Assembly: GCA_030710605.1 (NCBI GenBank)
Contig: CP092863.1
Location: 57,316,507-57,380,506, forward strand
DNA from: Cordylochernes scorpioides
Taxonomy: Eukaryota > Arthropoda > Arachnida > Pseudoscorpiones > Chernetidae
Direction of reading: 5' to 3'
DNA: 64,000 bases
Shown: piece by piece, positions 1-64,000 of the stretch
Numbering within the stretch: position 1 is the first letter of the stretch
How the letters are laid out: every line of letters begins with the position of its first letter
Made by a program: the position numbers and the translations under genes
The notes under the pieces: model-generated
Database searches by the model: none
What the model was told of the DNA's origin: nothing
What the model saw: the letters and a program-made list of their open reading frames with translations, nothing else

Positions 1-1286
1 TAGGATTCAAATTTCTAAGAAGCATAACAAACTTTAAGGTTTAACAGGTGTGGAGGCATTTCTGTGGGAGTAAGGCTTTTGAGAAATTCAGTAGGGAATT
101 ATTTTGCTCCTCCACATATTTACACTCCACACTGTCAACACTGAGAAAAAAAACTGATTCATTTTTGGTAAGCAATTTCGGGGGAAAAACTATAGGCATT
201 GGTTAAAAAGTTAAACTTTGGATAGTATACATATAAAGTTGAATCCACGTATATATAAAACTGGAAATGTAGTTTTTAATGAGGTTCTTTAAGTGAATGC
301 CTTTAATAAGTCGTCTCCTCTGCAATATATTTTACAACTATCTTTTCTGATTTATTTTCTCCTCTTTTTTTTTTCATTTTGAATATTTTTATTTAAACAT
401 TTCACCAATGCCTATAGTTTTTCACTTGAAAGGAATTTTTTTTGTATTATTTGTGTTTGCTAATAAACTATATATTTTCAATTATTTTGATTTTTATTAA
501 CTTATTTTTTTCATTGCTCTACACATAAATTTTGTACATTTTTAGTGGCCGCTGATCGCCTCTGTAATACCTTTTTAGGGGCAAAGTTGTATTTAAACAA
601 CAATAAAATATCTAAATTTGAAAATCAAAATGGTCGAATTATCGGAAAAAATCAAATTATCGATAGTGACGAATTAAAGTTTGTTATATGATAGGCCGTA
701 GGTCGGGACATCAAAATATGGTCGAATTATCGTGTGTCGAATTAACGAGGTTATACTGTATATATAAAACTAGAAATGTAGTTTTTAATGAGGTCCTTTT
801 AATAAATATATTCCTTTTATATGTCCTCTTGTCTGCATTATAGTTGTGTTGTTTGCAATTTTATTTTCTGATTTGTTAATTTTTTCATTTTTCCTTTTCA
901 CTTTAAATATATTTATTTAGACCTTTCACCAATTCCTATAATTTCTCACCTCAAAGGGGCTTTTTAATCAATTATTTTTATTTTTGGTCATCTTTTTATT
1001 TATATATATATTTTTTAATTTTCTACATTTTTGCACTGTGTGTCTAATATGTTGTTAATTGTAAGATTTGTTTTAAATGATATGATTTCATTATCATTTT
1101 ATTATAAAATATATAAGATCTGCCCGAATGTATATACTTAGAAAGTATTTTTACATACCCTTATATTTGAAATTATGCTTTTAGAAAATCAGATTATACC
1201 CATTGCAATTTTTAAGTCACTATACTCTTAATGTCTCTGCGGGCCCTTTGGGTAAACCCGGGGCGTTGCCCGGGTCACTCGGCTAG
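1..1286 (+). mobile_element. Helitron, 3' part (5' end outside the window)
   Basis: This is the right-hand portion of a rolling-circle transposon. It ends with a 20-nt hairpin, ACCCGGGGCGTTGCCCGGGT (1256-1275, 7-bp stem), and CTAG at 1283-1286, the classic Helitron 3' signature (hairpin, then CTRR about 10 nt on). Its interior matches the composite at 9.5-12.3 kb: 1-200 resembles 9706-9910, 770-960 resembles 11840-12000, and 545-640 is the reverse complement of sequence near 10130-10240. It has no coding capacity. The base after CTAG is C rather than the usual T, so the junction with the adjacent Tigger fragment may have been altered. Family assignment is firm from the terminus; the 5' end is not visible. 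Confidence 0.8.
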
Positions 1287-1906
1287 CCAATCATATTTTT
1301 AAGACTCTTTAAAATGTTTAGCAACTTCAGTATTAGCTGTGAGTGTTTCACTCTGAATATTCAATCGCATAATTTCATATCTAGAATTGAAACACATAAA
1401 CCAGCCGGTAGTTGCTTTAAAATCAGTATTGCCACCTATTTGCTTGTTCATTTCTAGAGCCTTTTAACAAATCTAAGGGCCACTTATTGGTTGTCCTTGG
1501 CTACGTAACTGCATAAACTATGCGTAAACGGCAACGTCTAAATCCTTCTTTTCTGCCATTTTAATCGCTTTTCTATAAATACTTCTATATTCATTATCAA
1601 GTGCACTAGCATAGTCTGTAATGGCATCACTATTCTTTTTAATGTTCGATATTGTTGCATTTCCAACTCCATATTTCCGAGCTAAGCTCGATCACTAGCA
1701 CCATTATTCAATTCACCGCTATTTTAAGTTTATCAGTAAAACTAAGAACAACACGTTTACGTTTAGAAGACATTGTTGGCAGGATGAAAGGAGCCTACCG
1801 CCAGGTGCCAGCCGAGAAGCCGCTATTTTAACTTTCGGTGTCGGCGGTTTTGGTTTCGGATTAGCTTTCAAATAACCGATGTTTTCAAATAATCAGGGCT
1901 TCACTG
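1287..1906 (-). pseudogene. Tigger/pogo transposase, N-terminal part, broken
   Basis: Read leftward from an ATG near 1771, the sequence encodes a CENP-B/pogo-type N terminus beginning MSSKRKRVVLSFTDKLKIA. After a frameshift come pieces like NATISNIKKNSDAITDYASA and, further left, a second helix-turn-helix-like stretch containing MNKQIGGNTDFKATTGWF. This order (CENP-B N-HTH, then Tc5-type HTH) is that of Tigger/jerky transposases. The terminal inverted repeat lies at about 1850-1906 and reads CAGTGAAGCCCTGATTATTT on the minus strand. The catalytic DDE domain is missing because the copy stops where the Helitron ends at 1286. Several frameshifts and stops are present, so this is dead sequence. 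Confidence 0.75.
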
Positions 1907-2033
1907 TGTGCAGAGCCCACATTATCATAGCGATAGATAAGCCATTACACCTGCTCTAGCAAATTCTAACCAAATCCAACCGAAATACCAAAGTTCAGGG
2001 TTATGGCTTCTCTCATCAGTACAGGAAAGGTGT

Positions 2034-2310
2034 TCATAGAATCCTACGGAAACTGTTATGAATTCTGAAGAATTTTCCAAACGTTTGTTTCAATTAGAGA
2101 AGTGGTAGGGTAGGTTTGAATTTAGAATACATTATAAAGTGCAAAAGAAAATGGTTATGTGAATAAGGAACACAACCAGTGTTTAGGGTCTCATTTGTAG
2201 AGGAACAGAGTACATGGCATCCTGCGTCAACTGTTATGTAATCAGATGAATCTTCTAAAAGGTTGTTTCAGTCAGTGAAGTGGTAGGATCGGCCTGAATT
2301 CTGAATACAT
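2034..2310. repeat. Diverged local duplication (about 180-bp period)
   Basis: The segment near 2034-2135 recurs, diverged, near 2215-2312. Shared words include actgttatg, agaagtggtagg/tgaagtggtagg and gaatacatt. The block that follows (gaataaggaacac) also recurs, near 2440. It looks like an old tandem duplication, possibly inside an unrecognised element. The long minus-strand reading frame across 2268-2600 shows no recognisable motif and is probably fortuitous. Confidence 0.5.
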
Positions 2311-3189
2311 TGTTTCCAGTTCCAAAATAACTTTATTAGGTGCCGTTCAAAAGAGCAATCTAGCTTATGATATTTACGATGTATAATATGTACACGTTCT
2401 TCACATTGAATACATTGTGAAAGTACAAACCAAAATGGTATGTGAATAAGGAACCAGTTCTTATCAATAATGGATGAAATAAATTTAATAGAGTTACCTT
2501 TAAACAATGCATTTTTAATCCATTTTTTAATCTGCGTGTAAAGCACAGACAAGATCAAATAATAGATGGATTGTTTTAATACGTTAAAATTATTATACAT
2601 TAATTTTCTGAAATAGAGACGGATAACCTTTTAAACATATATAATTCTATATTCTGAGTTCATAATAATAATAAAAATCACAGAATATTTCGAGATATAT
2701 CAATTAAAATTTAAAGAAGTGACTTTCATCAAGAAATTGTTGAAGTTGGGCAGAAGATTTAGTGCTCAGCGGGGTGATCAAAAGTTGATTTAACGGAAAG
2801 CTAAGAACAAAAACAATTAACGGAGGTAAGGATTATGTTAGTTCCTCAAAAACAATCAAGCGATAAATAACTTCCAGCTTCAACAAAAATCATTGGTTGA
2901 TAAAATTGAAGCCCTTTTTTCTATAAGAAAAAACAAAACAGACTATTGTGTTAACTGCAAAATTATTTTTCTATTGTTCCTTATAGCAAAATACAAAATT
3001 CTGCTTTTAGAATTCAGAATATCTACTATTTATTTTAGATATACTGCATCATTCAACCTGATGTATATATTTATGATTTAACAAATACGTACATATATAT
3101 ACATATTAAAACATGAAAAAACTATTTTCAAAAAGTCATATAAATTGTTTCGGTTATTCTAAAAATGAACTGTCAGGATATATCAATAT

Positions 3190-3535
3190 ATATATGTCAT
3201 AATATATGCTCTTCCAGGAATGATAAAGTAAATCTACAGTCGACCAGAGAGAGAGAGAGACGTAGAGAGAGAACGCAGCTAAAAGTACGGTCATTTTGGG
3301 ACACCAACGACCACATTCCAGGGGGCGACCGCAGGGCTTTTCTTGGAACCCTCAGAACTATTTTTGGACAGTTGGGGGGTGGCGTGCGACACAAACGGTC
3401 GTTCCGCAGTGACAGCCCTCGCGCTACCTCTCTCTCGCTGGTTACCTGGGTTATTCCTCTACCAACTCGTCGTGTGATTATTTCTCTTTCCCCACCACAT
3501 TATTATCACTATATTGCCATATATATATTTTAATA
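3190..3535 (-). repeat. Dispersed repeat 'GA', copy 1
   Basis: This roughly 330-bp unit is the reverse complement of sequence at 33115-33440 and at 62815-63062. It has relatively GC-rich inner parts, two purine/pyrimidine tracts (GAGA near 3246-3272, CTCT near 3430-3440) and AT-rich ends. The ends are imperfect inverted repeats of the form atatatgt(g)a(c)aatata. The shared tail is catatattatgacatat next to tcctggaagagc. The size and ends suggest a non-autonomous DNA element, though no target duplication could be fixed. Open frames across it are low-complexity and differ between copies, so they are not genes. Confidence 0.6.
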
Positions 3536-3544
3536 TCACCACCT

Positions 3545-3825
3545 GAGATGTTCAGCGCATCAATGCAAATTTGGCCTGAAATACCCATTTTTTTATTTCT
3601 CAGGGAAAAAACTTTGAATCAAATATTCGGTCGTTGAGGTATAGCCTGCATCATGCTGACGAGGGTCAACATCCCAAAACGTGTGGGTGGTTTTATCTTT
3701 TTTTTTAATTTATCAAGTAAACGAATTGGTCGAAATTTATGGAATAAACCAAAATAGATATTCAGCCGCTACGGCCATCTAATAATGCTTCATGTTATCG
3801 GTCAGGATATGCCTATTTTATTTTT
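3545..3825 (+). repeat. Hammerhead-bearing ~350-bp repeat, old copy
   Basis: This is a diverged copy of the family seen intact at 59575-59860. It shows the same order of blocks: cgcatcaatgcaaatttggcc, the hammerhead region (3651-3690), a liver-like ttatcaag block, then ggtcaggatatgcc at the right end. The ribozyme core keeps CTGACGA (3656-3662), stem II GGG/CCC around a CAACA loop, and part of stem III. The GAA after stem II reads AAA and stem I is lost, so it should be inactive. Confidence 0.65.
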
Positions 3826-3924
3826 ACTATTTGATTTTTTCAATCCTAAATATTTTAATAGTTAGGGTTTAGAACATCTTTCCTTTTTGGCACGCAAATT
3901 TATTTACATGTAGCATATACGTAT

Positions 3925-4418
3925 TGTCGCGGCTTGACCCTCCGCGGTTCTTCGGGACGACGCCGCTTCTTCCTTCGTGGATCACCTACCCGGGCTCTCC
4001 CTCTGCAGCTGTACCCTGCAAAGCACCCAAGGACGTCCGAGAACCACCGCTCAAGTGGAACTCTCTCTGGCAGTATCTCTCGGCCTTACCACTGGTGGGG
4101 GGACACGAGAGACTTACCAGAAGAGTAGCAGCAGCAATGTGGCGATTGCAAGAGGAACAACAGCAGGCGGCACGGAGACTTCAAACACTACTCTTTATTG
4201 TCATCTACTACTAAACATTACATTTAAATTGGATAATAAACAACAGGTATTTATATTGCGCTACATCCTAGGGCCAATATAAAAGTGTATTTACAAACAT
4301 TTGCCCCAGGAAGCAGGACCACAGCAGTCGGCGATCCCACACCAGTTTCAGATAGGAAACAGCGAAAGCGCCATCTATTGGCGGAGGTTGTAGTTATTCC
4401 GAGGCCTTATACGTGACA
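3925..4418 (-). repeat. Candidate solo LTR
   Basis: A 494-bp GC-richer block begins TGTCGCGG and ends GTGACA, so both strands start TGTC and end GACA. Read on the minus strand it has a TATA-like box (tataaata, near 4250) and then AATAAA (near 4198), the U3-R order of an LTR. Flanks are gtat and ctat, a 3-of-4 match that is weak support for a target duplication. No second copy lies in the window and no internal retrotransposon sequence is attached. Three overlapping frames open here (up to 101 codons), but none shows a domain. Confidence 0.45.
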
Positions 4419-4429
4419 CTATTATAAAA

Positions 4430-5650
4430 ATAATACTATTTTTGTTTTTGATATATGATATGATATTTATGCATTTCTTGTCGATTAAATGTCAGGTATA
4501 CATTGAATTTGAGGCGGCTACAACGCGCCCTCTGTATTTAAGAACTATGTTGCGAAATATTTCTTTTTTTTTCATAAAAAAAAAAAACAAACACTAGTAT
4601 TACTTGTGAAAAATATCTGGAGAGCCTGTTCTCCCGAAGGTGAACTTTACTTGGGGTTTTTCCTGTTTTAATTACTAGGTGCTTCTCATTTTATACTGAT
4701 GAATTATATTTAATACAAATATATAAATGCTTAAAAAGAGTTGAAAGGTAAAGAAGAAAATTATTATCATATTATACTTTATCAATATGGCTTATTTCTC
4801 TCCTTTAAGCTTTTAAAATATATTATAGCGTTTTCAATAACTATTTGGTCTTGAATACCTTTGTATGGAATTGAAGGAAATAGGATATTCACTCTTTGTG
4901 TCATCGTAAAGCCTGGAACACGCTGATAAAGGCTATCAACCCGAAAAACATTCCGGTTTTTAATAATTCAAGAAAGTAAAATATCGGCCAACGCTTTCTG
5001 TGATATCCAAAATGAACATAGAGTTTATATATATTTTATAACATACTGTTTTAATAACAACAAATGCCTTTTTATTAATGACATAATTTATATATTGATG
5101 ACATGCTCTCTGATTTCTTTTAACGAAATAAAATGAGAAATATATCCCAACAATCGTGCAAGAACAATTGGCGGTCATAAAACCGAACAATTTCGTATAA
5201 AAATCTAATTCTTCTCAATATAAAAAGTAAAAAACCCAAATTATCATTATGTATACACGCAACGTTTAAAGAGTAAATATTTAATCAATTTTATATTATT
5301 ACATTAATTAAATTATAAGAGATAGGGAAGATAATTTTTTTTTAAATTTAAACAAAATAATGGTTCAAACAGCATATTATTTTGTATTACCAATTGGTGT
5401 AATTAACAGTAGTAAAAAATAGTTAAGAATTTTCAAAAATAAATTCACATTCAATTATTATAATGATGTTTATTAAGTGAATTTAGAAAAATAGAATTAC
5501 TCTGTGTTTTTGTTTCTCAGAGAGAGAGAATATAAAATAATTAATTAAATAGAATTAGACACATGGAAGAAAACGATTGTGTGGAATTAGATAATTGGAT
5601 TACTACACTCACTCATGAAGTGTTTTTAATTAGAAAAAGAAAAATAATTT
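4430..5650. other. AT-rich spacer, nothing recognised
   Basis: Both strands contain only short, low-complexity frames. A short GAGA tract lies at 5520-5528. I see no domain, terminal repeat or clear duplication. Confidence 0.5.
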
Positions 5651-5850
5651 AATGGAACATAATTAGTGATATATTTCTCTGCGAATGGCGTTAAAAATAA
5701 AAAATACACCAGAAGAAAGTCAGTGGTTGTTTATGGCTCCCCACCAAGACTGTATAGAGCCTGTGTTGTTGATACCGTCACTTACATTTATTTGGACTTC
5801 GGTATCAATGGGTCAAATGATGGTAACTTAATATTAATTCATATTGTCTA

Positions 5851-6125
5851 TTTGAATAATTGGCGAAACGGCGAGAAGGAGAGTTCCCGATAGATGAGCC
5901 AGGCCCTCTCACTATTTTATCATCGCTGCAAGTACAGCAGTAGGTAGTTTTATTTGAAAAGAAAAATAAGAAATATTAATAATTTTATCTCGGATATAAG
6001 ATTTTGTATTTTTCTTTTCAAATGAAGCTAAATTCTGCTGTACTTGCAGCGATGAAAAAAAAAGTGAGAGGGCTTGGCTCATCAATAGGGAACCCTTCTT
6101 CTCACCGTTTTGCCAATTACTCAAA
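5851..6125. mobile_element. Palindromic MITE, 275 bp
   Basis: Two arms of about 118 bp form a long imperfect inverted repeat (5851-5969 and 6007-6125) with a spacer of about 38 bp. The outer ends read TTTGAATAATTGGC and GCCAATTACTCAAA, and inside them gatgagccaggccctctcac pairs with gtgagagggcttggctcatc. It has no coding capacity. Parts of the arm recur as single copies near 20615-20700, 22663-22745, 27840-27900, 32470-32550 and 56462-56490. This is therefore a dispersed family and this is its best palindromic copy. Confidence 0.75.
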
Positions 6126-6234
6126 GTCCACCGAGCTCTAATTGGTTACTTTTATTCCTCTTCCAATTTCTGTGCCTACCTCTACTGAGGGTGGGCCTCA
6201 TGGTCTCTCCTTATCTCCCTCTTTCAATGCTTAC
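6126..6234 (-). pseudogene. Non-LTR retrotransposon 3' flank (left piece)
   Basis: This segment abuts the left CTTAC target duplication of the LTR retrotransposon. The matching right flank at 16498 onward encodes, on the minus strand, the end of a non-LTR reverse transcriptase. Read leftward from 6234 this should therefore be the C-terminal tail or 3' UTR of the same interrupted element. No domain is recognisable in the piece itself; the call rests on continuity across the insertion. Confidence 0.45.
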
Positions 6235-6443
6235 TGTGATGTATTGGCGAATTAATTTAATATTTGTTTTTATTTATTTGTTGTCACAGAGTTGATGATG
6301 ATAATTGTGTATATATGCATATATATAGTGTTTGTGTTTTTAGCAGTTGATTATTTTCCTAATATGGAATTGTTTTAACTTTGTTTGTTTCTTGGCATTA
6401 AAAATATATTCTATTTTCAAGTCTTATCTGTGGAAACATTGCA
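6235..6443 (+). repeat. 5' LTR, 209 bp
   Basis: It begins TGTGATGTATTGG and ends GGAAACATTGCA, with canonical TG...CA termini. It matches 16284-16492 except for one C/T difference near 6350. A gcattaaaaatat stretch near 6395 could hold the A-rich promoter or processing signals; no strong TATA or AATAAA is obvious. Confidence 0.95.
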
Positions 6444-6444
6444 T

Positions 6445-6462
6445 TGGCGACGAGGTTTAAGA
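6445..6462 (+). promoter_or_regulatory. Primer-binding site
   Basis: TGGCGACGAGGTTTAAG starts one base after the 5' LTR. TGG at this spot is complementary to a tRNA 3' CCA end, as expected for minus-strand priming in Ty3/gypsy elements. I cannot name the tRNA with confidence. Confidence 0.7.
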
Positions 6463-7171
6463 GTAAGTACCCAAGCGATGGTATAGGGTAATATGAATAA
6501 TCTATATAGATAATACCGTAACAGAGTTTTCCATTGTAAAGTCCTGAGCTATCTCCTCCGAAGATTCTGAACTACACATAACAATCTATATACCAAAATT
6601 TTCGTTATTTTTTTCTTCGTATGATAGGCCTGTTTTTATTTTCCTAATGTTAACAGTTATTTTTTTTTTTAATTTAATCTATTTTACAATCGTAGATTTT
6701 TTGCATTTATCATCATCAATTCATTTGTTTTGAAATGCGTAAAAATGTGTTTTGAAATAATATATATTTCTGATTCATTTGATTATGTAAGTACTTTGTT
6801 ATAGTTTTTCATTTAAATATATAAATTTTTCGAATTGTAGATTGAATTATTACTTTTATTCTATAATAATTATCTTTTATAAGTGTTTGTTATAGTTTTT
6901 CATTTGAATTTAGCACAATTTTTTAATCTGGTTATCTTTTTTGGCATCTTTTCATCTCTCTTTGGCATCTTTTTTTTTCTCATTAATAAGACCTAATCCA
7001 AATAATTTAATAGTGTGTGACGTTTCAGCAACAGCATCAGACAGAAGAATAAATGAACTAAAGAATAAAATCTCATTTTTTCTTTTGTCTGATGATGGTG
7101 GCATTTGGATTAGGTCTTATTTTTTTTTATTAATTTGATATAGTTTTTCATTTAAATTTAGCTCCATTTTT

Positions 7172-8760
7172 GTGTCTTATTTCTTCTTTATATTAAAACT
7201 TAGAATTAAGCTTTGCTTTTTTATATTCATGTTTATTACACATTTAGCAATACCTTTTCTTTATATTTGCTCTTATTTACTCATTTTTTTACTCTTTCAC
7301 AATCAGATTTTGAAAATGGCTAAATGGCTTCACTTCTCCCTATTTGCTTTTTGTAGCTTTTCTTATAAAAAAATATTAGAACTTAGAATTAAGCTTTGCT
7401 TTTTTATATACATGTTTGTTACACATTTAGCAATATATATACCAAAATATTTTTTTGAATACTTACCTCTTTTAGTGAATTTTTGTCAGGGGGGCTGCAA
7501 AAGTGCCGTACTTGTGCAGTATTTTGATGCTTTTCCTGTGAAAAGGATAATGAAATTTAAAATTAAGCTTTGCTTTTTTATATACATGTTATTTACACAT
7601 TTAGCAATATATACACAGAAATATTTTTGGAATATTTAACTTTTTTGGTGAATTTTTGTCAGGGAAGCTATGGACTGCCGTAATCATGCATTATGTTGAT
7701 GTTCTTCTCATAAAAAAAATATTTGGGTTTGGAATTGGGCTTTGCTTTTTTGTATACATGTTTTTTACATATTTAGCAATTTACACACAGAAAAATTTTG
7801 GAATATTTAACTTTCTTGGTGAATTTTTGTCAGGGAAGCTATGGACTGCCGTAATCATGCAGCTGCAAAAGTGCCGTACTTATGCAGTATTTTGATGCTT
7901 TTCCTGTGAAAAGGATAATGAAATTTAAAATTAAGCTTTGCTTTTTTATATACATGTTATTTACACATTTAGCAATATATACACAGAAATATTTTTGGAA
8001 TATTCAACTTTTTTGGTGATTTTTTGTCAGGGAAGCTATGGACTGCCGTAATCATGCATTATGTTGATGTTCTTCTCATAAAAAAAATATTTGGGTTTGG
8101 AATTGGGCTTTGCTTTTTTGTATACATGTTTTTTACATATTTAGCAATTTACACACAGAAAAATTTGGAATATTTAACTTTCTTGGTGAATTTTTGTCAG
8201 GGAAGCTATGGACTGCCGTAATCATGCGGCTGCAAAAGTGCCGTACTTATGCAGTATTTTGATGCTTTTCCTGTGAAAAGGATAATGAAATTTAAAATTA
8301 AGCTTTGCTTTTTTATATACATGTTATTTACACATTTAGCAATATATACACAGAAATATTTTTGGAATATTTAACTTTTTTGGTGAATTTTTGTCAGGGA
8401 AGCTATGAACTGCCGTAATCATGCATTATGTTGATGTTCTTCTCATAAAAAAAATATTTGGGTTTGGAATTGGGCTTTGCTTTTTGTATACATGTTTTTT
8501 ACATATTTAGCAAATTACACACAGAAAAATTTTGGAATATTTAACTTTCTTGGTGAATTTTTGTCAGGGAAGCTATGGACTGCCGTAATCATGCAATATG
8601 TTGATGTTCTTCTCATAAAAAAAATATTTGGGTTTAGATTTGGGCTTTGCTTTTTTATATACATATTATTTGCACTTTTTTTTTTTTCATCAATTGTTTC
8701 CTCACATGCTTGGAATTTTCTTTTTATGCCTGTCCTGGCTTTCAGTTTTTAGTTTTCCTC
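7172..8760 (+). repeat. Satellite-like array, ~175-195-bp monomers in pairs
   Basis: Monomers sharing attaagctttgctttttta, catgttntttacanatttagcaat and ggtgaatttttgtcaggg start near 7208, 7391, 7564, 7738, 7933, 8107, 8302, 8475 and 8645. From 7555 onward two monomer types alternate, giving a higher-order period of 363-369 bp (gaaatttaaaattaagc at 7555, 7918, 8287). Reading frames of 65-155 codons with repeated LCFF.YM.FT.LAIY blocks are by-products of the repeat, not genes. Copies within the pair classes are nearly identical, implying recent amplification. Confidence 0.85.
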
Positions 8761-8785
8761 TGCTTGGTTCTTATTTTACCTTTTT

Positions 8786-8895
8786 TTTTTCAGCGTCTTC
8801 TGTCATGCCTCGAAAAGGCCGTGGAAGACTCACTCCCCTAACAGCTAGGCGTGCTAATATGACTCACCGCAGACACAAAACCCCAATTGCTATTT
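8786..8895 (+). pseudogene. Helitron ORF start (N-terminal exon fragment)
   Basis: After a long pyrimidine tract and CAG (8770-8793), an ATG at 8805 opens a basic peptide starting MPRKGRGRLTPLTARRAN and continuing MTHRRHKTPI. It then fades into low-complexity sequence. A short, very basic start rich in R, K and A is typical of the first residues of Helitron Rep-helicase proteins, and the location inside a Helitron fits. Only about 30 codons remain and no Rep HUH motif follows. The call is from context and composition and could be wrong. Confidence 0.4.
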
Positions 8896-9010
8896 CTCTT
8901 GTTTACTTTTTTACCAATGCCTATAATTTTTCACCTGAAAGATTTTTTATTTTGTTTGTTATTCAATAAATTATTATCACTTATTTTTGGTCTTCTTTTT
9001 ACTTACTTAT

Positions 9011-9136
9011 TTTACTGGGGGTTGGTGGAAGGATGGTCTAAGCCGTTGGTTTTCAACCGCTACGACCCGGGTTCGATTCCCGCATTGGGCACTTTTTTCT
9101 GAAAAATTAAAAAAAAAATGCTCCAATGGCTTCCGA
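9011..9136 (+). repeat. tRNA-Glu-derived SINE head, truncated
   Basis: A tRNA-like block runs from about 9017 to 9092. It has an A-box-like atggtctaag, an anticodon-arm region ttggttttcaacc resembling tRNA-Glu(TTC), and a perfect B box GGTTCGATTCC (9070-9080). The 3' end reads GGGCAC rather than a processed CCA, and the acceptor stem is poor, so it is not a working tRNA. The tail tgctccaatggc matches the body of the longer copy at 31612. The SINE is cut off at 9136, where satellite sequence resumes. Confidence 0.75.
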
Positions 9137-9515
9137 AATGAAATTTAAAATTAAGCTTTGCTTTTTTATATACATGTTATTTACACATTTAGCAATATAT
9201 ACACAGAAATATTTTTGTAATATTTAACTTTTTTGGTGAATTTTTGTCAGGGAAGCTATGGACTGCCGTAATCATGCATTATGTTGATGTTCTTCTCATA
9301 AAAAAAATATTTGGGTTTGGAATTGGGCTTTGCTTTTTTGTATACATGTTTTTTACATATTTAGCAATTTACACAGAAATATTTTGGAATATTTAACTTT
9401 CTTGGTGAATTTTTGTCAGGGAAGCTATGGACTGCCGTAATCATGCAATATGTTGATGTTCTTCTCATAAAAAAAAATATTTGGGTTTAGAATTGGGCTT
9501 TGCTTTTTTATATAC
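9137..9515 (+). repeat. Satellite array, second block
   Basis: Two more monomers of the 7.2-8.7-kb array (aagctttgc motifs near 9150, 9325 and 9498) resume immediately after the SINE. The reading direction is the same, so the 8.76-9.14-kb segment was inserted into, or copied between, repeats of one array. Confidence 0.8.
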
Positions 9516-9521
9516 CTATAA

Positions 9522-9910
9522 ATAGCCGAGGGACCCGGGCAACGACCCAGGTTTACCCGAAGGACCCACAGGTGAGAAACTATAGAAGAAAAATTTTAAC
9601 AAATCAGAAAATGAAAGTGCAGACAACAGAACTACACTACTTTAAGGACATGAGAGCACATGCACAGTATCACCACACGTGTACCATTTTCAAAGACCCT
9701 GCTTAGGATTAAAACTTCTCAGAAGCATAACAATAGCACCAACCTAGAGTTTAACTGGTGTGGATGCATTCCTCTGGGAGTAAGACTATTGAGAAATTCA
9801 GTAGGGAGTTATTTTGCTTCTCCGCATTCTAACACTCCAACTGTTAACACTGAGGAAACACTGACTCATGTTTGGTAAGCAATTTCAGGGAAGAAACTAT
9901 AGACATTGGA
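9522..9910 (-). mobile_element. Inverted Helitron 3' end inside the composite
   Basis: Read on the minus strand this ends with a hairpin (9533-9552, imperfect) and CTAT, followed by T: a decayed version of the CTAG terminus. Its first 190 bp are an inverted copy of 12050-12285, including blocks such as catgagagcacatgcac and gaccctgcttaggat. Thus 9522 and 12285 are two Helitron 3' ends facing outward, and the segment between them has long inverted subterminal arms. Sequence 9706-9910 also matches 1-200 in direct orientation. Confidence 0.75.
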
Positions 9911-10020
9911 TTAAATAAATTATTAAATAAATTGCATTAAATAAAAATTATCAGATTTAAATAAATATTATTATAGTGAAAAAAAAAGAAAAAAATTAAC
10001 AAATTAGAAAATAAAATTCC

Positions 10021-11716
10021 GAACAATACAACTATATTGCAGATAAGATAAGAGGACCTTATTAAAAAATAAATAAACAAACTGCAATTCGACACTATCG
10101 ATAATTCGACACTATCGATAATTCGACACTTTCGATAATTCGACCATTTTAAAAATCAAATTTTCAAGGTTGATTGTTGTTTAAATACAACTTTACCGGT
10201 AAAAAGGTATTACAGAGGCGAAGGCAGCCACTTTAAAATTAAACACAGGCTCTTGTAGGAAGAACCCAAATATTCAGAATGAATGGAAGTCTGAAATCTG
10301 AAGGACCAAAAGATATGGGTCATCTTTACATGTATGCTATCCAATGTTTGCACACTTGAAAAAGCCACTTAAAGTTGTCCGTGCGTAAACACAGGCTCTT
10401 GTAGCCAAGGTTTGTCCTTGAGCCTTATTTATAGTCATAGCAAAAGCCAACCTTAGTGAAAACTAACGCCTCTCTAGAATGAAGCGAAGGTTGGTATCCG
10501 AAGGGGCCAAAGATATTTCAGACACTATACAGTGTGTTCAACTTTGGGCACTGTCAGTATATGTGCTTCGAACAATACAACTATATTGCAGATAAGATAA
10601 GAGGACCTTATTAAAAAATAAATAAACAAACTGCAATTCGACACTATCGATAATTCGACACTATCTATAATTCGACACTTTCGATAATTCGACACTTTCG
10701 ATAATTCGACACTTTCGATAATTCGACCATTTTAAAAATCAAATTTTCAAGGTTGATTGTTGTTTAAATACAACTTTACCAGTAAAAAGGTATTACAGAG
10801 GCGAAGGCAGCCACTTTAAAATTAAACACAGGCTCTTGTAGGAGAACCCAAATATTCAGAATGAATGGAAGTCTGAAATCTGAAGGACCAAAAGATATGG
10901 GTCATCTTTACATGTATGCTATCCAATGTTCGCACACTTGAAAAAGCCACTTAAAGTTGTCCGTGCGTAAACACAGGCTCTTGTAGCCAAGGTTTGTCCT
11001 TGAGCCTTATTTATAGTCATAGCAAAAGCCAACCTTAGTGAAAACTAACGCCTCTCTAGAATGAAGCGAAGGTTGGTATCCGAAGGGGCCAAAGATATTT
11101 CAGACACTATACAGTGTGTTCAACTTTGGGCACTGTCAGTATGTGCTTTGAACAATACAACTATATTGCAGATAAGATAAGAGGACCTTATTAAAAAATA
11201 AATAAACAAACTGCAATTCGACACTATCGATAATTCGACACTATCGATAATTCGACACTTTCGATAATTCGACACTTTCGATAATTCGACCATTTTAAAA
11301 ATCAAATTTTCAAGGTTGATTGTTGTTTAAATACAACTTTACCGGTAAAAAGGTATTACAGAGGCGAAGGCAGCCACTTTAAAATTAAACACAGGCTCTT
11401 GTAGGAAGAACCCAAATATTCAGAATGAATGGAAGTCTGAAATCTGAAGGACCAAAAGATATGGGTCATCTTTACATGTATGCTATCCAATGTTCGCACA
11501 CTTGAAAAAGCCACTTGAAGTTGCCCGTGCGTAAACACAGGCTCTTGTAGCCAAGGTTTGTCCTTGAGCCTTATTTATAGTCATAGCAAAAGCCAACCTT
11601 AGTGAAAACTAACGCCTCTCTAGAATGAAGCGAAGGTTGGTATCCGAAGGGGCCAAAGATATTTCAGACACTATACAGTGTGTTGAACTTTGGGCACTGT
11701 CAGTATATGTGCTTCA
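10021..11716 (-). pseudogene. Helitron PIF1-helicase tail, three tandem degenerate copies
   Basis: Three direct units start at 10021, 10570 and 11150. On the minus strand each encodes LAFAMTINKAQGQT (plus-strand 10408-10450, 10990-11032, 11562-11604) followed, after a frame change, by the block FTHGQLQVAF. These are the conserved C-terminal motifs of the SF1 PIF1-like helicase domain of Helitron transposases. Each unit also has a minisatellite of 17-bp repeats (aattcgacactatcgat and variants) whose copy number differs: near 10088-10144, 10636-10730 and 11216-11290. That explains the 549- versus 580-bp unit lengths. Frameshifts lie at the same places in all copies, so decay preceded triplication. 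No Rep domain or upstream helicase motifs are present. Confidence 0.8.
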
Positions 11717-12009
11717 AGGACATGAGAGCACATGCGCTGAAACACCATACGTGTTCCATCGCAAAGATCCTAAAGGCATTGGTGAAAGTCTAAATAAATA
11801 TTTTGGAAATAAAAAAATATATATATATACTAGAAATGTAGTTTTAATGAGGTCCTTTAAATATTTTCATTCCTTTTATATGTTGTCTTATCTGCGATAT
11901 AGTAGCATTTTTTGCAATTTTATTTGCTGATTTGTGTCATTTTTTCACTCTAAATATATTTATTTAAACTCTTCAACTAATGCCTATAGTTTCTTTCCTG
12001 AAATTGCTT

Positions 12010-12285
12010 AGCAAACATGAGTTGGTTGTATTGTTATGCTTCGGAGATATTTTAATCCTAAGCAGGGTCTTTAAGAATGGTACACGTATGGTTACACAGT
12101 GCATGTGCTCTCATGTTCTTGAAGTAGTGTAGATGTGTTGTTTGCACTTTTATTTTCTGATTTGTTAGTATTTTTCTTCTTTTTTCATTTTAAATAATTT
12201 TTTAGGCATAGGAACCAATGCCTATAGTTTCTCACCTGCGGGCCCTTCGAGTAAACCCGGGGCGTTGCCCGGGTCACTCGGCTAG
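12010..12285 (+). repeat. Helitron 3' subterminal region and terminus
   Basis: This carries the right inverted arm (paired with 9522-9740), an aatgcctatagtttctcacctg block also present at 405-425 and 930-955, then the 20-nt hairpin 12255-12274 and CTAG. The hairpin acts as the rolling-circle termination signal in this superfamily. Confidence 0.85.
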
Positions 12286-12345
12286 TTTTGTTTAATATTA
12301 AAGAAGTAATAAGTTATTGTAAATTTACATAAGAAAAATTTTTTC

Positions 12346-15300
12346 ATGATGGCTCATTACCATTTTAGAGAATTTGAAGAAAAAAATGAAAATTTTTGCT
12401 CATTTATCGAGCGTTTGGAGCAGTTTCTAATTCTAGAAGAAGCAAGTGAAGAAAAGAAAAAAGCCTATTTGTTGACGCTAATTGGCGGAAAGGCGTATGA
12501 AACATTGAAAAATTTATGTAGCCCAAAGTTGCCTAAAGAGTATAAATATGAAGAATTGATTGAGAAACTGGTTGAATATTTTTCCCCAAAGCGATCTATA
12601 ATCGTAGAGAGATTCATGTTTTTTGGAAGAATACAAAAGGAAACTGAAAGTGTTTCAGAATATCTGGTGGAAATCAAGCGGCTAGCCTCAACGTGTGGAT
12701 TTGGCGAATTTTTAAAGGAATCCTTAAGAGACAAATTGGTGTGCGGATTGAGAAATGCAAAAATCCAGAGGAGGATCTTGTCTGAAGGAGATGTGCCGTT
12801 GGCAAGAGTAGTTGAAATTGCGTTGTCGATGGAGGCAGCAGAAAAAAATACCAGAATATTCCATGTCAATGAGCCTGCAGATAGCGTGGGCAAAATACGC
12901 GCAGAAGTCGGGAATAGATATAATAGAGAGCAAAAGAGAAAGTGCATACATTGCGGGAGGTTGCATAAAGACTTATGCAGATTTAGAGAGGCGACCTGTT
13001 TCAGATGCGGGAAAAGAGGTCACTTGGCAACCATCTGCAGGAGCCGTGGGGAACATACAAGCGAAAGACAGGTGAGCCGGTTTCTGAACCAGAGAAAGAT
13101 TAATCGAATCGAGGATCAGGAGGAGGAAGAATCCGTTCAAAGAATGGTCTTCATGAGGACGCATGATTATAGAGTCAAGTATGCTACGAATGACCCTCCC
13201 TATGTGATTAAGATGAGAGTAGAGGACACTTTGATGACTTTTGAAATCGATACGGGTAGCTGTCTGACTTTAATATCGGAGAAGGATTTCAAGAGATACC
13301 TCCCAGACGTGCAGGTAAAAGAAGCGGGAATAATTGTTAAGACCTATGACGGAACTGTGGTACCGATTCTGGGTGAAATAGATGTCAAGGTCGATTTTCG
13401 GGGAACGATCGCTAAGCTTAGAGCTGTCGTGATGAGAGGAGAAAGGAAGGCCTTGTTGGGGAGAGAATGGATCAATGTTTTGAAAATTGGAAATTATTTT
13501 GTGAATCAGAGAGAGATGCCTTTGGAGGACACGTTGGCGGAATTATTGAGTGAACACCAGGTTGTGTTTGGGGAGACAACAGATCCGATAAAGGGATTCA
13601 CGTTTGCAGTGAATATTCAGGATGTAAACCCCATATTTCATAAGGCCCGACCAGTTCCCTTTGCAATTAGAACGGCGGTAAACGAGGTTATAGAAAGAAT
13701 GGTGGAGAAGGACTACTTGTATCAAGTACCCAGCAGCAAGTGGGCAACTCCAGTGGTGGTTGTGCCCAAGAAGAATAAAGAGTTTAGGATTTGCTGTGAT
13801 TTCAAAGTGACTTTAAATAGGTTTTTGGATACTGCGGCCTATCCGCTGCCTACTCAGCAGGACCTGTTTTCCGTATTGGCTAGAGGGAAGTATTTTTCTA
13901 AACTAGATCTGAGCAATGCATACCTTCAATTAGAGGTAAACCCTAGCACCCAGCCACTCCTGACTATTAATACGCATAAGGGGCTTTTTAGGTTTAAAAT
14001 AATGCCTTTTGGATTGGCAAATGCCCCTAGTTTTTTTCAGTCAGTTATGGATAGAATATTGGCGGGAATTAATGGGGTTATTTGTTACATTGACGATGTA
14101 CTCGTATCCACGGCGTCAGTGGAGGAACATATGGCAGTATTAAAAACTATTTTTGTTCGGTTGCAGAAGCACAACATAAAATTAAAAAGGGAAAAATGTG
14201 AATTTCTGCGAAGAGAAATACAGTATTTGGGACATCTCATCAAAGAAGATGGTATTCGGCCTTTAGAGGACAAGATACAAGGGCTACAGAAAGCCAAAAG
14301 CCCGACAAATGTCTCGGAATTGAGATCTTTTCTGGGATTAGTGAACTATTATGGAAAGTTTATTCCGAATTTGCTAGAGCTGCTGGAGCCACTTCACAAG
14401 CTGCTGAAAAAGAATAGTTATTGGAAGTGGACAGGGGAGTGTGAGGAGGCGATCTCGGAGTGTAAAAGGAGAATTACCTCCGAGAGAAAGTGTTGGTGCC
14501 ATATGATGCCACGTTACCTTTATCTTTGGCCACGGACGCATCTCAAATTGGAGTGGGGGCGGTGCTGTCCCATGTTATCGAGGGCCAAGAGAAACCAATC
14601 ATGTTTGCCTCACGAACACTTTCCGGGGCCGAACGTAATTATTCACAAATAGAAAGAGAAGCTCTAGCAATAATATATGGTGTGACTAAGTTCCACCAGT
14701 TTATCTATGGAAGACAATTTACCCTGATTACAGATCATAAACCCCTGGTGTCTATTTTGGGGCCGAGAGCAGGGATTCCCACTTTGTCTACTTCAAGATT
14801 GCAGAGATGGGGACTGACTTTGGCGGCTTATACATATGAAATTAAATTCCGAAGAACTCAAGATCATGGAAACGCAGACCTTCTCTCACGGTTGCCAGTA
14901 GAGAGTGACGAAACACCGGTTTTGAATCAAACGTTCATATTATCATACGTGGAAGATTTGCCGGTTACAGCAGCAGAAATAGGTGTGGAAACTAAAAAAG
15001 ATGAAGTATTGTCAGTGGTGAAGCGCTATACGCAGCAAGGCTGGCCTGAAAGAGTTGGGGAATACCTCAGACCCTACTTTCAGAGAAAGTTGGAGTTAAC
15101 TATGGACGGGGAATGCTTATTGTGTGTGGGGAATGCGAGTGATCATCCCGTCTTCTCTTAGGAAAAATATGTTGAGTTGTCTACACGAGACCCATTCGGG
15201 GATGGGCAAAATGAAGGCGGTTGCTAGGTCGCATTTTTGGTGGCCGAATCTGGACAACCAGATTGAATGCATGGTAAATGGGTGTAAAAATTGCCAGCAA

Positions 15301-16272
15301 ACTCAGACAGGCCCAAGTAAAGTAAACTGGGGACCGTGGGTGTGAGCAACCAGGCCCTGGCAACGGATCCATATGGATTTTGCATTTAAAGATGGAGTGA
15401 ATTTGTTAATTGTGGTGGATAGCCACTCAAAATGGGTCGAGGCGATCCCGATGAGAGAGATAACCGCAAGAAAGACGATTGAGCAGTTAAGAAGATTGTT
15501 TTCAGCGTATGGGTTACCAGAGGAAGTGGTGTCGGATAATGGCCCACAGTTTACAGGGGTAGAGATGAAGAGTTTTTTCGAGAGAAATGGAGTCAGAAAA
15601 ACTCTGATTCCAGCATACCATCCACAGAGTAATGGTTTAGCGGAAAGAGCGGTTCAATTGATAAAGATGGCCTTGGAAAAAAATAAAAGGAAGTTTGAAG
15701 ATACCATTCAAGATACACTGTCAAGAATTCTCCTCACGTATCGATGCACGCCGCATGAGACAACTGGGAAGACCCCATCAGAGCTGTTTATGGGTCGGTC
15801 TCTGCGGACCAGACTGACATTGATACACCAGAGCCTGGACGATAAGGTGTGGTGTAAGAATTTTAGAGGTGTCGGATGGATTCCAGGAAGAATAGTGGGC
15901 AGAAAGGGGAGCAGAGTCTATACAGTTTTGATAAATGGACAGGTGAAGACCTACCACCGAGATCAGATAAGGAGAAGATGGACTAGTGGTGAAGAGGGAG
16001 ATGAGGCCAGAGAGAAAAGAGAGGAGGAAGATGACCCAATATGGATGGCTCCTGAGAGTATGAACAGCCGGAGGGACAGAGAATCGTTTTCGTCGGAAAC
16101 AGCTGGATTGCCGCAGGATCCAGTGTCCGGGGACCAAGGTGTGGAGATTGGAAGCAGCCCAAGGGAATCCGCGTGTTCCTCAGACAAAGAAGCCCGGACG
16201 GAGGAGAGACAACTGCCAAGAAGAAACCCTCCAAGGGATCGGAGACCTCCTGTGCGATATCAAGGCTTGTAG
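12346..16272 (+). pseudogene. Ty3/gypsy gag-pol polyprotein, three lesions
   Basis: The frame opens at ATG 12346 (a second ATG follows at once). Order: a capsid-like Gag; zinc knuckle CFRCGKRGHLATIC (about residues 217-230); aspartic protease with DTG at 13249 (about residue 302); reverse transcriptase with YIDD at 14086 (about residue 581); RNase H with TDAS and TDHKP; integrase HHCC finger (15180-15310); integrase core with D at 15376, D at 15535 and E at 15643 (DX35E). A short acidic/basic tail follows. Domain order PR-RT-RH-IN is that of Ty3/gypsy. Gag and Pol share one frame, with no env or chromodomain. Lesions: an apparent 2-nt gain near 14483 within a GA run, an apparent 4-nt gain near 15128 within a GT run, and an in-frame TGA at 15343 where a tryptophan codon is usual. 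All catalytic motifs survive, so the damage is recent. Confidence 0.93.
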
Positions 16273-16283
16273 GAGGAAGATGG
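16268..16283 (+). promoter_or_regulatory. Polypurine tract
   Basis: The purine-rich GTAGGAGGAAGATGG lies directly before the 3' LTR, immediately after the end of pol. It is the expected plus-strand primer for reverse transcription. Confidence 0.8.
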
Positions 16284-16492
16284 TGTGATGTATTGGCGAA
16301 TTAATTTAATATTTGTTTTTATTTATTTGTTGTCACAGAGTTGATGATGATAATTGTGTATATATGCATATATATAGTGTTTGTGTTTTTAGCAGTTGAT
16401 TATTTTTCTAATATGGAATTGTTTTAACTTTGTTTGTTTCTTGGCATTAAAAATATATTCTATTTTCAAGTCTTATCTGTGGAAACATTGCA
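16284..16492 (+). repeat. 3' LTR, 209 bp
   Basis: It is the same length as the 5' LTR and has one mismatch to it. It ends at CA 16491-16492 and is followed by the target duplication CTTAC. Confidence 0.95.
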
Positions 16493-16497
16493 CTTAC

Positions 16498-16890
16498 CTC
16501 TACTACTCCCGCCATTCGCTTTATCTCCTCGCATGTGTGTCGTCAAGTGCATTGCTTTAAGTCGTCCATATACTCTCAAAGTATTTGTCTGCATTGGATA
16601 TTTTCTTCCAGAATCGTCAGCAGTTTCTCACCCGCTGATCCACGCATCACATGTCCAGAAAACGTCATTTTTAGTTGTTTAATGAACATCACAAGCTGGC
16701 GCGCTGTTACCATTCGATCAAGGACCTGATTGTTTGTCATCTCATTTGTTCACGAAATCTTAAGTGTTCTTCTATATCGGTATTTATTGAATACTTCTAT
16801 CCGTTTGATTGAAGATCCTATCAATGTTTCGGTCTCACATCCATATGTTATTATAAGATATTATTCGTTGGAGGATTAAACTCTTGAGAG
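16498..16890 (-). pseudogene. Non-LTR retrotransposon, reverse-transcriptase C-terminal region
   Basis: Read leftward from about 16860 the sequence encodes YGCET.TLIGSSIKRIEVF, then KYRYRRTLKIS, NNQVLDRMVTARQL and KMTFSGHVMRG. This is the pattern that ends the ORF of many LINE-type reverse transcriptases (YGCETWTL...RR...W.....N..VL.R......GH..R). Stops and frameshifts are present, so it is dead. The reverse-transcriptase catalytic part (FADD motif) is not in the window. It was split by the LTR retrotransposon; the continuation is at 6126-6234. Confidence 0.75.
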
Positions 16891-16894
16891 GCGT

Positions 16895-17735
16895 GGTTGG
16901 TTTGGCCTTCCGTCTTTGAAATGGGCAGTTTTAAAAGAAGAATTTCCCTCTACATTATATCATAATTTGAGGTTTATAGCGAGCCAATTAATCCCAGGAT
17001 ATTATAAAATATGTACCTGTATCTATTTGTGAAAAATATTTATATATCGAGGTTTTGTTTATTTTTCATTTTCAGGTATGTTAAACGCATTAAATATATT
17101 GAAATGTCTTAGAGATCCAGAGTGAAACCTCTTCAGTTATTCATATATTATGAAGCTTTTAAAATATATAGTTAAATAAAAAACAAAATGTCACAAATGG
17201 TCACAAATATAGTTTTAATAAAAGTGTGAATAAACGGAAATTTCTCAATATGCATAAAATTTAAATTTAGCCACTTTCCACATGTTCTGTAGTATACAAC
17301 AGGCTTATTTAGTAAATTATAATATGAGTTCATTATAGTATAGAGTAAAAGCAACTACGGCCAAAATATTTGATAATTATTCTTTTACACGGAACAAATA
17401 GAGAAGCAGTACTGTAATAATAGAGATAAAGTAAAAAGTCATTATTTAATGTAAAGTAGTAGATGAGGTAGTAAACAGAAAAATAAAACAGTCCAAACAC
17501 AGGAAGTAACAGCTCTGATCTCGCGGCCCACTGTGGCTCCACTGTTGTCTTTTCCACGATGTTAGCTGTCTGGCTTTGTACAGCTCTTACTGACTGTCTA
17601 AATTTGTGTGTTTCCCGAATTTATTTAAATATAAATGTGGACAAAAATTGTGGACGTCTTTGATGTTGCTAGACGTCTGTGTTTTGAAGGTGACGTAGAC
17701 AATTTGTTCATACTTGATTATCTCGTGTGTTATAA
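16895..17735. other. AT-rich spacer, nothing recognised
   Basis: A moderately GC-rich patch (17515-17580) opens a minus-strand frame of 74 codons ending in a run of Y/L/F codons, with no recognised domain. It might be an old LTR piece, but no terminal motif supports that. Confidence 0.4.
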
Positions 17736-17737
17736 AT

Positions 17738-17840
17738 AGAGGTCACTGATGGACAAATATCTTTCAGAATTATTGTCTGAATCACGACATACATGCTAAA
17801 AGGTACAACTTCTTTAAGTTTTGTCCATGATTGAAAATAT
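17738..17840. mobile_element. Tc1-type MITE, short or truncated
   Basis: Imperfect terminal inverted repeats read tcactgatggacaaa at the left and ttttgtccatgattga at the right. The right part, acatgctaaaaggtacaac through gtccatga, is the reverse complement of 52716-52760, so the two copies belong to one family. There is no coding capacity. Confidence 0.6.
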
Positions 17841-20190
17841 ATTCATAATACACATTTTGAAAATGTATTTCTGTGAATCTCTATTGTATGTGTGTTGCCC
17901 GCCTTCGCGGAGCCAGTGGTCTGATGAAGCGCGACCGCGCGAACGCTTGCCTCCCGGTATCTAAATGAAAAAAACTCTACAAATATTTTTTAATTTATTT
18001 AAATCAATTATAATATTATATGCATCAATATTCCAAGTACAAAAACAATCATCGTCTATAACTAACACTAAAACATTTGGCATATTGTACGAGGAGAAAT
18101 AAATATTGTGGTAATTATAGGGTACGACCTGATGAATACAATTATTGAGTGAAGGAAGCAAATGAAAATTCATCTCCAGATCGAGAGTAACTACACTCCC
18201 ATTAGAATTCCCATTACACAGATGCGCGATATCTGTTCAAATATTTTATTAGAAAAAGCGATATATTAAAATAATAAATATTCACGACACGAAACTTGAA
18301 CAATTCTTGTTTGTTTTATTACAAAAATAAATAATACAAAAATTAATATTATTTTATTTCACTTTTTACAATAATATAACATAAGAACGTTTTCAATTAT
18401 TGAAAAATAAAAGCAACAAAAGGAGGCTATAGTAATTTCTTATTTGCCACAATGAAACAAATAAATATTTGATGGAAATATTTGAGCTGTTTCCACATTC
18501 CAAATAAAGCGATTCCCTTTCATTAAACTCTATATAAAAATTTATATCAACAAATATTTATCCTTGATGAAAATTTTTAGAATATTTTGAACAATATGTT
18601 TATTCAATAAATTATATAGACTCTTTATAAAACATATATCCCCCTTATTTATAAATAATATATTTCAGTCTACCTATTTAATCATAATGTTATCCTTCAA
18701 TTTTAAAATATAGGTAGTAATATATACAATATTAATACAACATATTTTACATATTATATAGAAATATCCTAGTAATATATATAAAATACTAGAACATTAG
18801 AGTTAGTTGCACAACTAACTGAGAAATTTGAGAATGCCTGTAATATTACAATGACAAACGCGTTCCAAATAAGCCTCCATTATTCCATATATTTAAGAAA
18901 TAATAATAATTTTCAAAGGCTACCAAGATGATACCCGAGCTTATAGGATATTTATTCACATTCACACATATGTTCAAGCGAATGTGAAAAAAAAAAAGAA
19001 GAAAAAAAGCGGAATTGTCGCCAAATGACGCTTATAGGAAGTCAAAGGGAATAAAAGACCTATATCAAATAATGATAATGATGTATGTAATATATTGAAT
19101 ATTAACTATTATATCTTCTTCAATAACAAATATTTCCTATATTTTATACTTTTGTTATTAATTAAAATGCGCAACTATAATAGCAAATATACCTAATAAA
19201 ATGTATAATTTTATGAAATATGTTGAAGACTGTTCACCCACAAATATTTGTACTTGGGTCTACACAGACAGGTATTAAGGTCAATCAAAATAAGCTGAAC
19301 GCCAGTAAATATATCGAAGAAAATATTGGGAAAGATGGAATTCTATTTAGCTGTTTTTTGATGAAAAACGCTCGGGGAGAGAGATGGGAAATGTGAACAT
19401 CTAGAAAAAATGAAAGTGGAACTGGATAAAAATGGTAAAATGGGGGCTGAGATCAATCTTCAGATAAATCTCTTTGATTTGAGGTATAAACATAAAAACG
19501 GAATCCGTTTTGTTTCAGAAGATATTTCATCCTCTAGTGTGTACGTTTCTATTTTTATCAAACCCAAAAACCTATCAGCAATTTATAATCCTATTATTAT
19601 GTATTCATACAAAATATAAATATTAGATATTTTAACGATATTGAACATACAAAATTTTACACAAACGCATATGTATATTGATTGATATTTTATTGGAAAA
19701 TATAGACCTGAATAATTATTTTAATGCATGAATCTTTACTTTTATAAGCATTGTAACAATGCATTTCTATCACGATATGTGTCTCTTTTCATACATGAAT
19801 ACCACCACTCTCGATCTTGCATTGATTTCTGGCCTAATAATCGACCGTACCACTATACGAGATTAAATATATTTTTGGAAAATTTGATTGATTTTACCAA
19901 TAAATGCTTCAGTAAGATGTTAGGAATTTGAAGCTACCCGGTACTGAAGAGGGCCGTACCTCCCACATGTTATGCAGGTTGGACTATTTCTTAATTTACC
20001 AAAGAAATGCGTTGTGTCGCATTCCTTTTTTTTATTGTAAACTGCGTTTTCTCTATAGAATGAATAAAGTGAATGAATTGCCTTGTTACATTTTGGTGAG
20101 AAACCTGCTTTATTTTGAATAACCATTTCTTTCGCAATATTGCATTATGAATCCCACACACAATATACGGTAGGTATTAAAATAAAAAAG
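17841..20190. other. AT-rich spacer with one GC-rich island
   Basis: Nothing gene-like is seen. A GC-rich island at 17895-17960 contains CTGATGA (17921) followed by a GCGCG/CGCGC hairpin and GAAC. This resembles a hammerhead core but lacks the A after GAA and a matching stem I. Frames of about 70 codons at 17961-18173, 19410-19619 and 19728-20126 show no motif. Confidence 0.4.
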
Positions 20191-20194
20191 ACAT

Positions 20195-20390
20195 CTTCTG
20201 ACCGGGCTCACATGAGCGTGTCAGAGCGCAATCTAGTTAAACAAAAATCAACAAAGGATTGATTTAACGTGTTCCCTGATATTTAACAACCCATTTTCTT
20301 GATGAATCCAGAAACGCCAATCACGAACGCCTTTCGGGCTGTTGGCCCTCGTCAGCGTGTTGTTAGGCGTGTTTGTAGGATGGTTGAAAC
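20195..20390 (-). repeat. Hammerhead-bearing ~350-bp repeat, copy at 20.3 kb
   Basis: This is the reverse orientation of the family. From right to left it has the hammerhead (20322-20359), the ttgggttg/aacaaccc block, the gtttatttaacttgctcc-like block (here altered) and the terminal gagccc/ggtcag block near 20200. It merges at 20373 with a different repeat that is duplicated at 22424. Confidence 0.7.
20322..20359 (-). ncRNA. Hammerhead ribozyme, compensated variant
   Basis: On the minus strand the order is stem I CACG, core CTGACGA, stem II GGGC, loop CAACA, GCCC, then GAA, stem III AGGCGT, U at the cleavage position, and stem I CGTG. Relative to the 59.7-kb copy, both strands of stem II have changed (GCGC/GCGC to GGGC/GCCC) while pairing is kept. 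Stem III carries one mismatch, so activity may be reduced. The pairing is read by eye. Confidence 0.6.
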
Positions 20391-20715
20391 ACGCTCTGGT
20401 AAGATGCAAGACCCGGCACATGAGAGGATCAAGGTTGAAGAGTCTGCCAAGCCGCAACCTGGGGGGGGGGGGGGGTGCAACAATATTGATTTCATTCAAC
20501 TTATCGAGTATTTTTTCGACCGGGAAAAATTATTTCAAATTATCGAGAGATTCAAATTAACGAGTTTCAAATTATCGAGAGTCGAGAGTTTCTTTTACAC
20601 ATAAAATAAATAATGGGAGGGCTTGGCTTAACAGTGGTGAAACCACCCAGCGGTTTCGCTAATTTAATCTACTAGACAGCTCTTTTATAGCTCAAACACC
20701 GTATTGACGATTCTG
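20373..20715. repeat. 343-bp repeat, copy 1 (pair with 22424-22765)
   Basis: Nearly identical to 22424-22765 in the same orientation. It contains a tract of about 15 G (20461-20475), tcaaattatcgagag motifs like Tigger ends, and a block of the palindromic MITE family (gggagggcttggctta...gtttcgctaatttaatct). The frames crossing it differ between copies at the G tract, which argues against a coding role. Confidence 0.85.
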
Positions 20716-20981
20716 CTTATCTCTAGTATAAATAAACTCTGCCAAGATCGTAATATTCTAATTATTCAAATAATAGACAAACATAAATTTTGATTAAAAC
20801 GTAAATAAAAAGACGGAACCATTTTTGTCGCGAAATTCGCTGTATCGTTTTTTACAACAAGCAACAATAACAATATATTTTAAAGATAACTTCAAAATTC
20901 ATCAATAACTTAAACTTTAAGAAGTTTTGTTTTCTTTAATAAATGTAATAACCATTAGTTACAAGAAGTTTTTATATATAG

Positions 20982-22165
20982 GCGACTCTCGATAATTCGA
21001 ATCTCAAGGGACCAGAGAAAATTTTCAATTTATCAAGAGTTCAAAATAGCAGGAGTTTAAACTACTAATAGGGCTGGAGGGGAAAAGATCAAGTAAACAA
21101 GAGATTGAAGTTTTGTGTTTTTACCTACTGTATACATGATTATATAAGTGAATTACTTCAAGTGTGTGCGTTTTTTTTAAGTAATAAATTTATTGGGCGC
21201 TTTCGGGTCTTTACCATTCTCAAACAAGAGTTTGATTAATCACTCTTTCTTTAAAAAAAAGTAAAAAAATCTAAAACATGACAAATGTGCTCTAAATAAA
21301 TCACCGAATCAATCAATAACTCTCTCTCAAAATTCGTGATATATTATTTTGAACATTTGTATAGTTATTCACAAATTTTCATTTAAAAAAAATAATTCCA
21401 TCATTTTTTTTGAGTGAGCGACTTCAGTCTATTCTTGTCAAATAATTTTTCGATAGTAGTGAGAGCTGCAAAGAAATCGTCACTTGTGTCGGTTCTGAGG
21501 GCGTTGAAGCGTGGGTTAGTAAGAGATCTCCTTGCCTCGCTCAATATGACTGGAATTGGAGGTTGCTCTTCTTCGTTTCCTTCCTCGTCCTCATACAGAT
21601 GGGCCAAATTCAATATTTCGTTTCGGTTAGGGTACCGTGGACACTGATGTCATCGTCGCCATGATAATAATCCTCAAATGTTAGGCCTCAATCCATTGAG
21701 AACAAATGGAAATGTCCACGCTGGGGCTCTTTCCGCATATTTTAAAAATGATATGCCGTGTCGATTTTTGAAATTTGAGAGTCACCCTTTACTTGCTGCA
21801 AATCCTTTAATTCCAGAGACTGCACCAAATAGTTGGCTCTTTCCTTCAACATGAAACCGCATACGGGACGAATGACGAATCAACTTCCGCAAGCTCTCAT
21901 CTCCGCCCACTCGGCGTAGGAAATTTGAACTGTAACTTTGTTTAGTTAGTCCGCGGGCTGGTCTGGCTTGAGAAAGTCACAGGCAACGTTTTCCATCATA
22001 TTTTGATTTTCAGATAAATATTAATAAAATAAAGTAAACAAGAGTTTGATCTCGAATTTATTGATTTATTATTGTAAACATTTTTACAGTTATTCTCAAT
22101 TGTTCATTTTGGCAAGATACTATTCCTTCAACTTTAAATTACCGAGGGGACCAATTAATATTGTT
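20982..22165 (-). mobile_element. Internally deleted Tigger-type element
   Basis: Left end ggcgactctcgataattcga (about 20983) and right end aaattaccgaggggacc (about 22148) are imperfect inverted Tigger-like termini. The minus strand holds pieces of a CENP-B/Tigger transposase. The element lies between the two copies of the 343-bp repeat but does not touch them. Confidence 0.6.
21395..22005 (-). pseudogene. Tigger transposase remnants
   Basis: Read leftward from about 21960: a stretch resembling the second HTH (ESLRKLIRHSSRMRF, then GKSQLF and LSNFKNRHGISFLKICGK), then a jump to the C-terminal tail. The tail has an acidic region (LYEDEEGNEEEQPPIPV) and DDFFAALTTIEKLF near 21450, typical of the end of Tigger/jerky proteins. 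The catalytic DDE core is absent, and stops and frame changes separate the pieces. Family is clear from the tail; the exact subfamily is not. Confidence 0.65.
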
Positions 22166-22423
22166 GCATCATGGCTAATGAACCTATTTTATTTTAATTT
22201 GTAATATTATTTTTCATATATTTTAAATTCAAATTTATATTTTATATTTATTTATTTTATTAAACAAAACATATGTATTATAAACAGAATATATGTATTA
22301 TAGAATTATCATTTGTATTTAGGTACACTGTGTGACTTCACTGCTCTCTTTGATGTGAGAAATAAAGAAAGGATCCTGGAGGCTACTTAAAGCAGAGTTA
22401 TTTCATTATTCGCTTATATAAAT

Positions 22424-22765
22424 TTGTAGGATGGTTGAAACACGCTCTGGTAAGATGCAAGACCCGGCACAGGAGAGGATCAAGGTTGAAGAGTCTGCCA
22501 AGCCGCAACCTGGAGGGGGGGGGGGGGCAACAATATTGATTTCATTCAACTTATCGAGTATTTTTTCGACCGTGAAAAATTATTTCAAATTATCGAGAGA
22601 TTCAAATTAACGAGTTTCAAATTATCGAGAGTCGAGGGTTTCTTTTACACATAAAATAAATAATGGGAGGGCTTGGCTTATCAGTGGTGAAACCTCCCAG
22701 CGGTTTCGCTAATTTAATCTACTAGACAGCTCTTTTATAGCTCAAACACCGTATTGACGATTCTG
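22424..22765. repeat. 343-bp repeat, copy 2
   Basis: Matches 20373-20715 with only a few differences, including G-tract length. Here the hammerhead part is missing on the left side, so the duplicated unit is distinct from the hammerhead repeat. Confidence 0.85.
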
Positions 22766-22769
22766 ATTA

Positions 22770-23178
22770 TATATGCTACACTGAAGGGTGGAATCTTATA
22801 AATGGTATTTAAGAAATATATGAACATAATCTTTCAGGAAACCAGATTCAATATTATATTTTTCAAATAATATTTTTTAAAAATTTAATTCAGACTTTTA
22901 TGTGTAAAAAAAAAAATCAATCGTGCTTTAATGCCCTCATTTCCTTAGTATAGATGGCGTATTATTGCCTTATAATTATATTATTGATTTGTCTATCCTT
23001 ACTATTTTTATACATTTTAATACTATACTAATAAGTATATTATAATGCATTAGCGCGCCATCTGTTATGAAAATTCGAAACTATTATTAACGCGTATGAT
23101 TCTTTTAAAAACTTTTAGAAATTGTTTTATTTTAAAAAGAATCATACGCGTCTATAATAGTTTCGAATTTTGACTAAT
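22770..23178. mobile_element. AT-rich spacer and palindromic MITE (23053-23178)
   Basis: An inverted repeat pairs gaaaattcgaaactattattaac with ttataatagtttcgaatttt, and cgtatgattctttt with aaagaatcatacg, around a loop of about 30 bp. The left flank reads gcgcgccatctgttatg, a word also at 27742 and, altered, at 32400. There is no coding capacity. The part before 23053 is plain AT-rich sequence. Confidence 0.7.
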
Positions 23179-23179
23179 A

Positions 23180-25640
23180 AGTAAAATAAAATATATTATT
23201 TGCGGTGGATATTAAATATTCTGTGAATTATGATATATTTTGACATTGCCTTTTTCTTCATATAATTAACAGATATTTATACAGATATTATATTAAAATA
23301 ATAAAAAAAAAGAAAATTGGAAAATGAAATATTGTAGCACTTTCCAGTAATATGATATTGCATGGACAAAATACCTTGAGTTGATCCCAGTCTGGCTTTG
23401 ATGTCTCGAGCTCCACCACGGAGATCCATGGAAGCCTTAATAAATAAATAAAAAAAGAAAAATTTTCAAATCCAAGGCTCAGAGATGTACAATAAATTAT
23501 TAATTCTTCCATATCTTCTTTAAATCAATGCTCATTTCGTTTCAAATAGTTATTCCGGTTTTCTCGAATATACCTTTGAAGGAATAAAACGTCAGAAAGC
23601 AGAATAAATGTACTGAATGAGAAGCTATGAGAAATAAATAGAAGGACACTCAAGAAGCAGGACGTCAATGAAGAATTACAAAAGAGGAATTAAATTGAGC
23701 AGAAGATGAAAACTGTGTGAAGAGAAAGTCAAATTGAAGATTGTCTTGTAATTAGAATAAATAATGTTAAGATAATCAAACAGAGCGGGTTTCTATGAAA
23801 GTAGGGAGGGGGCCAAGTAATATTTTGTCAGGCCAATTAGAAGGACGGCGGCCCGGGGCTAGAAGAGAAAACAAAGTTAGCCAACTATACGTACAAGTAC
23901 AGTACACAGAGCGCTTTATTACTTCCTTCCTATACCCCGTATTTATTTATACGGACAAGCTCTGATTGATGTTTACACAACGATCGATATATACTCTAGC
24001 ATCTGTGTATTCATCTGTGAGTTAGTATACTAACCTTCTAGTTAGTTAATATTAACTTCCTATTTCCTTATACCTATATATTTTCCCAATAAAATATTGC
24101 ATTAGAAAATTACAAAAAAATATGGAATTACTGATATAAATATTATTGAGTATTTCAAAATGGTTACTTGTTATGTAGGTATATATATTTGTAAATTATC
24201 TATTAAAACACTTCTGTTCGATGTGCCAGACGTTTCTGAATGTATCTGATGAAGAACATGTCAGATTTCTAACGTATTTCACTCAAATAGAGCTGCGGCG
24301 TCACCTTTCTGTTTGTTTTAATCAGCGGAATCATTCTAGAGAGTTTGGTATGTAGAGGCCTCGGGAAGGACCAGCGCACTAAAGCTTGTCGAACCTTTAA
24401 TAAAAAAGCACATTGCACTTCATATTTTTACTTCCATTATTTATATTGTAGGTAGCTTCAGATTAAGATATTTGTTAAACAGGAATTTCTTAGAATTTTT
24501 CTAATTTGATAAATCTGCTTCGGTAACCTACTCGAGGTTGGAAATATGTTCAATAAACGCTCCATAGTTTCAGTTTCTTTTTTTTTTTCTTCAGAATAAT
24601 TCCGCCAAACATAATTTTTCTCATTTCAAATATTTAGAGATTCACAATAAAAATAAATGTTTATATATTTAGCTCTCTTAAAGATACACATATTTTTCAT
24701 GTTAATAGGAAAATAGTTCTCTATTAAAATTTATTTTTGAAAGTTTTAAATTTAGTGTGATTTCCACATATTTTATTAAAATTTGACTCAAGCTATTTTT
24801 GTATATAATTTAAAAATCTATATAAACATGCTAAAATAAATTCTCAATAATTTAATATTTCAGAGAATTAAGATTATTATATAAAAGAAGCATTGTTTGT
24901 TTTTCTACATATAAGGAGTAACAACTGAAATATTTAATGGCTTTATACAAAAGGTTATAAAAAGACAAAAATATTATTTCTATAAAAAATATAAAGATAA
25001 AAAAATGTCCAGGTTCAAAGCTCCACCATAACCTGAAAATATTTGCAGTTTCATTAATATTGAAAATTTTCTTCCTAAGAAATGTTTATTTAATTTCAAA
25101 TAATTTCAAATTTGTAAAAAAAAAAAATCCAACTTTATTTTATTCATATAAGTTTATATTGCATATTTTTATAAATTTGTAATGAAGTTAAAAATTCTAA
25201 TATTTATGAAAGCGAAAGACATTTAAAAAAACAATTTCGAAGATGGAAAATAGAATAATATTTAATTGGAATATTCTAAATGATACTAAAAATAATCGTA
25301 TTTATAAATTTCTAAATCTTTAAAATAAAAAAATCTCTAAAAACATTTTTGAAAGATTCATTTTTTTTTGTGCATTGAATAAAAAGATAAATAAATATAT
25401 CAAATAATTCTACACATCGAAATGATCTCCATTTTAGAAATGTTCTTTAGAAAGCCATTCTCCTTATCTCGAACGTTGAAATTTAAACGGTAACTTCTGA
25501 AATATGCAGCCGTGTACAGTCAATTTGTTTGTAGATAAAGGCCTCTCTTGCGCTCATATTGAGATCTTCAAGATTTGACTCCAGATGTTTTTACGCCCCA
25601 GATGCTCCTCATAACGATCCCCAACCATTTAAAACTTCTC
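23180..25640. other. Spacer, nothing recognised
   Basis: Mostly AT-rich, with a more mixed stretch at 23780-24060 (gggaggggg, ggcggcccgggg) that I cannot assign. A ctgatgaagaacatgtcag at 24249 resembles part of a Penelope-like tail but has no hammerhead core. Just left of the promoter-like island, the minus strand has short ATG frames (starting MVGDRYEEHLGRKN at about 25630, and MSAREAFIYKQIDC at about 25560). They could be a first exon, but I cannot support that. Confidence 0.4.
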
Positions 25641-25654
25641 AGATGATCCTTAGA

Positions 25655-25770
25655 ATATTGATTGGCTGATTGTGACGTAGTGGGTGGTCCGCGCATGCGT
25701 CAAAAATGCTTTTGGTTGCCTAGCAACCACTGTATCGTCTGGCGCGGTTTTCAGGAACGTGAGTCAAGAT
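25655..25770. promoter_or_regulatory. Promoter-like cluster: CCAAT, CRE, NRF1, RFX X-box
   Basis: Within 67 bp lie an inverted CCAAT (ATTGG, 25661-25665), a CRE-like TGACGTA (25673-25679), an NRF1-type GCGCATGCGT (25691-25700) and a symmetric X-box GTTGCCTAGCAAC (25715-25727). The X-box fits the RFX consensus GTNRCC...RGYAAC. A splice-donor-like GTGAGT follows at 25759. X-boxes with this symmetry typically mark promoters of ciliary genes. The direction is unknown and no neighbouring coding exon is proven. This is the clearest sign of host regulatory DNA in the window. Confidence 0.6.
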
Positions 25771-27740
25771 CAATATTAATTAAATTTGCCAAAAATTTCG
25801 CTATTATTTGTTCTTATCTGCCGACAGATATTTTTAGAATTGGACTTGTTCTGTCAGGCTTTGTCACACTTGGTTAGATAATCAAATTTGAACTTTTTTA
25901 TTGAAATAATAAATGTTTTTTTAAATAAAGGATTTGGTCAAGAATTATGGAAACTTCACGAATTTCGTTGTTTAATCAATTATGTAGATCTACAGATAAG
26001 CCCTTTTGCATTTGGAACTTTTTTGGCATTCTTTTAAAATATTTCCATGAGTAATTATTATTGTATTTTTAGTGCCATTGAATACCTTTATGTATATCAC
26101 TGTTTTAGAGATAACCCTATCCTAAACCATTATTGTATTATATTAGTATCTCTTTGATTTTTATAGTATCTCAAAAAATTATCAAATACGTTTTTTTTTT
26201 AATCTTGTTATATCAAAGACAAGGTACACTTATATTTCACTTATAATTTAAAATTATCTAACAAATATACAAAATCGTTATTTAATATATTAAATTAAAT
26301 AATATTATATTAAATATTTACTCTAATTAAAATTTGTCTCGTTAATTTTGTGTGTATTTTTAGAATATAATATTAATATCTATTCTATTTTGGGTGAATA
26401 AAAAAAAATCCCAGTTTGAAAAATAAAATGTAAAACAATTATCGATCGAGTTATATGTAGTTTTGTCAATTATTTAATGATTGTTATATATTAGAGATTA
26501 CAAAGACATTCTGATACATCTTTGATTTCTTATATCAAAGGCTAATTGAAAGCACCCACAATACCTTTATTCACAGCCAATTCATTCTTTGAAGAATATT
26601 TGATCAGACACTGATTGCCTAGAACATAACCCACTAATCAGAAAAAATCAATATAGAAAATTACCTGTGTGTTATCAATAGTTGAGTTGATTTTTTACCT
26701 TATCATTTCCATCATAGTATGGCAATATTAAGCCTTTGTCCACTTTATCCATCGCCTTCATGGGATTTATTAACTATTTTAAAAAACAATTTATAGAGTA
26801 ATCAATTTTTCAACCATTATATTCAGAGTCAAAGAGTCGAATTACCCGTTCACAACCTGAAATGTATTTGAGACATGTGTTTCTACATTTCGATAAACTA
26901 TGTTTACATACTTCAATAAAAAATTCTATTTCCAGTAAATATTCCTATAATATCTCAAGACACATAGTAAACCTCGATCCCATTGGAATGAATTTCCCTC
27001 AAATAGTTCCTAGCCGCCATTTTCCACCGTGTCGCCCTGCAGTTGGACGTATAATTCTTCTTCAAAAGTAGAACCTGAAATCGAACTTTTGTATCTCATG
27101 TTTACTCGGGTATTGCCGAGCTCAACTAGCGCCAGCGAATTGACAAACCTTTAATTAAATAGCGACTCAGGTTTTTTGTGTAGATTATGTATATCATTAG
27201 GGTTAATTCTAGAACTAATTTTAAACTCTTCAGAAATACATTTAAACAAGTTACATATAGAATTTGAGATGTTTCTGGAAATAAATAGTCGTTTTTGATT
27301 TCAATAAGAACTATAAGCTTTTGAAAGATATTTTACATTATAATTTCCCGGCTGGTAGGCAGAGTGGGATTAGGGTTGACATGGAGTATTACTTGGACAA
27401 GCAAGTAGAAAATTGAACTACTTACAGTAAATATATTAACGAGCAGAAATAGATATACATTATTTTTATAATAATGATTTTTTTTTCTTTCAGGAGAACA
27501 CCTGAATAAATGTGTTAATATAAACGAAATTTATCTAATTTTTGAAAATCCATTGCCTCCATCACAAAAATAAACCAACACACCGGGAAATCTATCAATA
27601 TCATATTGGCAACATATGTTTATATGATTTATAGGAATTGCGAAAGAAAAAAAGTACCCCAGAACGCACACTTATTTTTCAAAATCTCCATGTGCAATTT
27701 CCTTTTTTTAGTAAGGAGAGTACTTTTATTATGATATATT
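25771..27740. other. Spacer with a YY1-like site and short ATG frame
   Basis: Mostly AT-rich. At 27011-27023 the minus strand reads AAAATGGCGGCTA, a strong YY1-type motif that includes an ATG (27018-27020). It opens a 21-codon frame (MAARNYLREIHSNG...) ending in a stop. A mixed-composition region follows to about 27130. This could be the 5' end of a minus-strand gene with an unseen splice site, but evidence is thin. Nothing else is recognised. Confidence 0.35.
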
Positions 27741-27741
27741 A

Positions 27742-27905
27742 GCGCGCCATCTGTAATGAAAATTCAAAACTATTTTAGACACGTATGATTCTTTTGGAAA
27801 TTAAACAATTTCTACTGTCCTTATTGCAATGTAAAAATTAATGGGAGAGCTTGGTTCATCAGTGGTAAATCCTCCCATCGGTTTCGCCAGTTTAATTTTA
27901 TGTTG
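27742..27905. repeat. Two MITE-family fragments side by side
   Basis: The first (27742-27800) has gcgcgccatctgtaatgaaaa and acgtatgattctttt, as in the palindrome at 23053. The second (27835-27900) has gggagagcttggttcatcag...cggtttcgcc, as in the 5851-6125 MITE family. The same order recurs, decayed, at 32400-32550, so the two blocks belong to one composite repeat. Confidence 0.65.
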
Positions 27906-29140
27906 GATCCTTGTGAAGGATTTGTTCACAATTTTAAAAGTTCAATAACGGTATTTTTAATTTAAAATTTATCACAAAATTCTGTGTATAAATGACATTT
28001 TAACGTTATGTTTAACATTTTAAAAAGTTCTAAGCTACAAGTAGAATAACAAAATCTTAAATTATTTAAATCACATTTTATATATGAATTCGATTAACAT
28101 ATTTTAAATAATATTTTTTTAATTTGAGGCATCTCAACCCTTATTACCATTTCATTACTTATATTTCAGAATTTATTTAGATTAGAGATACGAGTATATT
28201 GTCACTATAGCGTCATTTCAAAATCCACATACATCAAGGTAAAAATTAATTTTTTGTAAGATGAAAATAAATAGGGACACCTACTAAATCAGAAGGTTCG
28301 AATTTGAAAGATTACAATTTACATTTTAAATGTTAATAAAAAACTTTAAAATATGTACTTATCCAATTTCATATAAGATTATTATCAAATTTTAAAAAGG
28401 TTATTTCGTTTTTAGATTTATAAATTTCATTTAAATCTTTGAAAAAACGTCATATATTTTTTAAATCCTAAGTTATTTTATTATGCTATAAAATATCGTT
28501 ATGAATATATGAAAAAGTATGTCTTTAATGAATTTTAAAAAACGCATTTAAAATAAAAAGGTAATATATATTAAAGGTTTTGTAATTTTGAAACACATTT
28601 TACACTTTAATTATAACGTTTTTGTTGGCTTTGCTTAGAATATTCAAAGATACTGATTTCAAGAATATTATTCAAACATTATATATATTCATTTACAAGA
28701 GAGAGAACAAAATATAAAATAAAAACTTATAACATATTGAACAAAGGAACTTTTTTTCTAACGGTTAGCGCATATTTACTCGTGATCTTACACACATATT
28801 GTGGGAACAATTAATTAAAATATATATATACAACACACGCTCCCCTGTGTGCCAGCCCTAATCAGCAAGTCCAAGGCTATGTGCACATTTTCGTAGTTTT
28901 CTTTAGGGAGACTCTAGGCTGTCACCTTTCAAGGTAATCTGGAAAGTTTCACTTTCGCAAATGTCGTTATTAACATTTCAGATGTGCTTCTTAAAAGTGC
29001 AAACCTTTAATATAACATCAAAAATGTTATTTTCAAAAGTAATTTGACTTTAGCAAAATATAACACAAATAAGTAAACTAATTCCTTTTGAAAAAAATGT
29101 ATTTGAATTAAGTATTTAAACAAGGTAAAATCCTCTGGAG
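27906..29140. other. AT-rich spacer, nothing recognised
   Basis: A short mixed-composition piece at 28835-28960 (ctcccctgtgtgccagccc) has no identifiable function. No terminal repeats or domains are seen. Confidence 0.5.
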
Positions 29141-29141
29141 T

Positions 29142-30033
29142 AACTTGGTAAAGAAAACATTCAAAGACAAAGAGGATGAGTATCTTTTTATGAACAAGCG
29201 TTCGAGCTTTCGAGCACAATGTCGCCCTTCAACAGGAATAAAACTACACAAAGAATCAAGATACATCTATATATATACAGGTGATTAGCATAAACACAAA
29301 AAACTATTATTTTTAGAGAGATAAAATTTAAGTTTTATGTATGATATACAAAACAGGTAATAGGAGAAATGTAATTATGCTAATATATGGTTTAATCTAT
29401 TAGTAAAGAATCTATAGGTTGTTGTATGAACAGCTTATGTAAATATGTCATTGTAAAGTTCCGGAATCTCAATGTGCCTATTGATGCTATTATATTTTAG
29501 GGATAGCAGCGCCTCGACAACCAATCTTTTATATTTATGCTGAATGTTAGAAAAATGCGAACGGGGTTCTATTGTATTAAAAGTATGTCCTGTATTTGAA
29601 ATGTGTTGGGCTATGAGGGATCTAGGGTCATTATTTCTGATATTTCGGATATGTTCATCGATTCTATCTTTTATGTGTCTGCCAGTTTCACCTATGTATA
29701 AGCTAGAGCAATTATTACATTTTAATGAGTATACTGCATTATTAGTCATACAACAACCTATAGATTCTTTACTAATAGATTAAACCATATATTAGCATAA
29801 TTACATTTCTCCTATTACCTGTTTTGTATATCATACATAAAACTTAAATCTTATCTCTCTAAAAAATAATAGTTTTTTGTGTTTATGCTAATCACCTGTA
29901 TATATATAGATGTATCTTGATTCTTTGTGTAGTTTTATTCCTGTTGAAGGGCGACATTGTGCTCGAAAGCTCGAACGCTTGTTCATAAAAAGATACTCAT
30001 CCTCTTTGTCTTTGAATGTTTTCTTTACTAAGT
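29142..30033 (-). mobile_element. Penelope-like element fragment with 288-bp inverted arms
   Basis: The left arm 29142-29429 and right arm 29746-30033 are near-perfect inverted copies (288 bp each), separated by a 316-bp spacer encoding a GIY-YIG nuclease. Each arm holds a cgttcgagctttcgagc / gctcgaaagctcgaacg block typical of Penelope-like terminal repeats. In these elements the upstream terminal repeat is often inverted, which fits. The reverse transcriptase is absent, so this is a severely deleted copy. Near identity of the arms implies recent origin or conversion. No target duplication was found. Confidence 0.8.
29435..29749 (-). pseudogene. GIY-YIG endonuclease domain of a Penelope-like element
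   Basis: The open frame is about 104 codons. It begins with VYSLKCNNCSSLYIGETGRH, which matches the GIY-YIG pattern (Y...C..C...YIGETGR) of Penelope-like endonucleases, including the CxxC pair. It continues through R...H...I and ISNTGHTF to the C-terminal block KRLVVEALLSLKYNSINRHI. The same C-terminal block occurs on the plus strand at 40806-40901, confirming a family. In full elements this domain follows a reverse transcriptase and nicks the target DNA. Only the endonuclease survives; it has no internal stop but is probably not expressed alone. Confidence 0.85.
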
Positions 30034-31605
30034 ATTAAGTATTAAATAACCTATATACTATAAACTTATATACTCGTATATAAGAGAAGACCTAAATTTC
30101 CCTCCGGTATCCAGCCATATTAAAGCTTAAAAAAAAAATAAATTTTATTTATTTTAAAAATAAGAACCGAGAATTATTTGCGCTAACCTAAAAATAATTG
30201 ATGAAAATTAAATATTATTTAAAAGAGGGAGAGAGAGAGACAAGCGAAATAAAAATATAAATTGATTGGATAGAGAGAAACGGTATATTCTGCAATTATT
30301 TAAATAAATACAAATTTTTAGTTTCTTGTATTTATTTTTGTTTGTTGTATATTTGTATAATTTGAAATAAAAATTAAATCAATTATTTGCAATTTATAAA
30401 ATTATTTAAAAGTTCGATACATAAAAAATTGATATTTGATAAATAGATATAGTATATAAAGATAATTTCACAAGAGTATTAGGCTAGATATTTTTATTTT
30501 ATAAATTTTATTTTTATATATAATTTCTAATCAGTAATAAGAGATTATACATTATAAATATAAAAGGTATTTCATTCACACATATAAATAAGGCAGATTA
30601 TATTTAAAATTTGAATTTATGAAATATTATATTAAAAAAAATCTTCTTATTCGTTTTCCAAAAAGATATAAAATCTCAAAAAAGGGGAAAAAATATTTTT
30701 ATCATTCATGAAATATTCACTTTTGCCAATAAACCTTCATTTTTATATTCATTTTTTTTTGCATATATAAAATTGATTATAATAGGTAAAATTTATTTTA
30801 AAAAGGAGATTAAATATAAGTTTTGCACTTTTGAGACGATATTTTACACTTATATTTTAAATTTTATTTTTAACAACATTTTTTCTCTTTAATGGCAACA
30901 TTTTATTTTTAAACATTTTACACTTGAAAAACAAATTTGACACTTTAAAAACAACATTTCTAGTTTTAAGCGATATTTTTGATTTTGGAATTTTTAGCGA
31001 TCATACTAGAGATATTTCATATTTTATAGAAATATCTTTATATTCCAGTTGAAATTAGTTTATATTAAACAGGTTTATATTCGTTTTAATCAAACATTAG
31101 AAATAAGGCACATAATTGGGATTTTTAAGTAACTTTTTTAAAATGGCCCATAATCTTTTCTATATTTTTACTTCACGCTGCTTCCTATCTTAGACTTTAA
31201 CTATTTTCCTAACAAATATTTTAAATATCTTATATATATATATATTTTTTTAATATAATATCACCCAAGTTGTGTGATATTTTAGTTTAGATTTAATCGC
31301 ATGTGTGACGATCTCCACTGTTCTATTTAATATAATATTATTCGAAATTGATTGTATTTATTAGTTTTCGATGAGTAATATAATTTCTTATGATTGAATG
31401 GATATCGAAACACACGAAGGAACTGATAAAGTTTACGGCGCGTGATGTTTAATTTGGACCTTAAATATCTATTTAAAATGCAGTTTTTAAAATCGCTAAC
31501 GGTTATGCTGGTAAAAGAATGTTGTGTAGCGAGGGTATAGGAACATTTCTAACCCCATATTAAACAGTGATTAACTTTAGACCTTTTATTATTATTAATA
31601 TTAAT
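30034..31605. other. AT-rich spacer, nothing recognised
   Basis: Long A/T runs with a GAGA tract near 30225-30240. No frame, hairpin or terminal repeat worth naming. Confidence 0.5.
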
Positions 31606-31611
31606 AAGGGG

Positions 31612-31940
31612 GTCGGTTAAAGAATGTTGGTTTTCGACCGCTACGACTCGGGTTCGATTCCCGCATTGGGCACTTATTTCTGGTTAAAAGAAATACTCCA
31701 ATGGCCCCCTATTCTTGAAAAGGTCCAAACCCCACCAGGGAGTGCAAGTAACCAAACGGGCCTCTGGCACATTTTTAAGTGCAAATTCGAACTACTTTTC
31801 ACATGTGTAGATATGTGGTGCACTTGCAGTAAAAGCAGTCGCCAGCTTATACCCATCATGATTATCATGGCTGTTGCTGGTTGGTTTGTAATTCCAAAAG
31901 GAGTCCAACAACAAATTATTTTTCGTAAAATCAACTTTTA
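31612..31940 (+). repeat. tRNA-Glu-derived SINE, longer copy
   Basis: The tRNA-like head (31615-31672) has ttggttttcgaccgctacgac and B box GGTTCGATTC (31651-31660), as at 9011. The body then reads tactccaatggcc, aaaccccaccagggagtgc and acgggcctctggcac. The right limit is not clear; sequence of mixed composition runs to about 31940. The plus-strand frame of 105 codons here is an accident of the SINE. Confidence 0.7.
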
Positions 31941-31944
31941 ATTA

Positions 31945-32395
31945 CATTTATCTAATATAAATTATCAGAAGGGGTTAAATTGTTGTATACTTGTTGACGT
32001 TCTTTTTGCTTATGTCTGTCGTGGTCAAATAACATTTTAATATTATACAATTTTAAAATATATATATGTGTTTGATATATTATATATAAATATTTACATT
32101 TTACATAATTTATGATTTATATTTAGAATGATGTTTAATTATTTTATTATATTATTATGACAACAAATAATGTGATATTAATGTTAATTTATATAATTTT
32201 AATAAAGTATATTTTATGAGCATTATATATTTATAAGATGAATATTTTAATTTAATATTTGAATTAAATATTTATTAAACAAATTAAAACTTATAATGAA
32301 AATATGAAAAGTTAATATTTAGTAGCCGCTACATGGCCTTTACCACGTGTGCTAGGAATAAGCAAAAAAAAAAGACTTAATATGAACATGAAGTA
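31945..32395. other. AT-rich spacer, nothing recognised
   Basis: Almost pure A/T from 32040 to 32310. No feature is supported. Confidence 0.5.
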
Positions 32396-32397
32396 TT

Positions 32398-32552
32398 TGC
32401 GCGACATCTGATATTGGAGAATTGAACTCTTCATGAAGCGTTTTTCTACTGTCCTTTTTAAATAATGAAAACATTGTAATAGCATGTCTCATCAATGGTG
32501 AACCCTCCAAGCGGTTTCGCAAGTTTAATCTACCATACCGCTCTATATGGTA
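32398..32552. repeat. Composite MITE-family fragment
   Basis: Decayed versions of the blocks at 27742-27905: gcgacatctgatattgg, then ctactgtcctt, then gtctcatcaatggtgaaccctcc and gcggtttcgcaagtttaatct. Confidence 0.6.
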
Positions 32553-32671
32553 GTTATAGTAGAAAATTTAATTTATTTAAGAGTCATACGCATCATAAAT
32601 TGTTTTAAAAATTCCAGAAATTATCTTTTTTTTTTTTTTAAATTCGCAAATCCTTTATTTCTAAGCCTTTT

Positions 32672-33023
32672 GTTTAATTTAAAAAATCAAACAATATTCT
32701 ACTGCTCTTACTGTGTGCAATTATTTAATTTTAAATATAATCGTACGCGTCAGTTTCAATTTCTTATAACAAATGCATCGAATAAATGTATTTCGTAAAA
32801 GCTCAAAATACAAATGGTACTTGGAAAATATATTGGTAAATAATGTATTTTAGACGGGTAGTTTAATTTAAAAAATCAAACAATATTCTACTGCTCTTAC
32901 TGTGTGCAATTATTTAATTTTAAATATAATCGTACGCGTCAGTTTCAATTTCTTATAACAAATGCATCGAATAAATGTATTTCGTAAAAGCTCAAAATAC
33001 ATATGGTACTTGGAAAATATATT
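32672..33023. repeat. Recent 163-bp tandem duplication, 189-bp period
   Basis: 32672-32834 and 32861-33023 are almost identical (one clear difference, acaaatgg versus acatatgg), separated by 26 bp. The unit contains cgtacgcgtcagtttc. There is no coding potential. Confidence 0.85.
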
Positions 33024-33114
33024 TTGATTTGAAAATAATCAAAGAATTTTTTCATTAACATTTATGAAGGTGGTTAAACGTATAGTACAAACTAGAGATA
33101 TTTAAAGTTGAGAT

Positions 33115-33440
33115 ATTCTGTTATATATATATGTGACAATATAGTGGTAATAATGTGGTGAGGAGAGAAATAATCACACGACGAGTTGGAAGGGGAATCT
33201 GGAAGCCATCCGAGAGAGAGAGGGAGCGAGAGGGCTGTCCGCTGAACGACTGCCTGTGTGGCCACCACCCCCCGACTATCTCCCAAAATAGTCCTCACGT
33301 GTTGACGGGCGGGCCCCTTTTGCCGCCCCTTTGGAATGTCGTGATGTCTAAAGTGACTCGCTTTAGCTGCCCATCTCTCTCTCGTTGACTGTAGGTTTGT
33401 TTTATTAATCCTGGAAGAGCATATATTATGACATATGTAT
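33115..33440 (+). repeat. Dispersed repeat 'GA', copy 2
   Basis: Opposite orientation to the 3190 copy and the same as 62815. Blocks in order: atatatgtgacaatata end, GAGA tract (33210-33235), ctgaacgactg, a GC-rich centre, ctctctctcgttg, tcctggaagagc, catatattatgacatat end. Confidence 0.65.
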
Positions 33441-33489
33441 ATATGTATAAAGGAATATTTAATAAATACTAGATCTAAATTTATATTTC

Positions 33490-33712
33490 TAGGGGCAAAA
33501 CACCTATTTTTACAAGGTTTTTCTTTGATTCAAACTAAATCACCTGGGCATGTGATCCATCTCGCTATTTGAGACCAAAGTAAGAAATTTTGATGAAATC
33601 TTCACTATATATCAAATACAACAAGAGTGAATCAAATGCCCACGTGATTTAGTTTGAATCAAATGAAAACTTTGATGAAGAGTGGCCCTTTCCCCTAGAA
33701 ATATTGGTTAAA
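33490..33712. mobile_element. Palindromic MITE, about 220 bp
   Basis: The ends read TTCTAGGGGCAAAAC and TTTCCCCTAGAA (inverted). Inside them, ttgattcaaactaaatcacctgggcat pairs with atgcccacgtgatttagtttgaatcaa. A partial copy lies at 43966-44065 inside the 3-kb mariner-type element. No coding capacity. Confidence 0.75.
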
Positions 33713-33719
33713 TACAAAT

Positions 33720-34920
33720 ATTTAATTTAGATCCATTAAATGTTGATTATTTATTTATAGATATTATTATGGATTGCTCCATCTTTAGAATATATTTGTG
33801 TATGAACAATTGTAAATAGTTTTAATTTGTTCAAATCATCTCTCTAATTCTATATTACTATTGTCAATAACCAAATTCTGGGATAACCTAATGATTTTTT
33901 TTTTTTTTACTATCGTATGACACGCTCAATTATACAATATCGGAAACGTGTCTTTTATACAACTGCTAATGAATAATTCTCCGAAGTGAGGTTTGTCAAA
34001 AATATATATATATATATTAATTGGATTTTTAAAATGTAATATTTTGTTTCTATTAGATTATACCTAGCCACAAGACTCCACACTTTAAGAGATAGATGAT
34101 TTCTGATTTGTCAAAAGAGTAATAGCATTTTTCGAAAATTTCTTTAGTAATAAATTCGCTGCATTCATAACCATATTTGATATGCTATAAGTACCAATTT
34201 GTGTTTCATATGTGTCGTTCCCTTATATATATAAATATATTGATTAAAACTCTTTAAATATATGATAATTATTTATTTAAAATTGATATTTACTTCTGCT
34301 CACCAAAATGCAATGAAATAAAATATCTTTGAATAATCTTTGTTTCTCAGAAGTGGACTCTCTTAGCAGGTCAGCCAATTTGACCAAGGCTATTACAAAA
34401 AGGTCAATATTAGCCGCTAGCTGTATGGTGGTAAAACCCATCAAATAATTAAATGCCTCAAGAACCAATATCTTAATTAACTCTCGTCAAAAACCAAACC
34501 AATTTTCTCATTTTTTGTCACAAGGGATTTCGACTTGTTTAATTGGTAAATTTGGTTTAACACTTATTTTTCTCCGAGAAAACGTAATTAACTCCTAGAT
34601 TTCTTGATTAATTTTCTTCTGATTTCTTAAATTCAATTCGACACTTTCGTCTGTGATTTTCTATTAGAATAATCCTTGATTATTGCTAATCATCGGTAAC
34701 CCAAAAGGAAGTAATTTAAACAAATGAAAAATGAACGTGTGTTTCAAAATGAAAACTTGAAATATTGGAAATATAAAAACAATATAATATTGCGTACGGC
34801 TATCTTTCAATATCAGAATATATGTGATAATAAATAATATTATGTCACATAATATTTTATAGTTTTGAAAGCAATAGCAAAAATATAACTTCATAACAGT
34901 GCTGGTGACGATTATGAAAG
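33720..34920. other. AT-rich spacer, nothing recognised
   Basis: A minus-strand frame at 34664-35023 (119 codons) is hydrophobic and low in complexity, crosses the Helitron end at 34922, and is not credible as a gene. Confidence 0.5.
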
Positions 34921-34921
34921 A

Positions 34922-34980
34922 CCAGCCGAATGACCCGGGCAACGCCCGTGTTTTACCCGATTGAATGTTTTGATTCAAAT
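34922..34980 (-). mobile_element. Helitron 3' end
   Basis: Read on the minus strand: a hairpin (34933-34951, ACCCGGGCAACGCCCGTGT on the plus strand), tcattcgg, then CTGG (34922-34925) followed by T. CTGG fits the CTRR rule. The adjoining block acccgattgaatgttt also occurs at 62108, so the two are one subfamily. The extent to the right is not clear. Confidence 0.7.
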
Positions 34981-35007
34981 ACCTTTTGTTACAATTATAA
35001 ATTGGCG

Positions 35008-35155
35008 CCTTAAATAAATGCATATATTAGTTAATAACTATAGCCTATGTGCTTTATCTGTCTATGTACTGTTGGCTTCCGTAGGCGTCTCTTACTGGGA
35101 AAAAGAAAGAGAGGATTCCATTTAGTTATTAACTAATATATGCATTTATTTAAGG
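35008..35155. mobile_element. Short palindromic element with 33-bp perfect inverted repeats
   Basis: 35008-35040 and 35123-35155 are perfect reverse complements (ccttaaataaatgcatat... and ...atatgcatttatttaagg). The 82-bp spacer is of mixed composition. It is either a small MITE or a recently formed inverted duplication; no second copy was seen. Confidence 0.65.
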
Positions 35156-35194
35156 AGCGACCCGCCCCAACACAATAGTTACAAAAACCAAAAA

Positions 35195-35345
35195 GCGAGT
35201 GGGGGGGGGGGGGCAAAGTCAAAAACAAAGTGTCTCGCGTAGTGGCGGCGCCATCGTAGCCACGTGATCGTAGCCAACCAATAGGAGAGGGCCATTCCAA
35301 AAAAAAAAGCAAACGGTGACAGAGATGATGACGCTCGTAACTGTA
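35195..35345. promoter_or_regulatory. GC-richer promoter-like island
   Basis: It contains a G13 run (35202-35214), GCGGCGCC (35244-35251), an E-box CACGTG (35261-35266), CCAAT (35278-35282) and gatgatgacg (CRE half site) near 35325. On the minus strand ggctacgat is repeated around the E-box. Two overlapping minus-strand frames cross it without a domain. The function is inferred only from motifs. Confidence 0.3.
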
Positions 35346-35399
35346 TATAGAATAGATATTCACAACTTGCAATAATTACTTGCTTGATCATACGATTTC

Positions 35400-37690
35400 T
35401 TTGTTACTATTTTCATCTGATAAAATGTTTTATAATTAATTACCTAAATTATTCAAAACATTTTGAACAGTGTGACTTTTGTGACAGATTTGATATCAAT
35501 AATTAATAAACGTTGAATATAACTTTTAATATGAACAAAAAACATATATAGTTAAAATTTCTGAGAAATTTTGAATTTGAATTTGCACGTATAAAAATTC
35601 TAAATAAATTATGAGCTCTGTTATACTCTCTATGTGTAATACAATATGTAATTTTTCAGTATAATTTATTTGGGGTTATATAAAATTTGTGGAATAAATG
35701 TATATCTCCGAGGATATTTATATATTTTCATTTTGAAAATTTGTGTGAATCAGAGTATTCATTATAATATATTTATTTCAAAATGGAAAAGTAGATTTGC
35801 ACACACTTGAGGTTTTGTATTCTTCAAAGTCAAATAATAGGAATTTGTAAGAATAATAGTGTTTTTGAGAGAAAATATAAGAATTCCTTTGTCTCATATA
35901 TTAAGATATATGATTATATTATGATAGGCAGCACCTGTGAAACCTAATATACCTAAAAACTGATTTGAAATATTCCAAATTACTAACCTATTTGTATTTT
36001 ATCATTCCTTCAAACATTTTATTTTATTGATATATTTCAGTCGTTTTCAACTTTGGTACAGAATATAAGTTAATGCAACAACTTTGGGATATATTACCAT
36101 ATAGTTCTGGCGAACTAAATATTAAAAAGAAAATATTTATTATAATTTAATAAAATTTTAGAAAGAGCACTCGAAGATTTTTCTAGGGAAAATAAAATGA
36201 ATCTAAACTAAGAATTGAGATGAAATTAAAGGCAGCGGGAAGCGTTTTCCATATAAACGAGTTAGTTTCTGGAAGTTGGGTCAGTGAGGGAGCTTTCATT
36301 CACTCGTGAGCAGTTTGATTAAATCGCAAGTGGTGTTTTAAACTGGCGCCAGTTTCCCAATTGAGTGTGGAGAGAACTTGTAGAATGGTTTAATCATCAA
36401 ATTGACAATTGGAGGTTCTTTGTTAGACTTTTAAAATGGAGAGTTGTAATCTCGTTTAATTTATCCTCTTCTTTCTTACTCTAAAATTAGCTATAGTAAA
36501 GTGGTTGAAGTAATTAATTGGACGAATTGTTCCTCCTGTCTCTGTGTAGAGTGTCTCTGCTACTGCGGTGATTCCAGAATATTATTATATAAGAATAATA
36601 TATTTATTAAACTCTCTCTTCATTGAATAATATTCATTTTAATATGAAGATAATAATTACAAGTTCAAAACGATTAATATAGGGGGTTCAATATATATTA
36701 TTTTATTTTGATCATTTTAATTTTCGAAACATAATGATTGTCATTACTATACTTCTCTACCTAGCTGTGGTAAGTAGATAAAGCCGCAATATACACATGC
36801 CATCTTCATCTAATCTGAAATTTGACCGTCACTGGATTCCAACCTGATCCTTCCTTTTTAGAATCATTTAGCTTACTCTACATTGGTTCACATTGAAATA
36901 TGGAATTTATCAAAATTTCGGTGTTAATTATTATATTAAAACGTTTTATAATTTATTAAATTATTGACTTCTTAAATAGTATTTAGAAATTTTGTCAAAT
37001 GACAATACATAGTTTAAAAATAGATATAATTCCAATGAAGATTTAGGGTTTAAAAAGTCTTTGAATCTAAAATGTAAACACAGAATGCGTTTATTTGATT
37101 GATATATATGCAATGAAAATAAATATATTGGTGATACTTCAACTATACCTAGCTGTGAAAGTTATCTAAACAAATAATATTGAAACAGACGACATAAGAA
37201 GCTATTGCCGGAAGGCTCGGGCAGGAAGCTATCAGGTGGATGTCCTGGTATCTTGGACTCCAGGGGTCCAGTCACCCAGGGGTCCTTCCTCTTATGGGCA
37301 ATATAGTCCAGAGTCGGCCTCTTCATTGCCACCATTGATTTCTAGCCTCTGTACTAAATTGACTCATACATTCGATCATGCAAGCTACGATCAAAAAAGG
37401 TAACCAAAAACTCTTTAAAATAAAGAGTTCAAATCAAATATATTTATATATATAAAAATAGAATTATTTTAGAATAAAGCCCAAACAACAAATTAGACTA
37501 GCCACACTGGTAATAGTGGATCCATAAATCTCATTATTAGAAGATTAAGGTTCTTTCCGGATTTTGTAATGTCGGCTTTTGAAAGAAGAGATAACATAAA
37601 TTTCTCGAATAAAATAAATATTTTACTCTCTGAGACCTTAAAATTGTTAAAGGAAGCGAATTGATAAGAAAATGAAATCAAAAACACTCA
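35400..37690. other. Spacer, one small unassigned frame
   Basis: Mostly AT-rich. The more complex stretch at 37195-37380 has a minus-strand frame of about 57 codons starting MVAMKRPTLDYIAHKRKDPW. It reads more like protein than its surroundings, but I do not recognise it, and a stop lies just upstream of the ATG. Confidence 0.35.
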
Positions 37691-38830
37691 ATTACATTTC
37701 TGCTACGATAGATTTAAAGATATCCGTCAGAGTATCGAGGATAAGCTAAGTTCAGGGCGCCTCTCAACTTCGACGACGGAGCACAACATCCAGCAGGTTA
37801 GTGATTTAATTTATTCTGATAGAAAAACTACTATTGAAACGATATCGGAAATAGTTGGAATTTCATATGGTAGCTATCAAAGCATTGTTCAATAACATTT
37901 AAACATGAAAAATGCTGTGATTACTGTTATTTTTCTTGAAGATGTATCCCTCTAGCTATATAAATTATCAGAACTTGTAAAAAAATAAGTTTATTTTCCT
38001 TCTTCAAAAATATTTACATAGAAGCAATTTAACAAACAAATTTAATCTCAAAATTAAACAATACTGATTTACATATCTCTCGACAAAATATTTCTACTCT
38101 AGTCTCTAGTCAAAACCCAATAAATAAAAATATACACAATTTAATTATTTTCATACGCCTGCGTAACTCTAAGTCCATTTACATCAATTACTTTGTTTCA
38201 CAACATCTAACCGTACAAAAAAGGACAATAGAAAAAAATAGAAATTTGTAATGATTTAATCTAAAGTGCAATTAATAACCGAGACTTGAACAAACAATAT
38301 AAAATTGGATATTAAAGTTAGTGCTAACTTTATGATCCACAAACAAATAATCAATCACCTAAATGGCGTACTCCGAGCTCTCCTTTGAAGAAAAAGGTTC
38401 TTCTTGGCAGATGAAAGGGGAAGTGATGTTTATTGTTTTATGTTTTACTACCAAGGAGTTGTACACTATGAGTTTATTCCAGAAACACATACAAAGAAAT
38501 TCTTGTGCGCCTTCATATGTTTCATGCGTCATTAATACGAAGGAAATGGAACAAGATCTTTCAGTCACTATAATGGAAGTTGTTTCATGACAACGCCGCT
38601 GCTCATAAAACCACCTTGGTTATGGATTATTTAGCTAAGTACTCTGTGACTGTTTTATCACGTCATCCTAATTTTCACCTTTGATTTATTTTATTTTCCT
38701 AAGCTCACAAATTTGCGTTAAAAGGAAGACGCTTCTCGTCATCTAAAGAGGTTATTGAAAATGCAACGGCTGAAATGAACACGCATCAGTAAAAAAGACA
38801 ATGAAACAGCTGTAAAAAGTGTAGATAGTT
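37690..38830 (+). pseudogene. Mariner transposase, split and decayed
   Basis: The N-terminal piece (about 37700-37900) reads DRFKDIRQSIEDKLSSGRLS and then ISEIVGISYGSYQSIV, the second helix-turn-helix of mariner transposases (GRPS...I....GIS.GS...I). After about 450 bp of unrelated sequence, the C-terminal half resumes (38420-38800). It has VHYEF-like residues, a HDNA-like second catalytic region, and blocks like VMDYLAKYSVTVL and ALKGRRFSS. Frameshifts and stops are many. The first catalytic aspartate region and terminal repeats were not found. Probably an irritans-type mariner interrupted by another insertion. Confidence 0.7.
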
Positions 38831-38859
38831 AAGAGTCTTATTTAGAAAATAAGAGGAAT

Positions 38860-40755
38860 AAGATGATTCAAACTCTATACATTGAAAACTTTACTTTCTT
38901 GTTGAGGATGGTTTTTTTGTAGTTTTGAAAAGTAATTGGAGACTGAGTGCTTAATTTCTAACCTAATTAGAGTAATTTTGTTTTTTAAAATACTATTTTT
39001 ACATAATGACTCTCTTAATTTTCACACGAGTCCAAACTTTTCATCGAAAGGTATAATGGCATTTTATACGTGCAGAGTTCGAACATACTGATTTGGAATA
39101 GGTGGACCAGCATTTTACTTCTAGTGTAATTTATCGCGAATCCCCACCCTTCTTCATAATGATTATCATGGGCTGTATGATATGTGGATAAAATATACAA
39201 ATATAGAATATTCTGGGATATCCTATTATTGTTACTAATATTGATTTCATTATTAGAGGCTAGGTTTAAAAAAATAATATTCTGTCTATATAGGCAAGCA
39301 ATTGGAAATTTGGTGTAACATATTTGTTGCATGTTGGCAGTTTGGATTTTCATCATTACGCCTATTTATTCAGCGTTGTCACTCTTTTAAATATTCCGTC
39401 GGATTGAACTAGACCAAATCTCTAGGAAAATCTTATTTTAATCTCTAATCTTAAAATGTGAATAATATCTTGAAGCCATAGCGATTTGAAACAAATTTAG
39501 ATGGAATATCCACATTTACTAAACAATATCTTACCTTAATATATAAATTGATAGCACCCTTAGAGCCAGACTTTTCTAAATATGTCAATAGATTAATTTT
39601 GATTGAAATTTATTTATTTTCCTATTGGTGTTCTTTAATGGAAGTGAGGTGTTAGACACGATATCGCTTAATTATTATTTATTTTTAAAGTAAAAATTCT
39701 CCGTATAAAGATATTTAATAGAATAATGGGAAATTTCTGTTTAGGAAGTTTCTCCTTTATGAATAAGTTCCTTCACGAGAATTTCTGATAAACTTAAAAG
39801 AGAGATTCAAATATTTCCGCCTCTATTTCAACCATTAGGTCGAATATTTTCAATTACTGAACAAATGATTTGTAAAAGATTAGGCTCCATAATAGAAATA
39901 TAAAAGAATTAATTTCAATTGGGTGAAAAAGAAGGAGATTAAATCTAGAAATCATTAACTTAGCACGACCCAAGATAAGGAAGTATGGTTAAGTAGACCT
40001 GTCTTCGGCCCATCTGCCAAATTAGGAGATAATTCAGTTCCATTAAGCAGCAACTGTCGGGGGATATTGTGTTGATTAGGTTGATAGCTGTAACATGGGG
40101 TGACCCTTAATTATTCCTTAGAGAACCTTTCCGCCTCATTGCCACCATCGCCACTTAGGCCGACATCCTTTTTTGCATGAATGCAATCAAGACTGATATA
40201 TCATTCGATATAGGTAATATTAAAAAGTGATAATATGTCCTATATAAAAGTCTAAAACCATATACGTATGAAATAATGAAAATATGTATTTTTAAAATGA
40301 TGCCAATTTCTATCTGATTCATGTCAGCGATAATGGTAATAGAACGGCCAATGGAAGTGCCGTGTGTACAAATGTGAGGAGGTATTTAACAAAGAAGGGA
40401 AGGGTCTCGCATATTTAATAATATCATCTAAAAATACATAGAGTTCCTTGAGAAACTTGTTGTTTAAACCCATTCAACTGTTAGTTAAGCATGTACTGTG
40501 AAATTATATATTTCCAGGCCCACAAACTCTCTGTAAAATCTTGTTTCTACCTATATATCATGAAAAGAAAATAAGCGTGCGCGGGGAAAATCATGCTGCC
40601 AACATTTCATCGCCTTATTCAAAGATTAGGTCGTCTCTCCTGTCAAATTAGACACTAAATGCTATCTCTTAATAGCAGGTAACAAGTCCACAATACCGGT
40701 TTGGAAAATTTAGAACGTCTACATGGAGACCATTGCTTCAAGAAATGGCCCTCAT
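38860..40755. other. Spacer, nothing recognised
   Basis: A minus-strand frame of 113 codons (39015-39356) is the longest here and matches nothing I know. The stretch 39950-40150 is of mixed composition without a clear element. Confidence 0.4.
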
Positions 40756-40759
40756 GAGT

Positions 40760-41160
40760 CACACAAGATTCATGAAATCTTCAGAAAATTGTAAAGATGT
40801 AATTTAAAAGATTGGTCGTCGAGGCGTTGCTCTCTTTGAAATACAATAGTATCAACCGACATATAGAGATTCCTGATGTATATAAAGCAATATTTCCATA
40901 AATTGTGTACCATAGTTGCCCTATGCCAGTTTGATTTACTTTGAAAAGTCTCAACTTAGCAGATTTATTCAATGTATCATAGTCTGGGTCGCGTGGATGT
41001 GAGATTTATTCACGCGTTACAAATTAATAGAGATACCATTTTTGTTTACAAACGTTACTTTTTGAAAATGTTTTTCTATAATTTCCTGTAGAAGGGCTGT
41101 TTTCGCCCGAAAGCTTGAATCTTCAATAAAATTTAAAATAAAAATATCCTCGTACGCTTC
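40760..41160 (+). pseudogene. Penelope-like element 3' end with terminal ribozyme-like motif
   Basis: 40806-40901 encodes FKRLVVEALLSLKYNSINRH and then IEIPDVYKAIFP with a stop, nearly identical to the C terminus of the GIY-YIG frame at 29435-29749. Downstream (41081-41120) is a hammerhead-like motif: CTGTAGA, stem GGGC/GCCC, GAA, AGCT, then T and GAAT. AATAAAATT and a terminal region resembling the 29-kb arms follow. Upstream sequence is too decayed to read. The core has a T where hammerheads need A in CTGANGA. Confidence 0.75.
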
Positions 41161-41895
41161 ATATACTTTACTTAAAGATGTAATTGTTGGTAAAGTTACT
41201 AAATGACATTATAAATTTGAAAATTTACCAAAGGATTGTTATCTATGCGAATAAAGGTCACCTACGCGCCATTAAGTTGGTTTTATGTCTTTGTCACCGA
41301 CCCGGATCTTCTAGATGAGGCTTTGTTTCAGCTTTAATTGTGGGTGGAGAAGTTTCCTTTAGACCAATATATATTTTCGAAAAAAAAAAAATTCATCGCT
41401 TTATTCTACAAACCTCTTCAATAAGATTATTTTATGTTGTCTGAATTAGTTTTAAGGGATTTTGAACATGTGAAACACAACAATTATAACTTTCGTGATA
41501 AAGCATAATTTTATGGTGGTGATGATGGTAACAACGCTGCTACCGAAACGTCTTACACTATTAATTTATTCGGATTTGGTTTTATTTCATTTTAATTATA
41601 GCTTCATTGAATCGTAGAATCCTACACGTTAGAATTCGTGTCCAATACGTATTACAGCAAGGTATATTTTGAAGTTTTGATTTGTAATATTATATTACGT
41701 TATTTCAAAATAATTAACAAATTAAATAAGGAAAATAAGGTCGATATGATTCTTATTTATAACTCAACCAAAATTACAGGTAACAGAAAGTCCAAAACAT
41801 TCTAACTATAAATAGATGCGTGTGGCAGAATATACAACTATAACTATTTACTTTATAAATGTCTGGTAATCTGAGGATAATTTCTACTGAATTAT
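41161..41895. other. Spacer with a hammerhead-like motif at 41519
   Basis: At 41519-41558: GTGATGA, stem GGTA/TACC, GAA, ACGT, C, TTACAC. This keeps the 3' half of a hammerhead (GAA, short stem III, cleavage C), but the first core base is G and stem I does not pair. Otherwise AT-rich with nothing recognised. Confidence 0.4.
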
Positions 41896-41898
41896 ATA

Positions 41899-42873
41899 CA
41901 ATGGTACCTCGACATACGAGTTTAATTCGTTCCGCAACCTTGCTCGTATCTTGAATTACTCGTATCTCGAAGCAAATTTCCCCATACAAAACAATTGAAC
42001 TACCATTAATCCGTTCCAACCTCCAAAATATCACCCCAGTTATTTTTGTTACGTGGTTTTAAATAATAAAAACGTATTTATAAATATCAAATATTTATTA
42101 CACAAAAACAAAAAAGATAATGTAAAGAAATAAATTAGATATTCTCACTGCTCTTTGCCTTTTTCGCTACATTTTTCTCGCTTTCACCTGTAGGCCGTTT
42201 AGAAAAAAACATGTCCAAGGAGGTTTGTTTCTTCCTCCCTCTCAGAATGTTCCGGAAATGAGTTAAGCAAGTGTCATTAAAAAGGTCAGATGCACGACCA
42301 GTTGCAACTTTTTCTGGGTGTTTTTTTTTTTTCCACGAACTGTGAAACTCTCTCACACATTCCTAAGATCTCCTTTATCTCACTTGTAGAAATAACCTCC
42401 TCCTCTGACTCCTCAAAATCAATGTAACCATCGTAAGGCCCTTAGCCGGCGTTACACTCTTTATCGACTCCTTCCGTTTAAGCACAGAACATATCATGGA
42501 CGTACTACGGTCATACTGCCTCGACACGTCAACAACTCGAACACCTTGCTCATGTTTTTCTATTATTTCACGTTTTAATTCAATACTCATCATCTTTTTC
42601 TTAGCACTTGACTTTTTACAAACTTTCTTCCGATCCATGGTTATAAAAATAAATGAACTAAAACTGTAAATGTAAACGCAACACAAAACACAAATTATCA
42701 CAGCGGAAGCACGCTGCTAACTGATCGTGATGGCGCGACTGCGTGTTACTACCGAACCGACCGAACTCGTATCTCGAATTTCGCTCGTAACTAAAAGCAA
42801 AAAATCACTTGCTCGTCGGCTCGTATCTCGAAAAACTCGTATGTTGGGGCGCTCGTATGTCGAGGTACCACTG
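41899..42873 (-). mobile_element. 975-bp Tigger-type element with TA target duplication
   Basis: Ends read CAATGGTACCTCGACATACG and, inverted, CAGTGGTACCTCGACATACG, flanked by TA on both sides (41897-41898, 42874-42875). Subterminal copies of tcgtatctcga occur at both ends. The interior keeps only the start and end of a transposase, so it is an internal-deletion derivative that would need a helper. The clean ends and duplication make it one of the best-preserved elements here. Confidence 0.9.
42135..42638 (-). pseudogene. Tigger/jerky transposase, N and C ends joined
   Basis: ATG at 42638 opens MDRKKVCKKSSAKKKMMSIE, followed by KREIIEKHEQGVRVVDVSRQ, the CENP-B-type N-terminal HTH. An acidic stretch and the C-terminal tail come next without any DDE domain: a frame change near 42370, then GRASDLFNDTCLTHFRNILR and KQTSLDMFFSKRP near the end (42135). 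Both ends match the jerky/Tigger family. A full protein would be about 500 residues, so some 300 are missing. Confidence 0.85.
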
Positions 42874-42879
42874 TACTTG

Positions 42880-43530
42880 GAATCAAACTTCACTCTTATC
42901 CATTTGTAATATTTGAAGGGAAGAGGGTGGAATGTTTTTTGTACCATTAATTTGTCAAAATTTATTACCCTTTAGACTGATTAATTTTGAAACATTTAGA
43001 ATTGTAATGCCATAAGTCAATAAGCGCTTCTATTTTTAAAATATCATTTAAAAAAACATATTGAAGTTTTTTCCACTTACGCTATATATACTAAACCTAT
43101 ATATAATCGTAATGGGATTTTAATTATATAAATATACCTATATAACTAATGGCTTATACTTCTACAAATTACCGCTCTATCCATAGTAGTGTTTCTTCAC
43201 TGAGGCACAGGATGCAATACAATCATATAGAATCATTAGACATTAGATTAGATTTTTGGCTAATTTCTTCCAGTATTATTAAAGAACTTCAACGTTTTAG
43301 GTGTCTTGATGACTCGGGAGTAGCATCATGGAGCCCGATTTAGAAATTCTATTTTGTCACTGAGTTACATATTATAAAAGTATTATCATTCCATTGCTTG
43401 ATAAGATAAAGAAAGAAAAAGTCCAATAAAATTTTATTAGAGAATATCTAATATAAGATTTTCACTTAAGGAGTGAATGAAGTGTTGTAAATGCCCTTTC
43501 TCACAGTATAAATATTTCAAAGACTGTAAA
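42880..43530. other. AT-rich spacer, nothing recognised
   Basis: Only short frames without motifs. Confidence 0.5.
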
Positions 43531-44099
43531 TACAGGGTGATCCAAAAGTCTTTAACAACTTTAAAAATTAATAACTCCGCGAATATTTGCGCTATAGCAA
43601 TGCGGTAAACACCATTGTGTTCAGGATGCAATGGGATTTTTATGGAAAATATAGAAAATTTCGAAATTGATTTTAGTTACAATTTTATTCGCTAGATGGC
43701 GCTCTACCAGAATCAGAGATTCAGCGGCCAATCTGATGGACACGTATTTTTCCTTTTGAATACCAGAAAAGAACCCTAATAATATCAAATGATAAATTAA
43801 TAAAACACCATTTCGCCAAAGGTAGAAGAATTGGATGACGGTTTTTAAATACAATCTAAGATATGCAAAATAGGTATATGCAAATTAAAACATGTAGAAA
43901 AAAATATATTTTAGATGCGGTTTGCTGGAATCCTTTCAGCGATTTAAATTTAGAAGATAACACGCCTCTCTTTATCAAGGCTTTTCTTTGATTTAAACTA
44001 AATCACGCGGGCATGTGATCCACTCACGCTATACAAGACCAGAGCAAGATATCATTTAAAGAAAATATATATATTTGTACATACATGTTTATTTGAAAT

Positions 44100-44185
44100 T
44101 GTATCCTTTATTCCTGTAGAAGGGCAGCTTGCGCCCGAAAGCTCGAATTAATTTTACAAATAAAGAAACTTATCCTTATCGAATC
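44100..44185 (+). repeat. Penelope-like tail with hammerhead-like motif
   Basis: At 44110-44148: stem I ATTC, CTGTAGA, stem II GGGC/GCCC, GAA, stem III AGCT, C, stem I GAAT (fully paired). The only core fault is T for A in CTGANGA. AAATAAAG follows. No Penelope-like protein is attached. Inserted in the 3-kb mariner-type element. Confidence 0.6.
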
Positions 44186-44369
44186 TAATCGTTATTATAA
44201 AATTTATATTTTGTTTATTTTCAACTATCTCTCTCTCTGTTTCGATTATATTTATTTTAATTAATTTGAAAAATATTCATCTATCTCTGATAATTTATTT
44301 TACTCTGGAATACCGTCACTACAGGATAAGGCATTCTTGGTGAATTTTTTTTAAAATTGCAATTCAGAA

Positions 44370-45420
44370 TTTCCACTGAAGCTTTACGAGCGTTTCGTAC
44401 CTTTAAAGGTATTCGAAGCGGTAAAGGACCCATGACTTGTTACTCTCTAAGGCGAATGATTAAAAATTTTGTGAAGACTGGATATTTCTGGAAGCAAAAA
44501 CTTTAGATGGAAGACCATCGACATGCAAGTCAGTGGCTGTTACGGTTTTGCAGAATGTTGAGACTATTGAAACGTTATCCAAATATGAAGAAGTAAGTGC
44601 TCGACAAGTTTCTCGGCAAACGGGGATTTCGTATGGAACAGTTTGGAGAGCACACAGATTAAGAATTTTTCTTTAAAATATACCCATACAAAATTATAAG
44701 ATTTCACGAGTCGGCGATTTTGATAGGCGTCAAGAATTCGCTGCATGGGTTTTTGGGCAAATTAATATTGATGAAAACTGGCTGTCGAATGTTCTGTGGA
44801 TAGATGATGCTCACATTTCTCTAAACAGAGAAGTTTACACTCGAAACAGCCGCATTTGGGCAACAGAAAACCCTAGGAATTTCACAGAAATGCCACTTAT
44901 CAGCCCAGAGTTACAGTTTTGTTAGGAGTCACATCTCTTATTATTATTGGGCCATTTTCCTTTTTAAAAATCAATGGAAGAACTTTTAAAACCGTTTCTG
45001 TAACAGTTGAACGTTAGGTTCAACTTATGAGAGAAAAGGTTATTCCCATATTGCCGGACAGACAAGAACTAAGCGAAATAACATTCATGCAAGATGGAGG
45101 ACCTCCTCATATTTCCCGCGGTGCCGAACAATTGCTGAAGGATACGTTCGGTGAAGATCGCCATTTATACACCAGTGGCCTCCAAGATAACCAGACTTGA
45201 CGATTTGCGAATTTTGGGGGTACATTTAGTCGCATGTTTATCGATGCCGGCCTACCACATTGGCCATGTTGAAGGTTTCTATCAGATGGCACCTTTTATT
45301 AATTTAAACAGATATGTTATTTAATGCTGTCCATTCGGTCATCTCTCGTCTATCGCAGGCGGTGTTTGAGAATGAAGGGCGCCACATTGAGCGAGGATTG
45401 TGACCTAATACAAGAGAGAA
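44370..45420 (+). pseudogene. IS630/Tc1/mariner-type transposase, decayed
   Basis: Pieces in order: MIKNFVKTG and TLDGRPST (first HTH region), SRQTGISYGTVWRAHRLR (second HTH), VLWIDDAHISLNREVYTRNS with RIWATENPR (first catalytic aspartate), VTVLLGVTSLIIIGPF, and ITFMQDGGPPHISRG (second catalytic aspartate), then a region around 45180-45410 that is barely readable. This is the (D/E)D.HF...RIWATENP...QDGAP.H type common in invertebrates. Several stops and frameshifts break it. The third catalytic residue cannot be placed. Confidence 0.8.
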
Positions 45421-46539
45421 GGCAGTTACCTCATGTGTTATATTAGCTGCCATATATTATATTATCTACAAATATTTTGAAGCTATTTGTGTTAGTTTAT
45501 GGGGATAATAAAGGCTGTCCTCACATCTTGACTCTCTTTTTTTTTCTGAACAGTAATTTTTTTGCTTGTCATTTGCTAACATCTTATATTAGGTCGTGCA
45601 GACCAAAGTGTTATAACTTCTCGAATAACACTGGTACACACAGTTTTACCCCTTATGTTTAGTTTTTCGCTTTTCGCTCATTAGAAGAAATAGCATAAGG
45701 AATATTTTCTGTAAACCAATAACTTTAGAAATGTTGTGCAAAAAAATAATACAAAATGATTTTACCACGTTTTTCAACGCAAAAGATCGATCTGAAAATG
45801 ATTTATATTTGAGGGGACATATTTTTAAAATTGTGTACAGTATAATAAGCAATGATAACATTCGACAAGCCCAAAGGATATTTGGAATAAAGTATGACAA
45901 ATTTATTTTGCCACTCCCCTCTATATTTCATTTTTTGGATCATGACAAATATCCAATTAAAAGTTAAGTGTCGCCAATTAGTCAACAAACTAAACATTCC
46001 TATAGCAAGAAATCCTATTAGTAGTGCCATCATAATTTTTGGTACTATATCAACATTTCGAAAAATCGTGTATTGATATCATCAGCAGTGTTTTTCAAAC
46101 ATTCAATATATTTCACAAAACTCCATCTGAAATATAAATATTTTTTGCTACATGTTTTAATTTGCATTTACCTATTTTACATACCTCGGATTGCATTTTA
46201 GAATTATCATCGAATTCTTCTATTTTTGGCGAAATAGTGTTTTATTACTTTATCATTTGATATTATTAGGGTTATTTCCTTGTATTCAAAAAGGAAAAAT
46301 ACTTGTCGATCAGTTATAATTTCAATTTATCAAGCAATTTGGCCGCTGAATCTCTGATTCTGGTAGAGCGCCATCTAGCGAATAAAATTGTAACTAAAAT
46401 CAATTTCGAATTTTTCAATTTTTTTTTAAAATCCCATTGCATCCTGAACACAATGGTGTTTACCGCATTGCCCTAGCGCAAATATTCACGGAGTTATTTA
46501 TTTTTAAAGTTGTGCAAGACTTTTGGATCACCCTGTATT

Positions 46540-47700
46540 TCCCGATAAAAGCTTTTATTCTTCAACGTTTTATTCAGGTATATATCTCTGTCACATTGTA
46601 AGTAGACTGATATTCGAGGATTTTATATTTTTATATCTAAAACTAAAATGTTTCAGGAATTATATTTTTCGATGAAAATTGAAACGCTAAGACAGGCCTA
46701 TTTTAATATTGTTTTTTTTTTTCTGTTTTAGAATCTTCAACAAAAAAGAGAAACTCATATGACAGATATGGTTAAAACGGATGTTATTCAACATCAAATA
46801 AAGCAAGAGAATGTTTACTACATTTGTGTGTTTTAACATACATAATATAAATATCAGGATATTTATTTATTGAGAGATGATGTTTTATATATTTTACATT
46901 GGGAATAACTTATTTAACTTCCGATTTAAGGGTTTCGGATATAAGGTCAGAATATGGGAGCCTAATTTATTGGTTAAATTGGTTTCTGGATATTAATTTT
47001 TCTTTATAAGAGTACTTTTTGAGAAAAAAAGATTTGCTATAATGTCGATTTAATCTATAGCAATTTAAAAAGATCGTAAGTCACACGCAGGGTTCTATTT
47101 TATTACATGTTTTTATATAAGGTCGACTGTTGGTTCGAGCGTTTATTCAAATACATTTATAATGAAGCTATATGTGAAAAATAGATGTATCCTAATCTCA
47201 AATATATATTTTTATTTTATAAGATTGATCGCCAGCCCTAATTATATTAAATACATATCAGGCAGATGGCTTAGATTTTAGAAAATCAATTTCGATTTTA
47301 AGTAACTTTCGATAGGGAGAATCCTAATCCTTATCAAGACATGTGTTTTATTGAGCATTCCGATAAAACAAACAGACACTCTAAAAATTATTGGCGTTTT
47401 TCCAATAAATACTCGCAAATAAATATTTTTCCTCAAGTATAATATACAATATATATATATATCAGTGCTGCATATAAATGTATAAATTGAATTACAAAAC
47501 CATTGAGAGATATGTGAAAATATAAGTCATAAAGTAGGGTACCTGCCATATCGTAGGGTGATATTTTATTTGAATAAGGTTTTTGTTACATTTAGTAATG
47601 TCATTTAAGTTGGAGATTGACGAAGCGCGAATAGACGGGTGGAGGTTGTGGAGGAATTCTCGGTGTTGCTGGGAAACAATTTCAATGAACACCTTTTACT
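46540..47700. other. AT-rich spacer, nothing recognised
   Basis: No domain or terminal repeat. Short frames only. Confidence 0.5.
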
Positions 47701-47702
47701 AA

Positions 47703-49690
47703 CACATTGAGCCCGTAGGACGTGGATCCACGTCCAAGCAATATAAGCCTAAAGCCCGCAGGCCGTGGATCCACGTCCTGAAACTTCAAAATTCAATATA
47801 AAATCGTGGCATAATTCACGTCCTTCGGGCTTCTGCCATCAAATAGCTGCATCATTTGTCTACGTCAGTGCTCAAGGTCACACGCGGGGGAGGGTAAAAG
47901 GGGCCCCGTTGGGGGATTTTCCATGACATCACTTCTGCTCACGTTTCCTCCTCCTGCCGCTAGCTTCCTGGACGGTTGTTATTTTATTTATTGCCATTTT
48001 TTTTTGCGTTCGCTTCTAAAATGGATCTTGATCAACCCAGTACCTCGGGAATAGCTCCAATTACAGAACCTGAGGAGTTTGGTGATGAATATTTTCAAGA
48101 TTCTGGTTCAGAATTGGATGATTCTGTTATTGATCCAGATTTTGTTTTGGATGAATATGATTCAGATGCAACTGAAATTTATTTTGAAGATGTTGCTCCT
48201 GCCAAAAAAATCACTTTGGGGATGGAGAATGGACCGAGGTCAGTGATCCTTTTCATAAACTTTATTTTTCTTCTCTTCACGGTCCAAATAGTGCCTATTT
48301 TCCCGACACTTCTCCCTATTCAGTATTCAAGTTATTTTTTGATGAAGAGTTTTTCAGAAACGTAAAACTTCGGTTGGAGAACTAAATCTTTTTCTTGCCA
48401 TTATAATACATATGAGCCTTGTTGTGAAGCCAAGGATAAGAGATTATTGGTCAACTCACATAGGCATCAAATCATCTTTCTGCAAGTCAACAGGCATGAA
48501 AAGGGAAAGGTTTGAAGCCATTCTTTCTATGCTGCATCTCAATGACAATGCAACTTATATTGCCTATGGACAACCTGAATATGACCCTCTTCACAAACTA
48601 CGGACATTTTTCGACCCTCTCGTTCATAAATTCAAAAAGATTTACCAACCAGATGTGAATCTTACCATTGATGAGGCTATATGCCCATTTCGTGGGAGAA
48701 TCCATTTCAGAGGGTACATCAAAGGAAAGCCTCACAAATATGGAATAAAAATGTACCAATTGTGTGAGGCCAGCACTGGATACACATGCATTATTGATGT
48801 GTATACAGGAAAACACCCTGATAAAGCTGCAGAGTACAACTCAATAATGAGTTTGGTCGGAAGATTGGCTGAATCAAATTTTGAAAAGGGGCATATCATT
48901 TACTTTGACCGTTGGTTTTCTTCTCCACAACTGTTTGAACACTTATGGAGCAAAAAACTATTGCTGTTGGTACAGTAATGCAAAATAGAAAGGCTTGCCA
49001 AAAAAGGCTTTTTCTAAAAAACTCAGAAAAGGTGAAGCCATCATCCGACAAAAAGGACCCCTTCTTGCAATGAAATGGCGGGACACCAGAGAGGTATTTA
49101 TGCTCTCTACAAATCAAGAGGCAGAAATGATTCAGGCACCTAAAAGATCTAAAAGAACTCCAGAACCAGAGCTAACAATGAAACCAGCAGTGGTTGTTGA
49201 TTACAACAAAAATAAAGCTGGTGTTGATCGAAGTGATCAATACATGTCCTATTACCCTTTATATCGTAGGACAACGAAGTGGTGGGAAAAGGTATTTTTC
49301 CACCTTTTCAACCTTGGTATCGTAAATTCAAAAATTATTTACAATAAATTGAACCAGGACAAGAAACTGAACCTAAGAGAATTCAATTTGAGAATTTTAG
49401 AAAAATTAGTTGAAGAGGCAGGTGTTGAAATGTTGGATGAGCAGCAAGGTGCTTCTGGTTCCCCAGATAGGCTTTTGGGGAAACATTTCTTAACCAGAAT
49501 CAAAGTGGAAGGGAAAGAAGGCACATATATTCAGAGAAAATGTAAAGTCTGTTCCGAAAAAGGAAAAAGAAAAACAGGAAATAGAGCAAGGAAGGATAGT
49601 GCATATATGTGTGAGACCTGTTTGGTCCCACTTTGTCTAGTTGACTGCTTCAAGATTTACCACACCAAAGAAATATTTTGGGCTTAATCT
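47703..49690 (+). mobile_element. piggyBac element, right end not found
   Basis: The left end probably starts at 47703 after CTAA (a one-base variant of the TTAA target): cacattgagcccgtaggacg. Two nested copies of gg(a/c)cgtggatccacgtcc lie at 47718 and 47762. The palindrome GTGGATCCAC in both is a likely transposase-binding site. The matching right terminal repeat is not visible after the stop codon and may have been lost to the hairpin insertion at 49805. Confidence 0.75.
48021..49687 (+). pseudogene. piggyBac transposase, two frameshifts
   Basis: ATG 48021 starts MDLDQPSTSGIAPITEPEEF, an acidic N-terminal region usual for the family. A frame change near 48220 leads to DPFHKLYFSSLHGPNS; the next frame covers 48412-48978 with RDYWSTHIGIKSSFCKSTGM and TIDEAICPFRGR (first catalytic D at 48670). 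It ends YFDRWFSSPQLFEHL (second D, 48907; the family usually has DNFYTS or similar). After a second frame change near 48965 the third frame has YNKNKAGVDRSDQY (third D, 49226). The C terminus is a cysteine-rich finger, CKVCSEKGK...CETCLVPLC (about 49540-49650). All three catalytic aspartates survive, so decay is mild. Confidence 0.92.
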
Positions 49691-49804
49691 CAATATTATT
49701 TGATTTCTTTATTTTATTTCCCTACATAATTTTTATTTTCTTTATCTAGATTTGCTATATACATATATTTTTAACATGAATCATGAAAAATTCTCTTATA
49801 GAAT

Positions 49805-49921
49805 TGTAAATAGTTATAAAACGAAGAGAAAATTTTACCCGTCGAAGGGTGTGAAGCCCGAAAGCTTGTAGCCCATGCATTTTAATAAAAAAAATTTCTC
49901 TTCGTTTTATAACTATTTACA
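49805..49921. repeat. Perfect 27-bp hairpin enclosing a hammerhead-like motif
   Basis: 49805-49831 and 49895-49921 are perfect reverse complements (tgtaaatagttataaaac... and its inverse). The 63-nt loop contains CGTCGAAGGG, GCCCGAAAGCTTGTAGCCC and TTTAATAAAA, the same order as the Penelope-like tails at 41.1 and 44.1 kb. The core is more decayed here (CCGTCGA). Such inverted ends around a short tail echo the larger arrangement at 29142-30033. Confidence 0.65.
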
Positions 49922-50099
49922 TATATTTTTGCAACCATATATTATGGAGTGAATTCGATTTTTTGTATATTTTTACCTATTTTATATGTCTCATATTAAT
50001 TTTTAAATCATTTATAAAAAAGATTTTGCAGTCTTATAAGTTACTAGAGAGGGTATATAAGTAATTTCAAATAAAATAATTAATGTAAGTCATCAATTT

Positions 50100-50730
50100 T
50101 GTGATTTATGAATTTTTTAACAACACTCAAAAAATGCTCGTCCCAGCGGAATTTGCCCTTCTTTTTCTCACGGGCTCAAAGATTAGTCCATGATAAATTA
50201 AAATAACTCCATAAAGTATATTTAAATTATTTATACCAGGCGAGTATCCACTGAAGATACTACTGGATCGTTTCACAGCTACAAGTCGCCTTAAAGGTGT
50301 AAGCCACTTTAAAAGAGTGTAAGTCTCGAGAGGCCAAGGACAGGCCAAAGTAATAGTATTACCTTGGATAACTGCCCAAAGGGTATAATATAAGAAAACA
50401 GTGTCACAAATAGGTAGACAGGCGCGGGTTGATTATGACCTGGGACCAGCAAAGAGTTGCAAAGATAAGCGCAGAGACAGAAAGGTTGAAGAGAGATAAG
50501 CCCTTGAAAAATGAGATCCCCCCTGATCCCAGCAGATAGTTATATAGACGAGTGGAGAGACAGACAAGCTAAAGAGAGACAAGCGAGCGACAGACAAGTT
50601 GAAGAAAGACAACCCTGAAAAAATGAAGCCCCGATCGATCATGTCGAGATAATTGGCCGGCAGTTTGATGGTCCGCCAGGCGGCGCAGTAAAGTGACTTG
50701 CGATACAAGACCGACTCTATTAAAATACGT
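50100..50730. other. Unassigned mixed-composition block with AGACAAG repeats
   Basis: The block is less AT-rich than its flanks and stops sharply near 50730. It contains short imperfect repeats of gagacagacaag / gagagacaagcga / gacagacaagttgaag between 50550 and 50610. No domain is seen on either strand; minus-strand frames of 73 and 91 codons are low-complexity. It could be the leader or LTR of an unrecognised retroelement. Confidence 0.35.
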
Positions 50731-51009
50731 CATCTCTTACACAACAATTACATATCAATAACCGTTCCTTTTCCAACCCTTAGATATATTTATTTCAGGA
50801 ATATTGATATTGGGATTACACATATATAGAGAGTGGCGTATGCCGCTGTTTAATTTCTACTCTTTGCACTATAAAAATATTAGACTTTCAATCTATTCTT
50901 TAAAATTTCTCTAGAAGAGCATATAACTAGATGTTGAGTCGAAAATTATAAATTGTTTTGAAAATAGAGAAATCCATAAATAAATCTTCAATTAAAATGG
51001 CATATATAT

Positions 51010-51180
51010 AAAAAACTAAACCCTGACCAGGCTCACATGAGCATTTCTAGATGGCACAGCGCCATATAGTGGAGCAAAAATAAACTAAACGTTTATTTAA
51101 CTTGCTCCGTGATATTTGGCCAACCCAATTTATTGATAAATCAAGAAAAGTCAATCACTTTTACAATTGACCTATCCGGG
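51010..51180 (-). repeat. Hammerhead-bearing repeat, truncated (ribozyme missing)
   Basis: Has the terminal block (gaccaggctcacatgagc), ggcacagcgccat, aaataaactaaacgtttattt and ttgctccgtgatatttggcc, then ttgataaatcaagaaaagtcaatcac, where it stops just short of the hammerhead. Confidence 0.75.
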
Positions 51181-51189
51181 TGAAATTTT

Positions 51190-52710
51190 GACAAGAAATA
51201 ATGTGCAAATTATTATAATAACTGGATAATTTACATATTTTGTTTATTCTAGATACGATGTCATAATATTTTATCTATCTGGAATAAGGTTGGACACTAT
51301 ATACACACATACCGCTTCATTTAAACCTCATTTTGGAATTCCGAAAAACGAAAACAATCGTACAAGATTTCGTTCAAGACACCCTTCTACGGGCACAAAT
51401 ATATACGATCGTTCTTTTATAAAATAAGCTCTTCTCCCCGACTTATTCTTCTCTAGCCAATAGGGAGATGGTATCTTTGTCTCAATATATAAATATTATT
51501 AAGGATAAAAACATATAAATGAATGCCTATCTAATTGTTACTACACTACAGATAACCATGTATATTCATGTTAAAGATATTTTTCTCGGGCATCAATCAT
51601 TCACTGAGGCAGAATCCGGGCCATTTAACCAGTGAATAATATCAGCTGATGTTTCCTAAATGACGTGACGGGGCACATTTGTGATTTGAGAAATAATTAT
51701 CAATCTATTTATCTTTCTAATAAAATTTTACATATAATTTGAAAATTATTCAAATCTATAAACACGCACATTCTCGAAAATACACTCTCAATTATATGAG
51801 TTTGGTGCAGTGAATTCATCGAAAATCCTTATCGGGGCGCCCAATTCTTGCGTGTCTCCAAAAATGTACTTCCCAGTGAGTTTAGGGCGATTAAAGTCTG
51901 GAATTACTGTAAATACTTATCCTTTTAATGCAGTTTGGTATGATATGAAATGATATGATATTTCATTTCAGTAATTTGAATACTCGAAACTCTGTTCCAT
52001 GTGCACTCCAAAAGTTAGCCACAAACCCTGGAATGTAGAATAAAATGTATTTTTAAAACGCCTCCAATAATTTTAGATAATTAGCTATTGATGCGTGTAG
52101 GATCAGGTTTTTGTATTGTCAACATTGTGCTGCTGGTGTTTCTCGGATCTTTACGACGTTGGTAGGGCAAAAAAGGACTGAAATAGAGAGGACGGTGTCA
52201 CAGGAGGTGTCCTATTCACTTTATTTATATAGGACACCTATTTTACGGCTAAATTTGCTTATTATCTTCTTCATATTGGTCAATTTTGAAATAGGTTTCG
52301 ATATACCTTAAACAAATCCAAGATATTAAAAGGTATAACTCAAACCTATAATAGTTTGAACTGAAGTATTAAAAAAAAGGTTAACAGACAAACAAAAGGT
52401 TTCACTGATAGTTATTCAAAAGAGGACCGTATCGCCACGTTCATCAAGAAGTTCGCGAAACATAAATACAGTTTGACTCTTGAATTTTCAAATTTAATAA
52501 GAAACGCTGCATGAGTGGTGAAGAGTCGGTGCTGTGTCAATTATGCACGTCGGTGGGGGTTTATATCGTCGAGTTCTTTCAATTTGTAGGTCATTTAGCG
52601 ACACACACAAATTTATCCAACTTTTGGCGCAGCGCACTGGAAATAACATATTATAAACTACTATTTCTGAAGATGAATCTTAAGAAGATTAAATCTTAAA
52701 AATAGATAAT
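51190..52710. other. Spacer, nothing recognised
   Basis: Mixed to AT-rich, with short frames and no motif, terminal repeat or clear duplication. Confidence 0.45.
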
Positions 52711-52715
52711 ATATA

Positions 52716-52920
52716 CACTCATGTACAAAATTTAAGCAGGTTGTACCTTTTAGCATGCATATAAGGAATCAGAGAGACAATAACTATGAATATTTATTAC
52801 ATAGTGATCTTTATTGAAGACACACTAGATAACCAAGTGTGATCAAAATTTCTTCTGTCTCCGACGAAATGCTACATCGAGGACTTTTCACTCCTTCAAG
52901 TTTTGTCCATGAGTGTCTAT
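52716..52920. mobile_element. Tc1-type MITE, about 205 bp
   Basis: The left end reads acactcatgtacaaaatttaag and the right end cttcaagttttgtccatgagtgt (inverted, a few mismatches). The left part is shared, inverted, with 17793-17835. No coding capacity. Confidence 0.7.
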
Positions 52921-52924
52921 GCCA

Positions 52925-54540
52925 TATCAATGTTCAATCATATTTAATCCAAAATCATGTTTATATTCTTGTGTATAAATTACCAAACGCTTTTCGATTA
53001 TTCTAAAATCTAACATCATAGTTTAAAATATGGTCACGTTTTTTTTGGCCGAATCAATTTTTATTCGTAGTTAAATATCTAAATTTAATTTTAAAAACAA
53101 ATTAAATAAAAGGAAAATGAAAGCCGCTTTAAAGTTTCCAATTTGGGCGCTAGCCAGCGAAATGTGAATTACTGAAATATAATTTGAGGCTTAGAATCCT
53201 GGTGAGGGACTGGCCACTTTTCTCAATAGCCGGCGGGAGATGATGATCTCTGGTGAACCCGACACCTCTGCAGTTGATTTGAAACTACCATCAGCAGCCC
53301 CTGTTATCTCTAATATTGCAAAACTTTTTTTATTTTGTATGCAGCTACACACATCTCTCTCAACTGCTCTTCTTTTGTTTATTTCCTGACATTTCTCCGT
53401 GTGACCATTTCCTTGAAGACAGGAAACGTCCGCCGGGAAGAAAATAAAATAATATCCATTAATGTAGCAGCATTATCAGATTAAATTCCAACCAGAAATT
53501 GATTTGAAAAATTTGTATTTGAAGGAGGACTTTTCTTAACACCTTCAATGTAAGGCTTCCTGAAATCATGCTGATAAAACTTTCTCTCGTTCTATTTCTC
53601 ACTGTCTATTACTTTACAAAATACTGATTTACTCTCTATGACATGTTTTGTTTCATAGTTTGTTATAAGATTTAACGTATTGTTATATCGTACAATTAGC
53701 TTCAATCGTACAGTCCTTCCCAAATTAACGGCCTACCCCAAACATTTAATGTTACTTGAACCTGGAGGATAAATGGTGTTCAGGTGCTCAGCTCTTCGCG
53801 CGCCAAATTGTGATTTTGTCTTTGTGAAATTACGTGTTGATACTTGATCTGCAGTAGAGGTTCCATTCAGCCTAGGTAGTAAATCGACATGTCACCTTGT
53901 CTCAGTGGTTCAACATGGGGGCGTAAACGACCTGAAATGCGATTCTGGAAATGAACTTTTCCATGCATCGTAATTTTTAATATTTCATTTTTTTTTTCAA
54001 ATATATTTTTATAAAGGTTGCAATCATATAATATCTGCTTCAAAAATTTGCTATCAATGCCTTTTACACTTTTAAAAATATATTAAATTATTTAAAGGGC
54101 AAATATGAGTATTAAAAAGGTATTTTTCTGTTTTGACAAAGTATATATGTTTCATATTTTAAATAAGTATATAAGTATATCAATCGTAATGTTAATGTAT
54201 ATTATTTTAAAAAATTCATACGAGATTTTTTCAACGAAATTTAATATAAAAATGTGTTTATTTTAAACAACATATTTTCATATGTTTATTTATAACATAT
54301 ATATTATAAATATTTAATGTGTTCTCTCTCTGTCAATTTGCTTTGTTTATATATGTATATGGAGGCAACATAATTTGGTCTAAATAAAACTTTCAAAATA
54401 TCTAATTGAAAATTAAAAATTTATCTTTTAAATTTGTAAATTGCAAATCATTCTTTCCAATCTGTATCTTTCATTTTTCTCAAATACTAATATATTTGAG
54501 AGACATAGCTTTCTCCTTGAAGTATTGCGCGCAGGTTTAT
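52925..54540. other. Spacer, nothing recognised
   Basis: 53150-53470 and 53760-53950 are less AT-rich but have no recognised feature; the rest is AT-rich. Confidence 0.45.
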
Positions 54541-54559
54541 TCAAATAAAATATTAAGTC

Positions 54560-54660
54560 AATATGTACATTTGTAGTACAAATTGTATGTACATTTAGCG
54601 CAAGTGTCCCTAGGGGGACATAGCGTTTTGAATTGAAATAAATAAATAAATAAATACCAG
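54560..54660 (+). repeat. Probable non-LTR element 3' tail
   Basis: gcgcaagtgtccctaggggg and acatagcgttttgaattg are followed by four or five AAATA units (54640-54657). A short 3' end with a simple-repeat tail is typical of LINE insertions. No coding sequence is attached. Confidence 0.4.
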
Positions 54661-54661
54661 A

Positions 54662-55215
54662 CAGTACTAGAAATATTTATTAACGAACGGATATATATAA
54701 AACATTTTTCAGACATTTCTCCATTATGTTTCGGACAGGCTAAATACTATTCGGGCTGAATCTGTTACAGTGTAAAATATAACTTGAAGTTGCGAAAGAA
54801 TATTCTTCATCTATCGAAAGAGGCACATTTCTCCCTATTAAATATTAAAGCAATGCATTTAGGTTCTAGTCAAAGGGTTTGGTGGTAATAAAGAATGAAG
54901 CAGAACATCAGTTTAGACAAAATCAGACAAAAGGCCAACCTGTATAACATTGTTCCGAACTTTGGACCTCATCAATACAGGGACGGCTTCGATTTAATAA
55001 TACCCTATTCATTTGCTGAAAAAAGGTTTTAAGCTGGTGAAGTAGCAGGGCCAATTTTCAGACTGGAGTAAGTACAACTTATAATTTCGTGTGAATGGTA
55101 TTCATGTACCAAAGGTGGCACCTCTACACACAAAAAAAAAAAAAAAGATTAAAATATAGCTTTAGTAAATATTTCACAATATAATGATCTTATATATATA
55201 TATATGCAGACTATC
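54662..55215. other. AT-rich spacer, nothing recognised
   Basis: No feature supported. Confidence 0.45.
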
Positions 55216-55216
55216 C

Positions 55217-55547
55217 TGTCGGTTGATAAATGTGGTACTACAAGCACTTAAAGTCATGGGGCCAGAGTGGTTTTGGGTGTCAAAAGGACGAGGAAGGTTG
55301 GATGTCACCTGAGAGATACCAGCGCCGAAGACGCGGACAAGGTCCAGGAGGATGTGATCTATATGAGAGGGAGAGGTTATCTGTCCTGTCCGTTTGTCGG
55401 TGAGAGAAAAGCGGAGTTAGACTAACTAATGGCTTCTGTAATCGGAACCTTGTCCTGTCTTGGCCACGGCGGACTCTCAATAAACCTTTATTGCTTTATA
55501 TTCTGTATTACTTGATGGCCAAGTTGGCGCGTTGAATTATATCTACA
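55217..55547 (+). repeat. Candidate solo or truncated LTR
   Basis: A less AT-rich block begins TGTCGGTTG and ends ATATCTACA, followed by ttttggcgttgttac, which looks like a primer-binding site (TGGCG...). AATAAA occurs at 55479. No second LTR, target duplication or pol sequence is present. Confidence 0.4.
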
Positions 55548-55569
55548 TTTTGGCGTTGTTACACTATTT

Positions 55570-56540
55570 ATAATTATTATACCTAAGAAAATCTATAGTG
55601 TATAGGGAAATATATATATAAATATACAGGAACCACTTCATAAGAATACAAATATTGACTTGTGTCCGTTTTACTAACCTGAAACCTAGTAATCAAGGGT
55701 GATATGGTCTAATGAAATGCGTTTGAAGTCAAATGTGTTAATTATTGTTAGGAGCGCGTTATTTATAAAGCTAAATGGGGAGAAATTCCTATTTTTGATA
55801 AATCCTCATGAAATTCCTTTGTTCTGAAGGATAATGATTACTTAAGTCAAACCTTGTATTATAGGTTTGACTTATAAATTAAAATATATTTTTTGTGCAT
55901 ATATAGAAGCGTAGTTTTATGAATAAATAAATGTTAAAAACATAAGAGCCAATATAAGTTTTAAGATCGCTTTGTTCTCTTCGAGCACCTGTTCATCTAC
56001 CAGGCCCATGACGGGGTTTACTAATTAATTACCTAACTAACACTAATGTCACAAAGCTGTCAACTCTGGTGCATATTAAATATATCTCTCCTTTGTCACC
56101 ATTAAATATATTTTGAATAAATTTTAATTACCTTTTTCGATGGAAATATCACCACACACAAGTTACTATTCGAAAATTGAAATAATGTATTTTTGAAACT
56201 TTTTGACTTAATATAATTTTAATATTTTCCCTCCATTTGTACCTTTGTCAGTTCCAATAGGTTTCAAGGTTTCCATGTTTTACAATGGTTCTCTTTTATA
56301 ATGATATTGTATTCAAACTGTTAGATTCATAATATTTTTGACGGCTTCAATATAGTGAGAATATTTGTTTTTAAAATTGATTAGAATCTCGGAAAAGTCA
56401 GAGTTCGGCAGTTTCTCTAAGGCATAGCTGCGAATGTATGGCGAAACACTGCAAATATCCAACACTGATGAGCCAGGCCCTTCAATTATTTAATAAATAA
56501 ATATATTTATTAAAAAACGAAATAAAAAAATAAAAGATAA
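55570..56540. other. AT-rich spacer; small MITE fragment at 56462
   Basis: 56462-56490 (aacactgatgagccaggccc) is the end of the palindromic MITE family. Otherwise nothing recognised. Confidence 0.45.
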
Positions 56541-56543
56541 AAA

Positions 56544-56985
56544 ATGTTTAGTTGATTTCTGTTCCACCAGATGGCGCTCTGCCTTCTGTAAAGCACATGT
56601 GCTCCTGGTCAGGATATGCCATTTTTTATATTGATTTCAACACCTGATCTTTTTATCTTTTATTTTTTTATTTCTTTTTTTAATGTGCTAAGCGTATTTA
56701 CGCAAGTTTGGCCTTAAATACACATTTCTTGGTTTTTCGGGAAGCCATTGGGATCAAAAATTATTTTTTGGTCGCAATGGTTCAGCCTACTCCACGCTGA
56801 CGAGCGCCAAAAAGCGCGAAACGCGATCGTGGATGGCTTTTCTTGATTTATCAAGAAATTGGGTTGGCCAAATATCAGGGAACAGGCTAAATCAATGTTT
56901 AGTTGATTTCTGTTCCACCAGATGGCGCTCTGCCTTCTGTAAAGCACATGTGCTCCTGGTCAGGATATGCCATTTTTTATAAATA
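56544..56985 (+). mobile_element. Hammerhead element, ~1.25 tandem units (351-bp period)
   Basis: The block atgtttagttgatttctg through ggtcaggatatgccatttt occurs at 56544 and again at 56895, so about 90 bp is directly repeated around one full unit. The unit contains tgctaagcgtatttacgc, aagccattgggatc, ttcagcctactccacg, the hammerhead (56792-56832) and gatttatcaagaaattggg. Such LTR-like direct repeats come from integration of a multimer or of a circle-derived copy, as in retrozymes. No protein is encoded; the minus-strand frame of 77 codons is fortuitous. Confidence 0.8.
56792..56832 (+). ncRNA. Hammerhead ribozyme, one core-pair defect
   Basis: CCACG, CTGACGA (56797-56803), GCGC, loop CAAAAA, GCGC, GAA, ACGCGA, T, CGTGG. 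Stems I and II pair fully. The base that should pair with the A after GAA is A rather than U (56826), which probably weakens cleavage. Confidence 0.65.
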
Positions 56986-56989
56986 TATT

Positions 56990-58258
56990 TATGTGACAAT
57001 ATATAAAATTTAGCTTATGTACTACCTAGTCCTAACCTTCAAAACATTCCATCTCAACCACCTTTTCTTTCGTGAATAATATAAATGTGTCCCTACCTCG
57101 TAAATAACATAACCATTTCAATATGTATTAAATGAATATACGAAAAAGTTAAAATAAAATCCAGCGCTCTGACAAAGACTGGAAGTAGGTCGGTTAAATA
57201 ACCTGGTTGACAATCATGAAGGTTGCAAGCTAAAATTATGTCTCTTTCCCATCCAAACGTGTCAGCTATTTCGCTGTGACGTATCGCCATCTGATTAGTC
57301 CCACAAATCAGGTGAATCTCAGGTCCAGACAGATGTTACAAGAGCAGCACGGTCATCAGTCAGGTTTTGACAGCAGACAGGGGCAGTTCGAGCTTGACAC
57401 CACGGTCAGGGAGATTTGACAGATTAGCGGCGGCATGAGCAGCGCACACAGTCCAGTCTCGGAGTACACGCTGGTGAATCTTCTACCTTCTTCAATACTT
57501 TGCGCCAACTTACCGTCAAAAATTGAGCACACTCAAATCTCTCTGGTTTAAGAACCAGCTTATTTTCTTCGTTTTTGTTTGGGAGCTTCTTGTTTGCGAA
57601 ATCCATCGTGTGTCTTGTCTTCTTTAACAAAAGATAAGCTGCTTGGCCATCGACTGCAAAACCCGAGTGGTAAATCCCGATTCACTGTCTAGTGTGGAAG
57701 AATATATTTTTCCCGTATTAGAAGGCCTTCGAGTTCTCACGACATCTATATATATTTTATAATTTATATAAATTATACTTTTAAAATCAAATCTAAAAGA
57801 TGTTAATCAAATTGAGGGCATTTCATGTTTACAACATAATCATTATTTTCTTGCTTAGTCGTTTTTGTTCTATATAAATAATCAGCTAGAGAGATATTTA
57901 CTTCAATCTATTTGGCAAAATAATGCCCGTTGTACACAGATCTAATATAACATTGAACCAAGTTTCATTTTGAAAATAAATTTCATATCACTATATTTTG
58001 TTCATCTCACATCTAACTTAAGACGGACGTGTCGATATTCTCTCTATATAGAGATTACTTAGGAGCTGTTCCATATAGTAGCAAAGTCAAATATAATAAT
58101 CGACATAAACGTATTTCTAGAAAGTATAAAATCTATATAGTTAGGTCTCGGACAAGGAATAGAGATAATCAAGTTTAAATCTATGAAATCCTTTAAAAAT
58201 ATTGTGTAATAAAAAGTAGTGAGTGGATGTAGACGCTCGCGCGTTTGTAGATATAGAA
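56990..58258. other. Spacer with an unassigned minus-strand frame
   Basis: 57040-57660 is of mixed composition. On the minus strand an ATG at about 57606 opens about 60 codons (MDFANKKLPNKNEENKLVLK...), rich in K/E, ending near 57424. A second frame (57093-57290) begins MAIRHSEIADTFGWERDIIL. I recognise neither; they could be exon or retroelement relics. The rest is AT-rich. Confidence 0.35.
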
Positions 58259-58259
58259 A

Positions 58260-58640
58260 TATATATTAAAGGAAAGGTTCCAAGACACAGGGAGGTTCTG
58301 GAATAATCGACCAATGAGCTAGCCGGCAAGTGAATAAACACAAGTACTGGTAAAAACTACAGAAAACGTGTTGTTTGGTTACGTTTCCAGCATCTATATT
58401 CAGTGACTCGCTTATACCCCGTGATTCCACTGATGTTGACCTGGTGGTGCCAGCTAGCTCTCTGAACGTGCCTGTATATATCTTCCGTAGGCCTCGAGAC
58501 CTATATACGGTAGTATGGAGAAGGCAACTATGGGAATGGAAACAACTGCGGGTGGCAGGGGAGTTGCCAAGGAGGCTGAGGCAAGGCCCGCTCTCCAATC
58601 ACAGTAACTTAACTTACGGCAACTCGGAGTGACGAGACTT
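58260..58640. other. Unassigned block of balanced base composition
   Basis: About 380 bp near 50% GC with open frames on both strands (85 and 110 codons) and no recognised domain. An imperfect palindrome taggcctcgagacctatata lies near 58490. Sharp composition edges suggest an inserted element such as an LTR, but no termini are clear. Confidence 0.3.
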
Positions 58641-58644
58641 TTAC

Positions 58645-59150
58645 TGTTTCAACCAAGAGTCATCCTCAGTGTTTATATTAATTTGATACACACTTGATGG
58701 GTTTCGTACATCTCGCAATAAACATTCTGCTTTATTATATGTTTCCCCAAACCATGAAAACCTTTGTTAAACTCGTGCCCGATTTACACCGGTTAATACC
58801 CCCGTCAGATGTAGCTCAGGTCGTATTGGATTTCGCATGGTATCACTGTACTTTACTTCGATAGTAGTTTTTAAATACATAATTTATAAAATGAAATTCA
58901 TTTAATCTTCACGTATTATAAACTAATAAGATATATATTAAATATTCAGGCTTTTTATTAGCAATATTCAAAAATGTTTAATAACACAAAAATATATATA
59001 AAACTTGCTTGATTTATCGCTATTTAATGTATTAAAGTAATAAAATTACTGGTTTTATGGGTAAATTATTTGGCACAGACTATAATTAAGAGAGATTAAA
59101 CAATTTTAAACAGTTAATCTAGTGTGTGTTATTATATCATTAACAATATA
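58645..59150. other. AT-rich spacer, nothing recognised
   Basis: No feature supported. Confidence 0.45.
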
Positions 59151-59152
59151 TA

Positions 59153-59560
59153 TATATGAAAAACAATAGAAAAAAATAAAAGATAAGTGGGTCAGGTGTT
59201 GATATTAAAAATAAAGAAGGCATCTCCTGACCACGAGCACATGTGCTTTTTAGATTGAAGAGTGCCATCTAGTGAAGCAAAAATAAACTAAACGTTTATT
59301 TAGCTTGCTCCGTGATATTTGGCCAACCCAATTTCTTGATAAATCAAGAAAATCCATCCACGAACGCGTTTCGTGCTGTTGGCGCTCGTTAGCGTGGAGT
59401 AGGCTGTAACCACTGCGACCAAAACATATTTTGGTCCCAATGGCTTCTTGAAAAAGCGCTCTGCCATCAAAAAAGTGCATGTGCTCTTGGTCAGGAGATG
59501 CCTTCTTTATTTTTATTATCAACACCTGACCCACTTATCTTTTATTTTTTTCTATTGTTT
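59153..59560 (-). mobile_element. Hammerhead repeat, inverted copy with palindromic junction
   Basis: A minus-oriented unit runs from about 59455 down to about 59190. Its far end (59153-59250: aataaaagataagtgggtca, then ggtgttgatattaaaaataa) is repeated inverted at 59465-59570. The locus is therefore a head-to-head arrangement of this copy with the plus-oriented one that follows. Confidence 0.75.
59358..59397 (-). ncRNA. Hammerhead ribozyme, core mutated
   Basis: On the minus strand: CCACG, CTAACGA, GCGC, CAACA, GCAC, GAA, ACGCGT, U, CGTGG. The G of CTGANGA is A, and stem II has one mismatch, so it is predicted inactive. Stems I and III are intact. Confidence 0.65.
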
Positions 59561-59860
59561 TTCATGTGCTAAGCGTCTTTACGCAAATTTAGCCTTAAAT
59601 ACTCATTTATTGATTTCTCAAGAAGCCATTGGGACCAAAATGTTTTTGGTCGCAGTGGTTACAGCCTACTCCACGCTGACGAGCGCCAACAGCGCGAAAC
59701 GCGTTCGTGGATGGCTTTTCTTGATTTATCAAGAAATTGGGTTGGCCAAATATCACGGAGCAAGCTAAATAAACGTTTAGTTTATTTTTCTCCACTAGAT
59801 GGCGCTCTGCCATCTAAAAAGCACATGTGCTCGTGGTTGTGAGATGCCTTCTTTATTTTT
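59456..59860 (+). mobile_element. Hammerhead element, ~1.15 tandem units (346-bp period)
   Basis: gcgctctgccatc starts at 59456 and 59802 (346 bp apart), each followed by the terminal block ending gagatgccttctttattttta. Between them is a full unit: tgctaagcgtctttacgc, aagccattgggacc, cagcctactccacg, hammerhead 59671-59710, gatttatcaagaaattggg, gtttagtttattttt, ccactagatggcg. This is the best-preserved unit of the family. No protein is encoded. Confidence 0.8.
59671..59710 (+). ncRNA. Hammerhead ribozyme, minimal type I, complete core
   Basis: Stem I CCACG (59671-59675); core CTGACGA (59676-59682); stem II GCGC, loop CAACA, GCGC (59683-59695); GAA (59696-59698); stem III ACG/CGT (59699-59704); cleavage-site U (59705); stem I CGTGG (59706-59710). 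Every conserved core base of CUGANGA...GAA is present, all three stems pair, and the last stem III pair is the expected A-U. Stem III has no loop of its own, as in the very short stem III of schistosome and newt satellite hammerheads, which are thought to work better as dimers. Self-cleavage between 59705 and 59706 is predicted, not shown. Confidence 0.75.
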
Positions 59861-59864
59861 AATA

Positions 59865-60225
59865 TTTATATATATACTATATACTTGCTGAATTCATTAA
59901 TATATTCTAACATATTTTTTTCAAGATATTAATAAAATAATTAAAAAATAATAATAGAAATTAATTTATCTTCCTATATCACACACATATAAGAAAAATA
60001 CTCTGAAGGGTATTTCCAAATAGTGCACATTTTGGCCCCAATTCTCAAGATACTCGTATATCGCTCAACTCAATGGAATTGGTTTTATTTGGCCTTCATT
60101 GGTTCTCTCCTGCATCCCGGAACCTTCTGGTTGCGAAGACACAACATATTCGGATAAGTATAAAATACTCTTCAATACAAATATAAATAATAAACAAAAA
60201 GGCTTCCGAGCATGAGTTTCATTTT
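59865..60225. other. Spacer with a weak promoter-like patch
   Basis: 60075-60145 has two inverted CCAAT boxes (attggtttt, attggttct) and cccggaacc (ETS-like). Otherwise AT-rich. Confidence 0.3.
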
Positions 60226-60234
60226 TATTATTTA

Positions 60235-60320
60235 TATTCTTCTCAAGATTTCGGGTATCACTAACCTTTCTACTAGAGTAGAAGTTGAAAGGTTAGTGAT
60301 ATCCGAAAGCTTGATAAGAA
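60235..60320. repeat. Near-perfect hairpin with a Penelope-like half motif
   Basis: atttcgggtatcactaacctttc pairs with gaaaggttagtgatatccgaaa around a 17-nt loop. The right side ends ccgaaagcttgataagaa, the 3' half of the Penelope-like ribozyme motif (GAA, AGCT, T). Confidence 0.6.
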
Positions 60321-60324
60321 TATA

Positions 60325-62070
60325 TATATATGAAAAACAAAAAATTCATTCACGGAAGCCGTTTTGTTTATTATCTATTTTAAGAACATATATTTTATGG
60401 CCGTTTCGCAAACACAGAGTGTCCCAGCGGCGGACATCAAGGTACCCTTCTGCTGCTGATTGGCGGACAGACGCAAGCACGAACTCGCCGACTAAGAAGT
60501 CCTAAATTAACTTTTTTTTAAAAGCAATAGAAGTGACATTGAGAAATATCAAACAAAGTTTGTTTACCATATTTTAATCTCAATTCTGAAAATATTTGAA
60601 GACAACTAAGTCCAAATTCAATTTACACAATTTCTTATTTTCAACACAAAATTAAGTAGTCAAATATTTCACTGGTGATAAAGTACTAGTCTTGTATAAA
60701 TATGTTATGAATGAAAAGGAGAAATACATTTTCAAAAATTATATACAAAAAAGTATAATAGGTGTGAATTTAGATATTCATGAAATACGATTATATACAA
60801 ATAGAATAAGGGTAATAAAATTGGAAAATGATTTATATCGCCTTATAAAAATCCATTAAAGAATATAATATCGTAGTAAAATAGGTACCGTCTGTAAACC
60901 AATTTCCATTAAAGACTCGGTTGTATTCAGGTTTCATTCCATTGTTATTAAAGAAGGAACAAAATCGTTTTATTCCCCTTCTTTAATTGAATTCTTTTGG
61001 CAAAGGAAAAACTATCCCACACTGTTGAATTTAAAATTAACAGTTCCTTGTCCCAAAAGAGACTTTCAAACTAAACCCTTCCAAACAAATAGTGTTGGAT
61101 TACGCACAAACAATCAAATAGAATGGATCTTTAAATTAAGCACACTTCAAAGAAATCAAAGCTAAGCCATTTCAAAGAATTGATTTGTAGAAAAAAATCT
61201 TATTAAAAGAGAATTAGAGTCATTTTTAAAATAAATTTATTATCTGGGAAACAATTAGATACTTGGTATAATTATAGAGGGGTTCTTCTTTGCTAACAAC
61301 TCAACAATCCTTTAGAGATTTAATTGTAAAGAATAATTAAGTAGAGTTTATCTTCTTTGATAGATAGAATATTTTGATAGTGGTCTACATAATGTAAAAT
61401 AAAACAATTTTATAAATTATTCTGAGATTGGTTTTGATTAAAAAAAGGTGAAAGCAAAAATTACTAAATCATACTTTTGATTTATAACACAATTTTATAC
61501 AAAATGGGCGCTATATGTAATTCAACTGAGTGTAAAGAATTTTTCCAAATGGAAGCTCTAACTAAGCGAGGTGAAATTAGCGGAAATTTATCGTAGGGGG
61601 GGCGAGATAGAATCGGCGTGGAAAGAAGCACCAGAAGTCCTAAAACAGAAAGTTCCAAATTTACTGCTGCTTCCCTTTATGTTTATGGCGTCTCCCAGGG
61701 CGGCTTATCTATGCGGGGCCACATGTAAACTCGATTCACATACAAATAGAACTTTGGAATATGACCAATATGCAATTCCATTTTTAATATAATACTTTTT
61801 TTTCTTTAAGAAAATATCCATGTTACTTCAATTTTTAAATTATTTTTTATGCATAGGTGATTATCATTTCGTATTTTATTAATGGGAATGACAGCTTGGG
61901 GGGCTAATGTTCACATTTCATTCATACTCTAATCATCAAAAATATATTCAACCATATTCTGTAGATATTTTATCACATATTTCAGCCAACAATAAAAAGT
62001 TTGTTTTGCATTAAAAATAAAGTATTAATTAATATGATCTCCTTTATATAGCATAATTTTGCCGTTTATT
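60325..62070. other. Spacer, one possible exon start
   Basis: ATG 60397 opens MAVSQTQSVPAADIK and meets a splice-donor-like AAGGTACCC at 60439-60447; the frame stops soon after otherwise. Mixed-composition DNA at 61560-61745 is unassigned. The rest is AT-rich. Confidence 0.3.
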
Positions 62071-62075
62071 TAAAA

Positions 62076-62255
62076 CTAGCGGATGTGACCGGCTTCGCCC
62101 GGGTTTTACCCGAGTGAATGTTTGTCTAACGAACATTTGTTAAAACAATTCTCTATAAACTTATAAAACGTACTTGGCTTCGCCCGGGGTTTTACCCGAG
62201 TAAAGGTTTGTCTAGCGAACATTTGTTAAAACAATTCTCTAAAAACTTATTTAAA
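62076..62255 (-). mobile_element. Helitron 3' end with an 85-bp direct repeat
   Basis: On the minus strand: CCGGGCGAAGCCGG hairpin, tcacatccg, then CTAG (62076-62079) and T. The subterminal block ggcttcgcccgggttttacccga to ttaaaacaattctct is repeated at 62091 and 62176. The same block in diverged form occurs at 34950. Confidence 0.75.
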
Positions 62256-62470
62256 AAAAAAATATATATATATTTTGATAATTTGAAACTCGTAAATTTG
62301 GATCTCTCGATAAAGTGAACATTTTTTCCCGGTCCCTGTGTGCCGTGTCATCCTGAATTTTGTGTTTCCTAATTTTCTACGTTAGAAAATCATAGTTTTA
62401 TCTAGTGAACATTTTTTCCCGTGTCACATTGCCGTGTCATCCTGAGATAATCTTACTTTTGATAAATAAT
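62256..62470. repeat. 90-bp direct repeat
   Basis: agtgaacattttttcccg...gccgtgtcatcctga occurs at 62314 and again at 62404. It follows the Helitron end and may be internal to that element. Confidence 0.65.
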
Positions 62471-62812
62471 ATTTAAGATAACACTCTTAGTGATAAGAAA
62501 ACTTGTTATCATCACAAAGGGGGCGCTGCTTGCGAGTTAAATCTACAAATCTGCAAATAACTCTAAGGATATTCAAGATATTCAGGAAATTATTTTTCAA
62601 AAACCTTCCCGGTGATATACCTAATAATATCCGAGAGCGTTTTCTCTCATTTGTTTCTTCTAGTTCAGGGGTGGCGAACCTGCGGCCTTAAGGCCGCATG
62701 TGGCCTTTTCTTGCCCAAGTTGTGGCCTTTTCATAAATTCAAAATTATAATTTTTGTTTCGCAGTTTTCAATTACTTTCATTATTTTATTGAAATTGATG
62801 AGAGCAATCATC
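62471..62812. other. Spacer, nothing recognised
   Basis: Contains an imperfect palindrome, tgcggccttaaggccgca, near 62680-62698. No gene is supported. Confidence 0.45.
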
Positions 62813-62814
62813 CA

Positions 62815-63062
62815 GGCAGCCAGCCGAGAGAGAGCGAGCGAGACGTTATCAGCTGAACGACTGTTTTCCCTGTGTACACAACCGGGGGGCTAACCAGGAT
62901 AGTCGCCAGGTGGTGACGGCCCCCCCCCCCTCAGGAATGTGGCCGAAAATGGTCGTAAGTTTGTTGTCTAAAGTGTCTCGCTTTAGCTGCTCATCTCTCT
63001 CTCGTTGGCTGTTGGTTTGTTTTATTAATCCTGGAAGAGCATATATTATGACATATGGCCCC
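62815..63062 (+). repeat. Dispersed repeat 'GA', copy 3
   Basis: Same order as 33160-33440: gagagagagcgagcgag, ctgaacgactg, a C-run (62922-62931), gtctcgctttagctgctcat, ctctctctcgttgg, tcctggaagagc, catatattatgacatat. The left end is missing. Confidence 0.65.
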
Positions 63063-63064
63063 CG

Positions 63065-63560
63065 TTGAAGAAGGCTGAACATGGTTTAAGTATATTTAAA
63101 GCTGGAGAAGCCAGGAATAGAGAAAATAATTTTACAGTTAAAATTAGTTAAGGTAATGGTGACATAGTTTTATGTAAATAAAATATTGTATAGTACACAA
63201 GTAAATATTATTTACAAGCAGTTTTACAACACCGGGGAGTTTGACATTTAAGGAAATCTTTGAAAATATCAAGGTTATAAAAGGCTATATACAACAAAAT
63301 CTAATGTACTATAAGGGAAGTGATATGGAGGAGTGTGAACAACGAGAAGAAGAGTCACATACATATGGTGAAATTCTGAAGATCATTAAAACTGGGGAAC
63401 TCTACACTTTAAGATATTTTTCAGGCGGACATGGCAAGGGGAAACTTGTCATGGGCTTTCTATGCTATAAGTGTAGAGTACGAGAAATGAGAGATTGAGG
63501 TTGACAATTGTGTGAGCTCAGGACTTAGGTAAATATAAAACTACATACAATGTTAGAACC
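63065..63560. other. Spacer, nothing recognised
   Basis: The plus-strand frame 63241-63498 (85 codons, no recognised motif) overlaps gaggggaaac-like words shared with the satellite that follows, so it is probably not a gene. Confidence 0.4.
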
Positions 63561-63562
63561 TC

Positions 63563-64000
63563 GGCGAACAGAGCGAGGGGAGACTTGCCCTGGGCCAATC
63601 TAACTTATCTATGTAGTACTTGTGTAACGAGTCCGAGGGGAAAAGTCCCGTGTGTAGGTGAGGAAGTCGAATGGATTTATATTTAATTTTCGAAGATAAA
63701 ATAGTTCTAGATGCAAAGGTAGAATATAGGCGGACAGAGCGAGGGGAAACTTGCTTTGGGCCAATCTAACTTATCTATGAAGTTACTTGTGTAGCGAGTC
63801 CGAGGGGAAAAGTCCCGTGTGTAGGTGAGGAAGTCGAATGGATTTATATTTAATTTTCGAAGATAAAATAGTTCTAGATGCAAAGGTAGAATATAGGCGG
63901 ACAGAGCGAGGGGAAACTTGCTTTGGGCCAATCTAACTTATCTATGCAGTTACTTGTGTAGCGAGTCCGAGGGGAAAAGTCCCGTGTGTAGGTGAGGAAG
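63563..64000 (+). repeat. Satellite array, ~167-bp monomers, open at the window edge
   Basis: Monomers start at 63563, 63729 and 63896 (ggcg(g/a)acagagcgagggg). Each has ccaatctaacttatctatg, gagtccgaggggaaaagtcc and aattttcgaagataaaatag. The second and third are nearly identical and the first is slightly diverged, as at an array edge. The array continues beyond 64000. Confidence 0.9.

Follow-up and report, generated by a model that had tools for sequence, protein, structure and literature searches.

Which machinery moves a repeat that carries a hammerhead ribozyme and encodes no protein? The question is raised by a locus in the pseudoscorpion Cordylochernes scorpioides, where a stretch of 64,000 nucleotides (hereafter the window) contains a hammerhead motif within a dispersed unit of about 350 nt. 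Metazoan non-LTR retrozymes are described as ORF-less units of 150–450 bp that carry a type I hammerhead and occur in tandem, and either LINEs or Penelope-like elements (PLEs) have been named as the machinery that moves them, the PLEs as a strong candidate (Cervera and de la Pena 2020, PMC7229834). According to reviews, minimal type I hammerheads also occur in the pseudo-LTRs (pLTRs) of PLEs (PMC7761336, PMC6155905). The presence of hammerheads in both kinds of element is therefore known already, and mobilisation of retrozymes by PLEs is a stated hypothesis (PMC7229834); what the present locus adds is the insertion anatomy of an ORF-less hammerhead family, which bears on which machinery moves retrozymes.

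The hammerhead motif

The motif in the copy of the repeat designated A (Table 1) reads AGCC-UAC-UCCACG-CUGACGA-GCGC-CAACA-GCGC-GAA-ACGCGU-U-CGUGGA-U-GGCU. In the hammerhead numbering, the core strands are CUGACGA (59676–59682) and GAA (59696–59698), the closing pair is formed by A15.1 (59699) and U16.1 (59704), and H17 is U59705. Stem I has 6 bp (59670–59675/59706–59711) and stem II has 4 bp (59683–59686/59692–59695), and an outer 4-bp helix (59663–59666/59713–59716) is separated from stem I by an internal loop. The layout is that of a type I hammerhead with predicted cleavage after U59705. The original prediction for this locus had described a complete conserved core within 59671..59710 and cleavage after 59705; every core element is indeed located there and the cleavage position agrees, and the outer helix falls outside that span. 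The hammerhead is thus real as a sequence motif, whereas the three paired stems, a match to Rfam and the rank of best copy, taken up in turn below, were not confirmed.

A hammerhead descriptor, drawn up after the site had been seen and allowing a 2-nt helix III loop, matches the copy A site only when both strands of the 64-kb window are scanned; when run on 200 dinucleotide shuffles, it averaged 0.005 sites and never exceeded 1, a single site in the whole set. For the looser pattern CTGANGA...GAAA, the window holds 9 matches where 4.31 are expected, and because 3 of 100 shuffles reach 9, the core strands are not persuasive by themselves. The covariance-model search that accompanied the original prediction as a check returned no above-threshold hit in any copy, the outcome named there as one half of the evidence that would speak against the motif, and indeed no Rfam family matches anywhere in the window at gathering scores. 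Among the 14 matches at E ≤ 10, two are hammerheads, both to Hammerhead_HH9 (RF02275) and both in this repeat family: 32.0 bits at 56781–56847 in copy C (E = 0.00042) and 27.9 bits at 59660–59725 in copy A (E = 0.0083), against a gathering cut-off of 52 bits. HH9 is the sole hammerhead family among the covariance-model matches; it can be aligned with the motif over the core, over stem II and, in the internal loop of stem I, along the UAC side, whereas the inner helix of stem I and the helix III region are shorter here. An 18-base ribozyme pattern has 4 matches in IMG/VR, none of which has the GAAA strand in place, and these are read as chance. A 20-base unit pattern has 0 matches in IMG/VR and one in genome_contigs, a cyanobacterial record in which only 21 bases agree, also read as chance.

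The helix III region of copy A consists of the self-complementary hexamer ACGCGU (59699–59704). Within one molecule this hexamer can form only an A-U and a C-G pair over a 2-nt loop, a hairpin that ViennaRNA refuses, and a monomeric helix III of the normal hairpin kind was rejected; of the three stems originally described, I and II stand. Because the hexamer is self-complementary, two ribozyme molecules could share a 6-bp helix III, an idea drawn from the palindrome and from reviews according to which helix III is usually absent from the hammerheads of PLEs, whose cleavage may require a dimeric form (PMC7761336, PMC6155905). A crossing double hammerhead is beyond ViennaRNA scoring, and the free dimer fold that the program returns is not the double hammerhead. 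The palindrome does give a prediction for the bench, namely weak cutting as a monomer and strong cutting as a dimer.

According to ViennaRNA, free folding does not select the hammerhead for copy A: the hammerhead fold without helix III is placed at −18.3 kcal/mol and the best fold at −19.7 kcal/mol, a gap of 1.4 kcal/mol, and the core strands are open in ∼2% of the predicted ensemble. Compared with shuffles, the short copy A stretch has a z of −2.08 (6 of 200 as good), for a fold that is not the open-core hammerhead. In the predicted fold of the forward transcript 59156–59880, all 42 bases of 59670–59711 pair with the inverted copy at 59357–59398. Copy A had been called the best copy of the family; with its ribozyme predicted to be buried in this manner, the locus may not cut well itself.

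The repeat family

Table 1. Coordinates of the hammerhead repeat family and of the GIY-YIG fragment in the window.
Feature	Position	Strand	Basis
Copy A including partial direct repeat	59456–59865	+	blastn
Copy A, full unit of 346 nt without conserved ORF	59520..59865	+	Repeat spacing, circular fold
Copy A, partial direct repeat (3' part of preceding unit)	59456..59519	+	88% identity to 59802–59865 (8/64 differ)
Copy A, tail region of 46 nt	59520..59565	+	Inverted copy B extends further than the direct copy does at its 3' end
Copy A, hammerhead	59663..59716	+	All core bases; Rfam HH9 27.9 bits, sub-threshold
Copy B, partial, inverted head to head, tailed	59156..59455	-	Inverted repeats, alignment
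Copy C, insertion; ribozyme region 56784–56838	56511..56978	+	blastn, alignment, Rfam HH9 32.0 bits
Copy C, left target-site duplication, 14 bp, AT-rich, self-complementary	56497..56510	.	Exact 14-mer
Copy C, right target-site duplication, 14 bp	56979..56992	.	Exact 14-mer
Copy D, 3' part of unit only; homology starts just past the ribozyme	51006..51153	-	blastn
Copy E, ∼75% identity to A; hammerhead region 20315–20371	20175..20371	-	blastn, alignment
Copy F, old copy; hammerhead region 3643–3693, decayed	3565..3720	+	blastn, alignment
GIY-YIG endonuclease fragment; ORF 29438–29779	29143..30033	-	Pfam PF01541, E 4.4e-6

The family occupies six places in the window by blastn (A to F), in line with the at least six copies that had been claimed. 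The ribozyme region is present in five of these (A, B, C, E, and F). All core bases are kept in A and E, the latter at 75% identity to A over 194 blastn columns, and the core is broken in the other three: in B, G5 is replaced by A and one stem II pair is lost; in C, A replaces U16.1; and in F, G12 and site 17 are changed. Another dispersed repeat (3186–3528, 33125–33442, and 62994–63056; 73–86% identity) is found directly upstream of copy F.

When the five ribozyme regions are aligned, the hammerhead structure leaves 88.3% of cells paired, compared with 23.8–39.7% when the structure is slid along the alignment. Two compensatory changes, UA to AU at one stem I pair and CG to GC at one stem II pair, are each present in E and F. 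Shuffled alignments reach the observed value in 4 of 500 cases for paired cells, 15 of 500 for cells changed on both sides, and 27 of 500 for the covariation score; the corresponding counts are 276 of 500 for pairs changed on both sides and 468 of 500 for further pair types. Since E and F may share a single event for each of the compensatory changes, support from covariation is modest. In a longer five-row alignment, a change on both sides is kept at 6 of the 66 pairs predicted, and 4 of these 6 lie downstream of the ribozyme; the RNAalifold consensus of this alignment shifts part of stem I to a different pairing register, and the covariation term is unfavourable (+3.95).

The spacing between units is 346 nt in A, as originally stated, and 351 nt in C, with G+C contents of 0.399 and 0.390, respectively. 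Folded as circles, the sense strands reach −92.6 kcal/mol (z −4.66) for A and −106.0 kcal/mol (z −5.95) for C, and the antisense strands have z values of −4.06 and −4.76 (60 shuffles each), indicating strong self-pairing of the unit whichever strand is folded. The copies have no conserved reading frame in common, which agrees with the claim that the element codes for no protein. An ATG located 5 nt after the cut site starts a frame whose length is 43 codons in copy A, 35 codons in copy B, and 49 codons in copy C; the same ATG is absent in D and E, and the frame was rejected as coding. In both A and C, one unit passes directly into the next with no ORF between them. The tandem extent is partial in both (∼1.2–1.25 units), there are 0 complete dimers in the window, and a long satellite array was rejected for the window, where the copies are dispersed and the longest run is ∼1.25 units. 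Where the element had been assigned to the plan of hammerhead satellites and retrozymes, the satellite part does not fit this window and the retrozyme-like plan holds at the level of sequence: an ORF-less unit of ∼350 nt, a type I hammerhead, a partial head-to-tail tandem, and 39–40% G+C.

Anatomy of the insertions

Among the insertions in the window, an inverted piece with a tail is seen in two only, A/B and C, those whose ends could be placed. At A/B, the inverted copy comes first and meets the partial direct repeat head to head, and the full unit follows. At C, an inverted tail piece (56511–56543) precedes a direct repeat (56543–56630) and the remaining unit; this direct repeat is identical to 56894–56981 at 88 of 88 positions. 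The inverted pieces of both insertions stop at a common position of the unit, immediately before GTGCTAAGCG, to within ∼2 nt, an uncertainty that stems from the flanking AT bases. In A/B this end lies 46 nt past the end of the direct copy. Copy C is bounded by the 14-mer ATAAATATATTTAT, exact on both sides, a low-complexity sequence that was spotted by eye ahead of testing; 74 of 20,000 random AT-rich position pairs with equal slack reach 14 bp. The duplication at copy A is a 10-bp TA repeat, a length reached by 149 of 20,000 pairs; a clean target-site duplication (TSD) is seen in C only.

This anatomy resembles that described for Penelope elements, in which direct pLTRs are accompanied by an adjacent inverted pLTR, one inverted end of which may bear a 31-bp tail; some copies are reported with TSDs of 8–10 bp and others without any, and solo pLTRs are known (PMC3846280). 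The tail has been attributed to the start of reverse transcription at two adjacent internal sites that bound it, and the targets are AT-rich (PMC11167929). The Penelope-like signature of an inverted repeat with tail, direct repeats, and a short TSD is present in A/B and C, and inverted head-to-head copies, tail, TSD, and a GIY-YIG fragment elsewhere in the window, none of which figured in the original prediction, together point to insertion of the Penelope type.

The direct repeats also bear on the template. Those of copy A differ at 8 of 64 positions versus 3 of 146 in its ribozyme arms (Fisher P = 0.004), a misfit with one clean circular template that might be due to a multimeric template of mixed units or to conversion at a later time. 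The identical ends of C, by comparison, fit a circular template copied beyond one lap. The 3' part of the unit is present three times in A/B (59202–59282, 59456–59519, and 59785–59865), and these copies are 10–12% apart, with the ribozyme arms at 2%.

The GIY-YIG fragment is a head-to-head fold-back (99%), which we take to be of the Penelope type from its domain and layout. It is unrelated in sequence to the ∼350-nt unit and represents another family. No reverse transcriptase was found adjoining it, a protein search with the fragment returned nothing at E 0.001 or better, its flanks carry a 4-bp duplication only, and neither the descriptor nor the CTGANGA...GAAA pattern located a hammerhead within it. 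A search for an ORF with reverse transcriptase plus GIY-YIG between hammerhead units likewise found none in the window. The fragment is at most evidence that such elements exist in this genome, not that they move the hammerhead family. Short pieces at 40801–40901 and 44107–44176 are 77% similar to it.

A candidate mechanism of mobilisation

We consider the family to be a non-autonomous retrozyme-like retroelement moved by Penelope-type machinery supplied in trans, a reading to which we assign a probability of roughly 0.6. In the proposed mechanism, the type I hammerhead of the unit RNA, which lacks a normal helix III, would be most active in cutting as an ACGCGU-paired dimer. Multimeric RNA would thereby be cleaved to unit length and circularised by a host ligase, a route already published for animal retrozymes elsewhere. 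Acting in trans, a reverse transcriptase of the Penelope type that includes a GIY-YIG endonuclease would then nick AT-rich DNA and copy the unit beyond one full length, and such copying would leave a partial direct repeat, an inverted head-to-head tailed piece, and a TSD. Products of this kind are visible at A/B and C; the agent, together with cleavage, dimer activity, and circularisation, is what we infer.

The reading draws on the complete core at copy A (matched by 1 site in 200 shuffles), on the core of copy E, which is likewise complete although the copy has diverged by ∼25%, on the excess of paired cells over slid structures and the changes on both sides in stems I and II, on the ORF-free unit junctions in A and C, the common end of the inverted pieces, and the 14-bp duplication of copy C, and on the GIY-YIG ORF in the window and the same layout as described for Penelope elements (PMC3846280, PMC11167929). 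Several observations count against it: no match passes the Rfam threshold, the free fold is not the hammerhead, and the covariation is partly unsupportive; only two insertions are tailed, the duplication at A is a TA repeat, and that at C is of low complexity; the GIY-YIG fragment is unrelated, with its 4-bp duplication and no reverse transcriptase beside it; and in A the repeats are uneven and the ribozyme is predicted to be buried.

Alternatively, the units could be solo or partial pLTRs of an autonomous PLE whose coding body lies elsewhere, with no separate ORF-less family, a reading that we regard as unlikely and that nonetheless deserves serious weight. Cervera and de la Pena reportedly described PLE pseudo-LTRs with minimal hammerheads in 2014. 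Such hammerheads in pLTRs (PMC7761336, PMC6155905) and the solo pLTRs described for Penelope (PMC3846280) fit this reading, and the insertion signature would be identical; the direct abutment of units in A and C with no ORF between them argues against it, as does the assignment of the sole GIY-YIG fragment found in the window to another family. Improbable, in our estimate, is that other non-LTR machinery of the LINE type moved a retrozyme-like element, or that template switching and repair produced a fold-back repeat, with the Penelope-like layout a coincidence: LINEs are the other candidate named for animal retrozymes (PMC7229834) and the window holds other long fold-backs (5851–6125, 33487–33700, and 60180–60381), but the tail end and the head-to-head layout are common to two insertions. 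That a repeat unconnected with self-cleavage should resemble a hammerhead merely by chance is scarcely credible, for although its Rfam scores are below the gathering threshold and three of the five ribozyme regions are broken, shuffles almost never yield a descriptor site, a second complete core is kept in copy E, and 88.3% of cells pair versus at most 39.7% when slid.

The family shares features with both known systems. With the metazoan retrozymes, as described in PMC7229834, it has in common a unit size in the 150–450-bp range, the lack of an ORF, a type I hammerhead, a tandem arrangement that is partial here, a G+C content under 50%, and a strongly self-paired RNA. It differs in having ∼1.25 units per insertion, as opposed to dimers to multimers, in lacking helix III, as amphibian and PLE hammerheads do, and in its tailed head-to-head inverted pieces; the main text of that report does not contain the word 'inverted'. 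Metazoan retrozymes are expressed as linear and circular RNA. With PLE pseudo-LTRs it shares direct and inverted terminal repeats, a tail at the inverted end, and an AT-rich target (PMC3846280, PMC11167929), as well as a minimal hammerhead without helix III (PMC7761336, PMC6155905). Unlike in PLEs, no ORF for reverse transcriptase or endonuclease is joined to the unit in the window and the units lie directly head to tail; stem I has an outer helix and an internal loop, and the TSD of copy C is 14 bp, compared with the 8–10 bp described (PMC3846280). Among the titles and abstract openings surveyed, none reported an ORF-less hammerhead element with inverted and tailed ends of the Penelope type.

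More tentatively, and at somewhat less than even odds, the family may physically link retrozymes and Penelope elements, with Penelope enzymes copying ribozyme RNAs in trans and, in C, probably more than once round the circle, given the identity between its two ends of 88 nt. The ends of an insertion preserve a trace of the enzymes that produced it. Should genomic copies generally show this tail end, inverted piece, and short duplication, the hypothesis of PLE mobilisation becomes testable by computation alone.

Other mobile elements in the window

The coding region of a Ty3-type LTR retrotransposon, broken into several frames, spans 12313–16272 on the forward strand; its reverse transcriptase and integrase core match Pfam, and a protease-like match is under the cut-off. 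At 47964–49687, also on the forward strand, a piggyBac-type transposase (PF13843) is split across two adjacent frames and ends in a zinc-finger match. The arms of the three further long fold-backs mentioned above are ∼75–80% complementary, and these fold-backs have sub-threshold matches to microRNA precursors in Rfam. A piece resembling the fold-back at 33487–33700 is located at 43962–44064.
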